Source: Aporhodopirellula rubra (GTDB taxonomy: Bacteria; Planctomycetota; Planctomycetia; Pirellulales; Pirellulaceae). From it: 64,000 nt of DNA. Under the pieces are notes generated by a model, which did not search any database, was not told where the DNA came from, and worked only from the letters and a program-made list of their open reading frames with translations. The translations under genes and the position numbers were made by a program. Of the stretch, positions 1 to 64,000 are shown one piece after another (the first letter of the stretch is position 1; the number at the start of each line of letters is the position of its first letter). The stretch is taken from contig NZ_JACHXU010000035.1 of the NCBI RefSeq assembly GCF_014192335.1, positions 1-64,000 on the forward strand. Direction: 5' to 3'.

Positions 1-214
1 GAACAGCTCCTCCTGAAAGGTTGCTTCCAACAATCCGTCACGCGTCCATTCCACCACCAATACAAAACCGCCGCGCTAGCGGCTTACTTGAACCAACGGA
101 TGCACACGGAGCGGCGGTGGCTAGTTTTCACAAGTGGTTGCCGTGTCGCCGCCGCCCGGTGATCCTGGTCGTTACCCGAATTGACCGCTGATACACGCTT
201 TGAAAGGAATCGAA

Positions 215-604
215 ATGAAGACTGAGGGGTCCACGCTAACTGCAACAGGCAAGTGCCTCGCCTTGATATGCGTGTCATTGCCAATGGCTTCAATTGGTCT
301 GGAACTTGCCTATCGATCTTCGACGGGCGATGATCGCTCGCCAGCTCTACCGGTACTTGTCTTGCGAGACTCCGTAGGCGGGCTTGTTGCCTTCCAGTTT
401 TTTGCGTTTCTAGCCCGCCGATTTGGATTCGCAATTCGGACGAATGACATTGCAAGTGAGCGCGGGGCATTTGCTCCGAAACCTCGACCAGATTTTGCAG
501 ACGTGTCCGTTGATGGTAAGCGAACCTACTACTGCTCAATCTGCAGTAAGGATATGGAGATCGACGATGACGATCGATGCGTTGGATGTCGCTATGCTGT
601 CTAG
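215..604 (+). CDS. Small membrane protein with C-terminal zinc-ribbon-like motif
   Basis: About 129 residues, family not recognised. The ATG at 215 is preceded by AAAGGA at 204-209, which decides the start over an in-frame TTG at 200. The N-terminal half has two hydrophobic stretches, roughly residues 10-30 and 45-65, that could span the membrane. The C-terminus carries two CxxC pairs (CSIC and CVGC) separated by ten residues rich in Asp, which is the pattern of a small zinc-binding ribbon. Seen: the motif and hydrophobic pattern. Inferred: a membrane-anchored protein with a cytoplasmic zinc knuckle. No operon partner is evident, and the next gene lies about 130 bases downstream. Confidence 0.55.
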   Translation: MKTEGSTLTATGKCLALICVSLPMASIGLELAYRSSTGDDRSPALPVLVLRDSVGGLVAFQFFAFLARRFGFAIRTNDIASERGAFAPKPRPDFADVSVDGKRTYYCSICSKDMEIDDDDRCVGCRYAV

Positions 605-732
605 GTCAATCGTACATCGATCCGGGTAACCATGTCGTGCAACGGAGCACGGCATAACGCGTTTACAAATGGAAAGCACATTGGCCGTGCCCGCTGACGA
701 CCACCGTTACATCCACCGAGGAGCCTCTCAAT

Positions 733-930
733 TTGACACGTCCCTTTTCGATTGTTGGCGCTCTTTGTTTTTCACTGCTCTACGCTTCGATTGGGCTAAT
801 ACCGGAAAGCACGCACCTGCTTCCGCCGAGCGGAATCCTGCTGCTCGCTGTCATCCCATTGATGCTAATTGAGATTCCGTTTGCGGCCTGGCTCCCACAC
901 GCTCGCGCGGGATTCATGGCGGACATCTAA
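733..930 (+). CDS. Small hydrophobic protein, unknown function
   Basis: A 65-residue frame with a TTG start at 733, preceded by GAGGAG at 718-723. It has two hydrophobic segments separated by a short polar loop with Pro, consistent with a two-helix membrane protein. It ends 15 bases before a good intrinsic terminator (946-978), which supports it as a transcribed gene. No family is recognised, and it could still be a chance frame because of its size and TTG start. Confidence 0.4.
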   Translation: MTRPFSIVGALCFSLLYASIGLIPESTHLLPPSGILLLAVIPLMLIEIPFAAWLPHARAGFMADI

Positions 931-944
931 CCATTAAACGGTGC

Positions 945-961
945 CACCCACCATCCGGTTG
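945..961 (+). repeat. 17-bp direct repeat, left copy
   Basis: CACCCACCATCCGGTTG, matching 16 of 17 bases with 2216-2232. The two copies bracket the transposase gene and lie 80 bases before its start and 30 bases after its stop. Confidence 0.6.
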
Positions 962-978
962 ACAGTGGTGGGTTTTTG
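946..978 (+). terminator. Intrinsic terminator / hairpin at left end of the transposase element
   Basis: Perfect 8-bp inverted repeat ACCCACCA (946-953) and TGGTGGGT (966-973) with a 12-base loop, followed by a short T run. It fits a Rho-independent terminator for the small gene ending at 930. It also contains the left copy of the 17-bp repeat flanking the transposase, so it may instead, or also, be an end hairpin recognised by the transposase. Confidence 0.6.
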
Positions 979-1024
979 GTTAGGTTGGTCTTTGTAATCA
1001 GGACACCCTTTCGGGATTTGACGT

Positions 1025-2185
1025 ATGCCCAGGCCGAAACGAGAAGAGCAGTTTGCAAACAGTGAAATATGCATTGTGCATGCGGTTCAGAGGTGTGTGC
1101 GCCGCGCGTTTCTGGCTGGCGTCGATCGTGAGTCAGGCAAGGATTATTCGTTCCGCAAGGAGTGGATTCGCCGGCGAATGGAGGCTCTTGCGTCGGTTTT
1201 TGGTATCGATGTGCTTTCTTACGCTGTCATGAGCAATCACTTGCACGTGATTTTGCGCAATCGGCCTGACGTTGTGGCTAGCTGGAGTGATGGGGAGGTT
1301 GCGATTCGCTGGCTGCGAGTGTTTCCTGGCCGGAGGATGGAAGAGCATCTTGCCGAGCCGACCGAACATGAGGTCAAAACGCTGGCGGGAAACGCCGAGC
1401 GAATCGCGGAGATTCGTCAGTGAATGTCAGATATTTCTTGGTTCATGCGGTCGTTGGCGGAACCGATTTCTCGGATGGCCAACAAACAAGATGAATGCAC
1501 CGGTCGGTTTTGGGAGGGGCGCTTCAAGGCCCAACGAATTGTTGATGAGGCGGGATTGCTCGCGTGTAGCATGTACGTCGACTTGAACCCGGTGCGTGCG
1601 GCGATGGCGTCGGATCCCGAGAAGGCGCCGCACACCTCGGCGTTCGATCGTATCCAAGCCGGTCACGGGAAGCGAATTGACTCAGCTGCGTTCGACCTCA
1701 AGGCAGTTCCTACCGAAGAGGCGGCAAAGCGAATTCGTGAAACGCCTGTCGATGAGCTTCGCGTCAAGCAGAAGGCTAAGAAGCGGAATCCAACGGGGAA
1801 GCGAATTCGTCGTGATGCTTGGCTGGCGCCTTTGACGCTATCGCCGGAAAAACTGTCCACTGACGCAGAATTGAATCGTGATGGCTTGCGAGCGAGCGAT
1901 AAGGGGTTTCTGCATGTGTCGATCCGTGACTATCTTCGGTTGCTCCGTTGGACTGCAAAACAGGGCATTGCCGAAGCGTCGGAGAAGCTTCCAAAATCGC
2001 TCGCAACGACGCTGAGCCAGATCGGGATTGACGCATCGATGTGGCGTGATTTGGTATGGGAGTGGCAGAGGTATTTTGGGAAATCGATCTGCGTGGGGTC
2101 TCCAGCCGCAATGCGCCAGGATGCTGAGCGATGTGGCAAGCATCACTATTCAGGTCAGGCGGCGGCATCAGCCTGCTTTACTTGA
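1025..2185 (+). pseudogene. Y1/HUH transposase (REP-associated tyrosine transposase family), split by one in-frame TGA
   Basis: Two frames, 1025-1423 and 1424-2185, lie in the same reading frame and are separated only by TGA at 1421-1423. Together they form a protein of about 386 residues. The first part carries the HUH metal-binding motif HLH in SNHLHVIL (about residue 60). The second carries the motif CSMYVDLNPVRA, whose Tyr is the family's catalytic nucleophile. Since each half holds only one of the two essential elements, neither can be active alone. A CGA-to-TGA change would explain the stop, giving the usual RLSDISWFMR-like sequence. An ATG follows the stop immediately, so the second part could be reinitiated, or the stop read through. 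Most likely a recently inactivated copy. Confidence 0.8.
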
Positions 2186-2215
2186 GGCTTGTGCCATTCG
2201 TGCTGTCACTCGTAA

Positions 2216-2232
2216 CACCCACCATCTGGTTG
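2216..2232 (+). repeat. 17-bp direct repeat, right copy
   Basis: CACCCACCATCTGGTTG, one mismatch from 945-961. It lies between the transposase stop and the first recognisable ruvC codons. Confidence 0.6.
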
Positions 2233-2774
2233 TTGGGAACGCAGCACGTAGTCGATCGTCCCGATGTTGCCCAGTGCATATTAGGTATCGATCCGAGGCT
2301 CAGCGCGACCGGTTACGCGGTGATCCGCCGCGACGGTGGCAGCCTTCTGCTGATCGAAGCGGGGGTGATTCGCAGCCGTGCTCGCGATCGGCTGGGGGCT
2401 CGTCTTAAGGAGCTCAGCGATGGGGTGCGTGAAGTCATCGCGGCCCATCCGATCGACGCGATGGCCCTCACGCAATTGTTCTCGAGCAATTGTTCTCGCA
2501 CTACGAGCGACCTCGAACCGTGATACTGATGGGGCACGCTCGCGGTGTGATCTGTTTGGCCGCGGGCGAAGCCGGATTGCCGATCGCCAATTATGAGCCG
2601 ACGTGTGTGAAGAAAGTCGTCACGGGCAATGGCCGCGCGAGTGAAACGCAGATGCAACAAGCGGTGAAGCTGCAGCTTGGGCTCGAAAATGTCCCTGAAC
2701 CAAACGAAGTCGCTGATGCCATGGCCATCGCCCTCACCGGGCACTGCCTCACCGGCAATCCGTTGAGCGTTTGA
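2230..2774 (+). pseudogene. ruvC: Holliday junction resolvase RuvC, frameshifted
   Basis: RuvC cuts Holliday junctions made by RuvAB. The N-terminal part (frame of 2230) has the first catalytic Asp in ILGIDPRL and continues through TGYAVI, IEAGVIRSR and the helix ending in DAMAL. At 2470 the frame is broken. The rest, EQLFSHYERPRT, MGHARGVICLAA, KKVVTGNGRA and the end motif NEVADAMAIAL with a catalytic Asp, is in another frame from 2484. Removing 2470-2483 restores a continuous sequence, including the catalytic Glu of the LEQLFSHYE motif. The usual GIDPGL is GIDPRL here. No ATG and no good ribosome site precede the N-terminus; TTG at 2230 is a guess. Either a true pseudogene, a sequence error, or expression by ribosome hopping. 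Confidence 0.75.
2470..2497 (+). repeat. Imperfect 14-bp tandem duplication inside ruvC
   Basis: ACGCAATTGTTCTC (2470-2483) is followed directly by GAGCAATTGTTCTC (2484-2497), identical at 12 of 14 positions. The first copy is the extra one relative to the RuvC consensus, and its length is not a multiple of three, so it shifts the frame. Confidence 0.85.
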
Positions 2775-2946
2775 GCGACAAATTGACGCGGCTGCTTTGC
2801 CTTCCTCATTTCTGGGGTGTCAGAGGCAAATTCGATAGCGGTTTTCGCTGCAGAGGCACTCGATTCAATTAGGATGGTAAGAGACGATCAGGCGATGCCC
2901 ATTGCGTCGCTCCCACCCCATTCCCCCGCCTTTGAGAGTCCCTCCC

Positions 2947-3642
2947 ATGATGAAGATGCGCACGACGGCCGTGCTGGCCATGGCCATTTCCTTTGCGTCC
3001 CCCGCAATCGCCGGTAACTGCTTTCAGAAAGTCACTTGTTGTCCCTCTAGTCAGAGCCAGCCAACGTGTGCGTCGGCGCCGGTAGAGTCATGCATGCCGA
3101 TGGGCGGCATGTCCGCTCATGATATGGGGAGTGTTGATAACCCAAGCGAGCTGAACGTCGCTCTGACAACGGAGTTGGTCGCTTTGCGAGAGCAGGTCGC
3201 CATCGCCAATGAATCGCTCGCCGAGAATGAGTCGAAGATCGACGAAGCCAACCAAACGATCGCTTCGATGCAAGAAGAAATGGCGTCCGTTAAAGCGAAG
3301 TTGGCTGCTCAAACTCAGCGAGCCGACACGGCGGTGGCCAGTCTCGCTGCGGCGGAGATGGCATCTCAAGAAACGCAAGATGCCGCTCAGGAGCAGCAGA
3401 AGAACCTGCAGCAGCAACTCGCCAATGTCAGGAAGAACATGCAGGCGAAGAATGCCGAATTGAGAAAGCAGCTCAAGGCCAGCCAAGACGATCTCGCGAA
3501 AGCGAATTCGGAGCTCGCCAACGAGCGAAAAGAACGTGAGGAAGAACGACGGCAGCAACAGGTGGCCGCCGAAACGCCTCCCGTCACCCCTAAAGAAGAT
3601 GAAGCGATCGAAGGCGAAGCACCCGCGGACGACCAAGGTTAA
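2947..3642 (+). CDS. Secreted coiled-coil protein
   Basis: 231 residues from the ATG at 2947; upstream in-frame starts only add a Pro-rich stretch ahead of the signal peptide. Residues 1-22 form a clear Sec signal peptide ending in AIAG. A short Cys-rich segment follows (about residues 23-50, seven Cys in all, including TCC and SCMP). Then comes a long region from about residue 65 to 205, rich in Ala, Gln, Glu and Lys with a heptad pattern, indicating an extended coiled coil. The tail is acidic and Pro-rich. Role unknown; possibly a cell-envelope spacer or scaffold. It stands alone, followed by a structured intergenic region. Confidence 0.8.
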   Translation: MMKMRTTAVLAMAISFASPAIAGNCFQKVTCCPSSQSQPTCASAPVESCMPMGGMSAHDMGSVDNPSELNVALTTELVALREQVAIANESLAENESKIDEANQTIASMQEEMASVKAKLAAQTQRADTAVASLAAAEMASQETQDAAQEQQKNLQQQLANVRKNMQAKNAELRKQLKASQDDLAKANSELANERKEREEERRQQQVAAETPPVTPKEDEAIEGEAPADDQG

Positions 3643-3746
3643 GGCTTCAGGCCGTTCGGTTGATTGATATTCCGAGGCCAGTTGTAATCAATTCTGGTCC
3701 CTGATCATGCAAAGCTCGATTCGGGGCCAGTCAGCAGGCTCGCGAC

Positions 3747-3780
3747 TTGGGAATCAACGCGTCGGATGGACGATTCCCAA
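3747..3780. terminator. Candidate terminator hairpin
   Basis: Perfect 9-bp stem with a 16-base loop in the convergent intergenic region. No strong T run follows on either strand, so a termination role is only inferred from position. Confidence 0.4.
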
Positions 3781-3910
3781 TTCATAAGTGGCAATTCTAC
3801 TGTTGCCGCCGGTCGGGATAGCCGCTCGGCGTTTTAGCCTACCCGAGCGGATTCTGTTCGCTAGCAACTCTGTTGGCGGCATGCCGCGACGGCGTTGCTG
3901 TTGATCCTGT

Positions 3911-3951
3911 GACACTTCCGTTGTCGAGTTATGTTCGGCGGTGGAAGTGTC
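3911..3951. terminator. Candidate hairpin downstream of ftsH
   Basis: Perfect 9-bp inverted repeat GACACTTCC/GGAAGTGTC with a 23-base loop, 32 bases past the ftsH stop. It lacks a T run; could be a Rho-independent-like or RNA-stabilising structure. Confidence 0.4.
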
Positions 3952-3982
3952 GGGGCGGTGCTGGCGTGTTGAGAGCGGAGGC

Positions 3983-6241
3983 TTAACTCGACTGAACGCT
4001 GTCGTCGGTTTTGCGTGGCACGATTTTGGCCTTCGGTTTTTCGTTGACCGTACCTGGAACCAGCCAGGGGCCTGCGCTGTGTTCGCGGATCAGTCGCATC
4101 AGTTCTTCGCTGTCGATCGCTTCGACCTCGAGGAGTCTCTGTGTGACGGCTTCGAGAACTTCGCGACGTTGTTGCAAAATCTCGCGAGTCTGGACGAGCA
4201 TGTCTTCGACAATTCGAGAGACTTCCTTGTCGATCATCTTCGCCATCTCTTCGCTGTGCACGACTTGGTACTCACCCATGCCGCCGTTGCTCAGGAAAGG
4301 TGACCGCGTGCTGCGCCGGAGATTGATCCGGCCGATCCGACTCATCCCGTAATCCATCACCATGCTGCGTGCCGTTTCGGTGCAACGCTCGAGGTCGTTT
4401 TGGGCCCCGGTGCTGATGTCTTGGAAGATCATTTCTTCGGCGAGCGTTCCGGCCAGCATGACTTTCATCTGGCTCTCGAGTTCGCTCTTGGTCATCAAGA
4501 ATCGTTCCGACTCAGGGCGCTGCATCATGTAACCGAGCGCGGCGAGTCCTCGCGGGATGATGCTGACTTTGTGCACCGGGTCGGTGTTGGGGAGTGCCGC
4601 GGCGACGAGCGCGTGTCCGGATTCGTGATAGGCGACTCGAATCTTTTCGTCTTCGTTCATCACGCGGTTCTTCTTTTCGAGTCCCGCGGTGACTCGTTCG
4701 ACGGCGTCGTTGAATTCTTCCATCCCAACGGCAGGCCGTTCGTTGCGTGCGGCCAGCAACGCTGCTTCGTTGACGAGGTTCGCGAGATCGGCTCCGACAA
4801 AACCGCTCGTGATCGACGCGATGCGGCGCAGTTCGACCGATTCGTCGAGCTTCACGTTCTTCACGTGCACCGACAGAATCTGTTCACGTCCCGCAACGTC
4901 GGGACGATCGACGAGCACGTGACGGTCAAAACGACCGGGACGCAGCAGTGCGGGGTCGAGAGTTTCGGGACGGTTGGTCGCGGCGATCACGATCACGCCC
5001 GAGTTTGATCCGAACCCGTCCATTTCGACCAGCAACGCGTTGAGCGTTTGTTCGCGTTCGTCGTGACCGCCCACGGTCGAACCGCTGCGGCTCTTTCCGA
5101 GTGCATCGAGTTCGTCGATGAAGATGATGCACGGAGCGCGGCTGGTGGCTTGGGTGAACATGTCGCGAACACGTGCCGCACCGACGCCGACGAACATTTC
5201 GACAAAATCGCTCCCCGAGAGACTGAAGAAGGGCACGCCCGCTTCGCCTGCGATCGCTCGCGCGAGCAACGTTTTCCCGGTGCCCGGAGGTCCGACCAGC
5301 AGCACGCCCTTGGGAATGCGGCCGCCGAGGGATTGGTACTTTTCGCTGTTGCGGAGGAAATCGACCACTTCACGAACTTCGTCGACGGCCTCTTCGATTC
5401 CGGCGACGTCTTCAAACGTTGTCGGTAAATCATCTTCGCTGTACAGCTTTCCGCGACTCCGAGAGAAAGACATCGGTGAACCGACGCCGCCCATGCGACG
5501 CAGCATCACGATGCCCAACGCGATCAGCACGCCGATCATCAGTAATTCCGGCCAGTGGTTTTCGAGAAAACGGCTGGGGCGATCGTTGTCCCACGACACG
5601 CCGGATCGTTCGAGCAGCGCGATGAAGTCCGCTGCGATCGCGTCGTTGGGGTACCCTCGGATTGTCAAAAATTCGACCCGAGTCGGCTTCAAGTTCGCAT
5701 CGCTCGGTCGGCCCGTGAGCAGCCGGTAGTCGACTTTTCCGGTGATCCGATCATCCGCCACACGGATATCCGCGGGGCGACTGAATTCATAAGACACTTT
5801 ACCGTCATCGCCAGGCACGATAATCCTGGCCACGGCGACGCCGTCACGTTTGACAACGCTCGTGGCGGGAGCGATTTCGTTTGCGGATTCAGGGTCTGCA
5901 GCGGACGCTACGTCAGTCGATGGCGTTTCCGTGTCGGATGCGTTCGGTGAGGGGACCTCGCCGGTCGAATCGGGCTCGGTGGCTGATGATTTGGAAGGTT
6001 CATCGTTCACTGTGCGCGTTGCAGGGACAGGCTGCGTCCGTTGTTCTTGGGCGGCTTCGCGAAGCTGGGCAGTTTGGGCGAGAAGGTTTTTGAGATCGGG
6101 GTACGCGAGACGTTTGCGGTCGTCGGAAACCAAGAATGCGCTCACCAGCACGGCGACGGTGATCACGATCAGCACAAACCAGATGTTGCCGCTGCCACGG
6201 TGTTCGGAAGATCCACGTGAAGATTTCGGGTTGTCACTCAT
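3983..6241 (-). CDS. ftsH: ATP-dependent zinc metalloprotease FtsH
   Basis: A membrane-anchored AAA+ protease that degrades misfolded membrane proteins and selected regulators. From the ATG at 6241 the protein has 752 residues. Transmembrane segments lie at about 21-39 and 232-248. The AAA module has Walker A GPPGTGKT (317-324), Walker B IIFIDE (372-377), the pore motif FVEMFVG near 346 and the second region of homology with [18 protein letters not shown]. The M41 protease has the zinc motif HESGH (539-543) and the downstream Asp in DLERCTETA. The segment between the two membrane helices, about 190 residues, is much longer than in E. coli FtsH and includes a Thr/Ser/Pro/Glu-rich stretch (about 70-128). 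An alternative start seven codons upstream (6262) is less likely. Divergent from dxr across about 200 bases. Confidence 0.97.
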
Positions 6242-6443
6242 TCGAAACGCTTGAAAAGGCAAAGGGACGAAAAGACCAAAGTTAACCGGCGCACGGGGTT
6301 TTTGGCCACCGTGAGCCGTTTCGCGACCGTCCAGCCGTCGTCCGCCGTGAGACTGGATCGGTTATCCGGATTGTGATTCCGGGGCTGCTTGTGCATCATA
6401 CGGGCCACTCAAGGTTTTTGTTAGAAATAAAGAAGGTGAAAAG

Positions 6444-7757
6444 ATGACGGACGGACGCCGGATCGCAATTCTGGGAGCGACCGGCAGTATCGGTGCGGCC
6501 ACGCTCGATGTCGTCGCGAACCTTCAACGGCACGCCCCCGACGCAGGTTGGCGTGTGATGTCGGTTTCCGGTCACAGCCGGATCGAGGAGCTCGTGCGGT
6601 CCGCTGAAGCCGCATCGCCGAAACCGCGGACGATCGTCGTTTCGGATGGACAAAAAATCACCGAGGCGGAAGAAGAAATTTCGCGTCAGGGACTCACCGG
6701 ACACTGCCAACTCGATACAGGAGCCGACGCGTTGGTTCGTGCGGCGACGGATCCAGAGGTTGACACTGTTGTCGCCGGGATCGTGGGACGGGCCGGGTTG
6801 GAATCGACCCTCGCGGCCGTGCAGGCCGGCAAACGCGTGGGGCTCGCCAACAAAGAAACGCTCGTGATTGCGGGTCCGGTCGTGACCGCGGCAGCGACGA
6901 GCAGTGGATCGGAATTGCTGCCCATCGATAGCGAGCATTCGGCGATCTACCAGTGCCTCGCCGAAGCTCGCGGTCTCGCGTCGACCAGATCCGCGTCCCA
7001 ACCAGTGTGTGATGCCAATGACTCGCGGGCCACCGCGGAAGCGAACGGGCGATGCGATTTTGGATCGCCGAACCACGCGTTTCCGGGCGTCCGGCGGTTG
7101 ATTCTGACCGCGAGCGGGGGCCCATTTTTGAATTCATCGCGTGAAGAAATTGATGCAGCCACGCCCGCCGAGGCGCTCAATCATCCGACCTGGGACATGG
7201 GTGAGAAAATCACGATCGATTCAGCCACGATGATGAACAAGGCCCTCGAGATCATCGAAGCGAAATGGTTGTTTGACGTGCCGGCCGATCGAATCGAGGT
7301 CGTCGTGCACCCGCAATCAATCATTCACTCACTCGTCGAATTCGAGGACGGCAGCGTGATTGCGCAATTGAGCCCTCCCGACATGAGATTGCCGATCCAG
7401 TACGCTCTGACATACCCGCATCGTCTTCCGTGTCCCGCTCCTCCGCTCGAACGGACCCAACGATGGGACATGAGCCTGATTCCGGTCGATCTCGAGCGTT
7501 TCCCGGCACTCGAGCTGGGATTTGAGGTCGCTCGCGTCGGTGGGACCGCCGGCGTCGTGCTCAACGGGGCCAACGAAACAGCGGTTCCTCTGTTCCTGAG
7601 CGGAAAAATTCGCTTTACTGACATCGCCCGTTTGTGCAAACAGACGCTGCAAGACCACAATCATGAGTCGGCCCCGAGCCTCGCCCGGTTGCTCGAACTC
7701 GACACATGGTCACGCCAACGAGCGGCCCAACTCGCCGAAACCATTTCCGTCGCGTAA
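6444..7757 (+). CDS. dxr: 1-deoxy-D-xylulose 5-phosphate reductoisomerase
   Basis: Converts DXP to 2-C-methyl-D-erythritol 4-phosphate with NADPH, the committed step of the non-mevalonate isoprenoid pathway. 437 residues. The start is supported by an AAGAAGG-like site upstream. Visible: NADPH loop GATGSIG (11-17), ANKETLV (135-141), substrate region LPIDSEHSA (159-167), LILTASGGPF (219-228), and HPTWDMGEKITIDSATMMNK (247-266). Compared with the usual length near 400, there is an extra segment at about residues 174-214 between the catalytic SEHSAIYQCL and the RRLILTASGG strand; it is polar and low in conserved motifs. Followed at 61 bases by rseP, an arrangement common in bacteria although cdsA is absent here. 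Confidence 0.96.
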   Translation: MTDGRRIAILGATGSIGAATLDVVANLQRHAPDAGWRVMSVSGHSRIEELVRSAEAASPKPRTIVVSDGQKITEAEEEISRQGLTGHCQLDTGADALVRAATDPEVDTVVAGIVGRAGLESTLAAVQAGKRVGLANKETLVIAGPVVTAAATSSGSELLPIDSEHSAIYQCLAEARGLASTRSASQPVCDANDSRATAEANGRCDFGSPNHAFPGVRRLILTASGGPFLNSSREEIDAATPAEALNHPTWDMGEKITIDSATMMNKALEIIEAKWLFDVPADRIEVVVHPQSIIHSLVEFEDGSVIAQLSPPDMRLPIQYALTYPHRLPCPAPPLERTQRWDMSLIPVDLERFPALELGFEVARVGGTAGVVLNGANETAVPLFLSGKIRFTDIARLCKQTLQDHNHESAPSLARLLELDTWSRQRAAQLAETISVA

Positions 7758-7818
7758 CCGTATCTCGTCATTGCTCTCCTGATTTTTGCCCTCCCGATTT
7801 TCGCCGTAGCCACTCCTT

Positions 7819-9939
7819 ATGTCATTGCTGTCTGATTTTTCTCTCTTCGCCTCGCTCCTGGCGGCGACCGATGAACCCGGTTTCCTCGCCTCGCTCCTGA
7901 GCGGCACGTGGTTGTGGACAAAGGTGCTCGTGGGCATCGGATTGGTCATCTTCGTCCACGAATTGGGGCACTTCCTCGCCGCCAAACTGTTCGGCGTGAA
8001 GTGTGAAAAGTTCTACGTCGGCTTCGACGTGCCGCTACAACTCGGGCCGATCAAATTCCCACGAACGCTCGGTAAGTTCACCTACGGCGAGACGGAGTAC
8101 GGGATCGGGATCATCCCGCTAGGCGGCTACGTCAAAATGCTCGGCCAGGACGATGATCCTCGGAAAGCCGAAGAGGAAGCCAAGCGGATCCGCGAAGGCG
8201 GCGAGGACGGCGAACCAGGCAAACTCGACCCACGAAGCTATCCCGCCAAAACCGTTTGGCAGCGGATGGTCATCATTAGTGCTGGTGTTGTGATGAACGT
8301 CATCACCGGGATCCTCTTTGCCGCGATCGCTTACTTCTATGGTGTGCCTTACACGCCGGCGATCGTTGGTGGCGTGACGCCCGGCGGCGCCGCATGGACC
8401 GCGGGTGTTCAACCCGGTGGGTTGGTGACGTCGATCGCGAATTCCGAAGACGATGATCAGATGCATTTCACCAAAATGCAGACCGCGATCATGACCGAGG
8501 GAATGGACAAACCCGACCAACCGATCCTGGTGCGTTTTTCCTACGGGAAAGAATCGCGTGAATACTCGCTGATGCCGCAACCGCACCCGCTCGAACCGAG
8601 CCTGCGGATGATCGGTATCCACGGGCCGATTAGCGGCAATTTGCTGCGATCGATCTACGCGATGCCCGGCAGTTCGGCGGCTGAAGTCTTGACCGATGGC
8701 GACGCGGGAGCCCAGGTCATCGGATGGAACGGAACCCCCGTCGACCGCGAATCGATGATGCCGATTGCGCCATTGCTCAACGAGATTTACAGCCAACCTT
8801 CCGAACCGATCAGCCTGACGCTATTGCGAGCCGACGGAACTGAAAACACTGTCAACCTCGCGCCACAGTCAGAGAAGGATTTCGGCATTCGTTTCCGTAT
8901 CGGAAAAATCACCTCACTGATAAAGGACGGCCCCGCCGAGGTCGCCGGATTCGAAGTCGGTGATCAGATCGTTGCGGTCAACGGTGACGAGTCCATCGAC
9001 GCATACACGCTCTTGCTGCGGTCATGGCCTGCGGGCGAAGACGTTGAATTCACGGTGCAGCGCGGCAGTGGTGACTCCGCTGAAACAAAGACAATCACCG
9101 TCACGCCGAACGAAGGTTTTCAGACCAAGCCGCCTGTTTCTGAGCTCGGCGAAACGATGGCCAGCACTCCGCTCGGTTTGGCGTACAACCCGACCACGAT
9201 CGTCGAATCGGTCACGCAAAGCGACAGCCCGTTGCAGGCCGGCGACGAAGTGAAAGAGGTGCGAATCCGTTTCCCCGATCAAGCCGCACGTGACGCATTG
9301 GCTCGTCAACTCGGCGAAGCGACCATGACCAAACTCACTGAAGGGTGGGAACTCGGTGCGACCATGCCGCTGGGAATCCTGATGGAAACGGTGCAGGTCC
9401 TGCCCGTCGATAGCGAAGTGTTGGTCAAGGCGACACGCCCGCCTGAAGGATCGGTCATCGAAGCAACGCTGAAAGTGCAAACGTCCGGTCGCAATTGGTA
9501 CGAACGAGGTCTGAACTTCAGCGACGTCGAACAGATTCAAACCGCTGACTCGTTCGGCAACGCCCTGGCCTTGGGACTGCGAGAAGGAATCCGCGGCCTC
9601 GAAAACGTCGGCCGGTTCCTCGGCATGCTGGTGTCGGGCAAAGTGCAAGCGAAGTTCCTCGGTGGTCCGATCCGCATCGCTCAAATGGCGAGTTACGAAG
9701 CCGAACGTGGGATTTCGGCGCAGTTGCTTTTCCTGACCATGCTCAGCATGAACTTGGCGATCCTGAACTTCTTGCCGATTCCGGCTCTCGACGGAGGGCA
9801 CATGCTGTTCTTGATCGCTGAAGCCATTCGTGGCAAGAAGCTGGACGAGGCGTTGGAGATGCGGCTCACCTTCGCGGGAGTGCTCGCGTTGTTGGCGCTG
9901 ATGATCTTTGTGTTCGCGAATGACATTTTGCACCTGTAG
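7819..9939 (+). CDS. rseP: RseP-type site-2 (intramembrane) zinc metalloprotease with several PDZ domains
   Basis: Cleaves transmembrane substrates such as anti-sigma factors within the membrane. 706 residues against about 450 in E. coli. HELGH zinc motif at 47-51 in the first membrane helix, and the second signature NFLPIPALDGGH (650-661) with the LDGG Asp, followed by a C-terminal membrane helix. Between them are about 600 residues that include a further membrane helix near 150-172, then at least three PDZ-like units: around 180-260 (GGVTPGGAAWTAGVQPGG), 270-355, and a very clear one at 365-440 (KDGPAEVAGFEVGDQIVAVNG). A fourth degenerate unit may follow. The extra length is the oddity. Likely co-transcribed with dxr. 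Confidence 0.94.
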   Translation: MSLLSDFSLFASLLAATDEPGFLASLLSGTWLWTKVLVGIGLVIFVHELGHFLAAKLFGVKCEKFYVGFDVPLQLGPIKFPRTLGKFTYGETEYGIGIIPLGGYVKMLGQDDDPRKAEEEAKRIREGGEDGEPGKLDPRSYPAKTVWQRMVIISAGVVMNVITGILFAAIAYFYGVPYTPAIVGGVTPGGAAWTAGVQPGGLVTSIANSEDDDQMHFTKMQTAIMTEGMDKPDQPILVRFSYGKESREYSLMPQPHPLEPSLRMIGIHGPISGNLLRSIYAMPGSSAAEVLTDGDAGAQVIGWNGTPVDRESMMPIAPLLNEIYSQPSEPISLTLLRADGTENTVNLAPQSEKDFGIRFRIGKITSLIKDGPAEVAGFEVGDQIVAVNGDESIDAYTLLLRSWPAGEDVEFTVQRGSGDSAETKTITVTPNEGFQTKPPVSELGETMASTPLGLAYNPTTIVESVTQSDSPLQAGDEVKEVRIRFPDQAARDALARQLGEATMTKLTEGWELGATMPLGILMETVQVLPVDSEVLVKATRPPEGSVIEATLKVQTSGRNWYERGLNFSDVEQIQTADSFGNALALGLREGIRGLENVGRFLGMLVSGKVQAKFLGGPIRIAQMASYEAERGISAQLLFLTMLSMNLAILNFLPIPALDGGHMLFLIAEAIRGKKLDEALEMRLTFAGVLALLALMIFVFANDILHL

Positions 9940-10391
9940 TAGGGGCAGGTTGCAGGTTACTGCTGGCTGTTGTTGGTTGCTGCTGTTGTTGGGTGGTGGG
10001 CCGCGTGTTGGTTAGCGTTGCGGCCTTTTGAGGCCTGGTCATTGGCCGGCATGTTGCTGCCGTGAATCACTGCGTGCCGGTGTGTTGGCTTTTGATCGGG
10101 TGAAAAAAATTCCGTTTTGTTCACCACCTGGTTTGGCGGGTGGCGGATTGCGGGGCTCTGAAATGCCGCTTTTTCCGCTGGAATGGCGTGAAACTGGAGT
10201 GCCGAACGGCTGATTTCAGTTTCACGATTTCGGCCTTTCGGAAAAATCCCCAATTCGGCTAAAGTTCCCGCTGGAAATAAACACGGCGCAGGAACCCGCT
10301 CTGAGCAGGACAGCCCAGAACCTTCGCCAATGTCGGCCGGCCCATTTTGAGGCGTCGGTCGCTCGCACCCAAGGAATGGAGCGTTTGCACG
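9940..10391. other. Intergenic region with G/T-rich tract and a 10-bp inverted repeat
   Basis: About 450 bases with no convincing gene. The first 90 bases after rseP are a G/T-rich, CTG/TTG-like low-complexity tract. Further on is a perfect inverted repeat (see 10187-10226). No promoter could be assigned for the giant gene that follows. Confidence 0.6.
10187..10226. repeat. 10-bp inverted repeat upstream of the SMC-like gene
   Basis: CGTGAAACTG (10187-10196) and CAGTTTCACG (10217-10226) enclose 20 bases with a small inner GCC/GGC stem. It may be a terminator without a T run, or an operator; only the symmetry is seen. Confidence 0.5.
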
Positions 10392-13300
10392 ATGTTGTTG
10401 GATCGAATTGAAATCGACAGTCATGGCCCGTTGAGCCGAGTCGAAATAGGCCCCCTTTCGCACCACTTGAACGTGCTCGTCGGTGCTCCAGGTTCCGGCA
10501 AGACTGCGATCTGTCGATTCGTTCGCGACTCACTGATCGATCGTGAATATCCCCGCGGAATGCTGAGCGGATCGGCCGGGCGAGTCGTTTGGGTTGACCA
10601 AAACGGCTGGATTCACTGCCGCCGCGAACAAGACGGCACCCCCGGTGGTCGCCGCAGCGTTGAGTTCGAACCACGCAGCGAAACGGCTGGGATTTGGGAC
10701 GGCTACACCGAAGGTTGGTTCGACGGACCCGCCGCCAACGATCTCCACCGCGACACGGCGTTCCGTGCGGACATTGCATCGCAAACGGCATCCTCGTATC
10801 GATCGTCGCTCGCGTCACGGTCACTTGGCGGGATCCGCATTCCCGAATCCATCGTCGATGGCGTGATGGTCGACACTACCGTCAGCAGCGTCTCGCGAGT
10901 GGTTGCGTCCTGCGTCGCCGCGGGGCTCGATCGCGAAGACCTCGCTCGCCTGCCGTTCGAAAACGAAACCGCCCAATACGCTCAGTACGGATTGGCCGAC
11001 AACGATCATCGTGACCGCGACGATCAACACCGCCGAACACTCCGCAGCGAACTCGCGGACGTCGAAGCCGAACTGGCTAAGCTCAACGCGGTCGCACAAC
11101 GCTATCGCTCCGACGAGCACGTTTCTGCAACCGTCGGTGCTGACATTGAACGGCTCGGCCTCGAGCGAGCCGAATGTGTTCGTCGCCGAGATGATTTGGT
11201 CGCGCGTCGCGAAGCGGCTATTCGCGTTCGCAGTCACTACCACGCTCCGGTCGTTCCTTACACGAGTCCGTTTGGACCGATCGACGCACGTTACGGTGAG
11301 CCCGGTTACAACCCGACCGTTGCCGCCTCTGCCGGGACATGGGACGCCAACGCACCTCGTCTTCGCGTGCTTCATCAACGTGCTGATTCATTGCGGTCGC
11401 GTGCCGCGGAGCTACAGCGCTGGATTGCCGAGCTCGATTCGCAGTCCCACTCACGCTCTGCGTATGACGCGTCGCTGCATGGTGGGCTCGATCTCCATGC
11501 ATCCGATTACACACTCCCACGCCACTGGCAAACGACGTCGTCAGATCACTTGCAGAATCGCATCCGGCAAGCGGACCGCGAAATCGTTTCGCTTCGCCGT
11601 GTGCTCGCTGATGTTCGTGGATTGCGTGACCTGCTCGGTGCGACGATGCGATCGGCAACGCCGCACGTTGATTCGTACGACTGGCTCAACGACAGTTGGA
11701 TGCGTGGACGCCGGTACGATCATTTTGTCCGTGCGATGGATCATTACCGCAGCGACCGGCCTTGGGGCGATTTCTACAATCATGCCTATCAATCGCTGCG
11801 ACCGGTTGATGATCTCGCGATGCGAATCGAAGCCACCACCCGGCATCTCGATTGGTTGCTTTCGCGATTCGATATGCCTGGGGCAACCATCGACTCACGC
11901 ACCGCAGATCCTTACACGTGGATTTACGAAAACGAACGCGGCGGAACCATCGAAGCCTCGCTTCGCCGTGTCCGAGATCAACTTCGCCAACGCGACTACT
12001 TGAGTGCCTCTCACCTCGACTCGACGATCGTTGAACTGACACGGTCGCTCGACCACCTGATGGTCCACCGTCGGCGTGTCGTCGATTCGCTCGCCTCGCA
12101 ACACGGCAATTGGAAGCGTGACTTCGCCGGTCTTTCCGGTCATCAACTCGATTGGGTCAGCGAACGCCGCGCCGCGAACGAAGAGCTCGCCAGCATCGAA
12201 AACGAACTGCGTCGTGTCCTTGATCAAACCGCGACCCTGCGTCACTCGCAGCGATATCTTCCGATCGTTGATCCGATTTACCCGATCGGTATGGGATCCG
12301 TCCCAGGTGCTTACGCAACTCCAGGGCTTTACACGGGCATTGACCAAGGCCAGTCGGAGTCGCTGCGTGCCGAAGTCCGATCAATGGACGCAGAGATTTC
12401 GCGTTGCAATCAACGGCTCAGCGAAATCGACGTTCAGATTCGGTCGCTGCGTTCGCGTCCCGTCGCTGTTGCCGTGCCGAACGACGAGATCGCTCGTTTG
12501 CGTCAACGCCGCGAAGAAATTATCGCTGAACTTAACCGCTATCGTCCCGTCACTCGGCGTGAGTCGTCTCTCGCGGAACTCGCCAGTCGCTGGTTGATTC
12601 GTCTTTCGGGCGGTCAGCATCGTGTGATCCGGTGGACCGTATCCGCAACCGCGACCGACCCTTACACCACGCTCGACGCGACCACCGGTGAAGCAGCACG
12701 CTATCGTGACGCTGCGGTAAGCGGACGTGCCGAAGGTCGACGCGTGAACGTTTCGATCGATAACATTGACGAACGCAATGTGACCGCAGCCACTCGTGCG
12801 GTTGCTTGTTTGGCGACTCGCATGGCCGCCGGCGAATTGCTCGGCCGTATGGGCCACGCGATTCCGCTCGTGCTCGAAACGCATCGCGAAATCTTTGCCG
12901 CACGCGATCCGCAATCGTATTCCGCGGACGGGTGTCATCACGCCGCTCACCCGGAAGCCTATCAGCACTGGACTCGCGAAGGCATTAGCGGCGACACGAT
13001 TGCTTCGGCATTCGCAGATTACGCTGCCGCAGGTCGTCAGCTGTTGGTGCTGACCGAACACGCTCCCCTCGCCGACGTGCTGCGTCGATCTGGGGCTCGG
13101 CACTTTGCCCTGCACACGCAACGGATCGTGCACCCGCATCGTCCGCTTTGGCGCGATGGCGAACGCCACGATCGTTATACCGGCCCTCACGCGATCAACG
13201 TTGACGGCATGCCCGCTCAAGGTGGATCGAATGAAATGGATTGGACCGACGCCGGTTCGGTCAACCGAGCGTTCGATCGAGCATGGCGTGACAGCGCCGG

Positions 13301-15071
13301 CCTTCGCGACGAAGCGTCGTACTGTGCGGCCGCGACCGACACGCCCGCAGCCGGTGCCGCCTATCGCGACGGCTATTACTACTCCGACCAAAGCTCAACG
13401 TATCCGGTCGCTTCGGAGACCACCGAAGTCCGGCATGCGGCCGCGGGCCAGCTGGTTTCGCAGAGTTTGACTGCACGACATAACGCACCGGGCGAAACGG
13501 ACACTCCCGAAGTTCCGTTCTTCCTGACCGTCGACAGCCCCATCGATGCCGCACCCTCGATCGATGCCGTCGCTGCACAACGGCTTCGCCGAATCGGGAT
13601 TTCGCACATCACTCACTTGATGAATCAAGACAGCAATCGCCTCGCCGACACCCTCGGCCTTGCGGGAGTGGATGCCAAGACGGTTCGTCGCTGGCAATCG
13701 GAATGTCGATTGATGTGCCGCGTGCCGCAGTTGCGTGGTTTCGATGCTCGCGTCCTGGTGGGTTGCGGTATCACGGATCCAGCTCAATTGGCCGCGATTC
13801 ATCCGACCGATCTGCTCGATCGCGTGAAGACTTTCTTGGCTACCGAGCGTGGGCAACGCATCTTGTTGTCCGGCACAAGTTACGAGTTGTCTCGCATCAC
13901 CAGTTGGATCGCGTCGGCGAACCAAAGCGTCCATACCTACACCCGTTCGCGTACCGTTGACGGTCGCCGAGTCCGCACTCGCGTGATCCGCGAAGACGGT
14001 GATGCAACCTACGAATCCACATCACGCTCGAAATCGACGCCTCGAACGCGTTACGTCGAAAACAACGACGTGTACCTGACCGACGATGATTTCGATCAAG
14101 AGCGATATGAAGTCGAAGTCGAACGTCGCGCTGATCGCATTGTGAGCGACCTCGACGAACTCGCCCGTGACTACGACAGCAGCTACGATGGCGGCTCGCA
14201 ATCGAATCGCTCAAGTGGTGCTGCCGGAACGTCGTCCTCACGTTCGTACCGATCCTCAAGGTCGTCGCGGAACGGAGGAGAGCGATCCTCACGGTCATCG
14301 AACAGTTCCCGCTCGAGTTCGTCATCGGATCGCGACCGCGTTCGCAGTGAGCGAGAGTCCCGTCGCCGTAGCGAATCCAATCGTGAGCGTTCCGATCGTG
14401 ACCGAACACGGTCGAGTCGCAGCGAACGAGAAAGCCGTAGCACCGTTCGCAGCGAAGGCGGTGACCGTGACTCAAACCGATCCGGCATCCGCAGTTCCGC
14501 GTCGGAGAGTAATCGGACCAACCGAGAGTCGAGTCGCAGTTCTTCATACGACCGTGATAGTCGCGAACGAAGCGGTCGCGGCGAAAGCTACAGCAGTCGG
14601 TCGAGCGAATCGACGGAAACTGGCGAACGCGTACTCAAGTTCTATCTCGAACGAGCCAGCGACGTGGTCGACGCACCATCGATCGGTCCACGCATGGCTG
14701 AACGGTTAAACAAGATCGGTATCTACACCGTGGACGATCTGTTGCAGGCCGATGCTGAAGAAATTGCAGAAGGACTTAGTCACCGCCGAATCGATGCCGC
14801 GACTGTCCTGGAGTGGCAACAACAGGCGACTTTGGTATGTCGCGTGCCGATGATGCGAGGGCACGACGCACAGTTTCTCGTCGCTGCGGGCGTCACCACA
14901 CCGGAAGAACTCGCCAGCAGCGAGCCCGTCTCGCTGTTCGCGACCGTTGAAACAATCGCCCACTCCAACGAAGGCAAGCGTATCGTTCGCGGAGGCAAAT
15001 TGCCTGACCTCGAAGAAGTCACCGAGTGGATCGAATATGCCTCAGAGCATCGACCGCTCAAGGCCGCCTAA
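10392..15071 (+). CDS. Giant SMC/ABC-like ATPase with two DUF4332-like (HhH) domains and an Arg/Ser-rich linker
   Basis: 1559 residues from the ATG at 10392; the in-frame ATG at 10347 only adds a basic tail. N-terminus: Walker A GAPGSGKT (31-38) just after a short strand, as in SMC/RecN/Rad50 ATPases. Residues about 200-720 are Arg/Glu/Leu-rich with heptad-like stretches, the expected coiled-coil arms. An ABC signature LSGGQ follows at 738-742, a degenerate Walker B candidate IPLVLETH at 824-831, and an H-loop-like LLVLTEH at 884-890. The C-terminus has two homologous domains, about 1044-1180 and 1416-1559, each with an SIDAVAAQRLRRIGI / SIGPRMAERLNKIGI helix-hairpin-helix and a CRVPxxRGxDAxxLVxxG core, matching the DUF4332 type. 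Between them, residues about 1262-1414 are almost entirely Arg, Ser, Asp, Glu and Asn. Predicted role: DNA- or nucleoid-associated ATPase; substrate unknown. Confidence 0.8.
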   Translation: MLLDRIEIDSHGPLSRVEIGPLSHHLNVLVGAPGSGKTAICRFVRDSLIDREYPRGMLSGSAGRVVWVDQNGWIHCRREQDGTPGGRRSVEFEPRSETAGIWDGYTEGWFDGPAANDLHRDTAFRADIASQTASSYRSSLASRSLGGIRIPESIVDGVMVDTTVSSVSRVVASCVAAGLDREDLARLPFENETAQYAQYGLADNDHRDRDDQHRRTLRSELADVEAELAKLNAVAQRYRSDEHVSATVGADIERLGLERAECVRRRDDLVARREAAIRVRSHYHAPVVPYTSPFGPIDARYGEPGYNPTVAASAGTWDANAPRLRVLHQRADSLRSRAAELQRWIAELDSQSHSRSAYDASLHGGLDLHASDYTLPRHWQTTSSDHLQNRIRQADREIVSLRRVLADVRGLRDLLGATMRSATPHVDSYDWLNDSWMRGRRYDHFVRAMDHYRSDRPWGDFYNHAYQSLRPVDDLAMRIEATTRHLDWLLSRFDMPGATIDSRTADPYTWIYENERGGTIEASLRRVRDQLRQRDYLSASHLDSTIVELTRSLDHLMVHRRRVVDSLASQHGNWKRDFAGLSGHQLDWVSERRAANEELASIENELRRVLDQTATLRHSQRYLPIVDPIYPIGMGSVPGAYATPGLYTGIDQGQSESLRAEVRSMDAEISRCNQRLSEIDVQIRSLRSRPVAVAVPNDEIARLRQRREEIIAELNRYRPVTRRESSLAELASRWLIRLSGGQHRVIRWTVSATATDPYTTLDATTGEAARYRDAAVSGRAEGRRVNVSIDNIDERNVTAATRAVACLATRMAAGELLGRMGHAIPLVLETHREIFAARDPQSYSADGCHHAAHPEAYQHWTREGISGDTIASAFADYAAAGRQLLVLTEHAPLADVLRRSGARHFALHTQRIVHPHRPLWRDGERHDRYTGPHAINVDGMPAQGGSNEMDWTDAGSVNRAFDRAWRDSAGLRDEASYCAAATDTPAAGAAYRDGYYYSDQSSTYPVASETTEVRHAAAGQLVSQSLTARHNAPGETDTPEVPFFLTVDSPIDAAPSIDAVAAQRLRRIGISHITHLMNQDSNRLADTLGLAGVDAKTVRRWQSECRLMCRVPQLRGFDARVLVGCGITDPAQLAAIHPTDLLDRVKTFLATERGQRILLSGTSYELSRITSWIASANQSVHTYTRSRTVDGRRVRTRVIREDGDATYESTSRSKSTPRTRYVENNDVYLTDDDFDQERYEVEVERRADRIVSDLDELARDYDSSYDGGSQSNRSSGAAGTSSSRSYRSSRSSRNGGERSSRSSNSSRSSSSSDRDRVRSERESRRRSESNRERSDRDRTRSSRSERESRSTVRSEGGDRDSNRSGIRSSASESNRTNRESSRSSSYDRDSRERSGRGESYSSRSSESTETGERVLKFYLERASDVVDAPSIGPRMAERLNKIGIYTVDDLLQADAEEIAEGLSHRRIDAATVLEWQQQATLVCRVPMMRGHDAQFLVAAGVTTPEELASSEPVSLFATVETIAHSNEGKRIVRGGKLPDLEEVTEWIEYASEHRPLKAA

Positions 15072-15101
15072 GCGGCAGCCTTCTAAGCATTCGCACGATC
15101 A

Positions 15102-15143
15102 AAGATCGTCTTGTTGACCGATTAGGCCAGCAGACGATCTTTT
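15102..15143. terminator. Possible bidirectional terminator between convergent genes
   Basis: AAAGATCGTC (15102-15111) and GACGATCTTT (15134-15143) form a perfect 10-bp stem with a 22-base loop, followed by T-rich sequence on the plus strand and preceded by A-rich sequence. It overlaps the last codons of the minus-strand gene ending at 15122. Confidence 0.45.
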
Positions 15144-16654
15144 ATCTTTTGTACCGGCTCGTTCCAGTTTCCGAATTCGGATTGCCGGCTGATGACGGTG
15201 TTGGGATACCACGGCGTTGAGTCGCCGCTCATTAGCCATCGCCAGTCCGGCACCCGTCCTAGCAGCAAGTGTGTTCGCACGCCGAGGGCTCCTGCGAGGT
15301 GCGCGATTGCCGTGTCGGTCGTCACCATCGCATCGAGGTTGCACAGCACCGCTGCGGTGTCCATGAACTGCCCGGTGGATTGATCGAGCGTGTTTGGCAG
15401 TCGGATGATCGAGGCGGCAAAGTCGACCTGGTCGAGTTGCTCGATCCCGTGACCGAACTGCATGTTGACGATGTCGAACGCATTGGACTCCACGATCGGG
15501 CGTAGTACCTCTAGCTCAACGCTGCGGTAGACGTCGGCGTGATGCTCACGGTTGCCTTGCCAGTTGATTCCGATCAGCGGTTTTGGTGCCCCGTCGCTCG
15601 CCGACTGCGGGCGATTTGATGCGAGCCAATCGCCCCAGTGCTTGATCGATAGGTCTGACACGTTGAGGTATCCGGAGACCCGCGACGGATTCGAGTGCTC
15701 GCTTATCGCAATCTCATTCGACGTGGACCCTTCGTCCGCAAACAGCGACTCGCCGAAAAACATTTGCTGGTCGCGTTGGTAGAGCCCGTCGAGGATTTCC
15801 AGAAACGAGCCTTGGAATTCCGCTTGAGTCAGGCTGCCGTGCAGCATCGACATTCCGGCACTCAAAACGTCGCCACTGTTTGCGGCCGGCAGCACATCCG
15901 CGACAAGCTCATCCACCCCGGGCGCCGATGAGAACAGCGGGATCAGTTTCTCGTTGCAGATCACAATGACCGTTGCCCCTGCCTCTTTGAGCGCCGACGC
16001 AACGCGAATGAAATGGATCGCATCGCCGAGGCCTTGTTCGGGATAGATCGCCACGACGCGATTCGCGAGCGGTTCCCCTGCCCACACCGGCACGTGGATG
16101 CCTGTCACTCGCCATGCTTCCGCGACGGCAGGTCGGCCGACGCCTGGCATTTGCCAGCGCCAACGGAACTCAGCAAAGCCGCGTTGGTAGTCGCCCATCA
16201 GCAATGAGATCACACCGAGATTGCGGTGCAGTTCTGCATTCTTGGGATCGATTTCGAGCCCTTGGGCGTACCATTTCAAGCCACGCTCGACGTCACCGTT
16301 CCAGACCCACAGGGTGCCACGGTTTTTCAGTGCCGAGAGATAGCCTGGTTGTTGCTCGAGCGATTTCGCGAAGCAGTTTTCCGCTTCCTCGATTTCGCCC
16401 AGCATCCTCAAGGAGTTACCGAGGTTGTTCCAGGCGATCGGAAATTGGCTTTTGATAGCCAACGCTCGTCGATAGGAGTCGACCGATCCGGCGAAATCTC
16501 GCAGATCGAACTGAGCAATCCCGAGATACACCCACGCTTCGGCAGAGTCCGGGATTTGATCTAAAACGCCGCGATACAATTGCATCGCGGCGGGGACGTT
16601 TCCACTTTGGTGAATCTGCCAGCCTTGCTGAAGAACTTCGCCAATTGATGGCAT
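15122..16654 (-). CDS. TPR protein with C-terminal glycosyltransferase-like (GT-B) domain
   Basis: 510 residues. Residues 1-150 contain about four tetratricopeptide units with typical signatures (AWVYLGIAQFDLRDFAGSV, AWNNLGNSLRMLGEIEEAE, HRNLGVISLLMGDYQRG). From about 190 on, the sequence has the features of TPR-linked glycosyltransferases: VVAIYPEQGLGDAIHFIR (GLGD loop) and near the end VTTDTAIAHLAGALGVRTHLLL, a nucleotide-sugar-site-like motif as in heptosyltransferase/GT9 and SPINDLY-like enzymes. Start ATG 16654 overlaps the rpoD stop (TAATG), so translation is probably coupled to rpoD. Substrate unknown; protein or envelope glycosylation is plausible. Confidence 0.85.
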   Translation of the reverse strand: MPSIGEVLQQGWQIHQSGNVPAAMQLYRGVLDQIPDSAEAWVYLGIAQFDLRDFAGSVDSYRRALAIKSQFPIAWNNLGNSLRMLGEIEEAENCFAKSLEQQPGYLSALKNRGTLWVWNGDVERGLKWYAQGLEIDPKNAELHRNLGVISLLMGDYQRGFAEFRWRWQMPGVGRPAVAEAWRVTGIHVPVWAGEPLANRVVAIYPEQGLGDAIHFIRVASALKEAGATVIVICNEKLIPLFSSAPGVDELVADVLPAANSGDVLSAGMSMLHGSLTQAEFQGSFLEILDGLYQRDQQMFFGESLFADEGSTSNEIAISEHSNPSRVSGYLNVSDLSIKHWGDWLASNRPQSASDGAPKPLIGINWQGNREHHADVYRSVELEVLRPIVESNAFDIVNMQFGHGIEQLDQVDFAASIIRLPNTLDQSTGQFMDTAAVLCNLDAMVTTDTAIAHLAGALGVRTHLLLGRVPDWRWLMSGDSTPWYPNTVISRQSEFGNWNEPVQKIKDRLLA

Positions 16655-18213
16655 TAGTCCAAGAATCCGACCAAGTCTTGGCTGCGGCTAGGCTGCTGCA
16701 GTTTGCGAACCGCCTTGGCTTCGATCTGGCGAATCCGCTCGCGGGTGACCTTGAAGATGTGGCCGACTTCCTCGAGCGTGTAGCTGTAGCCGTCGCCCAG
16801 ACCGTAACGCAGTTTGATGATCTCGCGTTCGCGGTAGGACAAGGATTTCAGCACGCCGGTGATTCGTTGGCGAAGCATCTCTTGAGTCGCGCCGATTTGC
16901 GGGCTCTCGGCGGTTCCGTCGGGCAGCAAGTCACCGAACTGGCTGTCTTCGCTGTTGCCAACCGGTCGATCCAACGAGATCGGGAAGCGGCTCATCGTGA
17001 GAACACGACGGGCTTCTTCGATCGTCACGTCAGCACAGCGAGCGGTTTCTTCGATCGACGGTTCGCGTCCGAGTTCTTGCAACAACGCACGAGCGACATT
17101 ACGCACTCGGCTCATCGTTTCGACCATGTGAACCGGAATCCGGATCGTACGGCTTTGGTCGGCAACGGCACGCGTGATCGCTTGGCGAATCCACCAGGTT
17201 GCGTAGGTGCAGAACTTGAACCCGCGGCGATATTCGAACTTGTCGACGGCACGCATCAAGCCGGCGTTGCCTTCTTGGATCAGGTCGAGGAACGACAAAC
17301 CGCGGTTGCGGTACTTCTTGGCGATCGAAACGACCAAACGAAGGTTACCTTCGCTGAGTTCGCGTTTGGCCTGTTGGTACTCGCTGTAAACGCGACCGAG
17401 CATTTGGCAACGGTTACGCAACGAAGTCGGGGTCTCTTGGCACGCAGTCAGGATCTGACGACGTTCGTGCAGCAATTGATCGCGAACTTCGCGGCCGTGT
17501 TTGGTGCGTTTCTGATCGCGGATCAGGGCATCGATTTCGTCGAGACGACGCGAGAACTTCTCCAACATCGCGATACGTGTTTCGATCCGCTGGGTCCGCA
17601 GGCCGAGTTCTTCGATCAAGCGAACGGCGCGACGACGACGACGTGCGAGTGCCCGCCATGCTTCGGCGCGGCGACGTGCCGGCGTGCTCTTGCTCATCGC
17701 GACCTTCCAGTCGTGACGGTTGCGGCTCAGGAGAGTCTGCAGGGTACGCAGGTTGTGCGGCAAACGTCCGACGATCTGTTCTTTCTCGAGCCGGTCGGTC
17801 ACGCTGACTTGAACGGTACGGTCGAAAGGCAGTTGGCCGCGGTAGACCTTCTTCAGCGTTTTGTACGCTTCGACGAGAACGTAGTGGTTTTCGAGCAATT
17901 TGGTACGGAAGCGACGACGGGTTTCTTCGATCCGTTTTGCCAGTTCGATCTCTTCGCGACGAGTCAACAATGGGATTTCGCCCATTTGAGTGAGATACAT
18001 CCGAACAGGATCGTCCGACCAAGTTTCCGATTCATCGATTGCGATCAACTCATCAGGGCTTTCCAATTGCACCTGACCGTCGCTAACGTCAGCAACATTG
18101 ACGCCCGTATCGTCCTCGTTGTCATCAACGGGAAGCTTACGGAAACCGCCTGAAACGACATCGGTGTTTGTTGCCGAAACGTCGTCAAAATCATCCATCA
18201 TCGGATCGAACAA
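16654..18213 (-). CDS. rpoD: RNA polymerase primary sigma factor (sigma-70)
   Basis: 519 residues. Region 1.2 begins at [19 protein letters not shown] (68-85). Regions 2.1-2.4 span about 285-355, with [35 protein letters not shown] and the -10 recognition helix [14 protein letters not shown]. Region 3 begins at [11 protein letters not shown], and region 4.2 is the helix-turn-helix from TLEEVGHIF to [13 protein letters not shown] (about 478-505). A true region 1.1 is replaced by an acidic 60-residue head. Between 1.2 and 2.1 lie about 180 residues rich in Arg, different from the acidic non-conserved region of E. coli sigma-70. Preceded by an 879-base intergenic region; followed by a TAATG overlap with the TPR gene. 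Confidence 0.95.
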
Positions 18214-19092
18214 AGTATCAACTCCTTCAAGGTTGTGTGTCTATTTCATATTTCAGGTGAGGTTCGCCACAGGGTTCCACCTGGACTTATTCACCGTTCA
18301 TGCTGAGACGTCTGAAGACATCTCGTTATTGTTGTTTTCTACGTGCGGGTAATTCGAGCCCGAGTGTAATTCGACGAAACGCCAAAACGAGTCGTGTTGC
18401 GAGAGATTGCAGGCGTCGATGAATGAAACTACTTCAACGCTGAAATCCTACCCCTAAATTCTTCATTGCGTTTTGCAGATCAATCTTCTGGTACTATCAA
18501 CTTAGCACCCACATGCCTGCCTGCCTGAATGACCTTCTTAATTGGAAAAACATTCCGGTTGGCTGGACTCCCCGGTCCTATCGAACGTATCGTTTCCGAA
18601 AGCTGTGCCTTTGGAATGCGAGAATGATAGCCCAAGGAAAAGCTGCTTCGGTGAACAAAGAGAACGACCCATTATTTGAAAACCTTTCGCCCTTTGAGTC
18701 GTAGTGAGATGCGATTGTGCAAGCGACAATCTCACCGTGATGGCGTAACGGGTAATTGGTTTTCAAACACCATCCTGGATAAACTGAGGAACCACGCACC
18801 GTTGGGTGGCGCGAACCCATTCCGGTTGGGTTGCGAAGACGAACAACAGTTCGTTGTGGTGGTTGTCGCGAATCATCTTTGAATGTCCGGTCGGGCGATC
18901 GCAACGCGGGCACCTGACGGGAGCGACTGGTCGTGTGTTAACCTCAGCACATCGCAATGTTAGTCTGTCGGAGCTTTGGGTCTACCCGTCACACCCGCTA
19001 AATGTGAGCGTTACCGGGGGGGACGTCCTCCTCCAACCAACGTTCGCCACCCTTCATTACTGTTTTTTTCTCGTTTTTGTTCAGGTTCGACG
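18214..19092. other. Long intergenic region upstream of rpoD
   Basis: About 880 bases between divergent genes without a supportable coding frame. One imperfect inverted repeat is visible (GTGAG at 18704-18708 with CTCAC at 18731-18735, extended by TTGT/ACAA around a bulge). It probably contains the rpoD leader and promoters; none could be pinned down. A small RNA is possible but not shown. Confidence 0.5.
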
Positions 19093-19632
19093 ATGTATCA
19101 ATTGACATGCCCCAAGTGCGAGGCAATCAACGAGGTTTCTACTGCCAAGGCGGGCGGGGAGATCCCGTGCTCAGCGTGTCACGAGACCATCGCCGTTCCC
19201 AAACTCGGCGAGCTGCGGAACCTACCGTCGGCCGAGCCGACGTCGCAGGAGCGTGCCGCATCCACCGCCGCGGGGCTCTCCGGTGGACGATCGATGGCCT
19301 TCGCGGGACTCGGGTTGGTATGCCTGGTGTGCCTCCTTGGAGCCGCGTTTTGTGGCGTCAATTGGTCTAATATCGAGGTTCCGATCACCACGGAGCGGCA
19401 CCTTGAAATGCTGGAGGAATCCTACGCCGAATCCAGTTCCGCCCAAATGATTCGTGAGTTCGAAGACATCACGAAATACGGTGTGGACATCCCCACGCCT
19501 TTGGAATACCGCACGATCGAACTGCGAAAACAAGCCTGGGCACAGAAAACAATGGCGTTCGTCGGTGTCGCGGCATTGGCGTTTGTGTCAGCGATTTTCG
19601 TGGGGCGAAAGCCCCGTGCGGAAACCGCATGA
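19093..19632 (+). CDS. Zinc-ribbon membrane protein, unknown function
   Basis: 179 residues from the ATG at 19093. The N-terminus MYQLTCPKC, then IPCSACHETI, is a CxxC...CxxC zinc ribbon of the type found at the start of many planctomycete membrane proteins. A Ser/Ala-rich linker leads to a transmembrane helix (about 75-97), then a loop with TTERHLEMLEES and a second helix near 150-170, ending in a basic tail. So both ends are probably cytoplasmic with a central loop outside. An upstream in-frame ATG (18976) would add unrelated sequence before the ribbon and is rejected. Faces a shared terminator with the next gene. Confidence 0.75.
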   Translation: MYQLTCPKCEAINEVSTAKAGGEIPCSACHETIAVPKLGELRNLPSAEPTSQERAASTAAGLSGGRSMAFAGLGLVCLVCLLGAAFCGVNWSNIEVPITTERHLEMLEESYAESSSAQMIREFEDITKYGVDIPTPLEYRTIELRKQAWAQKTMAFVGVAALAFVSAIFVGRKPRAETA

Positions 19633-19813
19633 TCGGAATTTGACGGATCCTCGACTTGGATAAAGACTCCTGGGCCAATGCGGCAATTTCTCACCCATTT
19701 TGAGCGTCGTCATCGACAGCGACTACAGGACACTTGGTAGACCCGTCTGAAGCCGGCCATCGCGGCGTTCTCGGCGTTGGAGATGCCGAAGGTCAATCTC
19801 TAGTAGCAGCATT

Positions 19814-19851
19814 AAAAAACCTCGCATGATTTTCATCACGCGAGGTTTTTT
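19814..19851. terminator. Bidirectional intrinsic terminator
   Basis: AAAAAACCTCGC (19814-19825) pairs perfectly with GCGAGGTTTTTT (19840-19851); inside, TGAT/ATCA adds four more pairs around a TTTC loop. A run on one side and T run on the other make it work for both convergent genes, the zinc-ribbon gene and the Cys-rich gene. Confidence 0.92.
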
Positions 19852-19884
19852 GTTTTGGTGTGCTCTCTCTAAAGAGAGACGCGA

Positions 19885-20559
19885 TTAGATGTCCGTTGCG
19901 GCATCTGGCGTTGGAGCTGGAGGAGCTGGCGGAGCAGCTTCTTCGTCGCTGCTGCTAGGGACGGCGTCGCCAGCGGCAGGAGCGTCGGCGGCTTCGTCAG
20001 CAGCGGGAGCTGGAGGAGCTTCGGCGGCAGGTTCCTCTGCAGCGGCTTCTTCAGCAACAGGAGCAGCGGCGGCTTCGCCGGTCGTGACGCTGCCAGGAAC
20101 GAGTGTTTCGCCTGGAGCGAGGTCGAAACCTTCGCTGCTGACGGAGACACCCATTTCGACTGGAGCCGATTCGACTACTACCGAGGCGTCGCCACCGCAG
20201 CAAGGTGCTGCTTCAACGACAGGAGCGGCTTCGCAGCAAGGTGCTGGTGCTGGCTCGCAGCACGGCTCAGGAGCTGGTACGCAACATGGTTCCGGAGCTG
20301 GCTCGCAGCAAGGTGCTGGTTCGCAGCATGGTTCTGGAGCTGGTTCGCAGCAGCAAACTGGCTCGCAGCAATCGTCTGCCTTCACTGCACGCAGCTTGGC
20401 GAACAATCCGCCACCGCCACAACGAGTTGGCTCGCAGCAGTTGTTCTTTGCGAAAAGTTTCTTGAACAAACCACCAGCTTGTACCGGTGCGCTCAACGTC
20501 AAAGAGGCGGCCATGACCAAAGCAAGGGCGGCCGTTCCTTTCACCAAATTCCGAGTCAT
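19885..20559 (-). CDS. Secreted Cys-Cys-Glu-Pro repeat protein
   Basis: 224 residues. Residues 1-28 are a Sec signal peptide with cleavage after VQA. Then GGLFKKLFAKNNCCEP and a similar GGLFAKL unit, followed by about ten copies of a short repeat of the type CCEPAPE/CCEPAP between about residues 62 and 112, with more than twenty Cys in total, mostly as CC pairs. The C-terminal 110 residues are Ala/Pro/Glu-rich and probably disordered. The paired Cys suggest metal binding or disulfide cross-linking in the envelope; neither is shown. The opposite strand has an open frame of equal length, but only this strand has a signal peptide and terminator. Confidence 0.8.
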   Translation of the reverse strand: MTRNLVKGTAALALVMAASLTLSAPVQAGGLFKKLFAKNNCCEPTRCGGGGLFAKLRAVKADDCCEPVCCCEPAPEPCCEPAPCCEPAPEPCCVPAPEPCCEPAPAPCCEAAPVVEAAPCCGGDASVVVESAPVEMGVSVSSEGFDLAPGETLVPGSVTTGEAAAAPVAEEAAAEEPAAEAPPAPAADEAADAPAAGDAVPSSSDEEAAPPAPPAPTPDAATDI

Positions 20560-20622
20560 CTAATTCTCCCAAAAGGTTCGGAGTTTTCGGTGCGATCTGA
20601 GGTTCGCACACACAAAACAAAT

Positions 20623-20642
20623 GAGGTGCTATCGAGCACCTC
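20623..20642. promoter_or_regulatory. Perfect 8-bp hairpin in the leader of the Cys-rich gene
   Basis: GAGGTGCT-ATCG-AGCACCTC, 64 bases upstream of the Cys-rich gene's start. On the minus strand it is followed by a T-rich stretch (ATTTGTTTT), so it could be an attenuator in the leader, or a protein-binding operator. Confidence 0.45.
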
Positions 20643-21079
20643 CGTAATTTCTGTCACGGGACCCGATCGCACGCTGCGAACGAGACCTGAAAAGGAACAG
20701 GCAAATCCCGGTCGGGATCGCAGTCGCCACAACGGCTTCCGCACTCAATTCTGTTCTCAATGCGTGCCTACAGTAACTTCAGCGCCACCGATGTCAATTG
20801 CCCAGACCACCTAAATAGACAACTCGGCTTAGCCTTTCCGCCCTGCTCCCGCCTCCAGAAATCTCCGGTGCCACAGCCTGATAGGACTCGCAGGTGATCT
20901 AGAGAGCCGGTTTCGCAGCGACGGGCTCCCGCATTTAGCGAAATATCGCGTTTCCGAGAACATTCGGTACACGCTCGCTCGGCAGGAGGTCGAGCGAGGG
21001 CAGGGCCGACTAGAGGTCGATGGCCTCCCGGAAAAGCCAAGAAAAAGCGTTTCAACGCACGCTGGGACCCCCATCCACG

Positions 21080-21124
21080 AAAAAAGCCCGCCCGAGACCC
21101 AACTTTGGGTTGTCTCGGGGCGAG
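21080..21124 (-). terminator. Intrinsic terminator of the lipoprotein gene
   Basis: On the minus strand, a GC-rich stem built from CCCGAGAC/GTCTCGGG and extended by GGGCG/CGCCC-like pairs is followed by a run of six T. It lies about 50 bases after the stop of the gene ending at 21174. Confidence 0.88.
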
Positions 21125-21173
21125 CTAAATGACGTGTTAGGTCCGAGTTCGAGTCGACGGGATCGACTCGAGT

Positions 21174-21803
21174 TTACCTCACTTCGCTAGCGTCCGCCTG
21201 AGCGGGCGATGCGGCGGTTTGTTCAGCGGGTTGTCCACCTAGGATTTTTGCCATGTGTTCTCCATTTTCGAAATCGAGAATCAATGGTGGTTCCTGGGCA
21301 CTCATTTCGAGAACCAGTCCCGAGATTTTCCAGCCATCATTCTGCAGCACGACCGACCAGACGACTTGATAGCTTTCAGTCGCAGAGACGGCGGCACCTG
21401 AGGCATCGCGAACGGCCGGTTCCGTCCAGATGCAGTGCACCAGCCGACCGGTGAATCCCTCGCCCGCGACGCTTTCGTCGACTGGCATCGGGGTGCTCCG
21501 GGTGATTTTGAAATGGGCGTCCGGCGATCCGATGGGCTGGACGACCTGCCCGATACGGCTCAACTCCGAGCGAGCCCGGTCGGTGAGCAACGCCATCGCA
21601 TTGTGGTTTTCACCGCCCCGGCGAATCCGATCGAGAAAATGGCTCACCACGGCCTCCGCCTCGGACGCCTGCGGCGCACTTTGGCCAACGGCGGTCGCGT
21701 CGGGGGCTGCGGTTTGTGCCGTCTCTTGCTTGCTGCAACCGGCTTGCAATGAAACCAGGATAAACGTGAGCACGCATCCGGAACTGAGAATGTGACGCTT
21801 CAT
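21174..21803 (-). CDS. Putative lipoprotein, unknown function
   Basis: 209 residues. The N-terminus MKRHILSSG with a hydrophobic stretch and LQAGC (lipobox, Cys at about residue 23) predicts a lipoprotein. The mature part begins with a Gln/Thr/Ala-rich linker. A compact domain of about 130 residues follows (SEAEAVVSHFLDRIRRGGENHNAMALLT ... VVWSVVLQNDGWKISGLVLEM), whose layout of a helix followed by strands resembles NTF2-like lipoproteins; this is a fold guess. The C-terminus is Ala/Pro/Gln-rich. Monocistronic with its own terminator. Confidence 0.75.
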   Translation of the reverse strand: MKRHILSSGCVLTFILVSLQAGCSKQETAQTAAPDATAVGQSAPQASEAEAVVSHFLDRIRRGGENHNAMALLTDRARSELSRIGQVVQPIGSPDAHFKITRSTPMPVDESVAGEGFTGRLVHCIWTEPAVRDASGAAVSATESYQVVWSVVLQNDGWKISGLVLEMSAQEPPLILDFENGEHMAKILGGQPAEQTAASPAQADASEVR

Positions 21804-22114
21804 TTGTTGGTAACCGCTGAGAGTCCGTTCTTTTGGGTGAGTAAATACGATCGAATTGGCCGATCACCACTCCCCTTTACGGATCGAGCCCCGCTGCCGT
21901 CAAGAGAGCCCGCTCGCTTTCATGCCGACGTCCGCCTTATGGCGGCCTGGCTCACATGAGATCGATTTAATCAAAACTTGCCGATTCCCAATGTTCGCCC
22001 GACACTAGCGGTTAGTTGGGGGGCTATTATATGTCACACAGGGGGCTAGAATCAAAATCAATAGGATAAGGGTTTACCCTTATTTCTCTCTCGCCTCTGT
22101 TTTCCCGTGCACGC
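21804..22114. other. Divergent intergenic region between lipoprotein and kinase genes
   Basis: 311 bases; holds the palindrome at 22066-22083 and an AT-rich CTATTATATG stretch at 22024-22033 that could be part of a promoter for the kinase gene. Nothing else recognised. Confidence 0.5.
22066..22083. promoter_or_regulatory. Palindrome upstream of the kinase gene, candidate operator
   Basis: ATAAGGGT-TT-ACCCTTAT, a perfect 8-bp inverted repeat with a 2-base centre, 31 bases before the ATG at 22115. Its size and symmetry fit a dimeric repressor site rather than an RNA hairpin. Confidence 0.5.
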
Positions 22115-25100
22115 ATGCTCCCTGTGAATGAATTTCTCGGTACGCATCGATATGAATTGAGGGGAGTGATCGGTCGTGGCGGGATGGGGGTTGTCTACAA
22201 GGCGTATGATCGCGAGAGAGATACGTTCGTCGCGTTAAAGACGATCCGGGAGATCGATCCCTCGTCGCTGTACCACTTCAAGAACGAGTTTCGCTCGCTC
22301 GCCGAGTTGGTTCACCCCAACCTGTTGCCGCTCTACGAACTCGTTTCCGATGGCGAGCATTGGTTCTTCACGATGGAGTTGGCCGAAGACGCGGTCGATT
22401 TTTATACGCACGTGCGGGCGATCAAAAGTGCGGACGCCATCGCGACGGAGGAATTCGACGGAAAACTCTCGGTCGAATCGTCCGACCCGACACGCCGCCA
22501 AGACAATGCGACGAGCCCCGATGTTACCCATCGAATGAATATGACGTCGGCAGCGAGCGAGGACACGCAAGAAGGACACGATGACACGCAATCGGGGCAC
22601 GAGAACGACAGCGACGACACATTCAATTGCGATGCACCGGTAGAGACTCCGGCACCTCGTTTGGCGCCGCTATCCGCCGATGTTTATGACCGGCTTCGCG
22701 CGTCAATGAGGCAACTCGTCGATGGGGTCTGCGCTCTCCACGACGCCGGGAAGTTGCATCGCGATTTGAAACCCGCGAATGTATTCGTTCGCTCCACTGG
22801 ACGCGTCGTCTTGCTTGACTTCGGATTGGTTGCAGAGTTAGCGAACGAGCCGTCGCCGGAGTCGAACGAGCCAAGCAGTCTGAAGGCGGCTCACGAATCG
22901 TCCGCGCCTTCTCATCAATCGATCAGCGGTCGCATCACGGGCACGGCAAAATACATGGCGCCGGAGCAAGCCGCCGCTGGCAGGCTGACGACTAGCACGG
23001 ATTGGTATGCGGTCGGTGTGATGTTGTTCCAAGCGATCACGGGACAATTGCCGTTCGACGGACCTCGCAATGCCGTGTTGCGAGACAAGCAAACGCGAGA
23101 CGCCCCGGCACCGTCGGAGATCATGCAGGGCGTTCCTGAGGATTTAGATAGCCTGTGCGTTGATCTGCTGCAGCGTGATCCTAAGAACCGTCCGTCGGGG
23201 ATTGAGATCGCAGCGCGGTTGGCTCCCGAGAACCCGCCGACGGCAGTAGCTGCAGAAATCTCCGGTCCCATTGAACTTCCGTTCGTTGGACGGGCTGACC
23301 ACCTCAATGGACTCGACGACGCGTTCAAACGAACACAGCAAGGCTCCACCACCGTGGTTCGTGTGCACGGTCGATCGGGAGCGGGGAAGTCGGCGTTGGT
23401 GCAACACTTCCTCGAACGGATTCAACTCGCACCGGACACCGTCGTGCTGGCCGGACGCTGCTACGAGCAGGAATCGGTGCCGTACAAAGCCGTCGACAGT
23501 CTCGTCGATGCGCTCGCTCGGTATCTCATGCAATTGCCCGAAGAGGAGGTCGTCACGTGGCTGCCTGAATCGATCGCCGCGTTGGCACGCATCTTTCCTG
23601 TGCTGCAGCGTGTCGATGCGGTGGCCCGCGCGGACACGAGAACGGCGGAGATTCCTGACCTGCGTGAATTGCGACGTCGCGCTTTCGGAGCCCTCGGTCA
23701 ATTGCTGCGAGAGATCGGCCAGCGATGCGATCTCGTGTTGTCGATCGATGACCTGCAATGGGGCGACGTCGATAGTGCAAACCTGCTTGCCGAGTTGCTG
23801 CAACCGGTCGACGCGCCCAAGATGCTGGTCGTGCTGAGCTATCGGAGTGAATACATCGTTTCGAGTCCGTGCTTGATTGCGTTGGATGAGCAGGCCAACC
23901 CGATGATGCAGCAGTCCGTGATGCCGGTCGAGGAGTTGACCGCCACGGAAACACGCAGCCTCGCCGAAGAACTCCTGCGCGACGCGTCACCGACGATGCG
24001 AGCGTCGATCGATTGGATCGTTGAGGAGTCGCACGGCAGTCCCTTGTTCGTTTACGAATTGGTGACGTACGTCAGTGCCGGTGGTGATTTGGGTTCGGAC
24101 GCCTCCGAACTAAACCTCGACGACGTGCTGTGGGACCGGATTAAAGGGTTGCCTGAACCCTCTCGCAAACTGCTCGAGGTCATTTCGGTTGCCGGACAGC
24201 CGACGCCGATTTGTGATGCTCATCGCGCGGCCGGTTCAGACCTTCCGTTGATCAAAGCCCTCCGCGATCTTCGCGGCGGAAGGTTGATCCGCAGTACGGG
24301 GCCACGCTTGATCGATCAGGTCGAAACCTTTCACGACCGGATTCGCGAAAGCGTCGTGTTGCACCTGCCCAGTTTGGAACGCAAGAACTGCCATGCTTCC
24401 CTAGCGGAATCGTTGCGGCAGTCCGACAACGCTGATACCGAAACGATCGCGGTTCACTTGCACAAGTCGGATCAATACGAAGAAGCGGCGAAGTTCTATG
24501 CAGCGGCGGCTGACGAGTCCGCGCGGGCACTCGCGTTCGATCGTGCCGCGAACTTGTACCGTTTGTCTTTGACGACACATGCCCCAAAGGGTGAAACCGC
24601 GTGTGCGTTGTATACCAAGTACGGCGACACGCTCGCGAACGCGGGACGTCCGCATCCGTCGGCGTCTCAGTATTTGATTGCGGCCGAGCTGACCGACGGC
24701 TTGCCACGCATCGATTTGGAACGCAAAGCCGCCTATCAACTCTGCGCCGGCGGGCATCTCGATGAAGGCCGCGAGGTTCTCGACCGTGTTCTTAAACGGG
24801 TCGGAATGCAACTGCCGAACTCGCAAAAGAAAGCTCTCTCGCTGTTGTTGTGGCGGCGATTGAAACTACGTTTACGTGGGACGCGGTTTGATGCCGAGTC
24901 GGCGATTACGGCCGCCCAACGTGCCAAGATCAATGTCACGTGGTCCGCTTCGGCGGGGATGGGGACCAAGAACATTGTCGTTTCGCCCGCGTTCCAAACG
25001 TTGAACTTGCTGTTGTCGCTCAAGAGCGGGGACCAGTTCAGTATCGCTCGTGCGCTCTGTTGGGAAGCGACGTACACGGCGCACGACGGAATCGGCGCAA

Positions 25101-26071
25101 TGCGTTATTCTCGCAAACTGATCGATGAGGCGGCCGAGATCGCGGCGCAGCTCGAGTTGCCGTATATCAATGCGATGGTCGAACTGGCCGAGGGAGCGTG
25201 TGGTTTTCTTACCGGTCGATGGCGTACCGGCAGCACACGTTGTGATCGGGCAATCTCCATTCTAAAAGACCGTTGCACCGGAACGTCATGGGAAATCGGG
25301 CAAGCGGCGACGTACATGTTGTGGTGCATGTCGTGGGAAGGCCGGTTCGGCGAGATGTCCGAACGTTCGTCTGAAATTCTCGAAGACGTTCTCGATCGCG
25401 GTGACCTGACCACGGCGGCGAACCTGCACTCTTACATGACACCGTTGTCGCATCTCACCGACGGTGATGTCGGTGCGGCACGCGAAAGTCTCGCCGAGTC
25501 GCTCTCGAAGTGGTCGAGGAAGGAATACAACATCCAAAACATGACCGCGCTGATGGGCGGCGCGAGCGTGCATCTTTATGCGGGTGAATACGACTCGGCT
25601 CACGCGAGGATGGTCAATGAATGGGGTGAGTTGAAACGCAGCCTCATTTTGCAAGCTCAGATTTGTTCGGTGGTGCTTCCCGAACTGCGTGTCCGCAGCG
25701 CGTTGGGGAGTTATGTTCATCTCCGGCAAGATCCGAGTTTGCTGCAAGATGCGAAAAAATACCTTCGCAAAATGGAACGCAAACATATCCCGTATTCGGT
25801 CGCGATGGCCGCACCTCTGCGAGCCTCGGTGAGTTACATCGATGGCGACCGTTCGCGTGCGCTCTCGCAACTCCGCGAGGGCATCGAACTGCTTGAAAGG
25901 CAGGACATGAACTTGTTCGCCGCCGCCTCGCGATTCCGGTACGGACAGTTGCTCGGGCCCGGTAACGGAGAGGCTCATCAAGCCGAAGCGATCGAGTGGA
26001 TGAATTCGGTCGGGATTCGTGATCCTTTGGCAATGATCACCGCTTATACGCCCGCGTTTCCGAAAATCTGA
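22115..26071 (+). CDS. Ser/Thr protein kinase fused to AAA ATPase and TPR-like helical region
   Basis: 1318 residues. The kinase domain is at about 12-370: glycine loop GRGGMGVVYKA (20-30), Lys42 in VALK, catalytic HRDLKPAN (215-222), DFG (235-237), APE (282-284). An acidic, low-complexity insertion of about 80 residues (115-195, with DDTQSGHENDSDD) sits between the lobes' conserved motifs. Next, LPFVGRADHLNGL and Walker A GRSGAGKS (419-426) mark an AAA_16-type ATPase, with Walker B LVLSIDDLQWGD near 545. The remaining 650 residues are Ala/Leu-rich helical repeats, TPR-like. The architecture matches large bacterial kinase-STAND regulators; partners and signal are unknown. No membrane segment, so likely cytoplasmic. 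Confidence 0.93.
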   Translation: MLPVNEFLGTHRYELRGVIGRGGMGVVYKAYDRERDTFVALKTIREIDPSSLYHFKNEFRSLAELVHPNLLPLYELVSDGEHWFFTMELAEDAVDFYTHVRAIKSADAIATEEFDGKLSVESSDPTRRQDNATSPDVTHRMNMTSAASEDTQEGHDDTQSGHENDSDDTFNCDAPVETPAPRLAPLSADVYDRLRASMRQLVDGVCALHDAGKLHRDLKPANVFVRSTGRVVLLDFGLVAELANEPSPESNEPSSLKAAHESSAPSHQSISGRITGTAKYMAPEQAAAGRLTTSTDWYAVGVMLFQAITGQLPFDGPRNAVLRDKQTRDAPAPSEIMQGVPEDLDSLCVDLLQRDPKNRPSGIEIAARLAPENPPTAVAAEISGPIELPFVGRADHLNGLDDAFKRTQQGSTTVVRVHGRSGAGKSALVQHFLERIQLAPDTVVLAGRCYEQESVPYKAVDSLVDALARYLMQLPEEEVVTWLPESIAALARIFPVLQRVDAVARADTRTAEIPDLRELRRRAFGALGQLLREIGQRCDLVLSIDDLQWGDVDSANLLAELLQPVDAPKMLVVLSYRSEYIVSSPCLIALDEQANPMMQQSVMPVEELTATETRSLAEELLRDASPTMRASIDWIVEESHGSPLFVYELVTYVSAGGDLGSDASELNLDDVLWDRIKGLPEPSRKLLEVISVAGQPTPICDAHRAAGSDLPLIKALRDLRGGRLIRSTGPRLIDQVETFHDRIRESVVLHLPSLERKNCHASLAESLRQSDNADTETIAVHLHKSDQYEEAAKFYAAAADESARALAFDRAANLYRLSLTTHAPKGETACALYTKYGDTLANAGRPHPSASQYLIAAELTDGLPRIDLERKAAYQLCAGGHLDEGREVLDRVLKRVGMQLPNSQKKALSLLLWRRLKLRLRGTRFDAESAITAAQRAKINVTWSASAGMGTKNIVVSPAFQTLNLLLSLKSGDQFSIARALCWEATYTAHDGIGAMRYSRKLIDEAAEIAAQLELPYINAMVELAEGACGFLTGRWRTGSTRCDRAISILKDRCTGTSWEIGQAATYMLWCMSWEGRFGEMSERSSEILEDVLDRGDLTTAANLHSYMTPLSHLTDGDVGAARESLAESLSKWSRKEYNIQNMTALMGGASVHLYAGEYDSAHARMVNEWGELKRSLILQAQICSVVLPELRVRSALGSYVHLRQDPSLLQDAKKYLRKMERKHIPYSVAMAAPLRASVSYIDGDRSRALSQLREGIELLERQDMNLFAAASRFRYGQLLGPGNGEAHQAEAIEWMNSVGIRDPLAMITAYTPAFPKI

Positions 26072-26278
26072 ACCCGCGAATCGAACCCACCTTGTAAAAC
26101 GGCAGTCTGACTCCCCATTGCAGGGGCAAGATGCTCTATGCTGGTTTCCAATGAGTCGCCTGCCTGCGGGCAATGTCGTCACAACGAAGTGGTCAATCGT
26201 GCCGCTCGATCGAGACACCCGACGTCGCGATTTCCAACCACCTGTCAACCCAACCACCTCTAAACAAAGAGAAGCCAA

Positions 26279-29200
26279 ATGGGAAAGCAAAAGATCGCAG
26301 TGCTCGGTGGCGGACTGGGGGCACTGAGTACGGTTTACGGACTGACTCAAACGGCCGATTGGCAGGACCATTACGACATCACCGTTTATCAAGTCGGATG
26401 GCGACTCGGTGGAAAGGGGGCCAGCGGACGTAATCAAGAACCGGGGATGGGCAACCGGATCGAAGAACACGGGCTTCACATCTGGTTCGGCTTTTACAAC
26501 AACGCCTTCAGGATGATGAAGGACACCTATGCCGAATATCACCAGAAACAACTCGCGCCGGCATCGCCTTATCAATCCGTCAACGATAACCAACCTGCCT
26601 TCAAACCGCTGAACATGGTCACGGTGATGGAGGACGTTGAATCGGATTGGCACCCGTGGACCAATTCGTTCCCACGCAACGACGAAACCCTCGGTACCGA
26701 AAACAAGTTGTGGACGCCTTGGACGTTGATGAAGACCCTCGCGGCGTGGTTGAAACGCCTCTTCGATGATTTCCTCTCCACCTTCGATCTGCCCGCCGTC
26801 CGCACTCAAGCGAACGCCAACGCGGGCGACGTCGAAGGATGGGTGAAAGCTGAGATTCGGAGTCTCGATGCCCGCCTGCTCAACACCGCGGAAGACTCAG
26901 GATTCAGTTTGCTCCACATGGCCGAGAGTGTCATCGAAAAGATGAGCGACGATCCGCACGAACATTCACCGCATCAATACAACCTCATTGATTGGTTGTT
27001 GACGAAATTGCGAGACGCAATCGAACATCTTCTCAACGGCGTTCTTGCGGACCACACCGAATTGCGGCGATTGTTCATCACGCTCGACCTCGGTTCGGCA
27101 GTGTTTCGGGGCGCGGTGCGTGACGGTGTGTTTGTTCGCGGTTGGGACGAGATCGACAAATTCGACTTTCGCGAATGGCTCGATAGCAATGGATGCCATT
27201 CGTCGGAATCGGCGCCCGTACGTGCAGCGTACTCACTCGTTTTTGCATACGAAGGCGGCGATACGGATCGGCCGAACTTTGCCGCCGGTGCCTGCACGCG
27301 AGCCTTTGCCCGAATCCTGCTGACTTACAAAGATGCGATCCTTTGGAAGATGCAAGCCGGAATGGGCGACATCGTTTTCTCACCGCTGTATCTCGTTCTT
27401 AAAGAGAAAGGCGTGAAGTTTGAATTCTTTCACAAAGTCAGCGACATCAAACTGAACTCCGACAAATCGGAAGTCGGTGAAATCAAGATGGAGATCCAAG
27501 GGACGCTCAAACCGAGTTGCAATGGCGTCTACGATCCGTTGATCCATGTCCATGATTGCCCATGCTGGCCGAGCACACCGCTGTACGATCAGATCGAAGA
27601 GGGCGAGCAATGGAAGGCTGATGGAGTGAACCCCGAGTCGATCTGGTGCGGTCCCACACCGGTTGGGAATCGCACGTTGGTTGCCGGCCAGGATTTTGAC
27701 AAGGTTGTTCTCGGGATTTCGATCGGGGCATTACCTCACGTCGCCAGTGAACTGATCGAGCATGACCAGCGATGGCAAAAGATGGTCGAAAAGGTCAAGA
27801 CGGTGCAGACCCAGGCGTGCCAGTTGTGGTTCAACGAGACCACGCAAGACATGGGTTGGGAACCCTGGTATCCGGCCCCCGGAAGTGGCGAATCACCGCC
27901 ACGCGAGCAAGCGTTGGTCGGCGCATACGAGGAGCCACTCGACACTTGGGCGGACATGTCTCAGGTCATTCCCGCAGAAGAATGGCAACCGGGCGATGAC
28001 GTTAAGAGTATCGCGTATTTCTGCGGCGCGATGAGAGACGACACTCCGTTTCCCCCCATGCCTCCACCGAACGATTGCGAGTTTGTGAAAAAGCAGACTG
28101 CGGACGTCCGATCGAACGCGTATAAACTGGTGACCGAGCACATACGGCCGTTCTGGCCGAACGCGGCACAAGCGAATAATCCGAACGCGTTGAACTGGGA
28201 CGTGTTGGTTGATTCAGCCGGCGGTTCCGGCGAAGCAAGGTTCGACGCTCAATATTTTCGAGCGAACATCGCACCCACGGAACGCTATGTGTTGTCGGTG
28301 AAAGGCAGCACTGCGTGTCGCCTTCGTCCCGGCGAAAGCGGATACAACAACCTCGTCTTGGCGGGAACGTGGACCTACAACGGGCTCAACGTCGGGTGCG
28401 TCGAGGCGGCTGTCATGTCCGGGCTCGATGCCGCATCGGCTCTCCATCAGAGTGCGCCAGGGGCTAATAAAACCAACGTGACGGTGACCAGTTCACCGCC
28501 GCCGACGTACGTCGTCCGCGGCGGTGAAATCGCGTTCCCGGGGTCATACGACTTTCCCAATGTGACTCTCAATGCGTTTGCGATGAAGTCTGACCGGAAC
28601 GCGTTGCAGCGACTGTGCGACCGATCGCTCAATGGCCCGACCGGTGGCGACACGCGGTACCTGCCGTTGTTGCCTGGGTTCATCATGATGGCTGCCAACT
28701 TCCCGATGATTCGGGTTAATCCCGGTGAAGCCAACGCGTTTGGATCACCCGAAATGGATTTCAATCTCACGTTTCCCGTTGTCAGAATGCATCGAGTCGG
28801 TAACGTCGATATCGTCGACCGGATCTCATGGTTCTTTCCGTATGTGTTCGTCAATAACTCGTGGGCGACGGTGTCGGGAAGAGAGGCATACGGATTTCCG
28901 AAACAGGACGCCGAGCTCACCATGCCGGTGTCGCCGACGGACCCTGCTGTGTACCGCGTCAACGCTCGCTATGTGGAAAAGTTCGGTGAGTCGGCGGAAA
29001 CCCAATCAGGCGTGCTCATCGACGTAAGCCGTCGCGATGAAGAGTTGCTCGGTGCACCCGAGGCGATCCTCGGTACGTTTGCCAGTGTGATGGAAGCGTT
29101 GCTTTTGCCATTGATCACCAGTGGCCCCGAAGTCACATTGCCGGGTATCGGGGCAATCGAAGAGGCGTGGGAGTTGCTCGTCGACCACGAGGTTCTGTTC

Positions 29201-29458
29201 ACGTTTTTGAAACAGTTTGCCGATGTCGGTAGCCGTGACAACGCTTGCTTCCAATCGATCGTCGAAGCGCCGCTGAAGATCAAACAATTTCATCGTGCAG
29301 GTGTTCTGCCGGGAAACTACCAGATCAAGGCATGCGAATACGCCAGCCATCCGATTGTCACTGACTTAGGCATGCAGGCGGCTACCCAAGATTGTCTCGC
29401 GGCGGTCACGATGACCGTTGATGCGGAACTGCGTCTCGGCAGCACGGTGTGGCCGTAG
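26279..29458 (+). CDS. FAD-dependent oxidoreductase fused to an acetoacetate-decarboxylase-like domain
   Basis: 1059 residues. The N-terminus KIAVLGGGLGALSTVYGL is an FAD/NAD-binding Rossmann motif, followed by WRLGGKGASGRN and EHGLHIWFGFYNNAFRMM, both typical of amine-oxidase/phytoene-desaturase-like flavoproteins. The FAD-binding end motif LVLAGTWTYNGLNVGCVEAAVMSG lies near residue 690-715. A short Thr/Ser/Pro linker (about 725-742) joins it to a C-terminal domain (about 742-1059) with GREAYGFPKQDAEL and LPGFIMMAANFPMIRV, the pattern of acetoacetate decarboxylases. Such a fusion suggests oxidation and decarboxylation of one substrate in sequence. Substrate unknown. Followed at 42 bases by a DUF3237 gene. 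Confidence 0.88.
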   Translation: MGKQKIAVLGGGLGALSTVYGLTQTADWQDHYDITVYQVGWRLGGKGASGRNQEPGMGNRIEEHGLHIWFGFYNNAFRMMKDTYAEYHQKQLAPASPYQSVNDNQPAFKPLNMVTVMEDVESDWHPWTNSFPRNDETLGTENKLWTPWTLMKTLAAWLKRLFDDFLSTFDLPAVRTQANANAGDVEGWVKAEIRSLDARLLNTAEDSGFSLLHMAESVIEKMSDDPHEHSPHQYNLIDWLLTKLRDAIEHLLNGVLADHTELRRLFITLDLGSAVFRGAVRDGVFVRGWDEIDKFDFREWLDSNGCHSSESAPVRAAYSLVFAYEGGDTDRPNFAAGACTRAFARILLTYKDAILWKMQAGMGDIVFSPLYLVLKEKGVKFEFFHKVSDIKLNSDKSEVGEIKMEIQGTLKPSCNGVYDPLIHVHDCPCWPSTPLYDQIEEGEQWKADGVNPESIWCGPTPVGNRTLVAGQDFDKVVLGISIGALPHVASELIEHDQRWQKMVEKVKTVQTQACQLWFNETTQDMGWEPWYPAPGSGESPPREQALVGAYEEPLDTWADMSQVIPAEEWQPGDDVKSIAYFCGAMRDDTPFPPMPPPNDCEFVKKQTADVRSNAYKLVTEHIRPFWPNAAQANNPNALNWDVLVDSAGGSGEARFDAQYFRANIAPTERYVLSVKGSTACRLRPGESGYNNLVLAGTWTYNGLNVGCVEAAVMSGLDAASALHQSAPGANKTNVTVTSSPPPTYVVRGGEIAFPGSYDFPNVTLNAFAMKSDRNALQRLCDRSLNGPTGGDTRYLPLLPGFIMMAANFPMIRVNPGEANAFGSPEMDFNLTFPVVRMHRVGNVDIVDRISWFFPYVFVNNSWATVSGREAYGFPKQDAELTMPVSPTDPAVYRVNARYVEKFGESAETQSGVLIDVSRRDEELLGAPEAILGTFASVMEALLLPLITSGPEVTLPGIGAIEEAWELLVDHEVLFTFLKQFADVGSRDNACFQSIVEAPLKIKQFHRAGVLPGNYQIKACEYASHPIVTDLGMQAATQDCLAAVTMTVDAELRLGSTVWP

Positions 29459-29500
29459 TGGTCGCACACCGATTCATTCAACTTCAATGATTTATCCCCA

Positions 29501-29983
29501 ATGGAATCAAACATGATTGACTACAAGATGGAGCCCCTCTTCTCGTACACCGCGACGATCGGAGGCCCCGAAATTGTCGGGCCGGTTTTGGGCGGATTGC
29601 GCGTGAACTTCAACCTGACCGGCGGCGAAGTCACCGGTGAACGAGTCAACGGCAAGATTTTGCCTGCCGGTGGTGACTGGTTGCTGATGCGAAACGATGG
29701 GATCGCGGAAGTGGATGTTCGGTTGACGATCCGCACCGATGATGAGGCTCTGCTCAACGTGCACTATCACGGAATGGCCGACCTCGGTGAGAACGGTTTT
29801 GAGGAGTTCATGGCCGGTCGGGCGCCGGTCCCCGGCACGGCGCTCCGCATTTTTCCGCGTTTTCAGGTCGCCGCGGAGAACTACCTGTGGCTCAATCGGC
29901 TCGCCTGCGTCGGAATTGGCGAGGCTCATGTGGATTTCGCGACGGAGTCCAAGATGAAATTCGACATCTACGCGGTCAGCTAA
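29501..29983 (+). CDS. DUF3237 family protein
   Basis: 160 residues covering the whole DUF3237 domain: LFSYTATIGGPEIVGPV, GLRVNFNLTGGEVTGERVNGKILPAGGDW, DVRLTIRTDDEALLNVHYHGM and the C-terminal YLWLNRLACVGIGE. The family forms a small beta-barrel; its biochemical role is not established. ATG at 29501 is used; 29513 (MIDYKM) is an alternative. It lies between the oxidoreductase-decarboxylase fusion and the FadL-like channel, so a role with the same substrate is inferred. Confidence 0.88.
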   Translation: MESNMIDYKMEPLFSYTATIGGPEIVGPVLGGLRVNFNLTGGEVTGERVNGKILPAGGDWLLMRNDGIAEVDVRLTIRTDDEALLNVHYHGMADLGENGFEEFMAGRAPVPGTALRIFPRFQVAAENYLWLNRLACVGIGEAHVDFATESKMKFDIYAVS

Positions 29984-30218
29984 ATTTGGGGCCGTCTGTA
30001 ACGATTGCGACGATCGGTAGGAGGGGAAACCTGTTCAGTCATATTTAAATCTAAGATCAGGCGTTGATGCGTGCCCCGACGAGACGATCGACCATTGTTA
30101 GTGGTGCAATCCCTACTGGAATGCGATTGCCCACGACCGTCGCAAACGTTGCGACAGGCTGTAGACAACGGATTGTCTGCAGGGGCTTTATTGCAGATTC
30201 CGTCCAGGAGGGACTCAC

Positions 30219-31409
30219 GTGTCGACGATCCCGAGACTCACTCGATTTTTGATTTTTGCATCCGTGGCCGCGGTCGCGGCCCTGTCCGTTCCCGATACCG
30301 CGACCGGTCAGGGGGTTTATCTGACGGGCGTTGGCCCGGTCAACCGTTCCATGGCGGGTGCCGGGACGGCGGCTCCGCTCGACGCCGTCGGGGCGCTAGC
30401 GTGGAACCCCGCATCGATTTCCGGACTCGCCAATAACGAAGTCGGATTTGGCGTGGAACTCCTGTTTGCCGACGTCGAACTGACGTCCAGTCTCGGTGGA
30501 GGCACTGAGGGTGATGCAGGGGCAGCCGCGGTGCCATCGATCGGATGGGTTCACCGGATGAGTGAAGACTCGCGGTGGACCGTCGGGTTGGGATTGGCGG
30601 GCGTCGCCGGATTCACCAACAATCAGCCCTCCGGCAACCCCGTCCTGGGCGGTGCCCCCGCGTATGCCGCGTCGGAGTTTTTGCAGATTGCCCCAACGGT
30701 TTCATTCCTCGTCACTGAAAAGCTCTCGATCGGTTTTGCCCCGCTGATCAATCTCGGTGAAGTCGGCTTTGATCCCATCGGCCCATCGGTGATCACCCCC
30801 GCCGCCGAAACCGCCCAAGGCAACCGTAAGCACTGGGGGATCGGATTCCAGGCCGGGATGTACTACATCACGGACAACCATTTTCATTTTGGTGCGAGTT
30901 TCCGAAGCACGCAGTGGATGGAGACGTTCCGGTTCTTCACGCCGAGTGGATTGGTCAAGTTTGATCTCGACTTGCCCATGATCGTTTCTCTCGGAACGGC
31001 GTACACGGGTTTTGAAGATTGGACTTTTGCGGCCGACTTCCGATATATCGGATACGACGATGCGGACGGGTTCAGCGAACTCGGATGGAGCAATCTGTTT
31101 GCGGCTGCGTTTGGCGTTCAAAAACGAATGAGCGATCGCATCTATCTGCGTGGTGGTATCAACTTCAATCAACCACCGATCCACGAGAGCGATGTCGCTA
31201 CCAACGTGATCAGTCCGTTGATTCAGAAGTACAACATCGCAACCGGTGGTTCGTATCGATTTGCGAAGAACGTGGACCTGAACCTGTCCTACGTTTATCT
31301 CGGTCACAACAGTTTGACCGGAACTGTTCCAACCGGGGGCGGACCGGTCACGGTGCGAAACGACGTCTCGGCTCACTCGTTGATCACCGGCGTCACGGTC
31401 CGCTACTAA
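30219..31409 (+). CDS. FadL-like outer-membrane channel (OMPP1/FadL/TodX family)
   Basis: 396 residues with GTG start at 30219, fixed by AGGAGG at 30206-30211 seven bases upstream. Residues 1-31 form a signal peptide. The mature N-terminus, GVYLTGVGPVNRSMAGAGTA then GALAWNPASI, matches the plug/hatch region of FadL transporters of long-chain fatty acids and hydrocarbons. The rest shows alternating polar/hydrophobic strands with many aromatic residues, ending in Tyr (ITGVTVRY), as expected for an outer-membrane beta-barrel. Downstream of the DUF3237 gene with a 235-base gap, so possibly with its own promoter. Confidence 0.85.
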   Translation: MSTIPRLTRFLIFASVAAVAALSVPDTATGQGVYLTGVGPVNRSMAGAGTAAPLDAVGALAWNPASISGLANNEVGFGVELLFADVELTSSLGGGTEGDAGAAAVPSIGWVHRMSEDSRWTVGLGLAGVAGFTNNQPSGNPVLGGAPAYAASEFLQIAPTVSFLVTEKLSIGFAPLINLGEVGFDPIGPSVITPAAETAQGNRKHWGIGFQAGMYYITDNHFHFGASFRSTQWMETFRFFTPSGLVKFDLDLPMIVSLGTAYTGFEDWTFAADFRYIGYDDADGFSELGWSNLFAAAFGVQKRMSDRIYLRGGINFNQPPIHESDVATNVISPLIQKYNIATGGSYRFAKNVDLNLSYVYLGHNSLTGTVPTGGGPVTVRNDVSAHSLITGVTVRY

Positions 31410-31585
31410 ACGCGTGCCGTCGGCGAACCTACCAACGCGAAACGCGAGCAAGTGAATGCAGATTCGCTTGCTCGCGTCGTGCGTAAAGATCAGGAATTGC
31501 TCGCTGGCGGTTTAGGCGACGTTTCGGTGGTCCCGTTGAAAGGGAGAAGGTAAACGCCTGATTGGCAAGTGTCCTGCCAGCCCGT

Positions 31586-32869
31586 TCAGCCTTGGAAGTC
31601 GTTTTCGATTTGGCCTTCTTTGACAACGATGCTGATGCCATCGCGAATTTGCAGCGGCTCGTCTTCGCCCTGGTGATCCACGCCGGCCGAGTTTGTGATT
31701 CGGACGTTGGTTCCGATCCGGCAGTTTTTATCCAGGATCGCCCCGGAGATATAGCTCCCTGAGCCGACCCCGACGGGGAGTTTGCCTTCACGAGCACAAT
31801 CACGCATTTCGATGAAGTCGGCCCCCATCACGACGCTGTCTTTGATCGTGACGTTGTCGCCGATCACGGTCCGCAGTCCGATCACGCTGTTTTCGATCGT
31901 GACGTTGTCACCGATGCGACATCCGTCTGCGATCAGGCTGCCTTTGATCGTGGTGGTTCCCATGATCGTCGGCGGCAAGAATCGCGGGCGACTGTAGATC
32001 GGTGCGTGTCGATTGCGAATGTCGAACGGCGGGTTCTTGCTCGCCAGCGAAAGGTTGGCCTCGTAGAACGATCGGATCGTTCCGATGTCTTCCCAGTAAC
32101 CATCGAAGAGGTGCAGTTGCACTTTGTGGGTGTTGATCGCTTCGGGAAAGACTTCTTTCCCGAAATCGCTGTGCAGGCTGTTCTCGAGCAAGTCGACCAT
32201 CAGGTCCTTGTCGAAGATGTAGAGCCCCATGCTCGCGAGCAGATCGCGACCTTGGCTCGGGATGCCCCGCTCATCGATCCAGCTCGGGTCCATCCGCACC
32301 TTGGCGATTTCTTCGGGCGTTTGTGGTTTTTCGACAAACCCACGAACTTGACCGGTGTCATCGACCTGCATGATCCCCAGAGCCGAGGCGTCTTTACGGG
32401 TGACCGGGATACCGGCGATGGTCGCGGCGGCACCCGATTCGATGTGCGTCTTCATCATCTCGCGGAAATCCATCCGGTAGAGCTGATCGCCGGAAAGGAT
32501 CAACACATGTTTGATCCAACTTTCACGCAAGTGGACGAGGTTTTTGCGGACCGCGTCGGCGGTGCCCTGATACCAATCCGTGCCCGAATTGACAGTCTGC
32601 TGTGCCGCGAGCAGTTCGACAAACCCGCCACTGAAATGGTCGAACGTGTACGTTTGCCGGAGGTGACGGTGCAAGCTCTCGGAAAGGAACTGAGTCAACA
32701 CGTACGCGCGATTCAGGCCGCTGTTGATGCAGTTACTGATCGGGATGTCGATCAAGCGATATTTCGCGGCCAACGGCACTGCCGGTTTGGCCCGAATCTT
32801 GGTAAGCGGAAAGAGCCGGGTGCCGCGCCCGCCACCAAGAATCAACGCGATCGTGTTACTGAGGTCCAT
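31586..32869 (-). CDS. glgC: Glucose-1-phosphate adenylyltransferase
   Basis: Makes ADP-glucose from glucose 1-phosphate and ATP for glycogen synthesis. 427 residues. Visible: nucleotide loop [13 protein letters not shown] (11-23), the activator/substrate segment [21 protein letters not shown] (residues about 25-45), [12 protein letters not shown] with the metal-binding Asp, and GYWEDIGTI. The C-terminal third has left-handed beta-helix hexapeptides ([27 protein letters not shown]). Lies 27 bases after the ferredoxin-NADP reductase gene in the same direction, so likely co-transcribed. Confidence 0.96.
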
Positions 32870-32896
32870 GTTGTCTGCCCTGTGAGGAAGAGGTGC

Positions 32897-33976
32897 TTAC
32901 CAATATTTTTCAAAACGGATTGTCCCGGCTCGATGCTCATGAACATCGTCGCTAAATCCTGCCGCCCGCAATAACGGTAGCATACCAGGATTCTCGGGTG
33001 CATCGGCACCCGGGGGAATGTATCCGATCATGTCCGGATTGCCGCATAGGAACACATGCGTATTTGATGGGGCGAGCGGATCTTCGGCCAATTCGGCCAA
33101 CCTTCCGCTGGTAAACATCGTTTGCAAATATTGCTTGCCAACAAATTGTGGATGATCGGGTTGAATGTTTTCGGGTTCACGAGTTGTCATCGGAAGGTAC
33201 AGGTAATTCGCGTACTGACGCATCAGCACTTTGTGCTCGTTGATGTAGGCACAGTCGTGGCGATAGCGAACACTCGTGGCGATAACGATTCGCCCGCGAT
33301 GGCCTGTCGCGAGTAGCTTCGCAGCCATGGCATTGTGGGGGGCTTCCCCGGTGCCTGTTCCGAGAAACAGCATCGTGTCATCGGGATCGTATTCGCCGAG
33401 TTTGTACTTTCCGGTGATCTTTCGCTCCATCACGATCCGGTCGCCCGCGATTTTGCCAAACAGCCGAGGTGTCAGTGCCGGTGGCTTGCTGACCACGGTC
33501 GCTCCCTTGCGAACCAACGTGATGTAGAACTCGAGGTAGTCGACCGAATCCTGCGTCGCCAAACAACCCTTTTCATCCAACATCGGGCAGGAAATCGAAT
33601 ACGCCCGTCGGACAATCTTGCGAGCTTTGTTAATCGGCACATCTTCCGGTTGAGTGCCGACGAGCCTGGGTTCCCAATTTCCCAAACCGAGTGCGACGTA
33701 TTGCCCCGGTTCAAAAGGTGGGATTGGGCTGTCGGGACGGATTCGAAACTTCGCCAAGTCGTCCGTCACATCGATCCGCTCGATGATCGTGGAGTTGTAG
33801 AACCGCTCGCGTAATTGCCGCTGTTCTTCAGGATTGGGCGGCTTGTCGAGGGGGCCGAACTTTGCCTCCTGGTCCGCGTTCACCTGTGTTTGACCAACCC
33901 CATCACTAGGTGAAGTCTTGGTCGTCGCCGATTGATCGTTGGTCGGTGGGGTGTCAGGAGCACTCACGAAGCTCAT
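32897..33976 (-). CDS. fpr: Ferredoxin-NADP(+) reductase
   Basis: Exchanges electrons between ferredoxin or flavodoxin and NADP(H). 359 residues. After about 60 disordered, Pro/Thr/Gln-rich residues, the FAD domain shows FEPGQYVALGLG and RRAYSIS (the RxYS flavin motif). The NADP domain has FLGTGTGEAPHNAM and VFLCGNPDMI, and the C-terminus is FEKYW, typical of the bacterial Fpr class. First gene of a probable two-gene unit with glgC. The N-terminal extension is longer than in the usual 250-residue enzyme. Confidence 0.92.
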   Translation of the reverse strand: MSFVSAPDTPPTNDQSATTKTSPSDGVGQTQVNADQEAKFGPLDKPPNPEEQRQLRERFYNSTIIERIDVTDDLAKFRIRPDSPIPPFEPGQYVALGLGNWEPRLVGTQPEDVPINKARKIVRRAYSISCPMLDEKGCLATQDSVDYLEFYITLVRKGATVVSKPPALTPRLFGKIAGDRIVMERKITGKYKLGEYDPDDTMLFLGTGTGEAPHNAMAAKLLATGHRGRIVIATSVRYRHDCAYINEHKVLMRQYANYLYLPMTTREPENIQPDHPQFVGKQYLQTMFTSGRLAELAEDPLAPSNTHVFLCGNPDMIGYIPPGADAPENPGMLPLLRAAGFSDDVHEHRAGTIRFEKYW

Positions 33977-34152
33977 TCCTTTCGTGATTCATGGCGCGGT
34001 CAAGGTCTCGAAGCGGTTACTATAATGCAATGCGATGGAGCCATGGGGAGGCGTCCGCACGGAATCCGAGCTCCCCGCTTCGCTGCCTGCCATGTTTGGC
34101 ATACCGACCTTGCATCGCCGCCTAATCATTGTTCTTTATCTGGGCTTTTGAC

Positions 34153-35709
34153 ATGCACCTTTCTTTTTACAACTTTGCATCCTCCGTGATTCACCTGATC
34201 CCGCAGAATCGATTGACAAATCGTCTCGCCCCCTCGCCGGGCAACCAATTTCACCTACCCGGGGCACTGATTTGTGCCGCCGTGATTGCGACTGCCACAA
34301 TCCCGATCGCAAACGTCAACGCCGAGACGTGGACCAGCCTCAGCGGTGACCGTTCGATCGAAGCCGAAATGGTGGGCATGTGGGACAACCAAGTCGTCTT
34401 GATCCTCCCCAGCGGTCAACGCATTAATGTTCCCATCAACAGTTTCGAAGCGAGCAGTCGTATCCAAGCAGGGAAGATTGCCGATCGGCTGCAACGTGAA
34501 CGTGAAGCGTTGACCGAAGAAATCAAACGCATCGCCGCGATCGAAGCGGCACCGGCGCCCGAGCCGATTCCCTCGCCTGAGAATGCTCCCGCGTACTCTC
34601 CACCCAGTGCCGACATGGGACCTCAGGAAGCGTTCGATGCGATCGCCCAGCAAATCCGAAACGGGCATTTCGTTGTTATCTACGACGCATTGCCGCCGAA
34701 GTACCGCAGCCAAATCGATGAACTCGCACAACTCACCTCAAACAAACTCGAACCGCAGGGACTCGCCGATTCGTTGAACCAGATCCACCGACTCGCTGAT
34801 TTGATCGTGACGAGGCAAAACTGGATTCGTACCCACCACCGCCTCCACGATCCGGCGAGCGATGCCGACGACCTGTCACCGATCGGTGAAGCGTTCAACA
34901 AACTCGTGCTGCCGATGGCCGGTTTGCTGCGGACCGCCTTACTCGCCGACGAAGTTTTGTTGGACCGAATCCGCAGCGAAGGATTCGGGCGATGGCTTCA
35001 CGAACGGGATGAAGTGATCGCGCCGTATCTGGCCGTGTTGATGGATTCGTATAGCTCTCCCTCGATGCAATGGAGTTTGCTTAAAACGAAAGACGACACC
35101 GCGATTCTCGAAAAGCCAATCCCGCAAACATCCGAGCGAAACCCGTCTCGTTCCAACAGCAGTCAGTCACGCAAGATCGCTCTTACGAAAGTCGACGGGT
35201 ATTGGATTCCGTCCGCGATCGCCGAAGGTTTCGACGAATGGTTTCAGCAGCGAACCGAGGAATTGCAGGCGGTCGAAGACGCTTCCATGAGCGTTTCGCA
35301 ATGGCTCGGCGGTCAATCCGTCAGTGTCCCGACCTCGCCGACGCGACCGACTCGGAATTCTGGATCTGGATACGACCAATACGGTGATCGGAGCCAGTAT
35401 GACAACCGGAGTGAATACGATGAAATGGAATACATGGAGGATGAATTCGGTGGTTCATCGTATCCCGGTGGCCCGTCAGGCTATCCCGACGATGACATGT
35501 ACGGATCCTCGGGTTCGGCCAAGCCGAAGATGATCGAACCACCGGCAATCACCGCCGAGATGATCGGCAGCGTTCTGCAATCCGTCGGAGGATTCGTTTC
35601 AATGACCGCGCCGCTCGAACAGGCGACCGACGCGGCTTCCTTTCATCGTGCGGTGGACCAAATCACCGGTTCGATTGAAGGCGTCCTGTCGATGGCGAGT
35701 GGCTGGTAA
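34153..35709 (+). CDS. Secreted protein with SHD1-like domain, unknown function
   Basis: 518 residues from ATG 34153 (34129 is an in-frame alternative). A hydrophobic segment at about residues 37-56 ending in VNAETW looks like a signal peptide behind an unusually long N-region. Then ETWTSLSGDRSIEAEMVGMWDNQVVLILPSGQRINVPI, with the spacing of SLA1-homology domain 1, is common in planctomycete secreted proteins. A Pro-rich linker (about 120-145) leads to a helical domain, and the tail (about 390-460) is Gly/Tyr/Asp/Ser-rich and probably disordered. Ends two bases before hemY, so the two may share a transcript, although no functional link is obvious. Confidence 0.75.
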   Translation: MHLSFYNFASSVIHLIPQNRLTNRLAPSPGNQFHLPGALICAAVIATATIPIANVNAETWTSLSGDRSIEAEMVGMWDNQVVLILPSGQRINVPINSFEASSRIQAGKIADRLQREREALTEEIKRIAAIEAAPAPEPIPSPENAPAYSPPSADMGPQEAFDAIAQQIRNGHFVVIYDALPPKYRSQIDELAQLTSNKLEPQGLADSLNQIHRLADLIVTRQNWIRTHHRLHDPASDADDLSPIGEAFNKLVLPMAGLLRTALLADEVLLDRIRSEGFGRWLHERDEVIAPYLAVLMDSYSSPSMQWSLLKTKDDTAILEKPIPQTSERNPSRSNSSQSRKIALTKVDGYWIPSAIAEGFDEWFQQRTEELQAVEDASMSVSQWLGGQSVSVPTSPTRPTRNSGSGYDQYGDRSQYDNRSEYDEMEYMEDEFGGSSYPGGPSGYPDDDMYGSSGSAKPKMIEPPAITAEMIGSVLQSVGGFVSMTAPLEQATDAASFHRAVDQITGSIEGVLSMASGW

Positions 35710-35711
35710 GT

Positions 35712-37241
35712 ATGACGGTTCCCCGTATTGCTGTTGCTGGCGGTGGGCTCTCCGGGCTCGCCGTTGCCGCGCACCTGCGATTGATTTCAAACGAAACGTC
35801 CACGCCGCTCGAGGTCTCCCTGTTTGAGTCGTCTGATCGGCTCGGCGGCGTCATCAACACCGAACGAATTGTCAGCGACAGCGGACTTGAGTTCATCGTG
35901 GATCATGGCGCGGATATGTTTGCCATGAATCCACCGGCGGCGATCGACCTATGCCGCCGACTCGGTGTTGACCAAAAATTGCTGCGTCCCAATCCGGAAG
36001 GACGCGGGGCCATGATCGCGCGGGGCAACGGTTTGATTCCGATTCCCGAAGGCTTCGTGCTGATGCGTCCGACGAAGCTAATGTCGATGTTGACTACGAA
36101 GCTGCTGTCCCCTGCTGGAAAACTCCGTTTGCTTCGGGAGCGATTCGTGCGTCGACGCGACTCGTCGGTGAGCGACGAGAGTGTCGGCTCCTTTGTCCGG
36201 CGCCGCCTCGGCCGTGAATGCCTCGATAATATTGTCGCCCCGTTGGTCGCTGGAATTTACACCGCGGATGTGGATCGACTCAGCATGGCGGCGACCATGA
36301 AACCGATCTGGGAGATGGAAGCCAGTGACGGTTCACTCGCCCGTGCAACCATGCGACGGATCCGTTCGGGTGACGATTCGACCGAACGCGGCAGCAGCGG
36401 CGCACGTTACGAACAGTTCCGGGCGTTTCCCGGTGGGATGATCGAATTCATCGAAACACTTGCCGACTCAATCGGCAACGCCTGCATCCACACCCGCTCG
36501 CCGATCGAGTCCCTGCAACGGACGACTTCGGGCTTCGAAGTCAAAGTCGCTCACGCGTCGGATCCGGCTGACGCGTCGTTCGATGCGGTCGTGCTGACCA
36601 CGCCGGCGCCGGTCACGGCAAACCTGATGGCTCGCCTACAGACCACTCTCGACGACACGGTTCAATGCGAGGCCGCCGCAATGGTCGAATCAAATCTACG
36701 TTCGATTTCGTATGCCTCGACCGCGATTGTTGTCATGGCGATCCCTCGCGAACGGATTTTGCGAATGCCCAAGACGTTCGGCATCGTGGTCCCGCCGCGT
36801 GAACGTCGCTCGGTTCTTGCGGTGAGCTTCGCGAGCGAGAAGTTCAGCGGACGATCCCCCGATACTCATGTCATCATCCGATCCTTTGTCGGTGGCGTTC
36901 TCCATCCCGAAATTCTGGAGAACGATGACGGGGCTATTGTCCAAATTGTCGCCCGCGAGCTTGCCGATCTGATCGGGCTCGACGATTTTCAAAATGTTCA
37001 GCAGCACGCGGCATTCGTCAAAGTCGTCCGCTGGAATAAGGCGATGCCACAATACGAAGTCGGTCACCTCGATCGGGCCTCAGCGATACGCTCCGGAATC
37101 GACCAGATCCCCGGCGTCGAGTTGATGACCAACGCCATTGGCGGCGTCGGAATCGCTCCTGTCATCGGAGCGGCCGAACGAACCGCCCGCCGGGTCGTCG
37201 CGCACGTTACTCGCAACGGGCCAATGAATCCGACCCGCTAG
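35712..37241 (+). CDS. hemY: Protoporphyrinogen oxidase (oxygen-dependent, HemY/HemG type)
   Basis: Oxidises protoporphyrinogen IX (or coproporphyrinogen III in the alternative pathway) in haem synthesis. 509 residues. FAD motif RIAVAGGGLSGLAVAAHL at the N-terminus followed by ESSDRLGGVINTE and GADMFAMNPPAAIDLCRRLG; IVAPLVAGIYTADVDRLSM is diagnostic for this family; the C-terminal FAD contact is ELMTNAIGGVGIAPVIGAAERTA. Starts 2 bases after the preceding stop. Whether it acts on proto- or coproporphyrinogen cannot be told from this sequence. Confidence 0.93.
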   Translation: MTVPRIAVAGGGLSGLAVAAHLRLISNETSTPLEVSLFESSDRLGGVINTERIVSDSGLEFIVDHGADMFAMNPPAAIDLCRRLGVDQKLLRPNPEGRGAMIARGNGLIPIPEGFVLMRPTKLMSMLTTKLLSPAGKLRLLRERFVRRRDSSVSDESVGSFVRRRLGRECLDNIVAPLVAGIYTADVDRLSMAATMKPIWEMEASDGSLARATMRRIRSGDDSTERGSSGARYEQFRAFPGGMIEFIETLADSIGNACIHTRSPIESLQRTTSGFEVKVAHASDPADASFDAVVLTTPAPVTANLMARLQTTLDDTVQCEAAAMVESNLRSISYASTAIVVMAIPRERILRMPKTFGIVVPPRERRSVLAVSFASEKFSGRSPDTHVIIRSFVGGVLHPEILENDDGAIVQIVARELADLIGLDDFQNVQQHAAFVKVVRWNKAMPQYEVGHLDRASAIRSGIDQIPGVELMTNAIGGVGIAPVIGAAERTARRVVAHVTRNGPMNPTR

Positions 37242-37636
37242 GGCATTTCAAATGTTGACGTACCTGTTCGCAGTGGCTGGATCGTCAGATATGCGGTTCC
37301 CCCGAAAGCTGGCATCATCGATGACGTCTTTTTAGGTAACGCTCCACCGCGGCATTTATCCCATGGAAATTCCGGTCGCTGGCTTCATCCTCGATCGCGT
37401 GATAGCCGATCTGAAACCACGGGAAGCGATTGAAAGAGGTTTTTTGAGCGTTGTCCGTCGCTTGCGTGGCCGGAACGCCCTAAACCGTTGACAAAAAATC
37501 TCGCTATTCCCCCCGGATTCAGTTGCAAACCCACTAGGCTCCGGCGTCTCAGACGTTTAAACTGCCTCTAACGAGAATCATTCTCAACTAGAAGATTTCC
37601 CTCCTTCGCCCCGATCTCATTGGCAGCCCTACGCTT
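37242..37636. other. Intergenic region upstream of feoA
   Basis: 395 bases between hemY and feoA without a coding frame; contains the Fur-box-like palindrome at 37573-37585. Confidence 0.6.
37573..37585. promoter_or_regulatory. Fur-box-like palindrome
   Basis: GAGAATCATTCTC, a perfect palindrome around a central C, matching the core of Fur sites (GATAATCATTATC pattern). It ends 51 bases before the feoA ATG, the position of an iron-responsive operator. Confidence 0.75.
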
Positions 37637-37867
37637 ATGTTCAGCGAAATCACCTTGGATCACTTCATCGGCACCACCGGTGAGATCGCACGCTTGGATC
37701 TTCCCGAAGCGTGTGCGATTCGGCTGAAGTCACTCGGTTTATTCGAGGGACAACAGGTGCAGCTCGCCCGAGGCGGCAACCCGATGATCGTGAAAGCAGC
37801 TGGCGGAAAAATCGCAGTTGCCGGCGACATCGCCAAAGGCATTTACATGCGAGTGGCTCATTCATGA
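37637..37867 (+). CDS. feoA: Ferrous iron transport protein A
   Basis: 76 residues with an SH3-like fold pattern: IARLDLPEACAIRLKSLGLFEGQQVQLARGG and GKIAVAGDIAKGIYMRV. FeoA modulates FeoB at the inner membrane. Its stop overlaps the feoB start (ATGA at 37864-37867), indicating translational coupling. Downstream of a Fur-like site. Confidence 0.93.
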   Translation: MFSEITLDHFIGTTGEIARLDLPEACAIRLKSLGLFEGQQVQLARGGNPMIVKAAGGKIAVAGDIAKGIYMRVAHS

Positions 37868-39924
37868 GCACTTCGGTCGACTCGACCGAATCGGAATTCT
37901 CAGACGCGTCGGGGGACAAGAAGTCGGGCGACAAAGTCGTTGCGATGTTGGGCAATCCGAATGTCGGCAAAACGTCGATGTTCAACCGCCTGACAAATCT
38001 TCTTGCCAAAACATCAAACTTCCCTGGCACGACGATTGATCGTCGGATCGGCCGGGTTGAGCTGAGTAGCGGTAAGTCGATCACGCTGGTCGATCTGCCG
38101 GGAATGTATTCGCTCGAAGCATCCTCCCCCGAGGAAAAAGTCGCACGCGATTTCGTTCTCGGACAATCTGATCAAGTTCCCGATGCGGTTTTGATCGTCG
38201 TTGATGCAACGAACCTGCAGCGAACGTTGTTCGTCGCACGTCAAGCGTTGCAGCAGGGGCGACCGACACTCGTCGCGGTTAACTTTATCGAAGCGGCGCG
38301 TCGTCGTGGAATCGAAATTGACCTGAACACGTTGGGCCGAAAATTAGGTTGTCCGGTGGTCGGTGTTTCGGCGCGGACGGGCGAAGGTTTCGATCGCCTC
38401 AAATCACAGCTCGCCATCCTGCTCGCCGGACCCGCACTCCCGTTGTTGATCACGGGCGGCTCGCCGGAATGTCCGCCGACGCCCGCCGAAAATGTGTTGA
38501 CAGTGATCACCGATGACGAGTCCTGCGGCTCTTGTCGTGTGTGTCCGTTCGCCGACGGACATCAATGGGCCTCCGCGCTCGCTCGCGAAAGTATCCGTGA
38601 CGGCAGCGTCGTTTCGGACGAAACCGCTGACAAAGTTGACCAGTTCCTGACTCACCGGTTGATCGGTCCGATCGTATTTGCGCTGGTGATGGTAGTCGCC
38701 TTTTCGCTCGTCTTTTGGTTCGCGCAGGTTCCGATGGAATGGCTGGACAACGGCTTTGGAATGTTAGCGTCATGGGTTAGTCGCTTTTTGCCCGAAGGCG
38801 ATATCCAGAGTCTGGTCGTCGATGGGATCATCGGCGGTGTCGGTGGCGTGATGGTGTTTCTGCCACAAATCTTCATTCTGTTCTTCATGCTCGCGCTGTT
38901 GGAGGATTCCGGCTATCTCGCTCGCGCCGTTGTTGTCGTCGACCGGTGGATGCGTCGTGTGGGGCTGCCTGGACAAGCGTTCGTGCCTTTGTTGGCCGCT
39001 CATGCGTGTGCGATTCCGGCGATCATGGCGACCAAGGTGATCGAGAGTCGTCGCGATCGATTGGCTGCGATCATGGTCATTCCGCTGATGACGTGTTCGG
39101 CCCGATTGCCCGTTTACACGATCATCGCCGCGATGCTGTTCCCGAGTACTCCCGTCTACGCCGCGATGTTGTTTGCGTCGGCATACGTGCTCGGCATGGT
39201 GGCCGCTTTTGTGGTCGCTTTCCTGCTGAAGCTCACCGTCCTGCCGGGTGAACCATCGCCTTTGATTTTGGATCTGCCGCCCTACCGAGCACCGTCGCTC
39301 AGAAACGCCTTGCGATATGCGTACGAACGCGGATGGATGTTTTTGCGTGATGCCGGGACGGTGATTCTGGTAATCTCGATGATCATCTGGGCGTTGTCGA
39401 CCTACCCGAAACTCTCCGACGAAAGCTTTGCGGAAGAGATGTCGTCACGCAATGTCGCCGTGGATCAACTCAGTGAAGATGAGCTCGCGGGAGTCCGAGC
39501 GGCGGTGGATCAGGAACACGCGATCATCGGTCGGCTCGGACGTGTCGTCGCGCCCGTCTTTGAACCGATCGGATTCGATTGGAAGATCAGCGTCGGCGTC
39601 ATGACCAGTTTCGCCGCACGGGAAGTCGTCGTTTCGACCCTTTCGATTCTTTACGGACTCGGGCCTGAACCGGACGACGAATCGAGTCTCAAGGATCGGT
39701 TGTCGTCGGCAACCTATGCTGACGGTCGCCCGGTATTCACCACTGCGACTTGTGTCAGTTTGTTGGTCTTCTTCGTGCTTGCGATGCAGTGCCTTCCGAC
39801 GCAAGCGGTGACGAAGAAGGAAACCGGTTCCTGGAAGTGGGCGGCGTTTCAATTCGTCTACATGACACTGCTGGCGTACGCTGCGGCATTTGTCGCGTAT
39901 CAGACGATCTCGATGATCAGCTAG
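37864..39924 (+). CDS. feoB: Ferrous iron transport protein B (GTP-dependent)
   Basis: Inner-membrane Fe(II) importer with an N-terminal G-domain. 686 residues from ATG 37864. G1 GNPNVGKT (30-37), G2 in FPGTTID, G3 DLPG. The G4 position reads NFIE instead of the usual NxxD. A Cys-rich segment SCGSCRVCPF (about 220) precedes the membrane part. Membrane helices with GGVGGVMVFLPQIFILFFMLALLEDSGYLAR and the second Gate motif CSARLPVYTIIAAMLF are diagnostic. Coupled to feoA. Confidence 0.95.
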   Translation: MSTSVDSTESEFSDASGDKKSGDKVVAMLGNPNVGKTSMFNRLTNLLAKTSNFPGTTIDRRIGRVELSSGKSITLVDLPGMYSLEASSPEEKVARDFVLGQSDQVPDAVLIVVDATNLQRTLFVARQALQQGRPTLVAVNFIEAARRRGIEIDLNTLGRKLGCPVVGVSARTGEGFDRLKSQLAILLAGPALPLLITGGSPECPPTPAENVLTVITDDESCGSCRVCPFADGHQWASALARESIRDGSVVSDETADKVDQFLTHRLIGPIVFALVMVVAFSLVFWFAQVPMEWLDNGFGMLASWVSRFLPEGDIQSLVVDGIIGGVGGVMVFLPQIFILFFMLALLEDSGYLARAVVVVDRWMRRVGLPGQAFVPLLAAHACAIPAIMATKVIESRRDRLAAIMVIPLMTCSARLPVYTIIAAMLFPSTPVYAAMLFASAYVLGMVAAFVVAFLLKLTVLPGEPSPLILDLPPYRAPSLRNALRYAYERGWMFLRDAGTVILVISMIIWALSTYPKLSDESFAEEMSSRNVAVDQLSEDELAGVRAAVDQEHAIIGRLGRVVAPVFEPIGFDWKISVGVMTSFAAREVVVSTLSILYGLGPEPDDESSLKDRLSSATYADGRPVFTTATCVSLLVFFVLAMQCLPTQAVTKKETGSWKWAAFQFVYMTLLAYAAAFVAYQTISMIS

Positions 39925-40095
39925 CGGGGTTTGTCCTGCGAGCGGAGTTGGGCGACTCTCGCGGTCTGCGCACAACCACCAGGCCGCTTCGCTGCTGCGT
40001 TGGCCAACGATCCGCATGTGTTTCGATTCGCGAATTCGTGGCGGGGCAACCACAGTTAACGGATCGAGATTTCGGCGTTCATTCCCAGGAGTCGC

Positions 40096-41379
40096 TCAAT
40101 CAAAGATTAGCTCATCCGCAGGGCTCCAGCGCATTGTCTCCATAATTGTTCGAGGTAATCGTGCTTGATTGCGCGCCGGATCGGCGACCGGGTGCACCAT
40201 CGCTTCGGTTTCCATCGTCAGGTCGATGCGAGTTCCGTCTTCGCACTGCAGAACCGGGTGGGCATAACCTTCGAGAGGACGACGAATCACCTCGGCAGTC
40301 ATTTCTTGGTTGAACTGAACGCGACTGCCTAACGGGAACAATGACTCGACTCGCAAGAACGCGCGTACCACCTCGGGATCGAACAATCGATAGCGAGCTT
40401 GGTACAGGATGATTCCGAGCGCATCGTGGGGCACCAATGCGCTGCGGAAACTTGTCCCGATCGTCAGTCGGAGATACGTGTCGCAGACGTTGAGAATCCG
40501 TGCATACAGATTCGCACGCTTGCCTTCGATGCCAAACGGGTAACCCGATCCGTCGAACTGTTCGTGAACTTGCTCAATGGCGATCAGAACTGAACGCGGA
40601 ATCTCAGAGACTTCACGCAAGCAATTCGATGAATTGATTGGATGTTTGCGGTATTCCCACATCTCTTCGTCGTTGAGCGGGCCGCGACCGGGAATGATCA
40701 ATCCCGGGTCCATCGTGTACAAGCCGATGTCGTGCAATAAGCCGGTGGTTCCGATTTCCAGAATGGTCGGTCCGTCGAGTCCCAGTTCAGTGCCGACCGC
40801 CATCCCGAGTACGCTGAGTTTGACGCTCCGGTCAGTAAGCGACATTGATTCTCCGGCCGAGATCACGTCAGCGACGGTCTGGTCGTGGTCGTCGACGATC
40901 GCGCTGGCGAACGCTGCTGACAGATTTTTGAGTGCTTCGATCGTTTGTAATTTACGGCTGCTAATCTCAATACGAATTTGTTCGAATTCGTCTCGTGCCA
41001 GCTTCACATGCCCACGCAAGACTTCGCGGCGAGATAGGTTGATCGATTCGTGATGCCGGTTGACTAGGTTCTGCTTTAGGGGAATGCCTTTTGCCCATTT
41101 TGACGGGTGACCGTTGCGAAACGTCTCGTCTTTCCTTGGCGATGCATTGCTTCTTCGCCGTCGTTGATTCGGTTTCTCGGTTGAAATGTCACGACGGCGT
41201 AGTGTGTCAATTTCCTCGGCGCTGACTGCGAGTTCCTCGATATCACGATCGATCAACCCCTGAATCAATTCAGCGGTGATCGTCGTCCCTGCTCCTAAAA
41301 GAAGCAGTCCGTTATCGTCCTCGAGTGGAAAGCGACAAACGGCGCCGACGTGCAACTCGTCGATCGGCAACATCACCAT
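40096..41379 (-). CDS. Divergent HD-GYP domain protein
   Basis: HD-GYP proteins usually hydrolyse cyclic di-GMP. The start at 41379 (MVMLPIDELHVG) has AAAGGA nine bases upstream and matches where the conserved sequence begins; 41457 and 41556 are upstream alternatives. 427 residues. An N-terminal domain of about 55 residues (GLLLLGAGTTIT...) is common in this class. The HD pair is at LLHDIGLY (H216, D217), His at KHP (246), and HEQFDGSGYP (272-281). The first metal-ligand His expected in a HSxRV-type helix reads DRSVKLSV here, and the Lys of HDIGK is Leu. It may therefore be catalytically altered. Monocistronic. Confidence 0.85.
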   Translation of the reverse strand: MVMLPIDELHVGAVCRFPLEDDNGLLLLGAGTTITAELIQGLIDRDIEELAVSAEEIDTLRRRDISTEKPNQRRRRSNASPRKDETFRNGHPSKWAKGIPLKQNLVNRHHESINLSRREVLRGHVKLARDEFEQIRIEISSRKLQTIEALKNLSAAFASAIVDDHDQTVADVISAGESMSLTDRSVKLSVLGMAVGTELGLDGPTILEIGTTGLLHDIGLYTMDPGLIIPGRGPLNDEEMWEYRKHPINSSNCLREVSEIPRSVLIAIEQVHEQFDGSGYPFGIEGKRANLYARILNVCDTYLRLTIGTSFRSALVPHDALGIILYQARYRLFDPEVVRAFLRVESLFPLGSRVQFNQEMTAEVIRRPLEGYAHPVLQCEDGTRIDLTMETEAMVHPVADPARNQARLPRTIMETMRWSPADELIFD

Positions 41380-41556
41380 GTCGCTATTTCCTTTCGCAGT
41401 TTTCACCGCGTTGTACATCGTTTGCCCCGATAGCAAGGAAAAATGGCTCGGCTCCATAGAAACGTGAAAAAATCGCCCCTCATAGTGCCGTCTGATAGAA
41501 GTTAGGTTTTTCCTGACGCACAATTTGCAGGCGTGACATTTCCGCACAGCAATCAA

Positions 41557-42031
41557 TCATCGGAGTGCGGTCGCCAGTCCGGTGACGCGGGTCGTGGCGA
41601 TTAGGTGAATCGACTGGTACCGGATGTTGCAAAATTGTTCGACCACGTATCCGTCATAATCACTTTTCTCGCTGCAACTGTATTGTCGCGGAAGGCCTGG
41701 TACTGAGCTCCCTGGCAACCTCATGACGGTATCGAGACGTGGCCAGATCGAGGCACGACCCTATCGCATAGCCACCTTATTCGTCACGCAGTCGCATTGC
41801 CTGCGCGTGCGCGGCGACAACGAAACGCCTGCCGTGGAAGCGATTCGTTTTTGTGAATGACATCGGTTTTTCAACGGTAGCTCTGTTCGCAAGGACGTGA
41901 TCCACCGTCGGGCGACGTTGGCGACAACAATGATGGAAATGCTCTCGTCAGGCGAGCGACGCGAGACATCGTTCCGTCTGACCTCGGGCCATGCATGCAT
42001 CGAAATATTGAGAGTCGACGACGACCGCGGC
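41557..42031. other. Intergenic region
   Basis: About 475 bases between the HD-GYP gene and the first sulfatase, both edges computed from the longest possible HD-GYP frame. No gene, RNA or repeat recognised. Confidence 0.5.
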
Positions 42032-43999
42032 CTACTGCTTCTTGTCCTGCGCCTTGAATGCACGCTCCGAAAACGGAGTCTTAGAGCGATTCGATGGAGG
42101 AATGTATGGATAGCTGACCAGGAATTGGTTTTCATCAATCAGATTGAAAAGGTAGTGCGTCGTTCCGGGCGGAAGCGTCGCTGTCACGCGATTGCCGTCC
42201 AGCGTCGCGGGCATTCGATACCACTCCTCGTAACGGTGGCCTCCATTGTCGGTGTAAATCAAGTTTGCTTTGACGACCTTCGCCCCATTTTCCTCGATCG
42301 TCGCCCACACACTATCGCCATCACGTCCGTGATCGATCGGTCGGCAAACCTTGTTATCGTTGGGGAGGCCCTTGGGGAGTTTCGAGTTCAGCAAGGGAGG
42401 GCTCGCCTTGCTGTCACTCAGTTTCTCCTCGAGTTGTCGATCCAAGGACTGGGCCAGTTCTGGCATTTTTGCCGCTAAGTTATTGGCTTCCTCAATGTCC
42501 ACGCGTTGATTGTCCGCGTCATAGAGCTGGTATAGCTCCAATGGAACGTTGCCTTTCAATAAAACATCGTTCCAGTTCCGGATCAGTTTGTAACCGCCGA
42601 CGCGGATCGTGGACTGCATCGAGGAATGGGGGAAGTGCCAAAACATCGTATCGCGTGCTTCTCCGTTTTGGTCGACGATCCGCGATGCGTCCGTTAGATC
42701 CGAGTTCAGGAACGGTGACAAGTCCGCACCATCAAACTTAACTCCGTCGGGGGTTCGTGTTTTCGTCCAGGCCAAGATCGTTGGATAGAAATCCAACCCA
42801 TTCGCCATCGCTTCCGTTTCGACTCCTTCGGCAATGCCGGGGCCACGGATCAGTAAAGGAACACGAACGCCGCCCTCCTTCGCGTTGATCTTGCCTTTGT
42901 CGAGCGGATAGTTGTCGGTAATCACTTCTCCCGGATGCCGCTCCATTCCGCCGTTGTCGGATGTGAAAATCACGTACGTGTTTTCGCTCAGCATGTGACC
43001 CGGCCAACGCGGATCCTCCGTGTTATCCAGGTAGTGGAAGATCCTGCCGACGTAGTAGTCGAGCATCTCGACCATTGCCCCGTAGAACGGATTCTTCTGC
43101 CCTTCGATTTCCCAGTGCCCAGGATCGGTGGGGAACGGAACGTCCATTTTTTCGCAGTACTTCTTCAGCAATCGTTCGCATCGCGTGTGAATGGGAGCGT
43201 GAACGAGCCAAGTCGCGTGATAGAGAAAGAATGGTTTCGACTTATTCTCTTCGAGGAACGTGAGGGCATCCGCCGAATTCTGGTGAAACGGAAATCCGTT
43301 TTCATCGAGACGATAGGGATCGTTTTCGTCGTTCGTGGCAAAGCCCGACAATCGATTCGGACGTGCTGTCTTCGTGACACCGCGGTCTGCCCTCGTGTAG
43401 TCGAATCCTTGGTCGTCGGGTTGCGGAAAGGCATTGTGGTTAATCGCAACATGCCACTTGCCCGCGTGTCCCGTCGTGTACCCGTTTTCCTTTAACGCTT
43501 CGGCAATCGTCACGTCGCTCAGTGGCATTCGACCGCTGTACCATGGCGAGATCAGTGCCGAGTTGGCGTTGTACGCCGACGGTGGTGCTCCACCGACGAC
43601 GTGCGTTTTCTGTGCTCGTGCGGGATGTTTTCCTGACAGGATCGCGGCCCGCGACGGGGCGCACGTGGGTGCCGGTGAATACGCTTGCCAGAACTTGACT
43701 CCCTGGCCGGCGAAGCGATCGAGGTTGGGAGTCTCGTAAGGACATGGCTCATCAATGTCGTAGCACCCCACATCCTGCCAGCCGAGGTCGTCAGCCAAGA
43801 TCAGCACCACATTCGGTTTGTCAGGCCGGTCGTCCGCTAACACATCGGCAGCACCGATTGCCGTCGACACTGTCAAACAAAACAGAAGTACTCGCAGGGG
43901 AATCGTCTGGCACACGGGAACTGTCCTATCAAGAGTCAAGAATGGTCGGGTTGCAGATGTCGGAACGCTCGAAGTTTTGAACGTTCCTTTACGATTCAC
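42032..43999 (-). CDS. Sulfatase (formylglycine-dependent), long form
   Basis: Hydrolyses sulfate esters, probably on polysaccharides outside the cytoplasm. 655 residues. A hydrophobic segment (about 35-50) with cleavage near VLADD suggests export; about 30 residues precede it, so a later non-ATG start is possible. Metal-binding NVVLILADDLGWQDVGCY, active-site motif CAPSR (113-117; Cys becomes formylglycine), GKWHVAINH and FTSDNGG are all present. The C-terminal 90 residues after the usual sulfatase end are an extra beta-rich region (VWATIEENGAKVVKANLIYTDNG...). Its ATG overlaps the stop of the sulfatase upstream (ATGA). Confidence 0.92.
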   Translation of the reverse strand: MNRKGTFKTSSVPTSATRPFLTLDRTVPVCQTIPLRVLLFCLTVSTAIGAADVLADDRPDKPNVVLILADDLGWQDVGCYDIDEPCPYETPNLDRFAGQGVKFWQAYSPAPTCAPSRAAILSGKHPARAQKTHVVGGAPPSAYNANSALISPWYSGRMPLSDVTIAEALKENGYTTGHAGKWHVAINHNAFPQPDDQGFDYTRADRGVTKTARPNRLSGFATNDENDPYRLDENGFPFHQNSADALTFLEENKSKPFFLYHATWLVHAPIHTRCERLLKKYCEKMDVPFPTDPGHWEIEGQKNPFYGAMVEMLDYYVGRIFHYLDNTEDPRWPGHMLSENTYVIFTSDNGGMERHPGEVITDNYPLDKGKINAKEGGVRVPLLIRGPGIAEGVETEAMANGLDFYPTILAWTKTRTPDGVKFDGADLSPFLNSDLTDASRIVDQNGEARDTMFWHFPHSSMQSTIRVGGYKLIRNWNDVLLKGNVPLELYQLYDADNQRVDIEEANNLAAKMPELAQSLDRQLEEKLSDSKASPPLLNSKLPKGLPNDNKVCRPIDHGRDGDSVWATIEENGAKVVKANLIYTDNGGHRYEEWYRMPATLDGNRVTATLPPGTTHYLFNLIDENQFLVSYPYIPPSNRSKTPFSERAFKAQDKKQ

Positions 44000-45432
44000 T
44001 TCTGTGGATGATCACGCAGTGACGAAAAAGTCATTGCGTTTGGTTTGGGGGGCAACGTCTCTTTCCATTCTGAAATCTTCTTAAGCAATTGCGAAACAAT
44101 CTCTGGATGAGATTCCTTGAGATCGTTTTGCTCATAGGCATCGTCCACAATGTCATACAGTTCGACGTGCGACGCATCATGGTTGGTCAGGAGTTTCCAG
44201 TTTTGATCCACGACGCAAAAGGCGACCCAGTGATGCGGGTTGCCTTGCGTGGGTGTCCCCTTGTTTGCCATCTTCCAGAACAGGGGTTGGGCTCGACCCG
44301 TTTTGGTTTCTCCGAGTAATCCGTTCAATTGGCTGATCCCATCGGGGGCGTAGCCTTCGGGCAGTTTCGCGCCGGCGACTTCGCAGAGCGTCGGCAACAA
44401 GTCGACTGCGGAAATCATCAGTTGATCCTCCACTTTTCCGGCGGCGATTTTTCCCGGCCATCGCGCCAGAAACGGCACGTTAATGCCACCCTCAAAGAGT
44501 GACGCCTTATAGCCTTTGCGGCCCGACGTGATTCCCTTGGACGCAGCGATGCCGTAGCCCGCTCCTGTCGCAGTGTCGTACATCAACTCCAATTCCTGGG
44601 CCGATTTTGCGCGAGCGGGGCCGTTATCGGAGCTAAAAATGACAAGTGTGTTGTCGGTCAAATTCAACCGATCCAGCGTGTCGAGAACTTCTCCGATGCG
44701 TTCGTCCGCGTGTGCGAGCACGGCCGCGTAGATTTCATCCGCCTCGTCCAAGCCGCTGTCGCGATAGGCCCAGCGGTATTTCGGAATCACGTGAAACGGT
44801 GTGTGTGGTTCGTGAACCCACAAGTTAACGAAGAAGGGTTTGCCTGAATCGACGCTGCTCTCGATGAAATCGATTGCGTTGTCGGCGTCTTCGTGTACGG
44901 GCATTTGTTCCCCCGAGCAATTGAACGCACCATAACGGTCATAGCCGTATTCGCCGGGTGACGGGGAGTCCGGAATCATGTCATTGGAAAGGTGCCATTT
45001 CCCAAAATGGGCAGTCGCATATCCTGCGGATTGCAAGAGTCTCGGCATCGTCACCGCGTCGGTGTCGAGCCAGTCGGGCATGTTGCGTTTCGCGTTACTG
45101 GGGACCCAAGCAAAGTGCCCATCGATGTTGAAACGTGCCGGGAAATGCCCCGTCATCACGGCCGTACGGCTCGGTGAGCACACGCCACTGGCAACCGTGA
45201 AACGATGGAAGTCCGTGCCCTCGCGAGCCAACCGGTCGATGTTCGGCGTCTTTACATAGGGATGATCGTGACAGCTAAGGTCACCCCACCCCCAATCGTC
45301 CGCAAAGATGAAGAGAATGTTGGGTTTCGTTGTCGCTGCATCGTCGGCAGACACGATGCAGGCATTTTGCCACGCGAACGCGAAACAAATGAGCAACGTG
45401 ATCAACACCGGGCGTGACATTCGTTTTCTCAT
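43996..45432 (-). CDS. Sulfatase (formylglycine-dependent)
   Basis: 478 residues. Signal peptide at 1-29 (ending IVSADD). Visible: PNILFIFADDWGWGDLSC with the paired metal-binding Asp, active-site CSPSR (85-89), FGKWHLS, and VIFSSDNGP. C-terminal WKLLTNHDASHVELYDIVDD is the usual sulfatase end strand. First gene of a two-sulfatase operon with 4-base overlap to the next one. Requires an anaerobic or copper-dependent formylglycine-generating enzyme encoded elsewhere. Substrate not predictable from the sequence. Confidence 0.95.
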   Translation of the reverse strand: MRKRMSRPVLITLLICFAFAWQNACIVSADDAATTKPNILFIFADDWGWGDLSCHDHPYVKTPNIDRLAREGTDFHRFTVASGVCSPSRTAVMTGHFPARFNIDGHFAWVPSNAKRNMPDWLDTDAVTMPRLLQSAGYATAHFGKWHLSNDMIPDSPSPGEYGYDRYGAFNCSGEQMPVHEDADNAIDFIESSVDSGKPFFVNLWVHEPHTPFHVIPKYRWAYRDSGLDEADEIYAAVLAHADERIGEVLDTLDRLNLTDNTLVIFSSDNGPARAKSAQELELMYDTATGAGYGIAASKGITSGRKGYKASLFEGGINVPFLARWPGKIAAGKVEDQLMISAVDLLPTLCEVAGAKLPEGYAPDGISQLNGLLGETKTGRAQPLFWKMANKGTPTQGNPHHWVAFCVVDQNWKLLTNHDASHVELYDIVDDAYEQNDLKESHPEIVSQLLKKISEWKETLPPKPNAMTFSSLRDHPQK

Positions 45433-46225
45433 GGGTGAACCTTTTTTGTTCTCGTTGTCTTTGTTCGAGCAGAATGATCTCGGGGATTCGTATTTCGACG
45501 ATCAAAATCGTGCTGCCGTTCTGCGATGAGCGGCGATCTTTGCTTGCCGACACGAACGCAGACCAGTGAAAGCTCCTGTTGTGTGTCTCGCTGTGGTTTC
45601 AAGTGGTCTCAAACTATGCGGGACGTTGACATTGCTTATCGGCGCTAGGGGGAAGGTGGGGTGTGGGGGAGGATGGCACGGCGTAAGGAACTTCCTTCTC
45701 GAGTTGCCGTCGCGGCAATCAACACCGCATGGCGACGACAAGGAGGCGTGTGAAAGCGAGGCATGTGAATGCAGTCCACTTGAAAACCATTCTCAATCGG
45801 CAAGAAGCCGCATTCGATGACGTTTTCCGCCACTGCGATGCGTATTTGCGTCACCGGTGTGTGGGTTCAGGGGGCATTGTAGTGGAGGCGTTGTGGGTCA
45901 GGTGACCGTTAAGCGAGGGTGGTGGATGTTGGTATGATGATTCGCGACAGCGGTGGCCTGTGTCGGGAAAAGATTTTTCGCCGAGCCGATTCCTGTAAAC
46001 CAAAGTCGATACACTCCATTAAAATGATCGTTGCGTATTGACTGCCGAGTGAATGCGGACGGTCGCTCGCGACGGCAGAGACCGTGATGAAATCGGTGCT
46101 CTGAGTAAAACGGCATTGTATCGTGCGAGTCGATTTTGCCCGTGCGGGCAGAAGTGCAATGGGATGTCAGAGCACCGTTTCCGATCACACGCGTCCGATT
46201 CCCTACACCAACCCCTTGATGAATC
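45433..46225. other. Divergent intergenic region between sulfatases
   Basis: About 790 bases, no supportable gene. Contains a G-rich tract at 45648-45672 with three runs of four or five G. It should hold promoters for both flanking sulfatase genes; none identified. Confidence 0.5.
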
Positions 46226-47662
46226 ATGCTCATGATTACGCGAATCGTCACACTGCTTTTGATCCTGTCGACCTCGATTGTCGCGGCGGATCAACGTCCC
46301 AATATCGTGATCATCATGGCCGATGATCTCGGATACGGTGATGTCACTTGTTACGGGGCGACGAAGATTCAAACGCCCAATATTGATGCGTTAGCAGCCG
46401 AAGGCATCATGTTCACCGACGCGCACGCGGCCGCATCGGTATGCTCGCCATCGCGATACGGTTTGATGACAGGCCGCTCCCCGTGGCGTCTGCATCGGAA
46501 GGGAAATGGCTACAAACTCGAGCCCGGCCGCATGACGCTCGCATCGTTGGTGAGGCAACACGGATACCAGTCGGCAGCCGTTGGCAAGTGGCATCTCGGA
46601 TACGGGGGGAACTGGGAGGCGCCGTTAAGCCCCGGGCCGCTCGAAGCCGGCTTCGATTATCACTTTGGTGTTCCCACCAATCACAATGACAAGTACCGAG
46701 CCTTCGTCGAAAATCATGACTTCGTCGGCCTCGAACCCGGCCAGAAACTCGAGGTTGTCAAAGGTCAAGTGTTTCCGTCGGGCTTAGCGGAACCTCGCGT
46801 CGAAGACCAAGTCGACACGCGGCTCACTGCCGAAGCGATCAAGTTTATTCGAAAGAATGCCGAGAATCCGTTCTTCCTTTATTTCACACCATGTGCGCCA
46901 CACACTCACGTGACACCGGCGGCCAAGTTTCGTGGAACGAGCCAAGCGGGCATGCTCGGTGATTACATCCAGGAGCTTGATTCTCATGTTGGTGAGATCG
47001 TCGACACGCTCGATGAACTCGGGATCGCCGACAACACACTGCTGGTCTTTACCAGCGACAACGGCAACAGCCCGAAGGATTTCAAGGGCACTCAAAACAC
47101 CGTTTTGAACTTGGCCGATGATTCGCACAACATCCGTGAAAAATTCAAAACGGCAAAACTCGACGCGCGAGCGCTGGGGCACTACACCAATGGTCCCTGG
47201 CATGACGGAAAAGGCTCGCCTTACGAAGGCGGGCATCGCGTCCCGTTCATTGTCCGCTGGCCGGGAAAGGTCACTCCCGATTCGATGTCGACGCAGTTGC
47301 TCATCCTGACGGACATGATGGCGACCATGGCAGAGATTCTTGACTCCCCACTGCCCGATGCCGCGGGGGAGGATTCCTTCAGCATCGTACCTGTGTTGCT
47401 GGGTACGGAACCGAAGACACCGCTGCGCGAGGTCGCGTTCGTTCAAGGTGACACGAAAGACAATGCGATCGCGATCCGGTCTGACGATTGGAAATTGATC
47501 GAATCGCACGATAAGGGAACCAAGTCCCACGAACTGTTCGACTTGTCCGAGGATCGAGCCGAATCGAAGAACCTCGCCAACAGCAATCCTGAAGTGATTG
47601 AGCGATTATCGGCGGCGCTGGCGAAGGCACGCGCGGACGGGCGGACACGACCGACTCAATAA
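46226..47662 (+). CDS. Sulfatase (formylglycine-dependent)
   Basis: 478 residues. Short signal peptide (1-21, ending in VAAD). PNIVIIMADDLGYGDVTCYG (metal site), CSPSR (73-77), GKWHLGYGGNWE and VFTSDNGNSP are present, and SPYEGGHRVPFIVRWPGK is typical of the family A sulfatases. Start ATG 46226; 46232 also possible. Divergent from the two-gene sulfatase operon across a long intergenic region, so the three may be co-regulated but are separate units. Confidence 0.95.
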   Translation: MLMITRIVTLLLILSTSIVAADQRPNIVIIMADDLGYGDVTCYGATKIQTPNIDALAAEGIMFTDAHAAASVCSPSRYGLMTGRSPWRLHRKGNGYKLEPGRMTLASLVRQHGYQSAAVGKWHLGYGGNWEAPLSPGPLEAGFDYHFGVPTNHNDKYRAFVENHDFVGLEPGQKLEVVKGQVFPSGLAEPRVEDQVDTRLTAEAIKFIRKNAENPFFLYFTPCAPHTHVTPAAKFRGTSQAGMLGDYIQELDSHVGEIVDTLDELGIADNTLLVFTSDNGNSPKDFKGTQNTVLNLADDSHNIREKFKTAKLDARALGHYTNGPWHDGKGSPYEGGHRVPFIVRWPGKVTPDSMSTQLLILTDMMATMAEILDSPLPDAAGEDSFSIVPVLLGTEPKTPLREVAFVQGDTKDNAIAIRSDDWKLIESHDKGTKSHELFDLSEDRAESKNLANSNPEVIERLSAALAKARADGRTRPTQ

Positions 47663-47944
47663 CATGTCGGCCGCGAGTCCGCAGTAGGGCGTTTAGAGAA
47701 TCCGCTAGAATCGAGGTCGCTACCGTCATCGGACGGTATACCACGTCTTGGCAAACGTAGTGATCTCAAGAGAATCACGCTATTTGCAGAAACACGCAGG
47801 AGTCCGTAATTTCCACGGCGCGTGTTCGATGTGTCGTCGCTTTGTATCGCCCCTATGCAATGTCAACGCGCGTGATGGTCACCCGGTCCCGCGGGCGAAA
47901 CGCGGATGGACTGAGACTTCTCCAACCGTAGGATTCCCTTCGAC

Positions 47945-48931
47945 CTAAGGGCGTTCGATCCACGGGTTTTCGGACTTGCTAATTCGAACATTCTCTTTCA
48001 AGAAATCGACGATGCCTGGGATCACGGTAGACTCATCGTTGATGAGTGCCGGCCCGCTCAGGTTGGTTGCTGGCAGAAGCATCGAGAACCCCGAAGCGGC
48101 TCCGCGGTTGAGTTTCTTCTTCACCGTTTCAAGTCGGCTGCCCATTCGTTCGGACTCCTTGCCCTGCGAGCTCGCTTTGCCGGCCACGATCATGGTAGGA
48201 AGTCGAACCAGGTTCGCATCCGTCACAGGTGTGTTCATCGAAAGACCGTTTAGGTTTTTCTCAGGTGAGACGTAAACCATTGCCTTCACGTCCTGGCCTT
48301 GCTTCATTCGCCCGACGCTCGGAATTTTCCAATCTCGGGCTGCCCAGTAGCCAGCGAGGATTGCCCCTTCTTCGACACCGACCATGCACAACGCGTTAAG
48401 ATTCAAGCGACCCGCATTGTTTTCTTCTTTCAAAAACTGCTTCGCTTCCTCGATGTCGTAACGCACGATCGCTTCGACGTCGCGGCGTCCCATCGTGCTG
48501 AGGTTGAATTCTTTCTCGGCGCCCGAACGGTCGGTGTACTTTTTGCTGTTTCCATGCCCGCGGTATTCGATCACCAGTACCGCAAAGCCTGCTTCTCGCA
48601 GCGAGACGCATAATTTCAGATACGGCGCACCTTGCCCTTTCCACTCATGAACGAGGATAACGGGAGCTCCCTCTTTGCCGAGTTTCGAGGGGAAATAGAA
48701 CGAGTTCAGTTTGATGTTGTCTTTCGTCGTCAGAATTTCCGGCCGTGGCTTCAGCGCGGGATCCTCTTCTTCTTTCGCGCCTTTTTTACCGCGGGCTTGG
48801 GCAGCGACAGGAGACGACAGGAGCGAGACCGAGAACGCGGCAACTAGACCGAAAACGATGACGGTGGTTGTGCGGCAAAATCCGAAGCGTTGGCGAGGAA
48901 TCTGGAGGTTAATTGGGCGACGTTGAGGCAT
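47945..48931 (-). CDS. Exported alpha/beta-hydrolase-fold protein lacking the nucleophile Ser
   Basis: 328 residues from ATG 48931; the upstream in-frame ATG (49051) is ahead of unrelated sequence. Signal peptide-like segment at about 20-45 (ending in PVAAQA), followed by a Lys/Glu-rich linker. The fold is recognised from APVILVHEWKGQGAPY (oxyanion strand), AVLVIEYRGHGNS and the region LCMVGVEEGAILAGYWA, where the nucleophile elbow GxSxG reads GVEEG (185-189), with Glu in the place of Ser. It therefore probably does not act as a Ser hydrolase. Single gene, flanked by intergenic stretches. Confidence 0.8.
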   Translation of the reverse strand: MPQRRPINLQIPRQRFGFCRTTTVIVFGLVAAFSVSLLSSPVAAQARGKKGAKEEEDPALKPRPEILTTKDNIKLNSFYFPSKLGKEGAPVILVHEWKGQGAPYLKLCVSLREAGFAVLVIEYRGHGNSKKYTDRSGAEKEFNLSTMGRRDVEAIVRYDIEEAKQFLKEENNAGRLNLNALCMVGVEEGAILAGYWAARDWKIPSVGRMKQGQDVKAMVYVSPEKNLNGLSMNTPVTDANLVRLPTMIVAGKASSQGKESERMGSRLETVKKKLNRGAASGFSMLLPATNLSGPALINDESTVIPGIVDFLKENVRISKSENPWIERP

Positions 48932-49285
48932 CGTGATCCGTAGCGTGGGGAAATGGGGGGCGGCGACGAGGTTCGAACGAGAATAGCCCCTCATTCTAAC
49001 TGAAATCGATAGTTGTTGCAGGCAATCGGTCCGGGTCGCACACTCGATCAAAATCGCACACTTGTCGACTGGACAAACGGTACGGATGTGCGACCACGCA
49101 CTGTAATGTCAGTGCGTCAAACTGTCTCGACCGGCGACGGGCTTCGATTGCCCCCTAGGGTGGCGCATCAAGGTCGGCGTACGCCCCCACGCTGCCACGC
49201 CCTTATGGCGGCACCGAGATTGCAACAGTGCGCCGGGGAAAAGTGAACGCTATCTAGCTTCAGTACTGCTATTCCAATTCATCTG
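48932..49285. other. Divergent intergenic region upstream of pflB
   Basis: About 350 bases. No FNR-type TTGAT-N4-ATCAA site was found, and no gene is seen. Confidence 0.5.
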
Positions 49286-51619
<2,334 letters not shown>

Positions 51620-51654
51620 TGTTGTTTTTAAGCTAAGCTTAAAAGGGTCTTAGA

Positions 51655-51713
51655 ACCGGATGACTCGCGTTTTGCCGCTGAAGTAACTAGCGGTACGACG
51701 CGAGCCGTCCGGT
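51655..51713 (+). other. Long hairpin between pflB and pflA
   Basis: A 16-base arm (51655-51670) pairs with 51698-51713 with one G-U and one A-C exception. Inside, GCCGCT (51674-51679) pairs with AGCGGT (51689-51694). No T run follows, so it is more likely an RNA-processing or stability element, or a partial terminator that lowers pflA relative to pflB. Confidence 0.7.
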
Positions 51714-51783
51714 CTCGCCTTGAAATTACTTGCGGGCGTGGTGGCCCGCCTTTACTTTGCTCATCACACACTAGTTCGAATTA

Positions 51784-52656
51784 ATGGAAGATCGGATACA
51801 TTCCCTCGCTCACCACGATTGCGATTCTGGGGCATCGTTGCAACACAGTTGCTCGCTTGACCCATCAATCGCGTGTGAACGCGAACGCCCCCAGGAAGTG
51901 GTCGCAGCGGAAAAGGCGTCCGACTCGTCGACGTCCCAAAACGGTTATATTCACTCCATCGAAACATGCGGTACTGTTGACGGCCCTGGCCTGCGGTATG
52001 TGATGTTCTTGAGCGGATGTCCGCTGCGTTGCCTGTACTGCCACAATCCGGATGCACAGGGCAAACCGCACGGTGAGATAAGAACATCGGAATCGGTGAT
52101 TAAAGAAGTCCTGCGATACCGCAACTTCATTCGCCGTGGCGGTATCACAATCAGCGGTGGCGAACCGATGATGCAGAATGAATTCGTGCATGATGTGTTC
52201 CGCCGAGCCAAAGCCGAAGGCATTCATACCGCCTTGGATACTTCAGGATTTTTGGGGCACCGAGCGTCAGATGCAATGCTCGAAAGCGTCGATCTGGTAT
52301 TGCTGGATATAAAGGGGTCGGATCCCAAAACTTATCGCGAAACCACGGGCGTCGCTCTTCAGCCGACTCTCGACTTTGCACGGCGGCTCAGCGATCTTGG
52401 TAAATCGATGTGGATTCGATTCGTGCTGGTACCCGGATTGACCGATGATGAAACCAACGTGCGGGGCGTCGCCAAGTTCGTCGCGGGACTGAAATCCGTC
52501 GAACGCGTTGAAGTTCTGCCGTTCCACAAATTGGGCGAATCGAAATACGAACAACTCGGGATGCGATATCAACTTGGTGACACACCCGCGCCGACGTCAG
52601 GACAAGTTGCCCGCTGCAGAGAGATTTTCTCTACTGAAGGGGTGACGACTCATTAG
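51784..52656 (+). CDS. pflA: Pyruvate formate-lyase activating enzyme (radical SAM)
   Basis: Installs the glycyl radical on PflB using SAM and a [4Fe-4S] cluster. 290 residues. Cluster motif C79-x3-C83-x2-C86 in FLSGCPLRCLYCHNPD. GGEPMMQ (SAM-binding GGE), DTSGFLG and LLDIKGSDPKTY are further family motifs. Compared with the usual 245 residues there is an N-terminal extension of about 50 residues, polar and with three Cys, of unknown function. Directly downstream of pflB. Confidence 0.96.
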   Translation: MEDRIHSLAHHDCDSGASLQHSCSLDPSIACERERPQEVVAAEKASDSSTSQNGYIHSIETCGTVDGPGLRYVMFLSGCPLRCLYCHNPDAQGKPHGEIRTSESVIKEVLRYRNFIRRGGITISGGEPMMQNEFVHDVFRRAKAEGIHTALDTSGFLGHRASDAMLESVDLVLLDIKGSDPKTYRETTGVALQPTLDFARRLSDLGKSMWIRFVLVPGLTDDETNVRGVAKFVAGLKSVERVEVLPFHKLGESKYEQLGMRYQLGDTPAPTSGQVARCREIFSTEGVTTH

Positions 52657-53305
52657 GTTAATTCGCTGCTCTTTTGCTTCGTGGCGAGGGAGATATCCGC
52701 GTCTTGTGTATGAGCCGTTTAGAATGTTTTTGAGACATTGGGCCAATGGATTCGTTGGCGGAAGATTTTGATGAGTTGCGCGGCTTTAATGTATAGGCTT
52801 CGGCGTGGGGATTATGGATTGACGCAAGTGTTCTTTAGCCTCACTATTTTCTACATCAACAGACCGCGAGAATGAGTGCGCATCGGTGACGAGCGTGCGG
52901 GCTATCGACGTTACCACATTTTAAAATACCGGACGGCCCGTGCCCGATGCCCCCCGTTTGAAAGCCACGCAAGTGGTTTGCAAGCGGTAAGGTGCGGGTC
53001 GTTCGTGTTCTCCACCGTAAGGTCACCTGATTGGTCGCAAATCCGATTTGTTCCCGTGAGTGGTGATTGCCCCCGCGCAGCGTGTGATCGGATGGGGCAA
53101 TAACGCAGGTCTATTCGTTGTGTACCGAGAGTCGGTCCCTTGCTAGACTTCTCGCCCGAATGCTTCGGTCGGCTACGGGTTTGAGACCGTATTGGACTGC
53201 ATCGGTCGCGACGCTTTGTCGTTTCGGACGCTCGGCATGGAAGCATCGAATTCGTATCGCGTAATTTGCCGTAATGGCATGCCGACAGCACCCTGTGAAA
53301 CGCTC
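52657..53305. other. Intergenic region
   Basis: About 650 bases between pflA and the DTW-domain gene. Frames present on both strands lack family features. Nothing recognised. Confidence 0.5.
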
Positions 53306-54445
53306 ATGACGCCGCCACTCCAACGATGCCTTCGCTGTTACCGACCGCACCGGATGTGCTTTTGTGACGCCATCGTACCGGTTCGCAATCAAACCTCGGT
53401 TCTGATTCTGCAGCATCGTCGCGAACGGTTTCATCCTTTTAACACCGCGAGGATTGTTCACGAATCGTTAGAACGTTGCGATTTAATGGTGGCGTACAAC
53501 GCTGAACTCGCTGATCAATTTCAGCAGGCTGCGTTGCCTGAAAACACGGGCCTTTTGTATCCCGGTGCCGACGCAAGACTATTGAGCGATCTGCCTCCCT
53601 CGGATCGTCCCGAACATTTGGTCATTTTAGATGGCACCTGGCATCAAGCGAAAACGCTGTTTCGTGATATACCGCGATTGCAAACTCTTCCGCAGTATTG
53701 TCTAGCACCATCTTCGCCGGGACGATACCGAATCCGTCGCGAACCCAACGAACATGCATTGTCGACCCTCGAGGCAACGGTGTCGGCGTTGATGGCGTTG
53801 GAGCCAGAGAACAGTGAGTTGCCACTCTTGATTGATGCCTTTGACCGAATGATCGGTGATCAACTCGGGCGTCATGCCCCGACCGTCGACGAGCCGCCCA
53901 AAACGAATTGGCGAAGAAACGAGAAACGCAGACGCGGATCCGCGAATGTGCCTCGTGTTCTCGGCGGTGATCTGAATCGAGTCGTGGTGGCATATGGAGA
54001 AAGGGACAACCATCGGCCTACACCGATTTACTGGACCGCAGTTCGGTTGGGCACCGGAGAGCGATTCGAGTGTGCGATTGAGTCGGATTCTTATGACGAA
54101 TCGCAGTTCATGGATCACCTGCAACTCGATCAACAGGTTATCGAACGAGCGATCAGATTGGACGAATTTCGTAACGCTTGGCGAGCGTTCCTCGAGCCTG
54201 GCGATCATATCGCGATGCGTCATCATGGGACCGCCCGCTTACTTGCCGAGGCCGACGCTGAGTTCGCGCCGACGGTTATCTTGAAGGCGGTCAACGCGCC
54301 GGGGGCCCGGATGGACGATCGAGACAAGCCGATCCCGCCGGGCCGATCACGGGCGTCGGTGCGATTGCAAGCCGCAGTCGATTTTGTCCGTCAACTCAAT
54401 TCGCTGTCTCAGATCGTTGACCCGCAATCCGTAGCACCTGTTTGA
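53306..54445 (+). CDS. DTW-domain protein, probable tRNA-uridine aminocarboxypropyltransferase, with extra C-terminal domain
   Basis: 379 residues from ATG 53306; the longer frame from 53192 precedes the conserved Cys start and is rejected. Zn-like cluster C8-x2-C11-x6-C18-x1-C20 in RCLRCYRPHRMCFC, then TSVLILQHRRERFHPFNTARI and the DTW signature DGTW (109-112), followed by NEHALSTLEATVSAL. This matches TapT (YfiP) enzymes that make acp3U in tRNA using SAM. After residue about 210 the protein has about 170 more residues (from about VLGGDLNRVVVAYGERD) with a conserved-looking YWTAVRLGTG and PGDHIAMRHHG core of no recognised family. Its last 50 bases overlap the end of the opposing thioesterase gene. 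Confidence 0.85.
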   Translation: MTPPLQRCLRCYRPHRMCFCDAIVPVRNQTSVLILQHRRERFHPFNTARIVHESLERCDLMVAYNAELADQFQQAALPENTGLLYPGADARLLSDLPPSDRPEHLVILDGTWHQAKTLFRDIPRLQTLPQYCLAPSSPGRYRIRREPNEHALSTLEATVSALMALEPENSELPLLIDAFDRMIGDQLGRHAPTVDEPPKTNWRRNEKRRRGSANVPRVLGGDLNRVVVAYGERDNHRPTPIYWTAVRLGTGERFECAIESDSYDESQFMDHLQLDQQVIERAIRLDEFRNAWRAFLEPGDHIAMRHHGTARLLAEADAEFAPTVILKAVNAPGARMDDRDKPIPPGRSRASVRLQAAVDFVRQLNSLSQIVDPQSVAPV

Positions 54446-55133
54446 AATGCGATAGCGGGAAAAAGTGGTCACCCACCATCATTTGCATTCTGAAATCGGC
54501 AGTGGTGTGCGATTGCCAGTTCTGCATTTGCGCGGGCGTGATGCGAGTGTCATCCGTGCCCGCGAGAGCCGTGATCGGAATGTCGATCACCTCGTCTATG
54601 GATGCTTGGTAGGACTCCAGCAGCGTTAGATCCCGGCGAACGGTGGGCAGGAACATACGCATCGCCTCTTCGTTCTCGCGGAGTGCTTTGGGCACGCCGC
54701 CGTAGCGAAGGTCCAGCTGCTCGGCGAATTCCCGGTCGCTCAAATGAACGATTGAGTCGCATCTTGAAATCCGATCCGGCGACGACATCGCCATCACGAC
54801 CAACCCGCTCGCTTGGCGGCGCTTCGCCACGCAGTACGCCAGCAGTGCGCCGAAACTGTGGCCGACCAAAATGGGCGGTTGTTCGTTCACGGGGAGTTCG
54901 GCAACCAAGGCGTCCACCAATTCGTCGAGCGTCTCCGACATCGGATCGGCGAAACGTGCCTCTCGACCAGGAAGAGTTGCGACAAAGAGATTCGTGTGCG
55001 GTGGAGTCTGGCGGGCGGCACGGATCAGGGGGGAACATCCGCCGCCGGCATGCGGAAACCAGATGATGTTCTCAGTCGAGGCGATTCGCTCGCCGACGCG
55101 ACGATACCACTTCGAAGGTTTGTCGGAGGTCAT
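54396..55133 (-). CDS. Type II thioesterase (alpha/beta hydrolase)
   Basis: 245 residues. Nucleophile elbow GHSFG (91-95), N-terminal IIWFPHAGGGCSPL (oxyanion region), Asp in GTDDTRITP and His in GDHFFP near residue 225 complete the Ser-Asp-His triad. This is the GrsT/SrfAD class that releases stalled acyl groups from carrier proteins of NRPS/PKS systems. It is divergent from a fatty acyl-AMP ligase with a carrier domain 305 bases away, which suggests it hydrolyses acyl chains loaded on that carrier. Confidence 0.9.
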   Translation of the reverse strand: MTSDKPSKWYRRVGERIASTENIIWFPHAGGGCSPLIRAARQTPPHTNLFVATLPGREARFADPMSETLDELVDALVAELPVNEQPPILVGHSFGALLAYCVAKRRQASGLVVMAMSSPDRISRCDSIVHLSDREFAEQLDLRYGGVPKALRENEEAMRMFLPTVRRDLTLLESYQASIDEVIDIPITALAGTDDTRITPAQMQNWQSHTTADFRMQMMVGDHFFPLSHFKQVLRIAGQRSETAN

Positions 55134-55438
55134 AAACAGATTTAAAATTCAGGTCTGCGACGGGCGGAAGAGGGCGTGACGATGGGCAGGAAATCGCGTT
55201 GCGAAACGCACGGGCGGCTGGATGTGGGTGTCAAACGAGGCAAGACGGGAGGGTTACGCATGCCTGGGTTGGGCGTTTGTGTGTGAAAGAATGCAATCGT
55301 TCGAAGGATTGGCTTCTCAACCGCCCCGAATGGGTTTTATGCTGTAACACGATCGGCGGCTTCACGCTGCCTGACAGATCGACCGCGATCTTTAGCGAGC
55401 TGTTTTCTACTCGATTCACCTCGGATTACCTACCGCCC

Positions 55439-57655
55439 ATGCACCGGAACACAGACTCGGCTGTTCACCCTCTTTCGCACCGACCGTCGTTGGTGCACGT
55501 GCTCCGAGAGCGAGCGTCACGGCACCCCGATCGAGCCGCGTTGTCGTTCATCGATGACGACCAAATCGAGACGACGCTCACGTACGCCGGTTTGGAATCG
55601 CGTGTCTTTGAAGTGGCAAACCGTATTCTCGCACCGGGATCCGACTCGAATCCACGACCAGAACAATCTCAGGCCGGTGTACGTCCGCAGCCGGGCGACC
55701 GAGCGTTGCTGTTGTTCCCACCCGGTCTCGAATTCATTGTCGGGTTGCTCGCGTGTCAGGCCAGCCGCGTGGTGCCGGTTCCGACTTGTTTTCCGAAACC
55801 CGGTCGCGCGATGCCGCGGTTAGACGCAGCGGCCAAAGATTGCCTTCCGAGTTTGCTGCTCGCCGATTCGAAAACGATCGACGGTATCGATGCCAAACGT
55901 ATCAGCGACGCGGTCATGGATCTGCGGTTTGTCGCAACCGATGCCACCGTCGTAGCGAAAAACGCATCGCCTGATCGGACTCAAACGGCCGCCGGGCCGA
56001 CCCAATTGCTGGCGGAATCGATTGCCAACAACCGTTTGTCGGACCTTGCGTTCTTGCAATACACGAGCGGGTCGACCAGTTCGCCCAAAGGCGTGATGGT
56101 GTCGCATGAGAATTTGCTGACGAATTTGGAATCGATCCGTAAGTCGTTCGGGCTGACGGTTTGCAACGACGCGGATGACGATCTCACTCGCGGTGTTTTC
56201 TGGCTGCCGCACTACCATGACATGGGACTGATCGGTGGCATTCTCGAGACCATTTTTATTGGCGGCCACACGACGTTAATGTCACCTCGTTCGTTCCTGG
56301 CCAAACCGCTGCGTTGGTTGACTGCGATCGCGGATCGAAAGGCAACGGTCAGTGGTGCACCGAATTTTGCGTACGAGCTGTGCATCGATCGCGTTTCACC
56401 CGACGAAGCTGCGGAGATCGACTTGCGTTCATGGCAGGTTGCCTTCTGTGGCGCCGAGCCGATTGCGGCGGCAACGCTCGATCGATTTGCCCAGCGTTTC
56501 AAGGTCTCGGGTTTTCGTCACGAGTCGTTGTTGCCCTGCTACGGCTTGGCCGAGGCGACTTTGTTGGTGGCGAGCGACCGAGCGGCGACACCGTATCGAA
56601 AACTGCGGCTCGACCGAGATGGCTTGCGGGCCGGACGTGTCACTCCTGTTTCTGACGATCACCCACGGAATCTGACTCGCGCTATCGTCGGTTGCGGTCA
56701 GCCTGCCGGTGACATGCAAATCGAGATCGTCGACCCGGTGCGGCGAACGCGGGTGAACGAAGGCGAGATTGGCGAAGTTTGGCTTTGTGGGCAATCGATC
56801 GCTCGAGGTTATTGGCAGCGTGAAGACGATAACGAGGTGCAGTTTCGTGCTTCGATCAATGACGACGCAGACGCGCGCGAGTTTCTTCGCACCGGTGACT
56901 TAGGATTCGTTCACGGTGGTGACCTCTTCATCACCGGACGCTGCAAAGACGTGATCATTTTGCGTGGTCGCAACTATTACCCGCACGACATCGAAGCGAC
57001 GATCCATCAGGCACTCGGCGAGGACGCGGTACGGTGCGTTGCCGTCGCGACGGATGCCTTTGTCGGCGATGCAATGTCTGTGATCGTTGAGGTGGCACGC
57101 CACGTCGACGATGTCAGGCTGCCCGAGATCGTTCGCCGCGTCCGGCGCCGAATCATCGATGAACATGAAGTCGATGCCCGGCAAGTCGTTCTGGCTCGGC
57201 CCGGGGCAATCCCGATCACAACGAGTGGTAAGTTAAAACGGTCAGAGTGTCGTCGTTTGCTGCAGTCGGACGAGATCGCGGCTCGATATCAATGGATGCG
57301 ATCCATCATTACCGACGACAGCGTCGCGACTCAATTGCCGCCGTTGCCCGAACATGTAGATGAGCGAACCATTGGGAGTGCCATCGACCAGATTCAGTCA
57401 TGGTTGATGGCGTGGTTGGTTGCGCGGTGTGGGGCGATCCCAGGGCACGTTACACCGGAGACTCCGTTTGCCGAACACGGGCTCGATTCCATGGCGGCGG
57501 TCGAATTAAGTGGTGAATTGGACGATTGGTTAGGCGTTGAATTGACGCCGATTTTGGCGGCGAATTATCCAACTCCAGCACAACTAGCAGTTTATCTCGC
57601 TGAGGAAATGCGAGGAGCCGCAACCAAAGCCGACTCCGGCCTCGTAGGAAATTAG
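55439..57655 (+). CDS. Fatty acyl-AMP ligase with C-terminal acyl-carrier domain
   Basis: 738 residues from ATG 55439; frames further upstream (55199) are Cys/Arg-rich and lack conservation. Activates fatty acids as acyl-AMP and transfers them to a carrier domain rather than to CoA. Adenylation core: FLQYTSGSTSSPKGVMVSH (about 206-224), FWLPHYHDMGLIGG (typical of FAALs), CYGLAEATLLVAS and FLRTGDLGFVHGGDLFITGRCKDVIILRGRNYYP. The C-terminal carrier has GLDSMAAVELSGELDDWLGVEL, with Ser684 the expected phosphopantetheine site. No polyketide or NRPS gene lies within the window. Divergent from a type II thioesterase. Confidence 0.92.
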   Translation: MHRNTDSAVHPLSHRPSLVHVLRERASRHPDRAALSFIDDDQIETTLTYAGLESRVFEVANRILAPGSDSNPRPEQSQAGVRPQPGDRALLLFPPGLEFIVGLLACQASRVVPVPTCFPKPGRAMPRLDAAAKDCLPSLLLADSKTIDGIDAKRISDAVMDLRFVATDATVVAKNASPDRTQTAAGPTQLLAESIANNRLSDLAFLQYTSGSTSSPKGVMVSHENLLTNLESIRKSFGLTVCNDADDDLTRGVFWLPHYHDMGLIGGILETIFIGGHTTLMSPRSFLAKPLRWLTAIADRKATVSGAPNFAYELCIDRVSPDEAAEIDLRSWQVAFCGAEPIAAATLDRFAQRFKVSGFRHESLLPCYGLAEATLLVASDRAATPYRKLRLDRDGLRAGRVTPVSDDHPRNLTRAIVGCGQPAGDMQIEIVDPVRRTRVNEGEIGEVWLCGQSIARGYWQREDDNEVQFRASINDDADAREFLRTGDLGFVHGGDLFITGRCKDVIILRGRNYYPHDIEATIHQALGEDAVRCVAVATDAFVGDAMSVIVEVARHVDDVRLPEIVRRVRRRIIDEHEVDARQVVLARPGAIPITTSGKLKRSECRRLLQSDEIAARYQWMRSIITDDSVATQLPPLPEHVDERTIGSAIDQIQSWLMAWLVARCGAIPGHVTPETPFAEHGLDSMAAVELSGELDDWLGVELTPILAANYPTPAQLAVYLAEEMRGAATKADSGLVGN

Positions 57656-57705
57656 AGTATGCTGATGGTGTTCGTTCAGTCATCTGTCCTTGAATTGCAT
57701 AACCT

Positions 57706-58482
57706 GTGCCCGCATCAGACTCCACAGTACTTCGCTACACACAGACGGACCCGGATGTCCGGTTGATGTTACGTGTGCGCGACGGCGACGCGGGAGCATT
57801 CGAAGAACTGGTCCGGCGATATCAACCTCGGTTGGTGCGATTGATGCATCATCTCGCACCGCATACCGACCTCGCCGAGGATTTGGCTCAGGAAACGTTT
57901 CTTCGCGTGTATCGCGCGCGGGATCGTTATGAACCAGGGGCGAAATTTTCGACGTGGTTGTTCACGATCGCAGGCAACGTGGCTCGAAACGCGAAGCGAA
58001 CCGTGTCGCGACGGCACGAAGTGAGTGAAGGCGACGCGCCGCGATCGGCCGGTGCCGAACGGGACGGCGACGATGGCCCCACGCTCGCAGCGACCGCGTT
58101 GGAAGCCAGTGGATTGATGCCGGTCCGTGTGGCCGAAGGCGATGAACGTGCCCGCTTGGTTCGCGCCGCGGTAGCTTCGCTGGGCGAGCGGCAACGGATG
58201 GCGTTGATCTTGTCGCGATTCGAAAACATGAGCTATGTCGAGATCGCCGATGCGATGGACCTGAGCACCAAGGCTGTGAAGTCGTTGTTGAGCCGGGCCC
58301 GAGTCAGCCTCAAGCAAACGCTCGAGTCTTACATGGAGAGCGGCACGCTGGAACAGGATTTCCATACGTCGGTCAGTCTTCCGTCGATGTCGAGCATGAT
58401 TGACAAGTACCGCGGTTCGGACGACGCCTCCGCATCTGATGATCTCAAGGCGTCGCCGGACGAAGGGGGCAGCGACCAATGA
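57706..58482 (+). CDS. ECF-type RNA polymerase sigma factor
   Basis: 258 residues with GTG start at 57706; an ATG at 57766 (MLRVRDGDAG) is an alternative. Region 2: DGDAGAFEELVRRYQPRLVRLMHHLA, LAEDLAQETFLRVYRARDRYEPGAKFSTWLFTIAGN. Region 4: LGERQRMALILSRFENMSYVEIADAMDLSTKAVKSLLSRARVSL. A Ser/Asp-rich tail of about 45 residues (from ESYMESGTLEQDF) extends beyond region 4. Overlaps the next gene by 4 bases (ATGA). The membrane partner suggests an envelope signal. Confidence 0.93.
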   Translation: MPASDSTVLRYTQTDPDVRLMLRVRDGDAGAFEELVRRYQPRLVRLMHHLAPHTDLAEDLAQETFLRVYRARDRYEPGAKFSTWLFTIAGNVARNAKRTVSRRHEVSEGDAPRSAGAERDGDDGPTLAATALEASGLMPVRVAEGDERARLVRAAVASLGERQRMALILSRFENMSYVEIADAMDLSTKAVKSLLSRARVSLKQTLESYMESGTLEQDFHTSVSLPSMSSMIDKYRGSDDASASDDLKASPDEGGSDQ

Positions 58483-59930
58483 CTGAGCCCGAAATCATTG
58501 ATTCCGACGATGAACTGCTGGTCGCGTATCTCGACGGAGAGTTGGCGCGTGAGGAACGCGATGCGGTGGAAAACCGTTTAATCGGTGAAGAGCCGCTTCG
58601 GCAACGTTTGCAAGATTTGCAGCGGAGTTGGGACATGCTGGAATGGCTGCCCAATCCGATCCCAGACGAGAAGTCCGTTCAAACGACGCTGCAATTGGTC
58701 GTCGCTGACTTGAATCCGACCGGCGATCGATCCTCCCGTAGCAAGAGCAGCGACACGATAGCGTTGAGTCACGACAAGCGTCGAGCATTCGGCGGGTGGT
58801 TGCCGCTATTGGTTCCGCTTCTCGTGGCCGCGATCGCGTTCGGCGTGACGCGTTGGCGTCAGATCAAGGACATCCGCAGCCAACTCGCGGACTTCCCGGT
58901 CGCGATGGACATGGATGCTTACGCGATCGGTAAAGATGCCGATTTGGTCAACGATTTAATGGCATCGAAATGGTGGCGTGGTGTTGTGGGAGGTTCGGTG
59001 ACGCCCGCTGTTGACGCGATCATTAGTCCCGCCAAATCGCCTCAATCGCTTTACCCACAATCCGATAACAAAACCCAATTGCCCGACCGTGAAACGTTGG
59101 CGTCAGCCCTCGAAGAAGTGCCGACCCAGCAACGGATCGTGGCACTGGCGCGGCTGGATCGGTTCAGTCGTTTGGACGAGTCCGAAAAAGAATTGCTCCG
59201 CGAGACCGCCGAACGCGTGAGGAGTTCGGACCAACCGAATAAGCGGCTCCAGACGATGCGGCAGTACGTTCGTTTGCGCGAGCAACTCAGCGACGACGTG
59301 ATTGCACGAATTGAGAACGAAACGGGCGTCGAACGTCAGCAGGCGATTGATGATGCGATCGAAGAGGCCATTACTCAGATAGGCCGCGTCACGGGACGCA
59401 ACCTGAGTGAAGATGCGATCGAGAGGATCGACTATACCGTCATCCAGCTGGTCAAAAACCGGATTTCAAGAGCCACCGGCGATGACGGCCGCAATCCGGT
59501 CTCGGCTTTGGTTGAGTTCTTCCGCCGAAGAGGTCGTGGTGGGGATTCAAAGAATGCCTATCGCATGTTCGCCATGGCGACCTTGCTGAAGGATTCGAAC
59601 TGGGTGAGAGGGCAGGGGCGGTCGTTCCGTGGTGGGCCACCGCAGGATTTCGAGGCGATGCCCCCCTTGTCCCAGCGTGAACTCGAGACGATCCAGTCGA
59701 TGCTGCCATCCGAGGATTTGGAAATGCTTCAGTTGTATGTGAGCGATCCTTGGATGCAGAACATGGTCGTGCGAGATTGGACGGTCGAGGCACTCCGCCG
59801 CAAACTACGCGGTGAGGCGAAGCCGCCGTCCCTCACCGAGCAATATGATTCTATGCCGCTCGATCAGCGGGAGGCCCTGGATTTGTCGCCGCCCGACGTG
59901 GTCCGCAAAGCACTCATCGAAGGCCTCTAA
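58479..59930 (+). CDS. Membrane anti-sigma factor-like protein with large outer domain
   Basis: 483 residues. The N-terminus DSDDELLVAYLDGELAREERDAVENRL is the anti-sigma helical bundle motif (LxxYLDGEL), without the Zn-binding HxxxCxxC. One transmembrane helix at about 107-125 (WLPLLVPLLVAAIAFGVTRW). The remaining 355 residues lie outside: helical, rich in Glu, Arg and Asp, and of no recognised domain. Coupled to the ECF sigma gene, so it likely holds that sigma at the membrane and releases it on a signal. Length is unusual for a simple anti-sigma factor. Confidence 0.85.
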   Translation: MTEPEIIDSDDELLVAYLDGELAREERDAVENRLIGEEPLRQRLQDLQRSWDMLEWLPNPIPDEKSVQTTLQLVVADLNPTGDRSSRSKSSDTIALSHDKRRAFGGWLPLLVPLLVAAIAFGVTRWRQIKDIRSQLADFPVAMDMDAYAIGKDADLVNDLMASKWWRGVVGGSVTPAVDAIISPAKSPQSLYPQSDNKTQLPDRETLASALEEVPTQQRIVALARLDRFSRLDESEKELLRETAERVRSSDQPNKRLQTMRQYVRLREQLSDDVIARIENETGVERQQAIDDAIEEAITQIGRVTGRNLSEDAIERIDYTVIQLVKNRISRATGDDGRNPVSALVEFFRRRGRGGDSKNAYRMFAMATLLKDSNWVRGQGRSFRGGPPQDFEAMPPLSQRELETIQSMLPSEDLEMLQLYVSDPWMQNMVVRDWTVEALRRKLRGEAKPPSLTEQYDSMPLDQREALDLSPPDVVRKALIEGL

Positions 59931-60386
59931 ACGCGTAACTCTGGTTGCCCGCCGGCGGGCCGTTGCTATGTCCCACGCAGCGCTGTTTCCCGCGTGTCCG
60001 CCTAACGGTGCCTCAGCCGCACTCGCACGACCGCTTCGGCACCGCTTTCCCCCGCCCACGTCCGCCTGGCGAGATTCCGGCTTCCCTTCAAGGTGACGTT
60101 CTTTTTGGTCGAAGACTGTTGGGGCCGGCTTGGTTCGGTTGTTGGCCGTTTGCAATGGCGATTCCTTTTTGCGATCTCCAGCACCGGCCACGCTGGGTTC
60201 TAAAATGAGCGAATCACGTCGCTGAATCGTCCATCCCGGGGAATTGGCATTTGGTCTGGCCTCGTTTGTTCCAATTGACGCCGCCGGGGCGAACTCCCCC
60301 TGGCGAATCGCAACTCGCGTTGCTATCATTCGCCGCTCTGCATTTTGCAAAATTGAACACCACACCCCTCTTATGACGGAATCCCA
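59931..60386. other. Intergenic region upstream of rpmI
   Basis: 456 bases; should contain the promoter and leader of the ribosomal-protein/pheST group, but no infC and no identifiable leader element is seen here. Confidence 0.5.
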
Positions 60387-60593
60387 ATGGGAAACAAAGT
60401 CAAGACCCACAAGGGCACCAAGAAGCGGTTTCGCCTCAGCGCGACCGGCAAAGCCATGCACCGCCAAAGCGGAACGAGCCACTTGGCCAAAGGGCTGAGC
60501 AAGAAACGGCGTCGTAACCTCCGTGGCACCACGGCAGTGGACACCTGCATGGAACGCACCATTCACGCTGCCCTGAACGGCAACAGCAACTAG
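60387..60593 (+). CDS. rpmI: 50S ribosomal protein L35
   Basis: 68 residues, complete: MGNKVKTHKGTKKRFRLSATGK at the start, HLAKGLSKKRRRNL in the middle. Structural protein of the large subunit. First of rpmI-rplT-pheS-pheT; the infC gene usual before rpmI is missing from this locus. Confidence 0.96.
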   Translation: MGNKVKTHKGTKKRFRLSATGKAMHRQSGTSHLAKGLSKKRRRNLRGTTAVDTCMERTIHAALNGNSN

Positions 60594-60654
60594 ATCAGCG
60601 GGCCGGGCATGACTCGGCAATTTTTCAACCTCCCTCTTAGGACTCGCCCTGCAA

Positions 60655-60701
60655 CTCGATTGGGCAAAACTTCGGCAATGCTTGCCGGGGCCTGAATCGA
60701 G
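60655..60701 (+). promoter_or_regulatory. Nested stem-loop upstream of rplT, candidate ribosomal-protein leader
   Basis: Outer stem CTCGATT (60655-60661)/AATCGAG (60695-60701) and inner hairpin CGGCAA (60673-60678)/TTGCCG (60682-60687) with a TGC loop. It lies 44 bases before the rplT start in the rpmI-rplT gap, where L20 autoregulatory structures occur in other bacteria. Confidence 0.5.
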
Positions 60702-60744
60702 ACACTCGGCAATGATTCAAAAACAACCATAAGGAATTCGTCAG

Positions 60745-61116
60745 ATGCGTACACGTAAAGGTGCCGCCCGTAACCAAGCTAAGAAACGTCTGTTCAAACG
60801 TGCAAAAGGCTTCCGCGGTGGTCGCGGGTCATTGACCCGATCGGTGAAAGAGACCTTGCTTCGTAGCGGCGCGTACGCGTTCCGCGATCGTCGCGTCCGC
60901 AAACGTGAATTCCGTAAGTTGTGGATCATCCGGATCAACGCAGCGGTGAAGTCCCACGGGCTTCGCTACAGCGAGTTCATCTTCGGCCTGAAGAAAGCCA
61001 ACATCGGGCTCGATCGTAAGTCGCTCTCGGAAATGGCCATCCACGATGCAGCCGGTTTCAAAGACGTCTGCGACGCAGTGAAGGCAGCACTCGCCTCCGA
61101 AAACCAGCCTGCTTAA
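60745..61116 (+). CDS. rplT: 50S ribosomal protein L20
   Basis: 123 residues, complete: [25 protein letters not shown] at the N-terminus, [24 protein letters not shown] in the centre. Needed for early 50S assembly; in other bacteria it also represses its own operon. Downstream, pheS follows after 15 bases. Confidence 0.96.
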
Positions 61117-61131
61117 GGCCTGTCTCTCGCG

Positions 61132-62172
61132 ATGTCACTGCAAAATTTTCTCAGCCGCTTGGACCAGCTCCAAAGCGACGCGGAATCCGCATTCTCGGGC
61201 GCTTCGAATGCCGAATCGCTCGAGGAAGCTCGCGTCGTTTTTCTGGGGGCCAAAAAGGGACAGTTCAAAGACGTCCAGAAGATGCTCGGTGGCATCGAGC
61301 CGACAGATAAACGGGCCGCAGGAATGCGGCTCAACGAAGTCAAGAACGCGATCAATGATGCGTTCAGTGCAGCCAAAGAGGCCCTCGAAGGAGGCGGTGA
61401 TTCCCAAATCGATCCGACCTTCGACCCGTCTTTGCCTGGCACTCGTCCAACCCTTGGGCACATTCACCCGATCACACAAACGATCGATCACCTCACCGAG
61501 ATCATGGGGCGGATGGGTTTCGAAGTAGCTGAAGGTCCCGAAGTTGAGGACCCGTGGCACAACTTTGTCGCTCTGAACATCCCCGAGGATCACCCGGCTC
61601 GCGACCCACTCGACAATTTCTATCTCGCTGCAGCGGGAGTCAGCAGCGGTGACGCGTTGGCTGAAACCGGCGAAGGCGAATCGCTGCTGCGTAGCCAAAC
61701 CAGCACGGTGCAGATTCGCGTGATGAAATCGCGTCAACCGCCGATCCGGATCATTTCGCTCGGTCGGGTTTATCGACCCGATGCCCCCGACGCGACGCAC
61801 TTCCCGATGTTTCATCAAATGGAAGGCCTGCTCGTTGATCGCAACGTCACGATGGCAAACCTGAAAACGGTGCTGCGTGTATTCGCCAACAACTACCTCG
61901 GCGACGACGTTGAGATACGCTTTCGTCCATCCTTTTTCCCGTTCACCGAACCGAGCGTCGAAGTCGACTTCTTGTGGAACGGAACGTGGATCGAATTCGG
62001 CGGTGCGGGCATGATCGACCCGAACGTTTTCGAAGCCGTCGGATACGATCCGGAAAAGGTCAGCGGGTTTGCGTTCGGCCTGGGCGTCGAAAGACTTTGC
62101 ATGCGGCGTCATGGTATTACCGATATTCGAGACCTCTACAGCGGCGACCTTCGGTTCCTGGAACAGTTTTAG
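61132..62172 (+). CDS. pheS: Phenylalanyl-tRNA synthetase alpha subunit
   Basis: 346 residues. N-terminal coiled coil (about 1-90), then class II core with [28 protein letters not shown] (motif 1), [17 protein letters not shown] (motif 2 region), [18 protein letters not shown] and the C-terminal motif 3 [17 protein letters not shown]. Pairs with PheT to charge tRNA-Phe. Starts 15 bases after rplT. Confidence 0.97.
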
Positions 62173-62317
62173 GATGACGATGGAGGGGACGGGCAACGCG
62201 AACTGAATCGGTCGCCCGCTCGCATCGTGCCCCTTCCGCTCGCCCCGCATCGACTGCCACCGACTCTTAACGCCGAATCATTTCTGCCCACAGCCCTCAG
62301 TACTCAGCCCCTTCCTG

Positions 62318-64000
62318 ATGCTTGTCACTCTCTCTTGGTTGTCGCGTTACGTCGATATTACGCTAACGCATGATGAACTCGTCGATCGCTTGAGCCTTTC
62401 GGGACTCAACCACGAAGGCAGCGAGACGGTTGATGGCGAAGTGGTCATCGACCTCGAAGTCACCAGTAACCGCGGTGACTGCCTCGGGCATATCGGCGTC
62501 GCTCGCGAGATCGCAGTCCTGACGGGGCAAAAGCTGAAGCTGCCGACGATCGAGTTCCAAGAATCCTCGAGAAGCGTCAACGATCTGCTCACCGTTCGCA
62601 ACGAATTCGCTGACGCCTGCCCACGCTATACCGCTCGCGTGATCGAAGGTGTTCGCGTCGGCGATAGCCCTGAGTGGATGCAGAAGGCACTCCAAAGCGT
62701 TGGCATCGGTGTCGTCAATAATGTCGTCGATGTGACCAACTATGTAATGATGGAATGCGGGCAACCGCTGCACGCGTTTGATGCCGCCAAGGTTTCTAAG
62801 AAAACGATCGTGGTCCGTCCCGGTCGCAAAGACGAGAAATTGCAAGCGATCGACCATCGCGATTACGATTTGACGGCACAGACATGCGTCATCGCTGATG
62901 CCGACTCACCGCTCGCGATCGGCGGTGTGATGGGCGGCGCGAGCAGTGAAGTGACTGAGCAAACGACTGACCTCGTCATCGAGGCCGCCGATTTCATTCC
63001 GCTGTCGGTTCGGCGAACCGCACGCCGTTTGAAACTGCACAGTCCCTCTTCGTTCCGCTTCGAGCGTCGCGTGGATCCCCGTGGCATCGATTGGGCGAGC
63101 CGGCGTGCTTGTCAATTGATCACCGAAATCGCCGGCGGCACTGTCGCGAGTGGAGTCATCGATACGGGCAGTTCAATTGCCGATCGCGAACCCATCGTTC
63201 TGCGTTTGTCGCAACTCGCCCGTGTTCTTGGGATCACCATCGACGCAGCAACCGTCGAGCGGATCTTGAAGGGGCTCGGATGTCGTGCTGATTTTGCATC
63301 GGTCGAAAAGGAGTCCACAAGCGGTGGCGATTCCTCGACTCTGCAATGCGTGCCTCCGACATGGCGTCATGATTTGACCCGGGAAGCAGACTTGATCGAA
63401 GAAGTCGCTCGCATTCACGGATACGACAAGATCCCCGAGGACAGTCCGATCCCGGTCACGCCCAGTAGCAAGCGTCCGTTTGACTCCGCGATGTCTCGAC
63501 TGCGTGGCGTCATGACGGCGGCCGGTCTGAGCGAGGCGATGACACCGAGCGTCGTGACAGAAAAGATCGATGCGGCTTTGTCGCCGTGGACCGATCGTCC
63601 CGCGCTGCAAACCCGAACCGCCATGTTAGAGGGATCACGCCGGCTCCGTCGGTCGTTGATCCCGAGTCTGCTGCAAAGCCGCGCTGCGAACTGGGCATCG
63701 GCATCGATCGACGCGGCGTTGTTTGAAATCGCGCACGTGTACCTGCCGCCAGCACCGGACGCGAAGGGCGATGACGCGCTGCCTGCGGAAACCTATCACG
63801 TCGGAATGATCATTGGTGAAGATTTCTTCGCGGCCAAGGGAATCATCGAAACACTGCTCGCGAGACTTGGCATCACCGGTCTCCTTCAGGTCGAAACGGT
63901 AGAACGCGAAGGTTTCGCGTCAGGCGGCTTGGTCGCACTCAAAGTCGAAGGCCACGACGAAACGCTCGGATACCTCGGTCTGCTCGATGACTCGCTTGTG
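62318..64000 (+). CDS. pheT: Phenylalanyl-tRNA synthetase beta subunit (partial, runs off the window)
   Basis: 561 codons from ATG 62318, no stop before the window end, no frame break. After the first 55 residues (MLVTLSWLSRYVDITLTHDEL... GETVDGEVVIDLEVTSNRGDCLG), the sequence goes directly into the SNRGDCLGHIGVAREIA region. The OB-fold tRNA-binding domain of about 100 residues found in E. coli PheT between these segments is absent. Next come the B3/B4 editing domain (NNVVDVTNYVMMECGQPLHAFD, SPLAIGGVMGG), the B5 domain (VPPTWRHDLTREADLIEEVARIHGYD) and the start of the core. 145 bases after pheS. Confidence 0.96.
   Translation, partial: MLVTLSWLSRYVDITLTHDELVDRLSLSGLNHEGSETVDGEVVIDLEVTSNRGDCLGHIGVAREIAVLTGQKLKLPTIEFQESSRSVNDLLTVRNEFADACPRYTARVIEGVRVGDSPEWMQKALQSVGIGVVNNVVDVTNYVMMECGQPLHAFDAAKVSKKTIVVRPGRKDEKLQAIDHRDYDLTAQTCVIADADSPLAIGGVMGGASSEVTEQTTDLVIEAADFIPLSVRRTARRLKLHSPSSFRFERRVDPRGIDWASRRACQLITEIAGGTVASGVIDTGSSIADREPIVLRLSQLARVLGITIDAATVERILKGLGCRADFASVEKESTSGGDSSTLQCVPPTWRHDLTREADLIEEVARIHGYDKIPEDSPIPVTPSSKRPFDSAMSRLRGVMTAAGLSEAMTPSVVTEKIDAALSPWTDRPALQTRTAMLEGSRRLRRSLIPSLLQSRAANWASASIDAALFEIAHVYLPPAPDAKGDDALPAETYHVGMIIGEDFFAAKGIIETLLARLGITGLLQVETVEREGFASGGLVALKVEGHDETLGYLGLLDDSLV

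Follow-up and report, generated by a model that had tools for sequence, protein, structure and literature searches.

The gene at 10392..15071 (+) of the window, by which is meant the whole 64,000-nucleotide stretch of Aporhodopirellula rubra DNA that was analysed, encodes a protein that is SMC-like in kind and for which the nearest family found is YhaN. The best explanation for this protein, held with moderate confidence, is that it represents a YhaN (SbcE) paralogue that has gained twin DUF4332 domains and that probably serves as an ATP-binding, non-cycling scaffold. SMC/Rad50-like proteins are usually regarded as ATP-driven machines, and SbcE is reportedly an SMC-like double-strand-break repair protein in Bacillus subtilis. 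The individual parts of the protein are known, while a protein derived from YhaN that occurs lineage-wide and combines degenerate catalytic motifs with a DUF4332 pair was not found in the open-access literature: by title and abstract, nothing on such a family appears under YhaN/YhaO, SbcE/SbcF, planctomycete Rad50/Mre11, the combination of helix-hairpin-helix (HhH), planctomycete and SMC, or pseudo-ATPase.

The gene is read from an ATG and comprises 1559 codons plus a stop, the parts of which are set out in the table. It had been described as encoded alone, and so it is: rseP lies about 450 bp upstream on the same strand, within a dxr-rseP order, and the downstream neighbour is a convergent gene, TPR-like judging by its letters. 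Clustering of the neighbours at 44 loci found, besides the protein itself, no family common to more than six of them, the largest groups being four frames in six loci of the genus and a YhaO-like gene in six loci of f4, a second family of the same class. The gene is conserved, each of the 13 genus genomes (its own included) having a match, and the five relatives that carry species names all come from genera near Rhodopirellula, one of them assigned by taxonomy lookup to the Pirellulaceae, Planctomycetia. Two further frames were recorded in passing. One, of up to about 420 residues, lies near the gene at L064:10550-11809 (+) and has matches in L066, L070, L071 and L072, that is, in five Pirellulaceae loci from three genera other than that of the window, and may not be a gene; the other, at 19885-20559 (-) of the window, spans 224 residues, begins in a signal-like manner and contains Cys/Pro/Glu repeats of the CCEPAP type.

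Table 1. Features of the YhaN-like, twin-DUF4332 protein and their positions in the window.
Feature	Residues	Position (strand)	Remarks
N-terminal head half	1-190	10392..10961 (+)	YhaN alignment, AlphaFold model
Walker A, GAPGSGKT	31-38	10482..10505 (+)	intact in 13/13 genus members
Coiled-coil-like arms	205-716	11004..12539 (+)	interrupted helices, longest 53 residues (AlphaFold model)
C-terminal head half	725-915	12564..13136 (+)	own-genome profile search, YhaN alignment, AlphaFold model
LSGGQ	738-742	12603..12617 (+)	opposite YhaN LTDGK; not the ABC signature
True signature position, NVTAATRAV	796-804	12777..12803 (+)	degenerate; YhaN has VLSRGTGEA
Degenerate Walker B, IPLVLETHRE	824-833	12861..12890 (+)	YhaN has LPLVLDD; Asp to Glu, next acid to Thr
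H-switch, LLVLTEHA	884-891	13041..13064 (+)	YhaN has VMMFTCHD
DUF4332 domain 1	1041-1184	13512..13943 (+)	pI about 9.1
Linker between DUF4332 domains	1185-1414	13944..14633 (+)	Arg/Ser-rich, nearly Lys-free, net charge +7
DUF4332 domain 2	1415-1559	14634..15068 (+)	pI 4.9, tandem HhH, 24/145 columns invariant (33 sequences)

By sequence comparison the head is homologous to YhaN. A family profile covering the head and domain 1, built from 33 sequences, was searched against the organism's own genome, where the best match, after the protein itself and the DUF4332 matches, was YhaN (E 1.4e-17 for the C-terminal and 1.1e-10 for the N-terminal head half); below it came a match at 0.195 that looks like chance, its frame containing stops, and the genome's SMC-like protein reached only E 0.68. 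The YhaN in question has 1369 residues, lies directly after a YhaO-like gene and matches AAA_27 at E 4.9e-12. Among the 33 members, Pfam at E 0.01 or better matches AAA_23 in 17, SMC_N in four and AAA_27 in two, the window's protein not being one of them; in the latter Pfam gives no above-cut-off match outside the DUF4332 region, and a PDB sequence search with the whole protein as query returned nothing at E 1.

The fold points in the same general direction. The AlphaFold model of the protein (mean pLDDT 66, pTM 0.41, with the head and domain 1 good, the loops poor, the arms of uneven confidence and no hinge resolved at the arm tip) predicts a split ABC-type head with helical arms, and in a Foldseek search with it the Mre11-Rad50-Nbs1 complex supplies the top chains (E 2.2e-11), followed by chains of Smc5/6, MukBEF, Lamassu and JetABC. 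Across the 19 matches that reach E 0.001 the TM-score by query length is 0.13-0.18, a poor global superposition which, together with the weakness of the model, means that Foldseek backs the fold class and not a detailed match. The SMC/Rad50-like architecture of the original prediction, with N- and C-terminal head halves, coiled-coil-like arms, twin HhH-type domains and an RS linker, is thus upheld, and the structure prediction returned the ABC-type head plus coiled-coil-like arms that had been anticipated.

The Lamassu chains among these matches raise the question of whether the protein might be the ATPase of a defence system, resembling LmuB of Lamassu, and two relatives (L128 and L082) do match LmuB models at E 7.3e-14 and 1.2e-15. 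The YhaN of the same genome, however, matches the same LmuB model equally well (E 2.6e-16), and the window's protein has weak GajA matches only (E 0.0045 and 0.0064) and no LmuB match at E 0.01. Defence genes are usually patchy in their distribution, which this gene, matched in all 13 genus genomes, is not. A Lamassu origin was rejected on the YhaN control, which scores as well on LmuB as the two relatives do, and a defence role is the least probable of the readings considered here.

Placed beside known systems, the protein shares with YhaN/SbcE (whose partner is YhaO) the head sequence, the order of the motifs and the split head with arms, and its relatives in f4 also share with the YhaO-YhaN pair a YhaO-like neighbour. 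It differs from YhaN/SbcE in its degenerate signature and Walker B, in the added twin DUF4332 domains and RS linker, and in having no YhaO-like gene next to it, that position being held in the same genome by the separate, intact YhaN. Rad50/SbcC is close to it in that chains of the Mre11-Rad50-Nbs1 complex are the top structural matches, whereas the window's protein has no CxxC motif (the zinc hook), no adjacent nuclease gene and degenerate catalytic motifs. The split ABC head and coiled coil recall SMC, MukB and RecN, from which the low profile score of the genome's own SMC-like protein sets it apart. With the DUF4332 proteins of PF14229 it has two clear copies of the domain in common, which in this case form a pair terminating an SMC-like protein. 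Finally, the archaea-specific SMC-related proteins, including coalescin, are likewise SMC-related and lineage-specific; according to the passages of PMC9389158 consulted, Walker A and B are present in them and a zinc hook in most, and DUF4332 is not mentioned for them in those passages.

What is it, then, that probably separates this protein from a motor? The original prediction had assembled an ATPase from an N-terminal Walker A, LSGGQ as the ABC signature and LLVLTEH as an H-loop. The first is present and the last lies at the H-switch position. The letters LSGGQ are also there, but in the alignment with YhaN they stand about 59 residues ahead of the true signature site, at which YhaN LSRGT corresponds to VTAAT, with the Ser and Gly lost. 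In the AlphaFold model LSGGQ falls in a turn between a helix (726-739) and a strand (746-755) and not at the start of a helix, the signature helix being predicted at 799-819, the Walker B strand at 826-829 and the H-switch strand at 884-888. The five letters are a coincidence of spelling, found in only 1 of 43 family members, and the commonest Pirellulaceae spelling at the site is RLSGGR. For a working SMC/Rad50-type ATPase with residues 738-742 as its signature, the Walker A, the H-switch His and the literal LSGGQ letters could be cited, yet the misplacement of those letters, their rarity and a Walker B with Glu in place of Asp and Thr in place of the next acid make it very improbable.

The state of the motifs varies with lineage. 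In f4 the Walker A, signature and Walker B are all intact in 10 of 10 testable members. In the Pirellulaceae 71 rows were scored, a non-random set of 13 from the genus, 20 picked for diversity and 38 picked from the survey with domain 2, in which unalignable heads were counted as motif lost and motif placement is insecure for the most diverged rows (heads aligned at E as high as 0.5 or not at all): intact Walker A, signature and Walker B number 13, 0 and 0 among the 13 genus members and 35, 7 and 14 among the 58 others, and the three occur together in none of the 71. Left out of these counts were L133-L141, which have one DUF4332 domain and no detected head, and L132, in which the frame is cut by the contig end; L191 and L192 are short stretches and were not used, and L168, L177 and L190 had no head detected with the first profiles. 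The H-switch His is carried by 2 of 10 f4 members, 12 of 13 genus members and 10 of 58 other Pirellulaceae rows, and is not diagnostic since so few of the f4 members have it. In L083, L167 and L188 the P-loop is destroyed (GQETAHRA, GQERPHRA and GLAEADRA, respectively) and the DUF4332 domains are still there.

Constraint on the protein is unevenly spread. Seven sequence pairs were compared, with values that differ between pairs; against the two nearest relatives, for which dS of 0.8-2.1 is near saturation and makes the ratios rough, dN/dS is 0.03-0.04 for residues 1-95, 0.01-0.03 for domain 1, 0.05-0.07 for domain 2, 0.12-0.14 for the C-terminal head half, 0.13-0.14 for the arms and 0.21-0.23 for the linker, and the pair L006-L029 gives 0.09 for residues 1-95 and 0.33 for the linker. 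Of the columns invariant across 33 sequences, a count inflated by close relatives in the sample, 36 of 46 fall within the two DUF4332 domains, that is, within 289 of 1559 residues. Strong purifying selection acts on the P-loop half, which is intact, and within the protein constraint is greatest on the DUF4332 domains.

These patterns bear on a second possibility, that of an active but non-canonical ATPase in which Glu829 would replace the Walker B Asp and other residues would stand in for the signature and the catalytic acid. The purifying selection on the C-terminal head half in the two nearest comparisons favours it, as does PLxxET, which is conserved in 13 of 13 genus members and also counts against the preferred explanation, lost motifs being no proof of lost hydrolysis. 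Beyond the genus, however, the sites drift, as the counts for the 58 other Pirellulaceae rows attest, and this possibility is considered distinctly unlikely. The degenerate signature site and Walker B suggest that the protein probably no longer hydrolyses ATP, so that from the earlier description of an SMC-like ATPase the first term stands and the second probably does not; the protein is probably a scaffold and not a motor.

DUF4332 (PF14229) is matched by Pfam in two stretches at E 1.5e-44 (151.6 bits against a curated cut-off of 23.2), accompanied by HHH_5 and Cdd1 helix-hairpin-helix matches, a profile search that confirms the twin C-terminal HhH-type domains that had been proposed. Domain 2 modelled alone has nine predicted helices (pLDDT 95.7), and its Foldseek matches are weak (best E 0.073), including a chain of a transcription-translation complex that is probably NusA, RadA/Rad51-type proteins and Y-family polymerases; these predicted likenesses are consistent with a tandem HhH. 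In the parts of the open-access literature consulted, DUF4332 appears in nothing beyond a figure-legend mention, and PF14229 not at all. A 271-residue frame of the same genome (L089, at C7:148683) carries a further, diverged DUF4332 domain.

Between the two domains the 230 residues of the linker are 49% Arg plus Ser and 20% Asp plus Glu, with a single Lys. The original prediction of about 150 residues of almost pure Arg, Ser, Asp, Glu and Asn is right as to richness and overstated as to purity, the 150-residue core containing 34% Ser, 23.3% Arg, 8.7% Asp, 8.7% Glu and 4.7% Asn, or some 79% in all. Its length varies by group, from 24-92 residues in nine members of f4 and 0-187 in more distant Pirellulaceae (L073-L083) to 180-271 in nearer Pirellulaceae (L064-L072) and 155-272 in the genus, which marks great length as an elaboration and not as part of the core.

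The combination of domains, which had been put forward as one unknown in any described SMC family, is indeed unusual; it is not isolated, as it recurs across the sampled Pirellulaceae and in f4. All genome-search tallies are lower bounds because a limited number of first-look candidates was scored per genome: a single-sequence head query matched at least 45 and a domain-2 profile at least 115 of 149 Pirellulaceae genomes. A domain-2 frame of at least 790 residues occurs in at least 99 of these 149, such frames not all having been checked for a head (that of G103 has an internal stop and that of L190 no detected head). Among the matches listed, 112 Pirellulaceae genomes are represented, 99 with a frame of at least 790 residues, 44 with a frame of 480-760 residues and 31 with both. 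Phylum-wide, the domain-2 profile matched at least 34 of the 392 genomes sampled: 33 belong to the same class, and the other has a weak match in a 146-residue frame. DUF4332 itself was matched in 5 of 14 control genomes.

A second type of protein, of about 500-750 residues, also ends in a DUF4332 domain of the domain-2 type, and in the tree these domains are intermixed with domain 2. Of nine such frames that were fetched, the six that were read look alike; in the two that were scanned, the N-terminus matches Zn-dependent phospholipase C (PF00882) below the cut-off. Such phospholipase-C-like DUF4332 proteins were seen at L090:1411-3015 (own genome, C3) and at L133-L141, in several families of the class.

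DNA binding is common among HhH motifs, and for the DUF4332 domains, of which the first is basic and the second acidic in the window's protein, it is plausible. The charge of domain 2 does not support it as a clear DNA binder, its pI being acidic in the window's protein and ranging from 4.3 to 11.0 across Pirellulaceae rows, and the acidic pI speaks against domain 2 as the DNA-binding end in the preferred explanation. The same acidity favours an alternative in which the DUF4332 pair would be a protein-docking adaptor, not a DNA binder, and the protein a hub recruiting a partner that the Zn-dependent-phospholipase-C-like proteins also use. Two further points lend it weight, namely that domain-2-type domains end an unrelated, second type of protein and are intermixed with domain 2 in the tree, and that there are weak matches of NusA type, NusA AR2 being a protein-binding domain (6ib8, SuhB-NusA AR2, is among the Foldseek matches). 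The wide spread of pI, on the other hand, and the DNA-binding habit of many HhH motifs count against it, and a purely protein-docking role is judged rather unlikely.

The origin of the protein is approached through f4. At 8 of 11 f4 loci (L122, L123, L124, L125, L126, L129, L130 and L131) the gene immediately upstream of that for the twin-DUF4332 protein is YhaO-like, an arrangement that matches YhaO-YhaN; of the three loci without one, one is cut by the contig end. A motif search for YhaO missed these degenerate neighbours, which were recovered by clustering (six) and by profile (eight). None of the eight has an intact DxH or GD metal-binding motif, and two retain the Asp of DxH, and they look like pseudo-nucleases next to YhaN-like ATPases whose motifs are intact. 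The Pirellulaceae yielded no YhaO-like frame, either at 33 loci (E 1) or at 38 loci (E 0.001), with upstream sequence of at least 1500 bp present at 63 of 70 fetched loci. When the organism's own YhaN was used as query against 16 chosen genomes, 14 had a YhaN match outside the twin-DUF4332 locus, and in G536 and G380, of one f4 genus, the twin-DUF4332 protein was the only YhaN match. The YhaO-like gene of the organism itself (L142:1725-3065) was named from its letters, Metallophos matching at E 0.0018, below the cut-off; it keeps DxH and GD, and GNHD is seemingly missing, the sequence reading GIADD.

Gene order and the motif pattern fit a history in which a duplication and the gain of domains were followed by the loss of nuclease function and, later, of ATPase function. 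In such a history YhaN, which in the bacterial YhaO-YhaN pair is the Rad50-like subunit, would have been duplicated and the paralogue would have gained two DUF4332 (tandem helix-hairpin-helix) domains. The nuclease partner would have been lost first and the ATPase second, an order that depends on gene order in f4 and one tree, rooted by choice on two f4 sequences. In the resulting protein, which would not cycle, ATP may still be a structural ligand, the coiled-coil arms may act as a scaffold, and the HhH modules, spaced by the basic, disordered tether, may hold DNA and/or a conserved protein partner. A bolder version, offered tentatively and with confidence somewhat short of even, is that a Mre11-Rad50-type (YhaO-YhaN) complex, duplicated in the Planctomycetia and fused to twin DUF4332 modules, was stripped of its nuclease (in f4) and then of its ATPase (in the Pirellulaceae), to give a lineage-wide, non-catalytic nucleoid or repair scaffold with a tandem HhH working end, possibly with a partner in common with the phospholipase-C-like DUF4332 proteins.

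Planctomycetes are known for their unusual nucleoids. If the scaffold explanation is right, the Pirellulaceae family would have kept the scaffold and lost the motor, and f4 would pair a motor that is still intact with a nuclease that looks dead. The unstudied DUF4332 domain gains from this a defined setting, and the two families together would provide a natural experiment on how SMC/Rad50-like proteins use their arms and DNA-handling ends when there is no ATP cycling.
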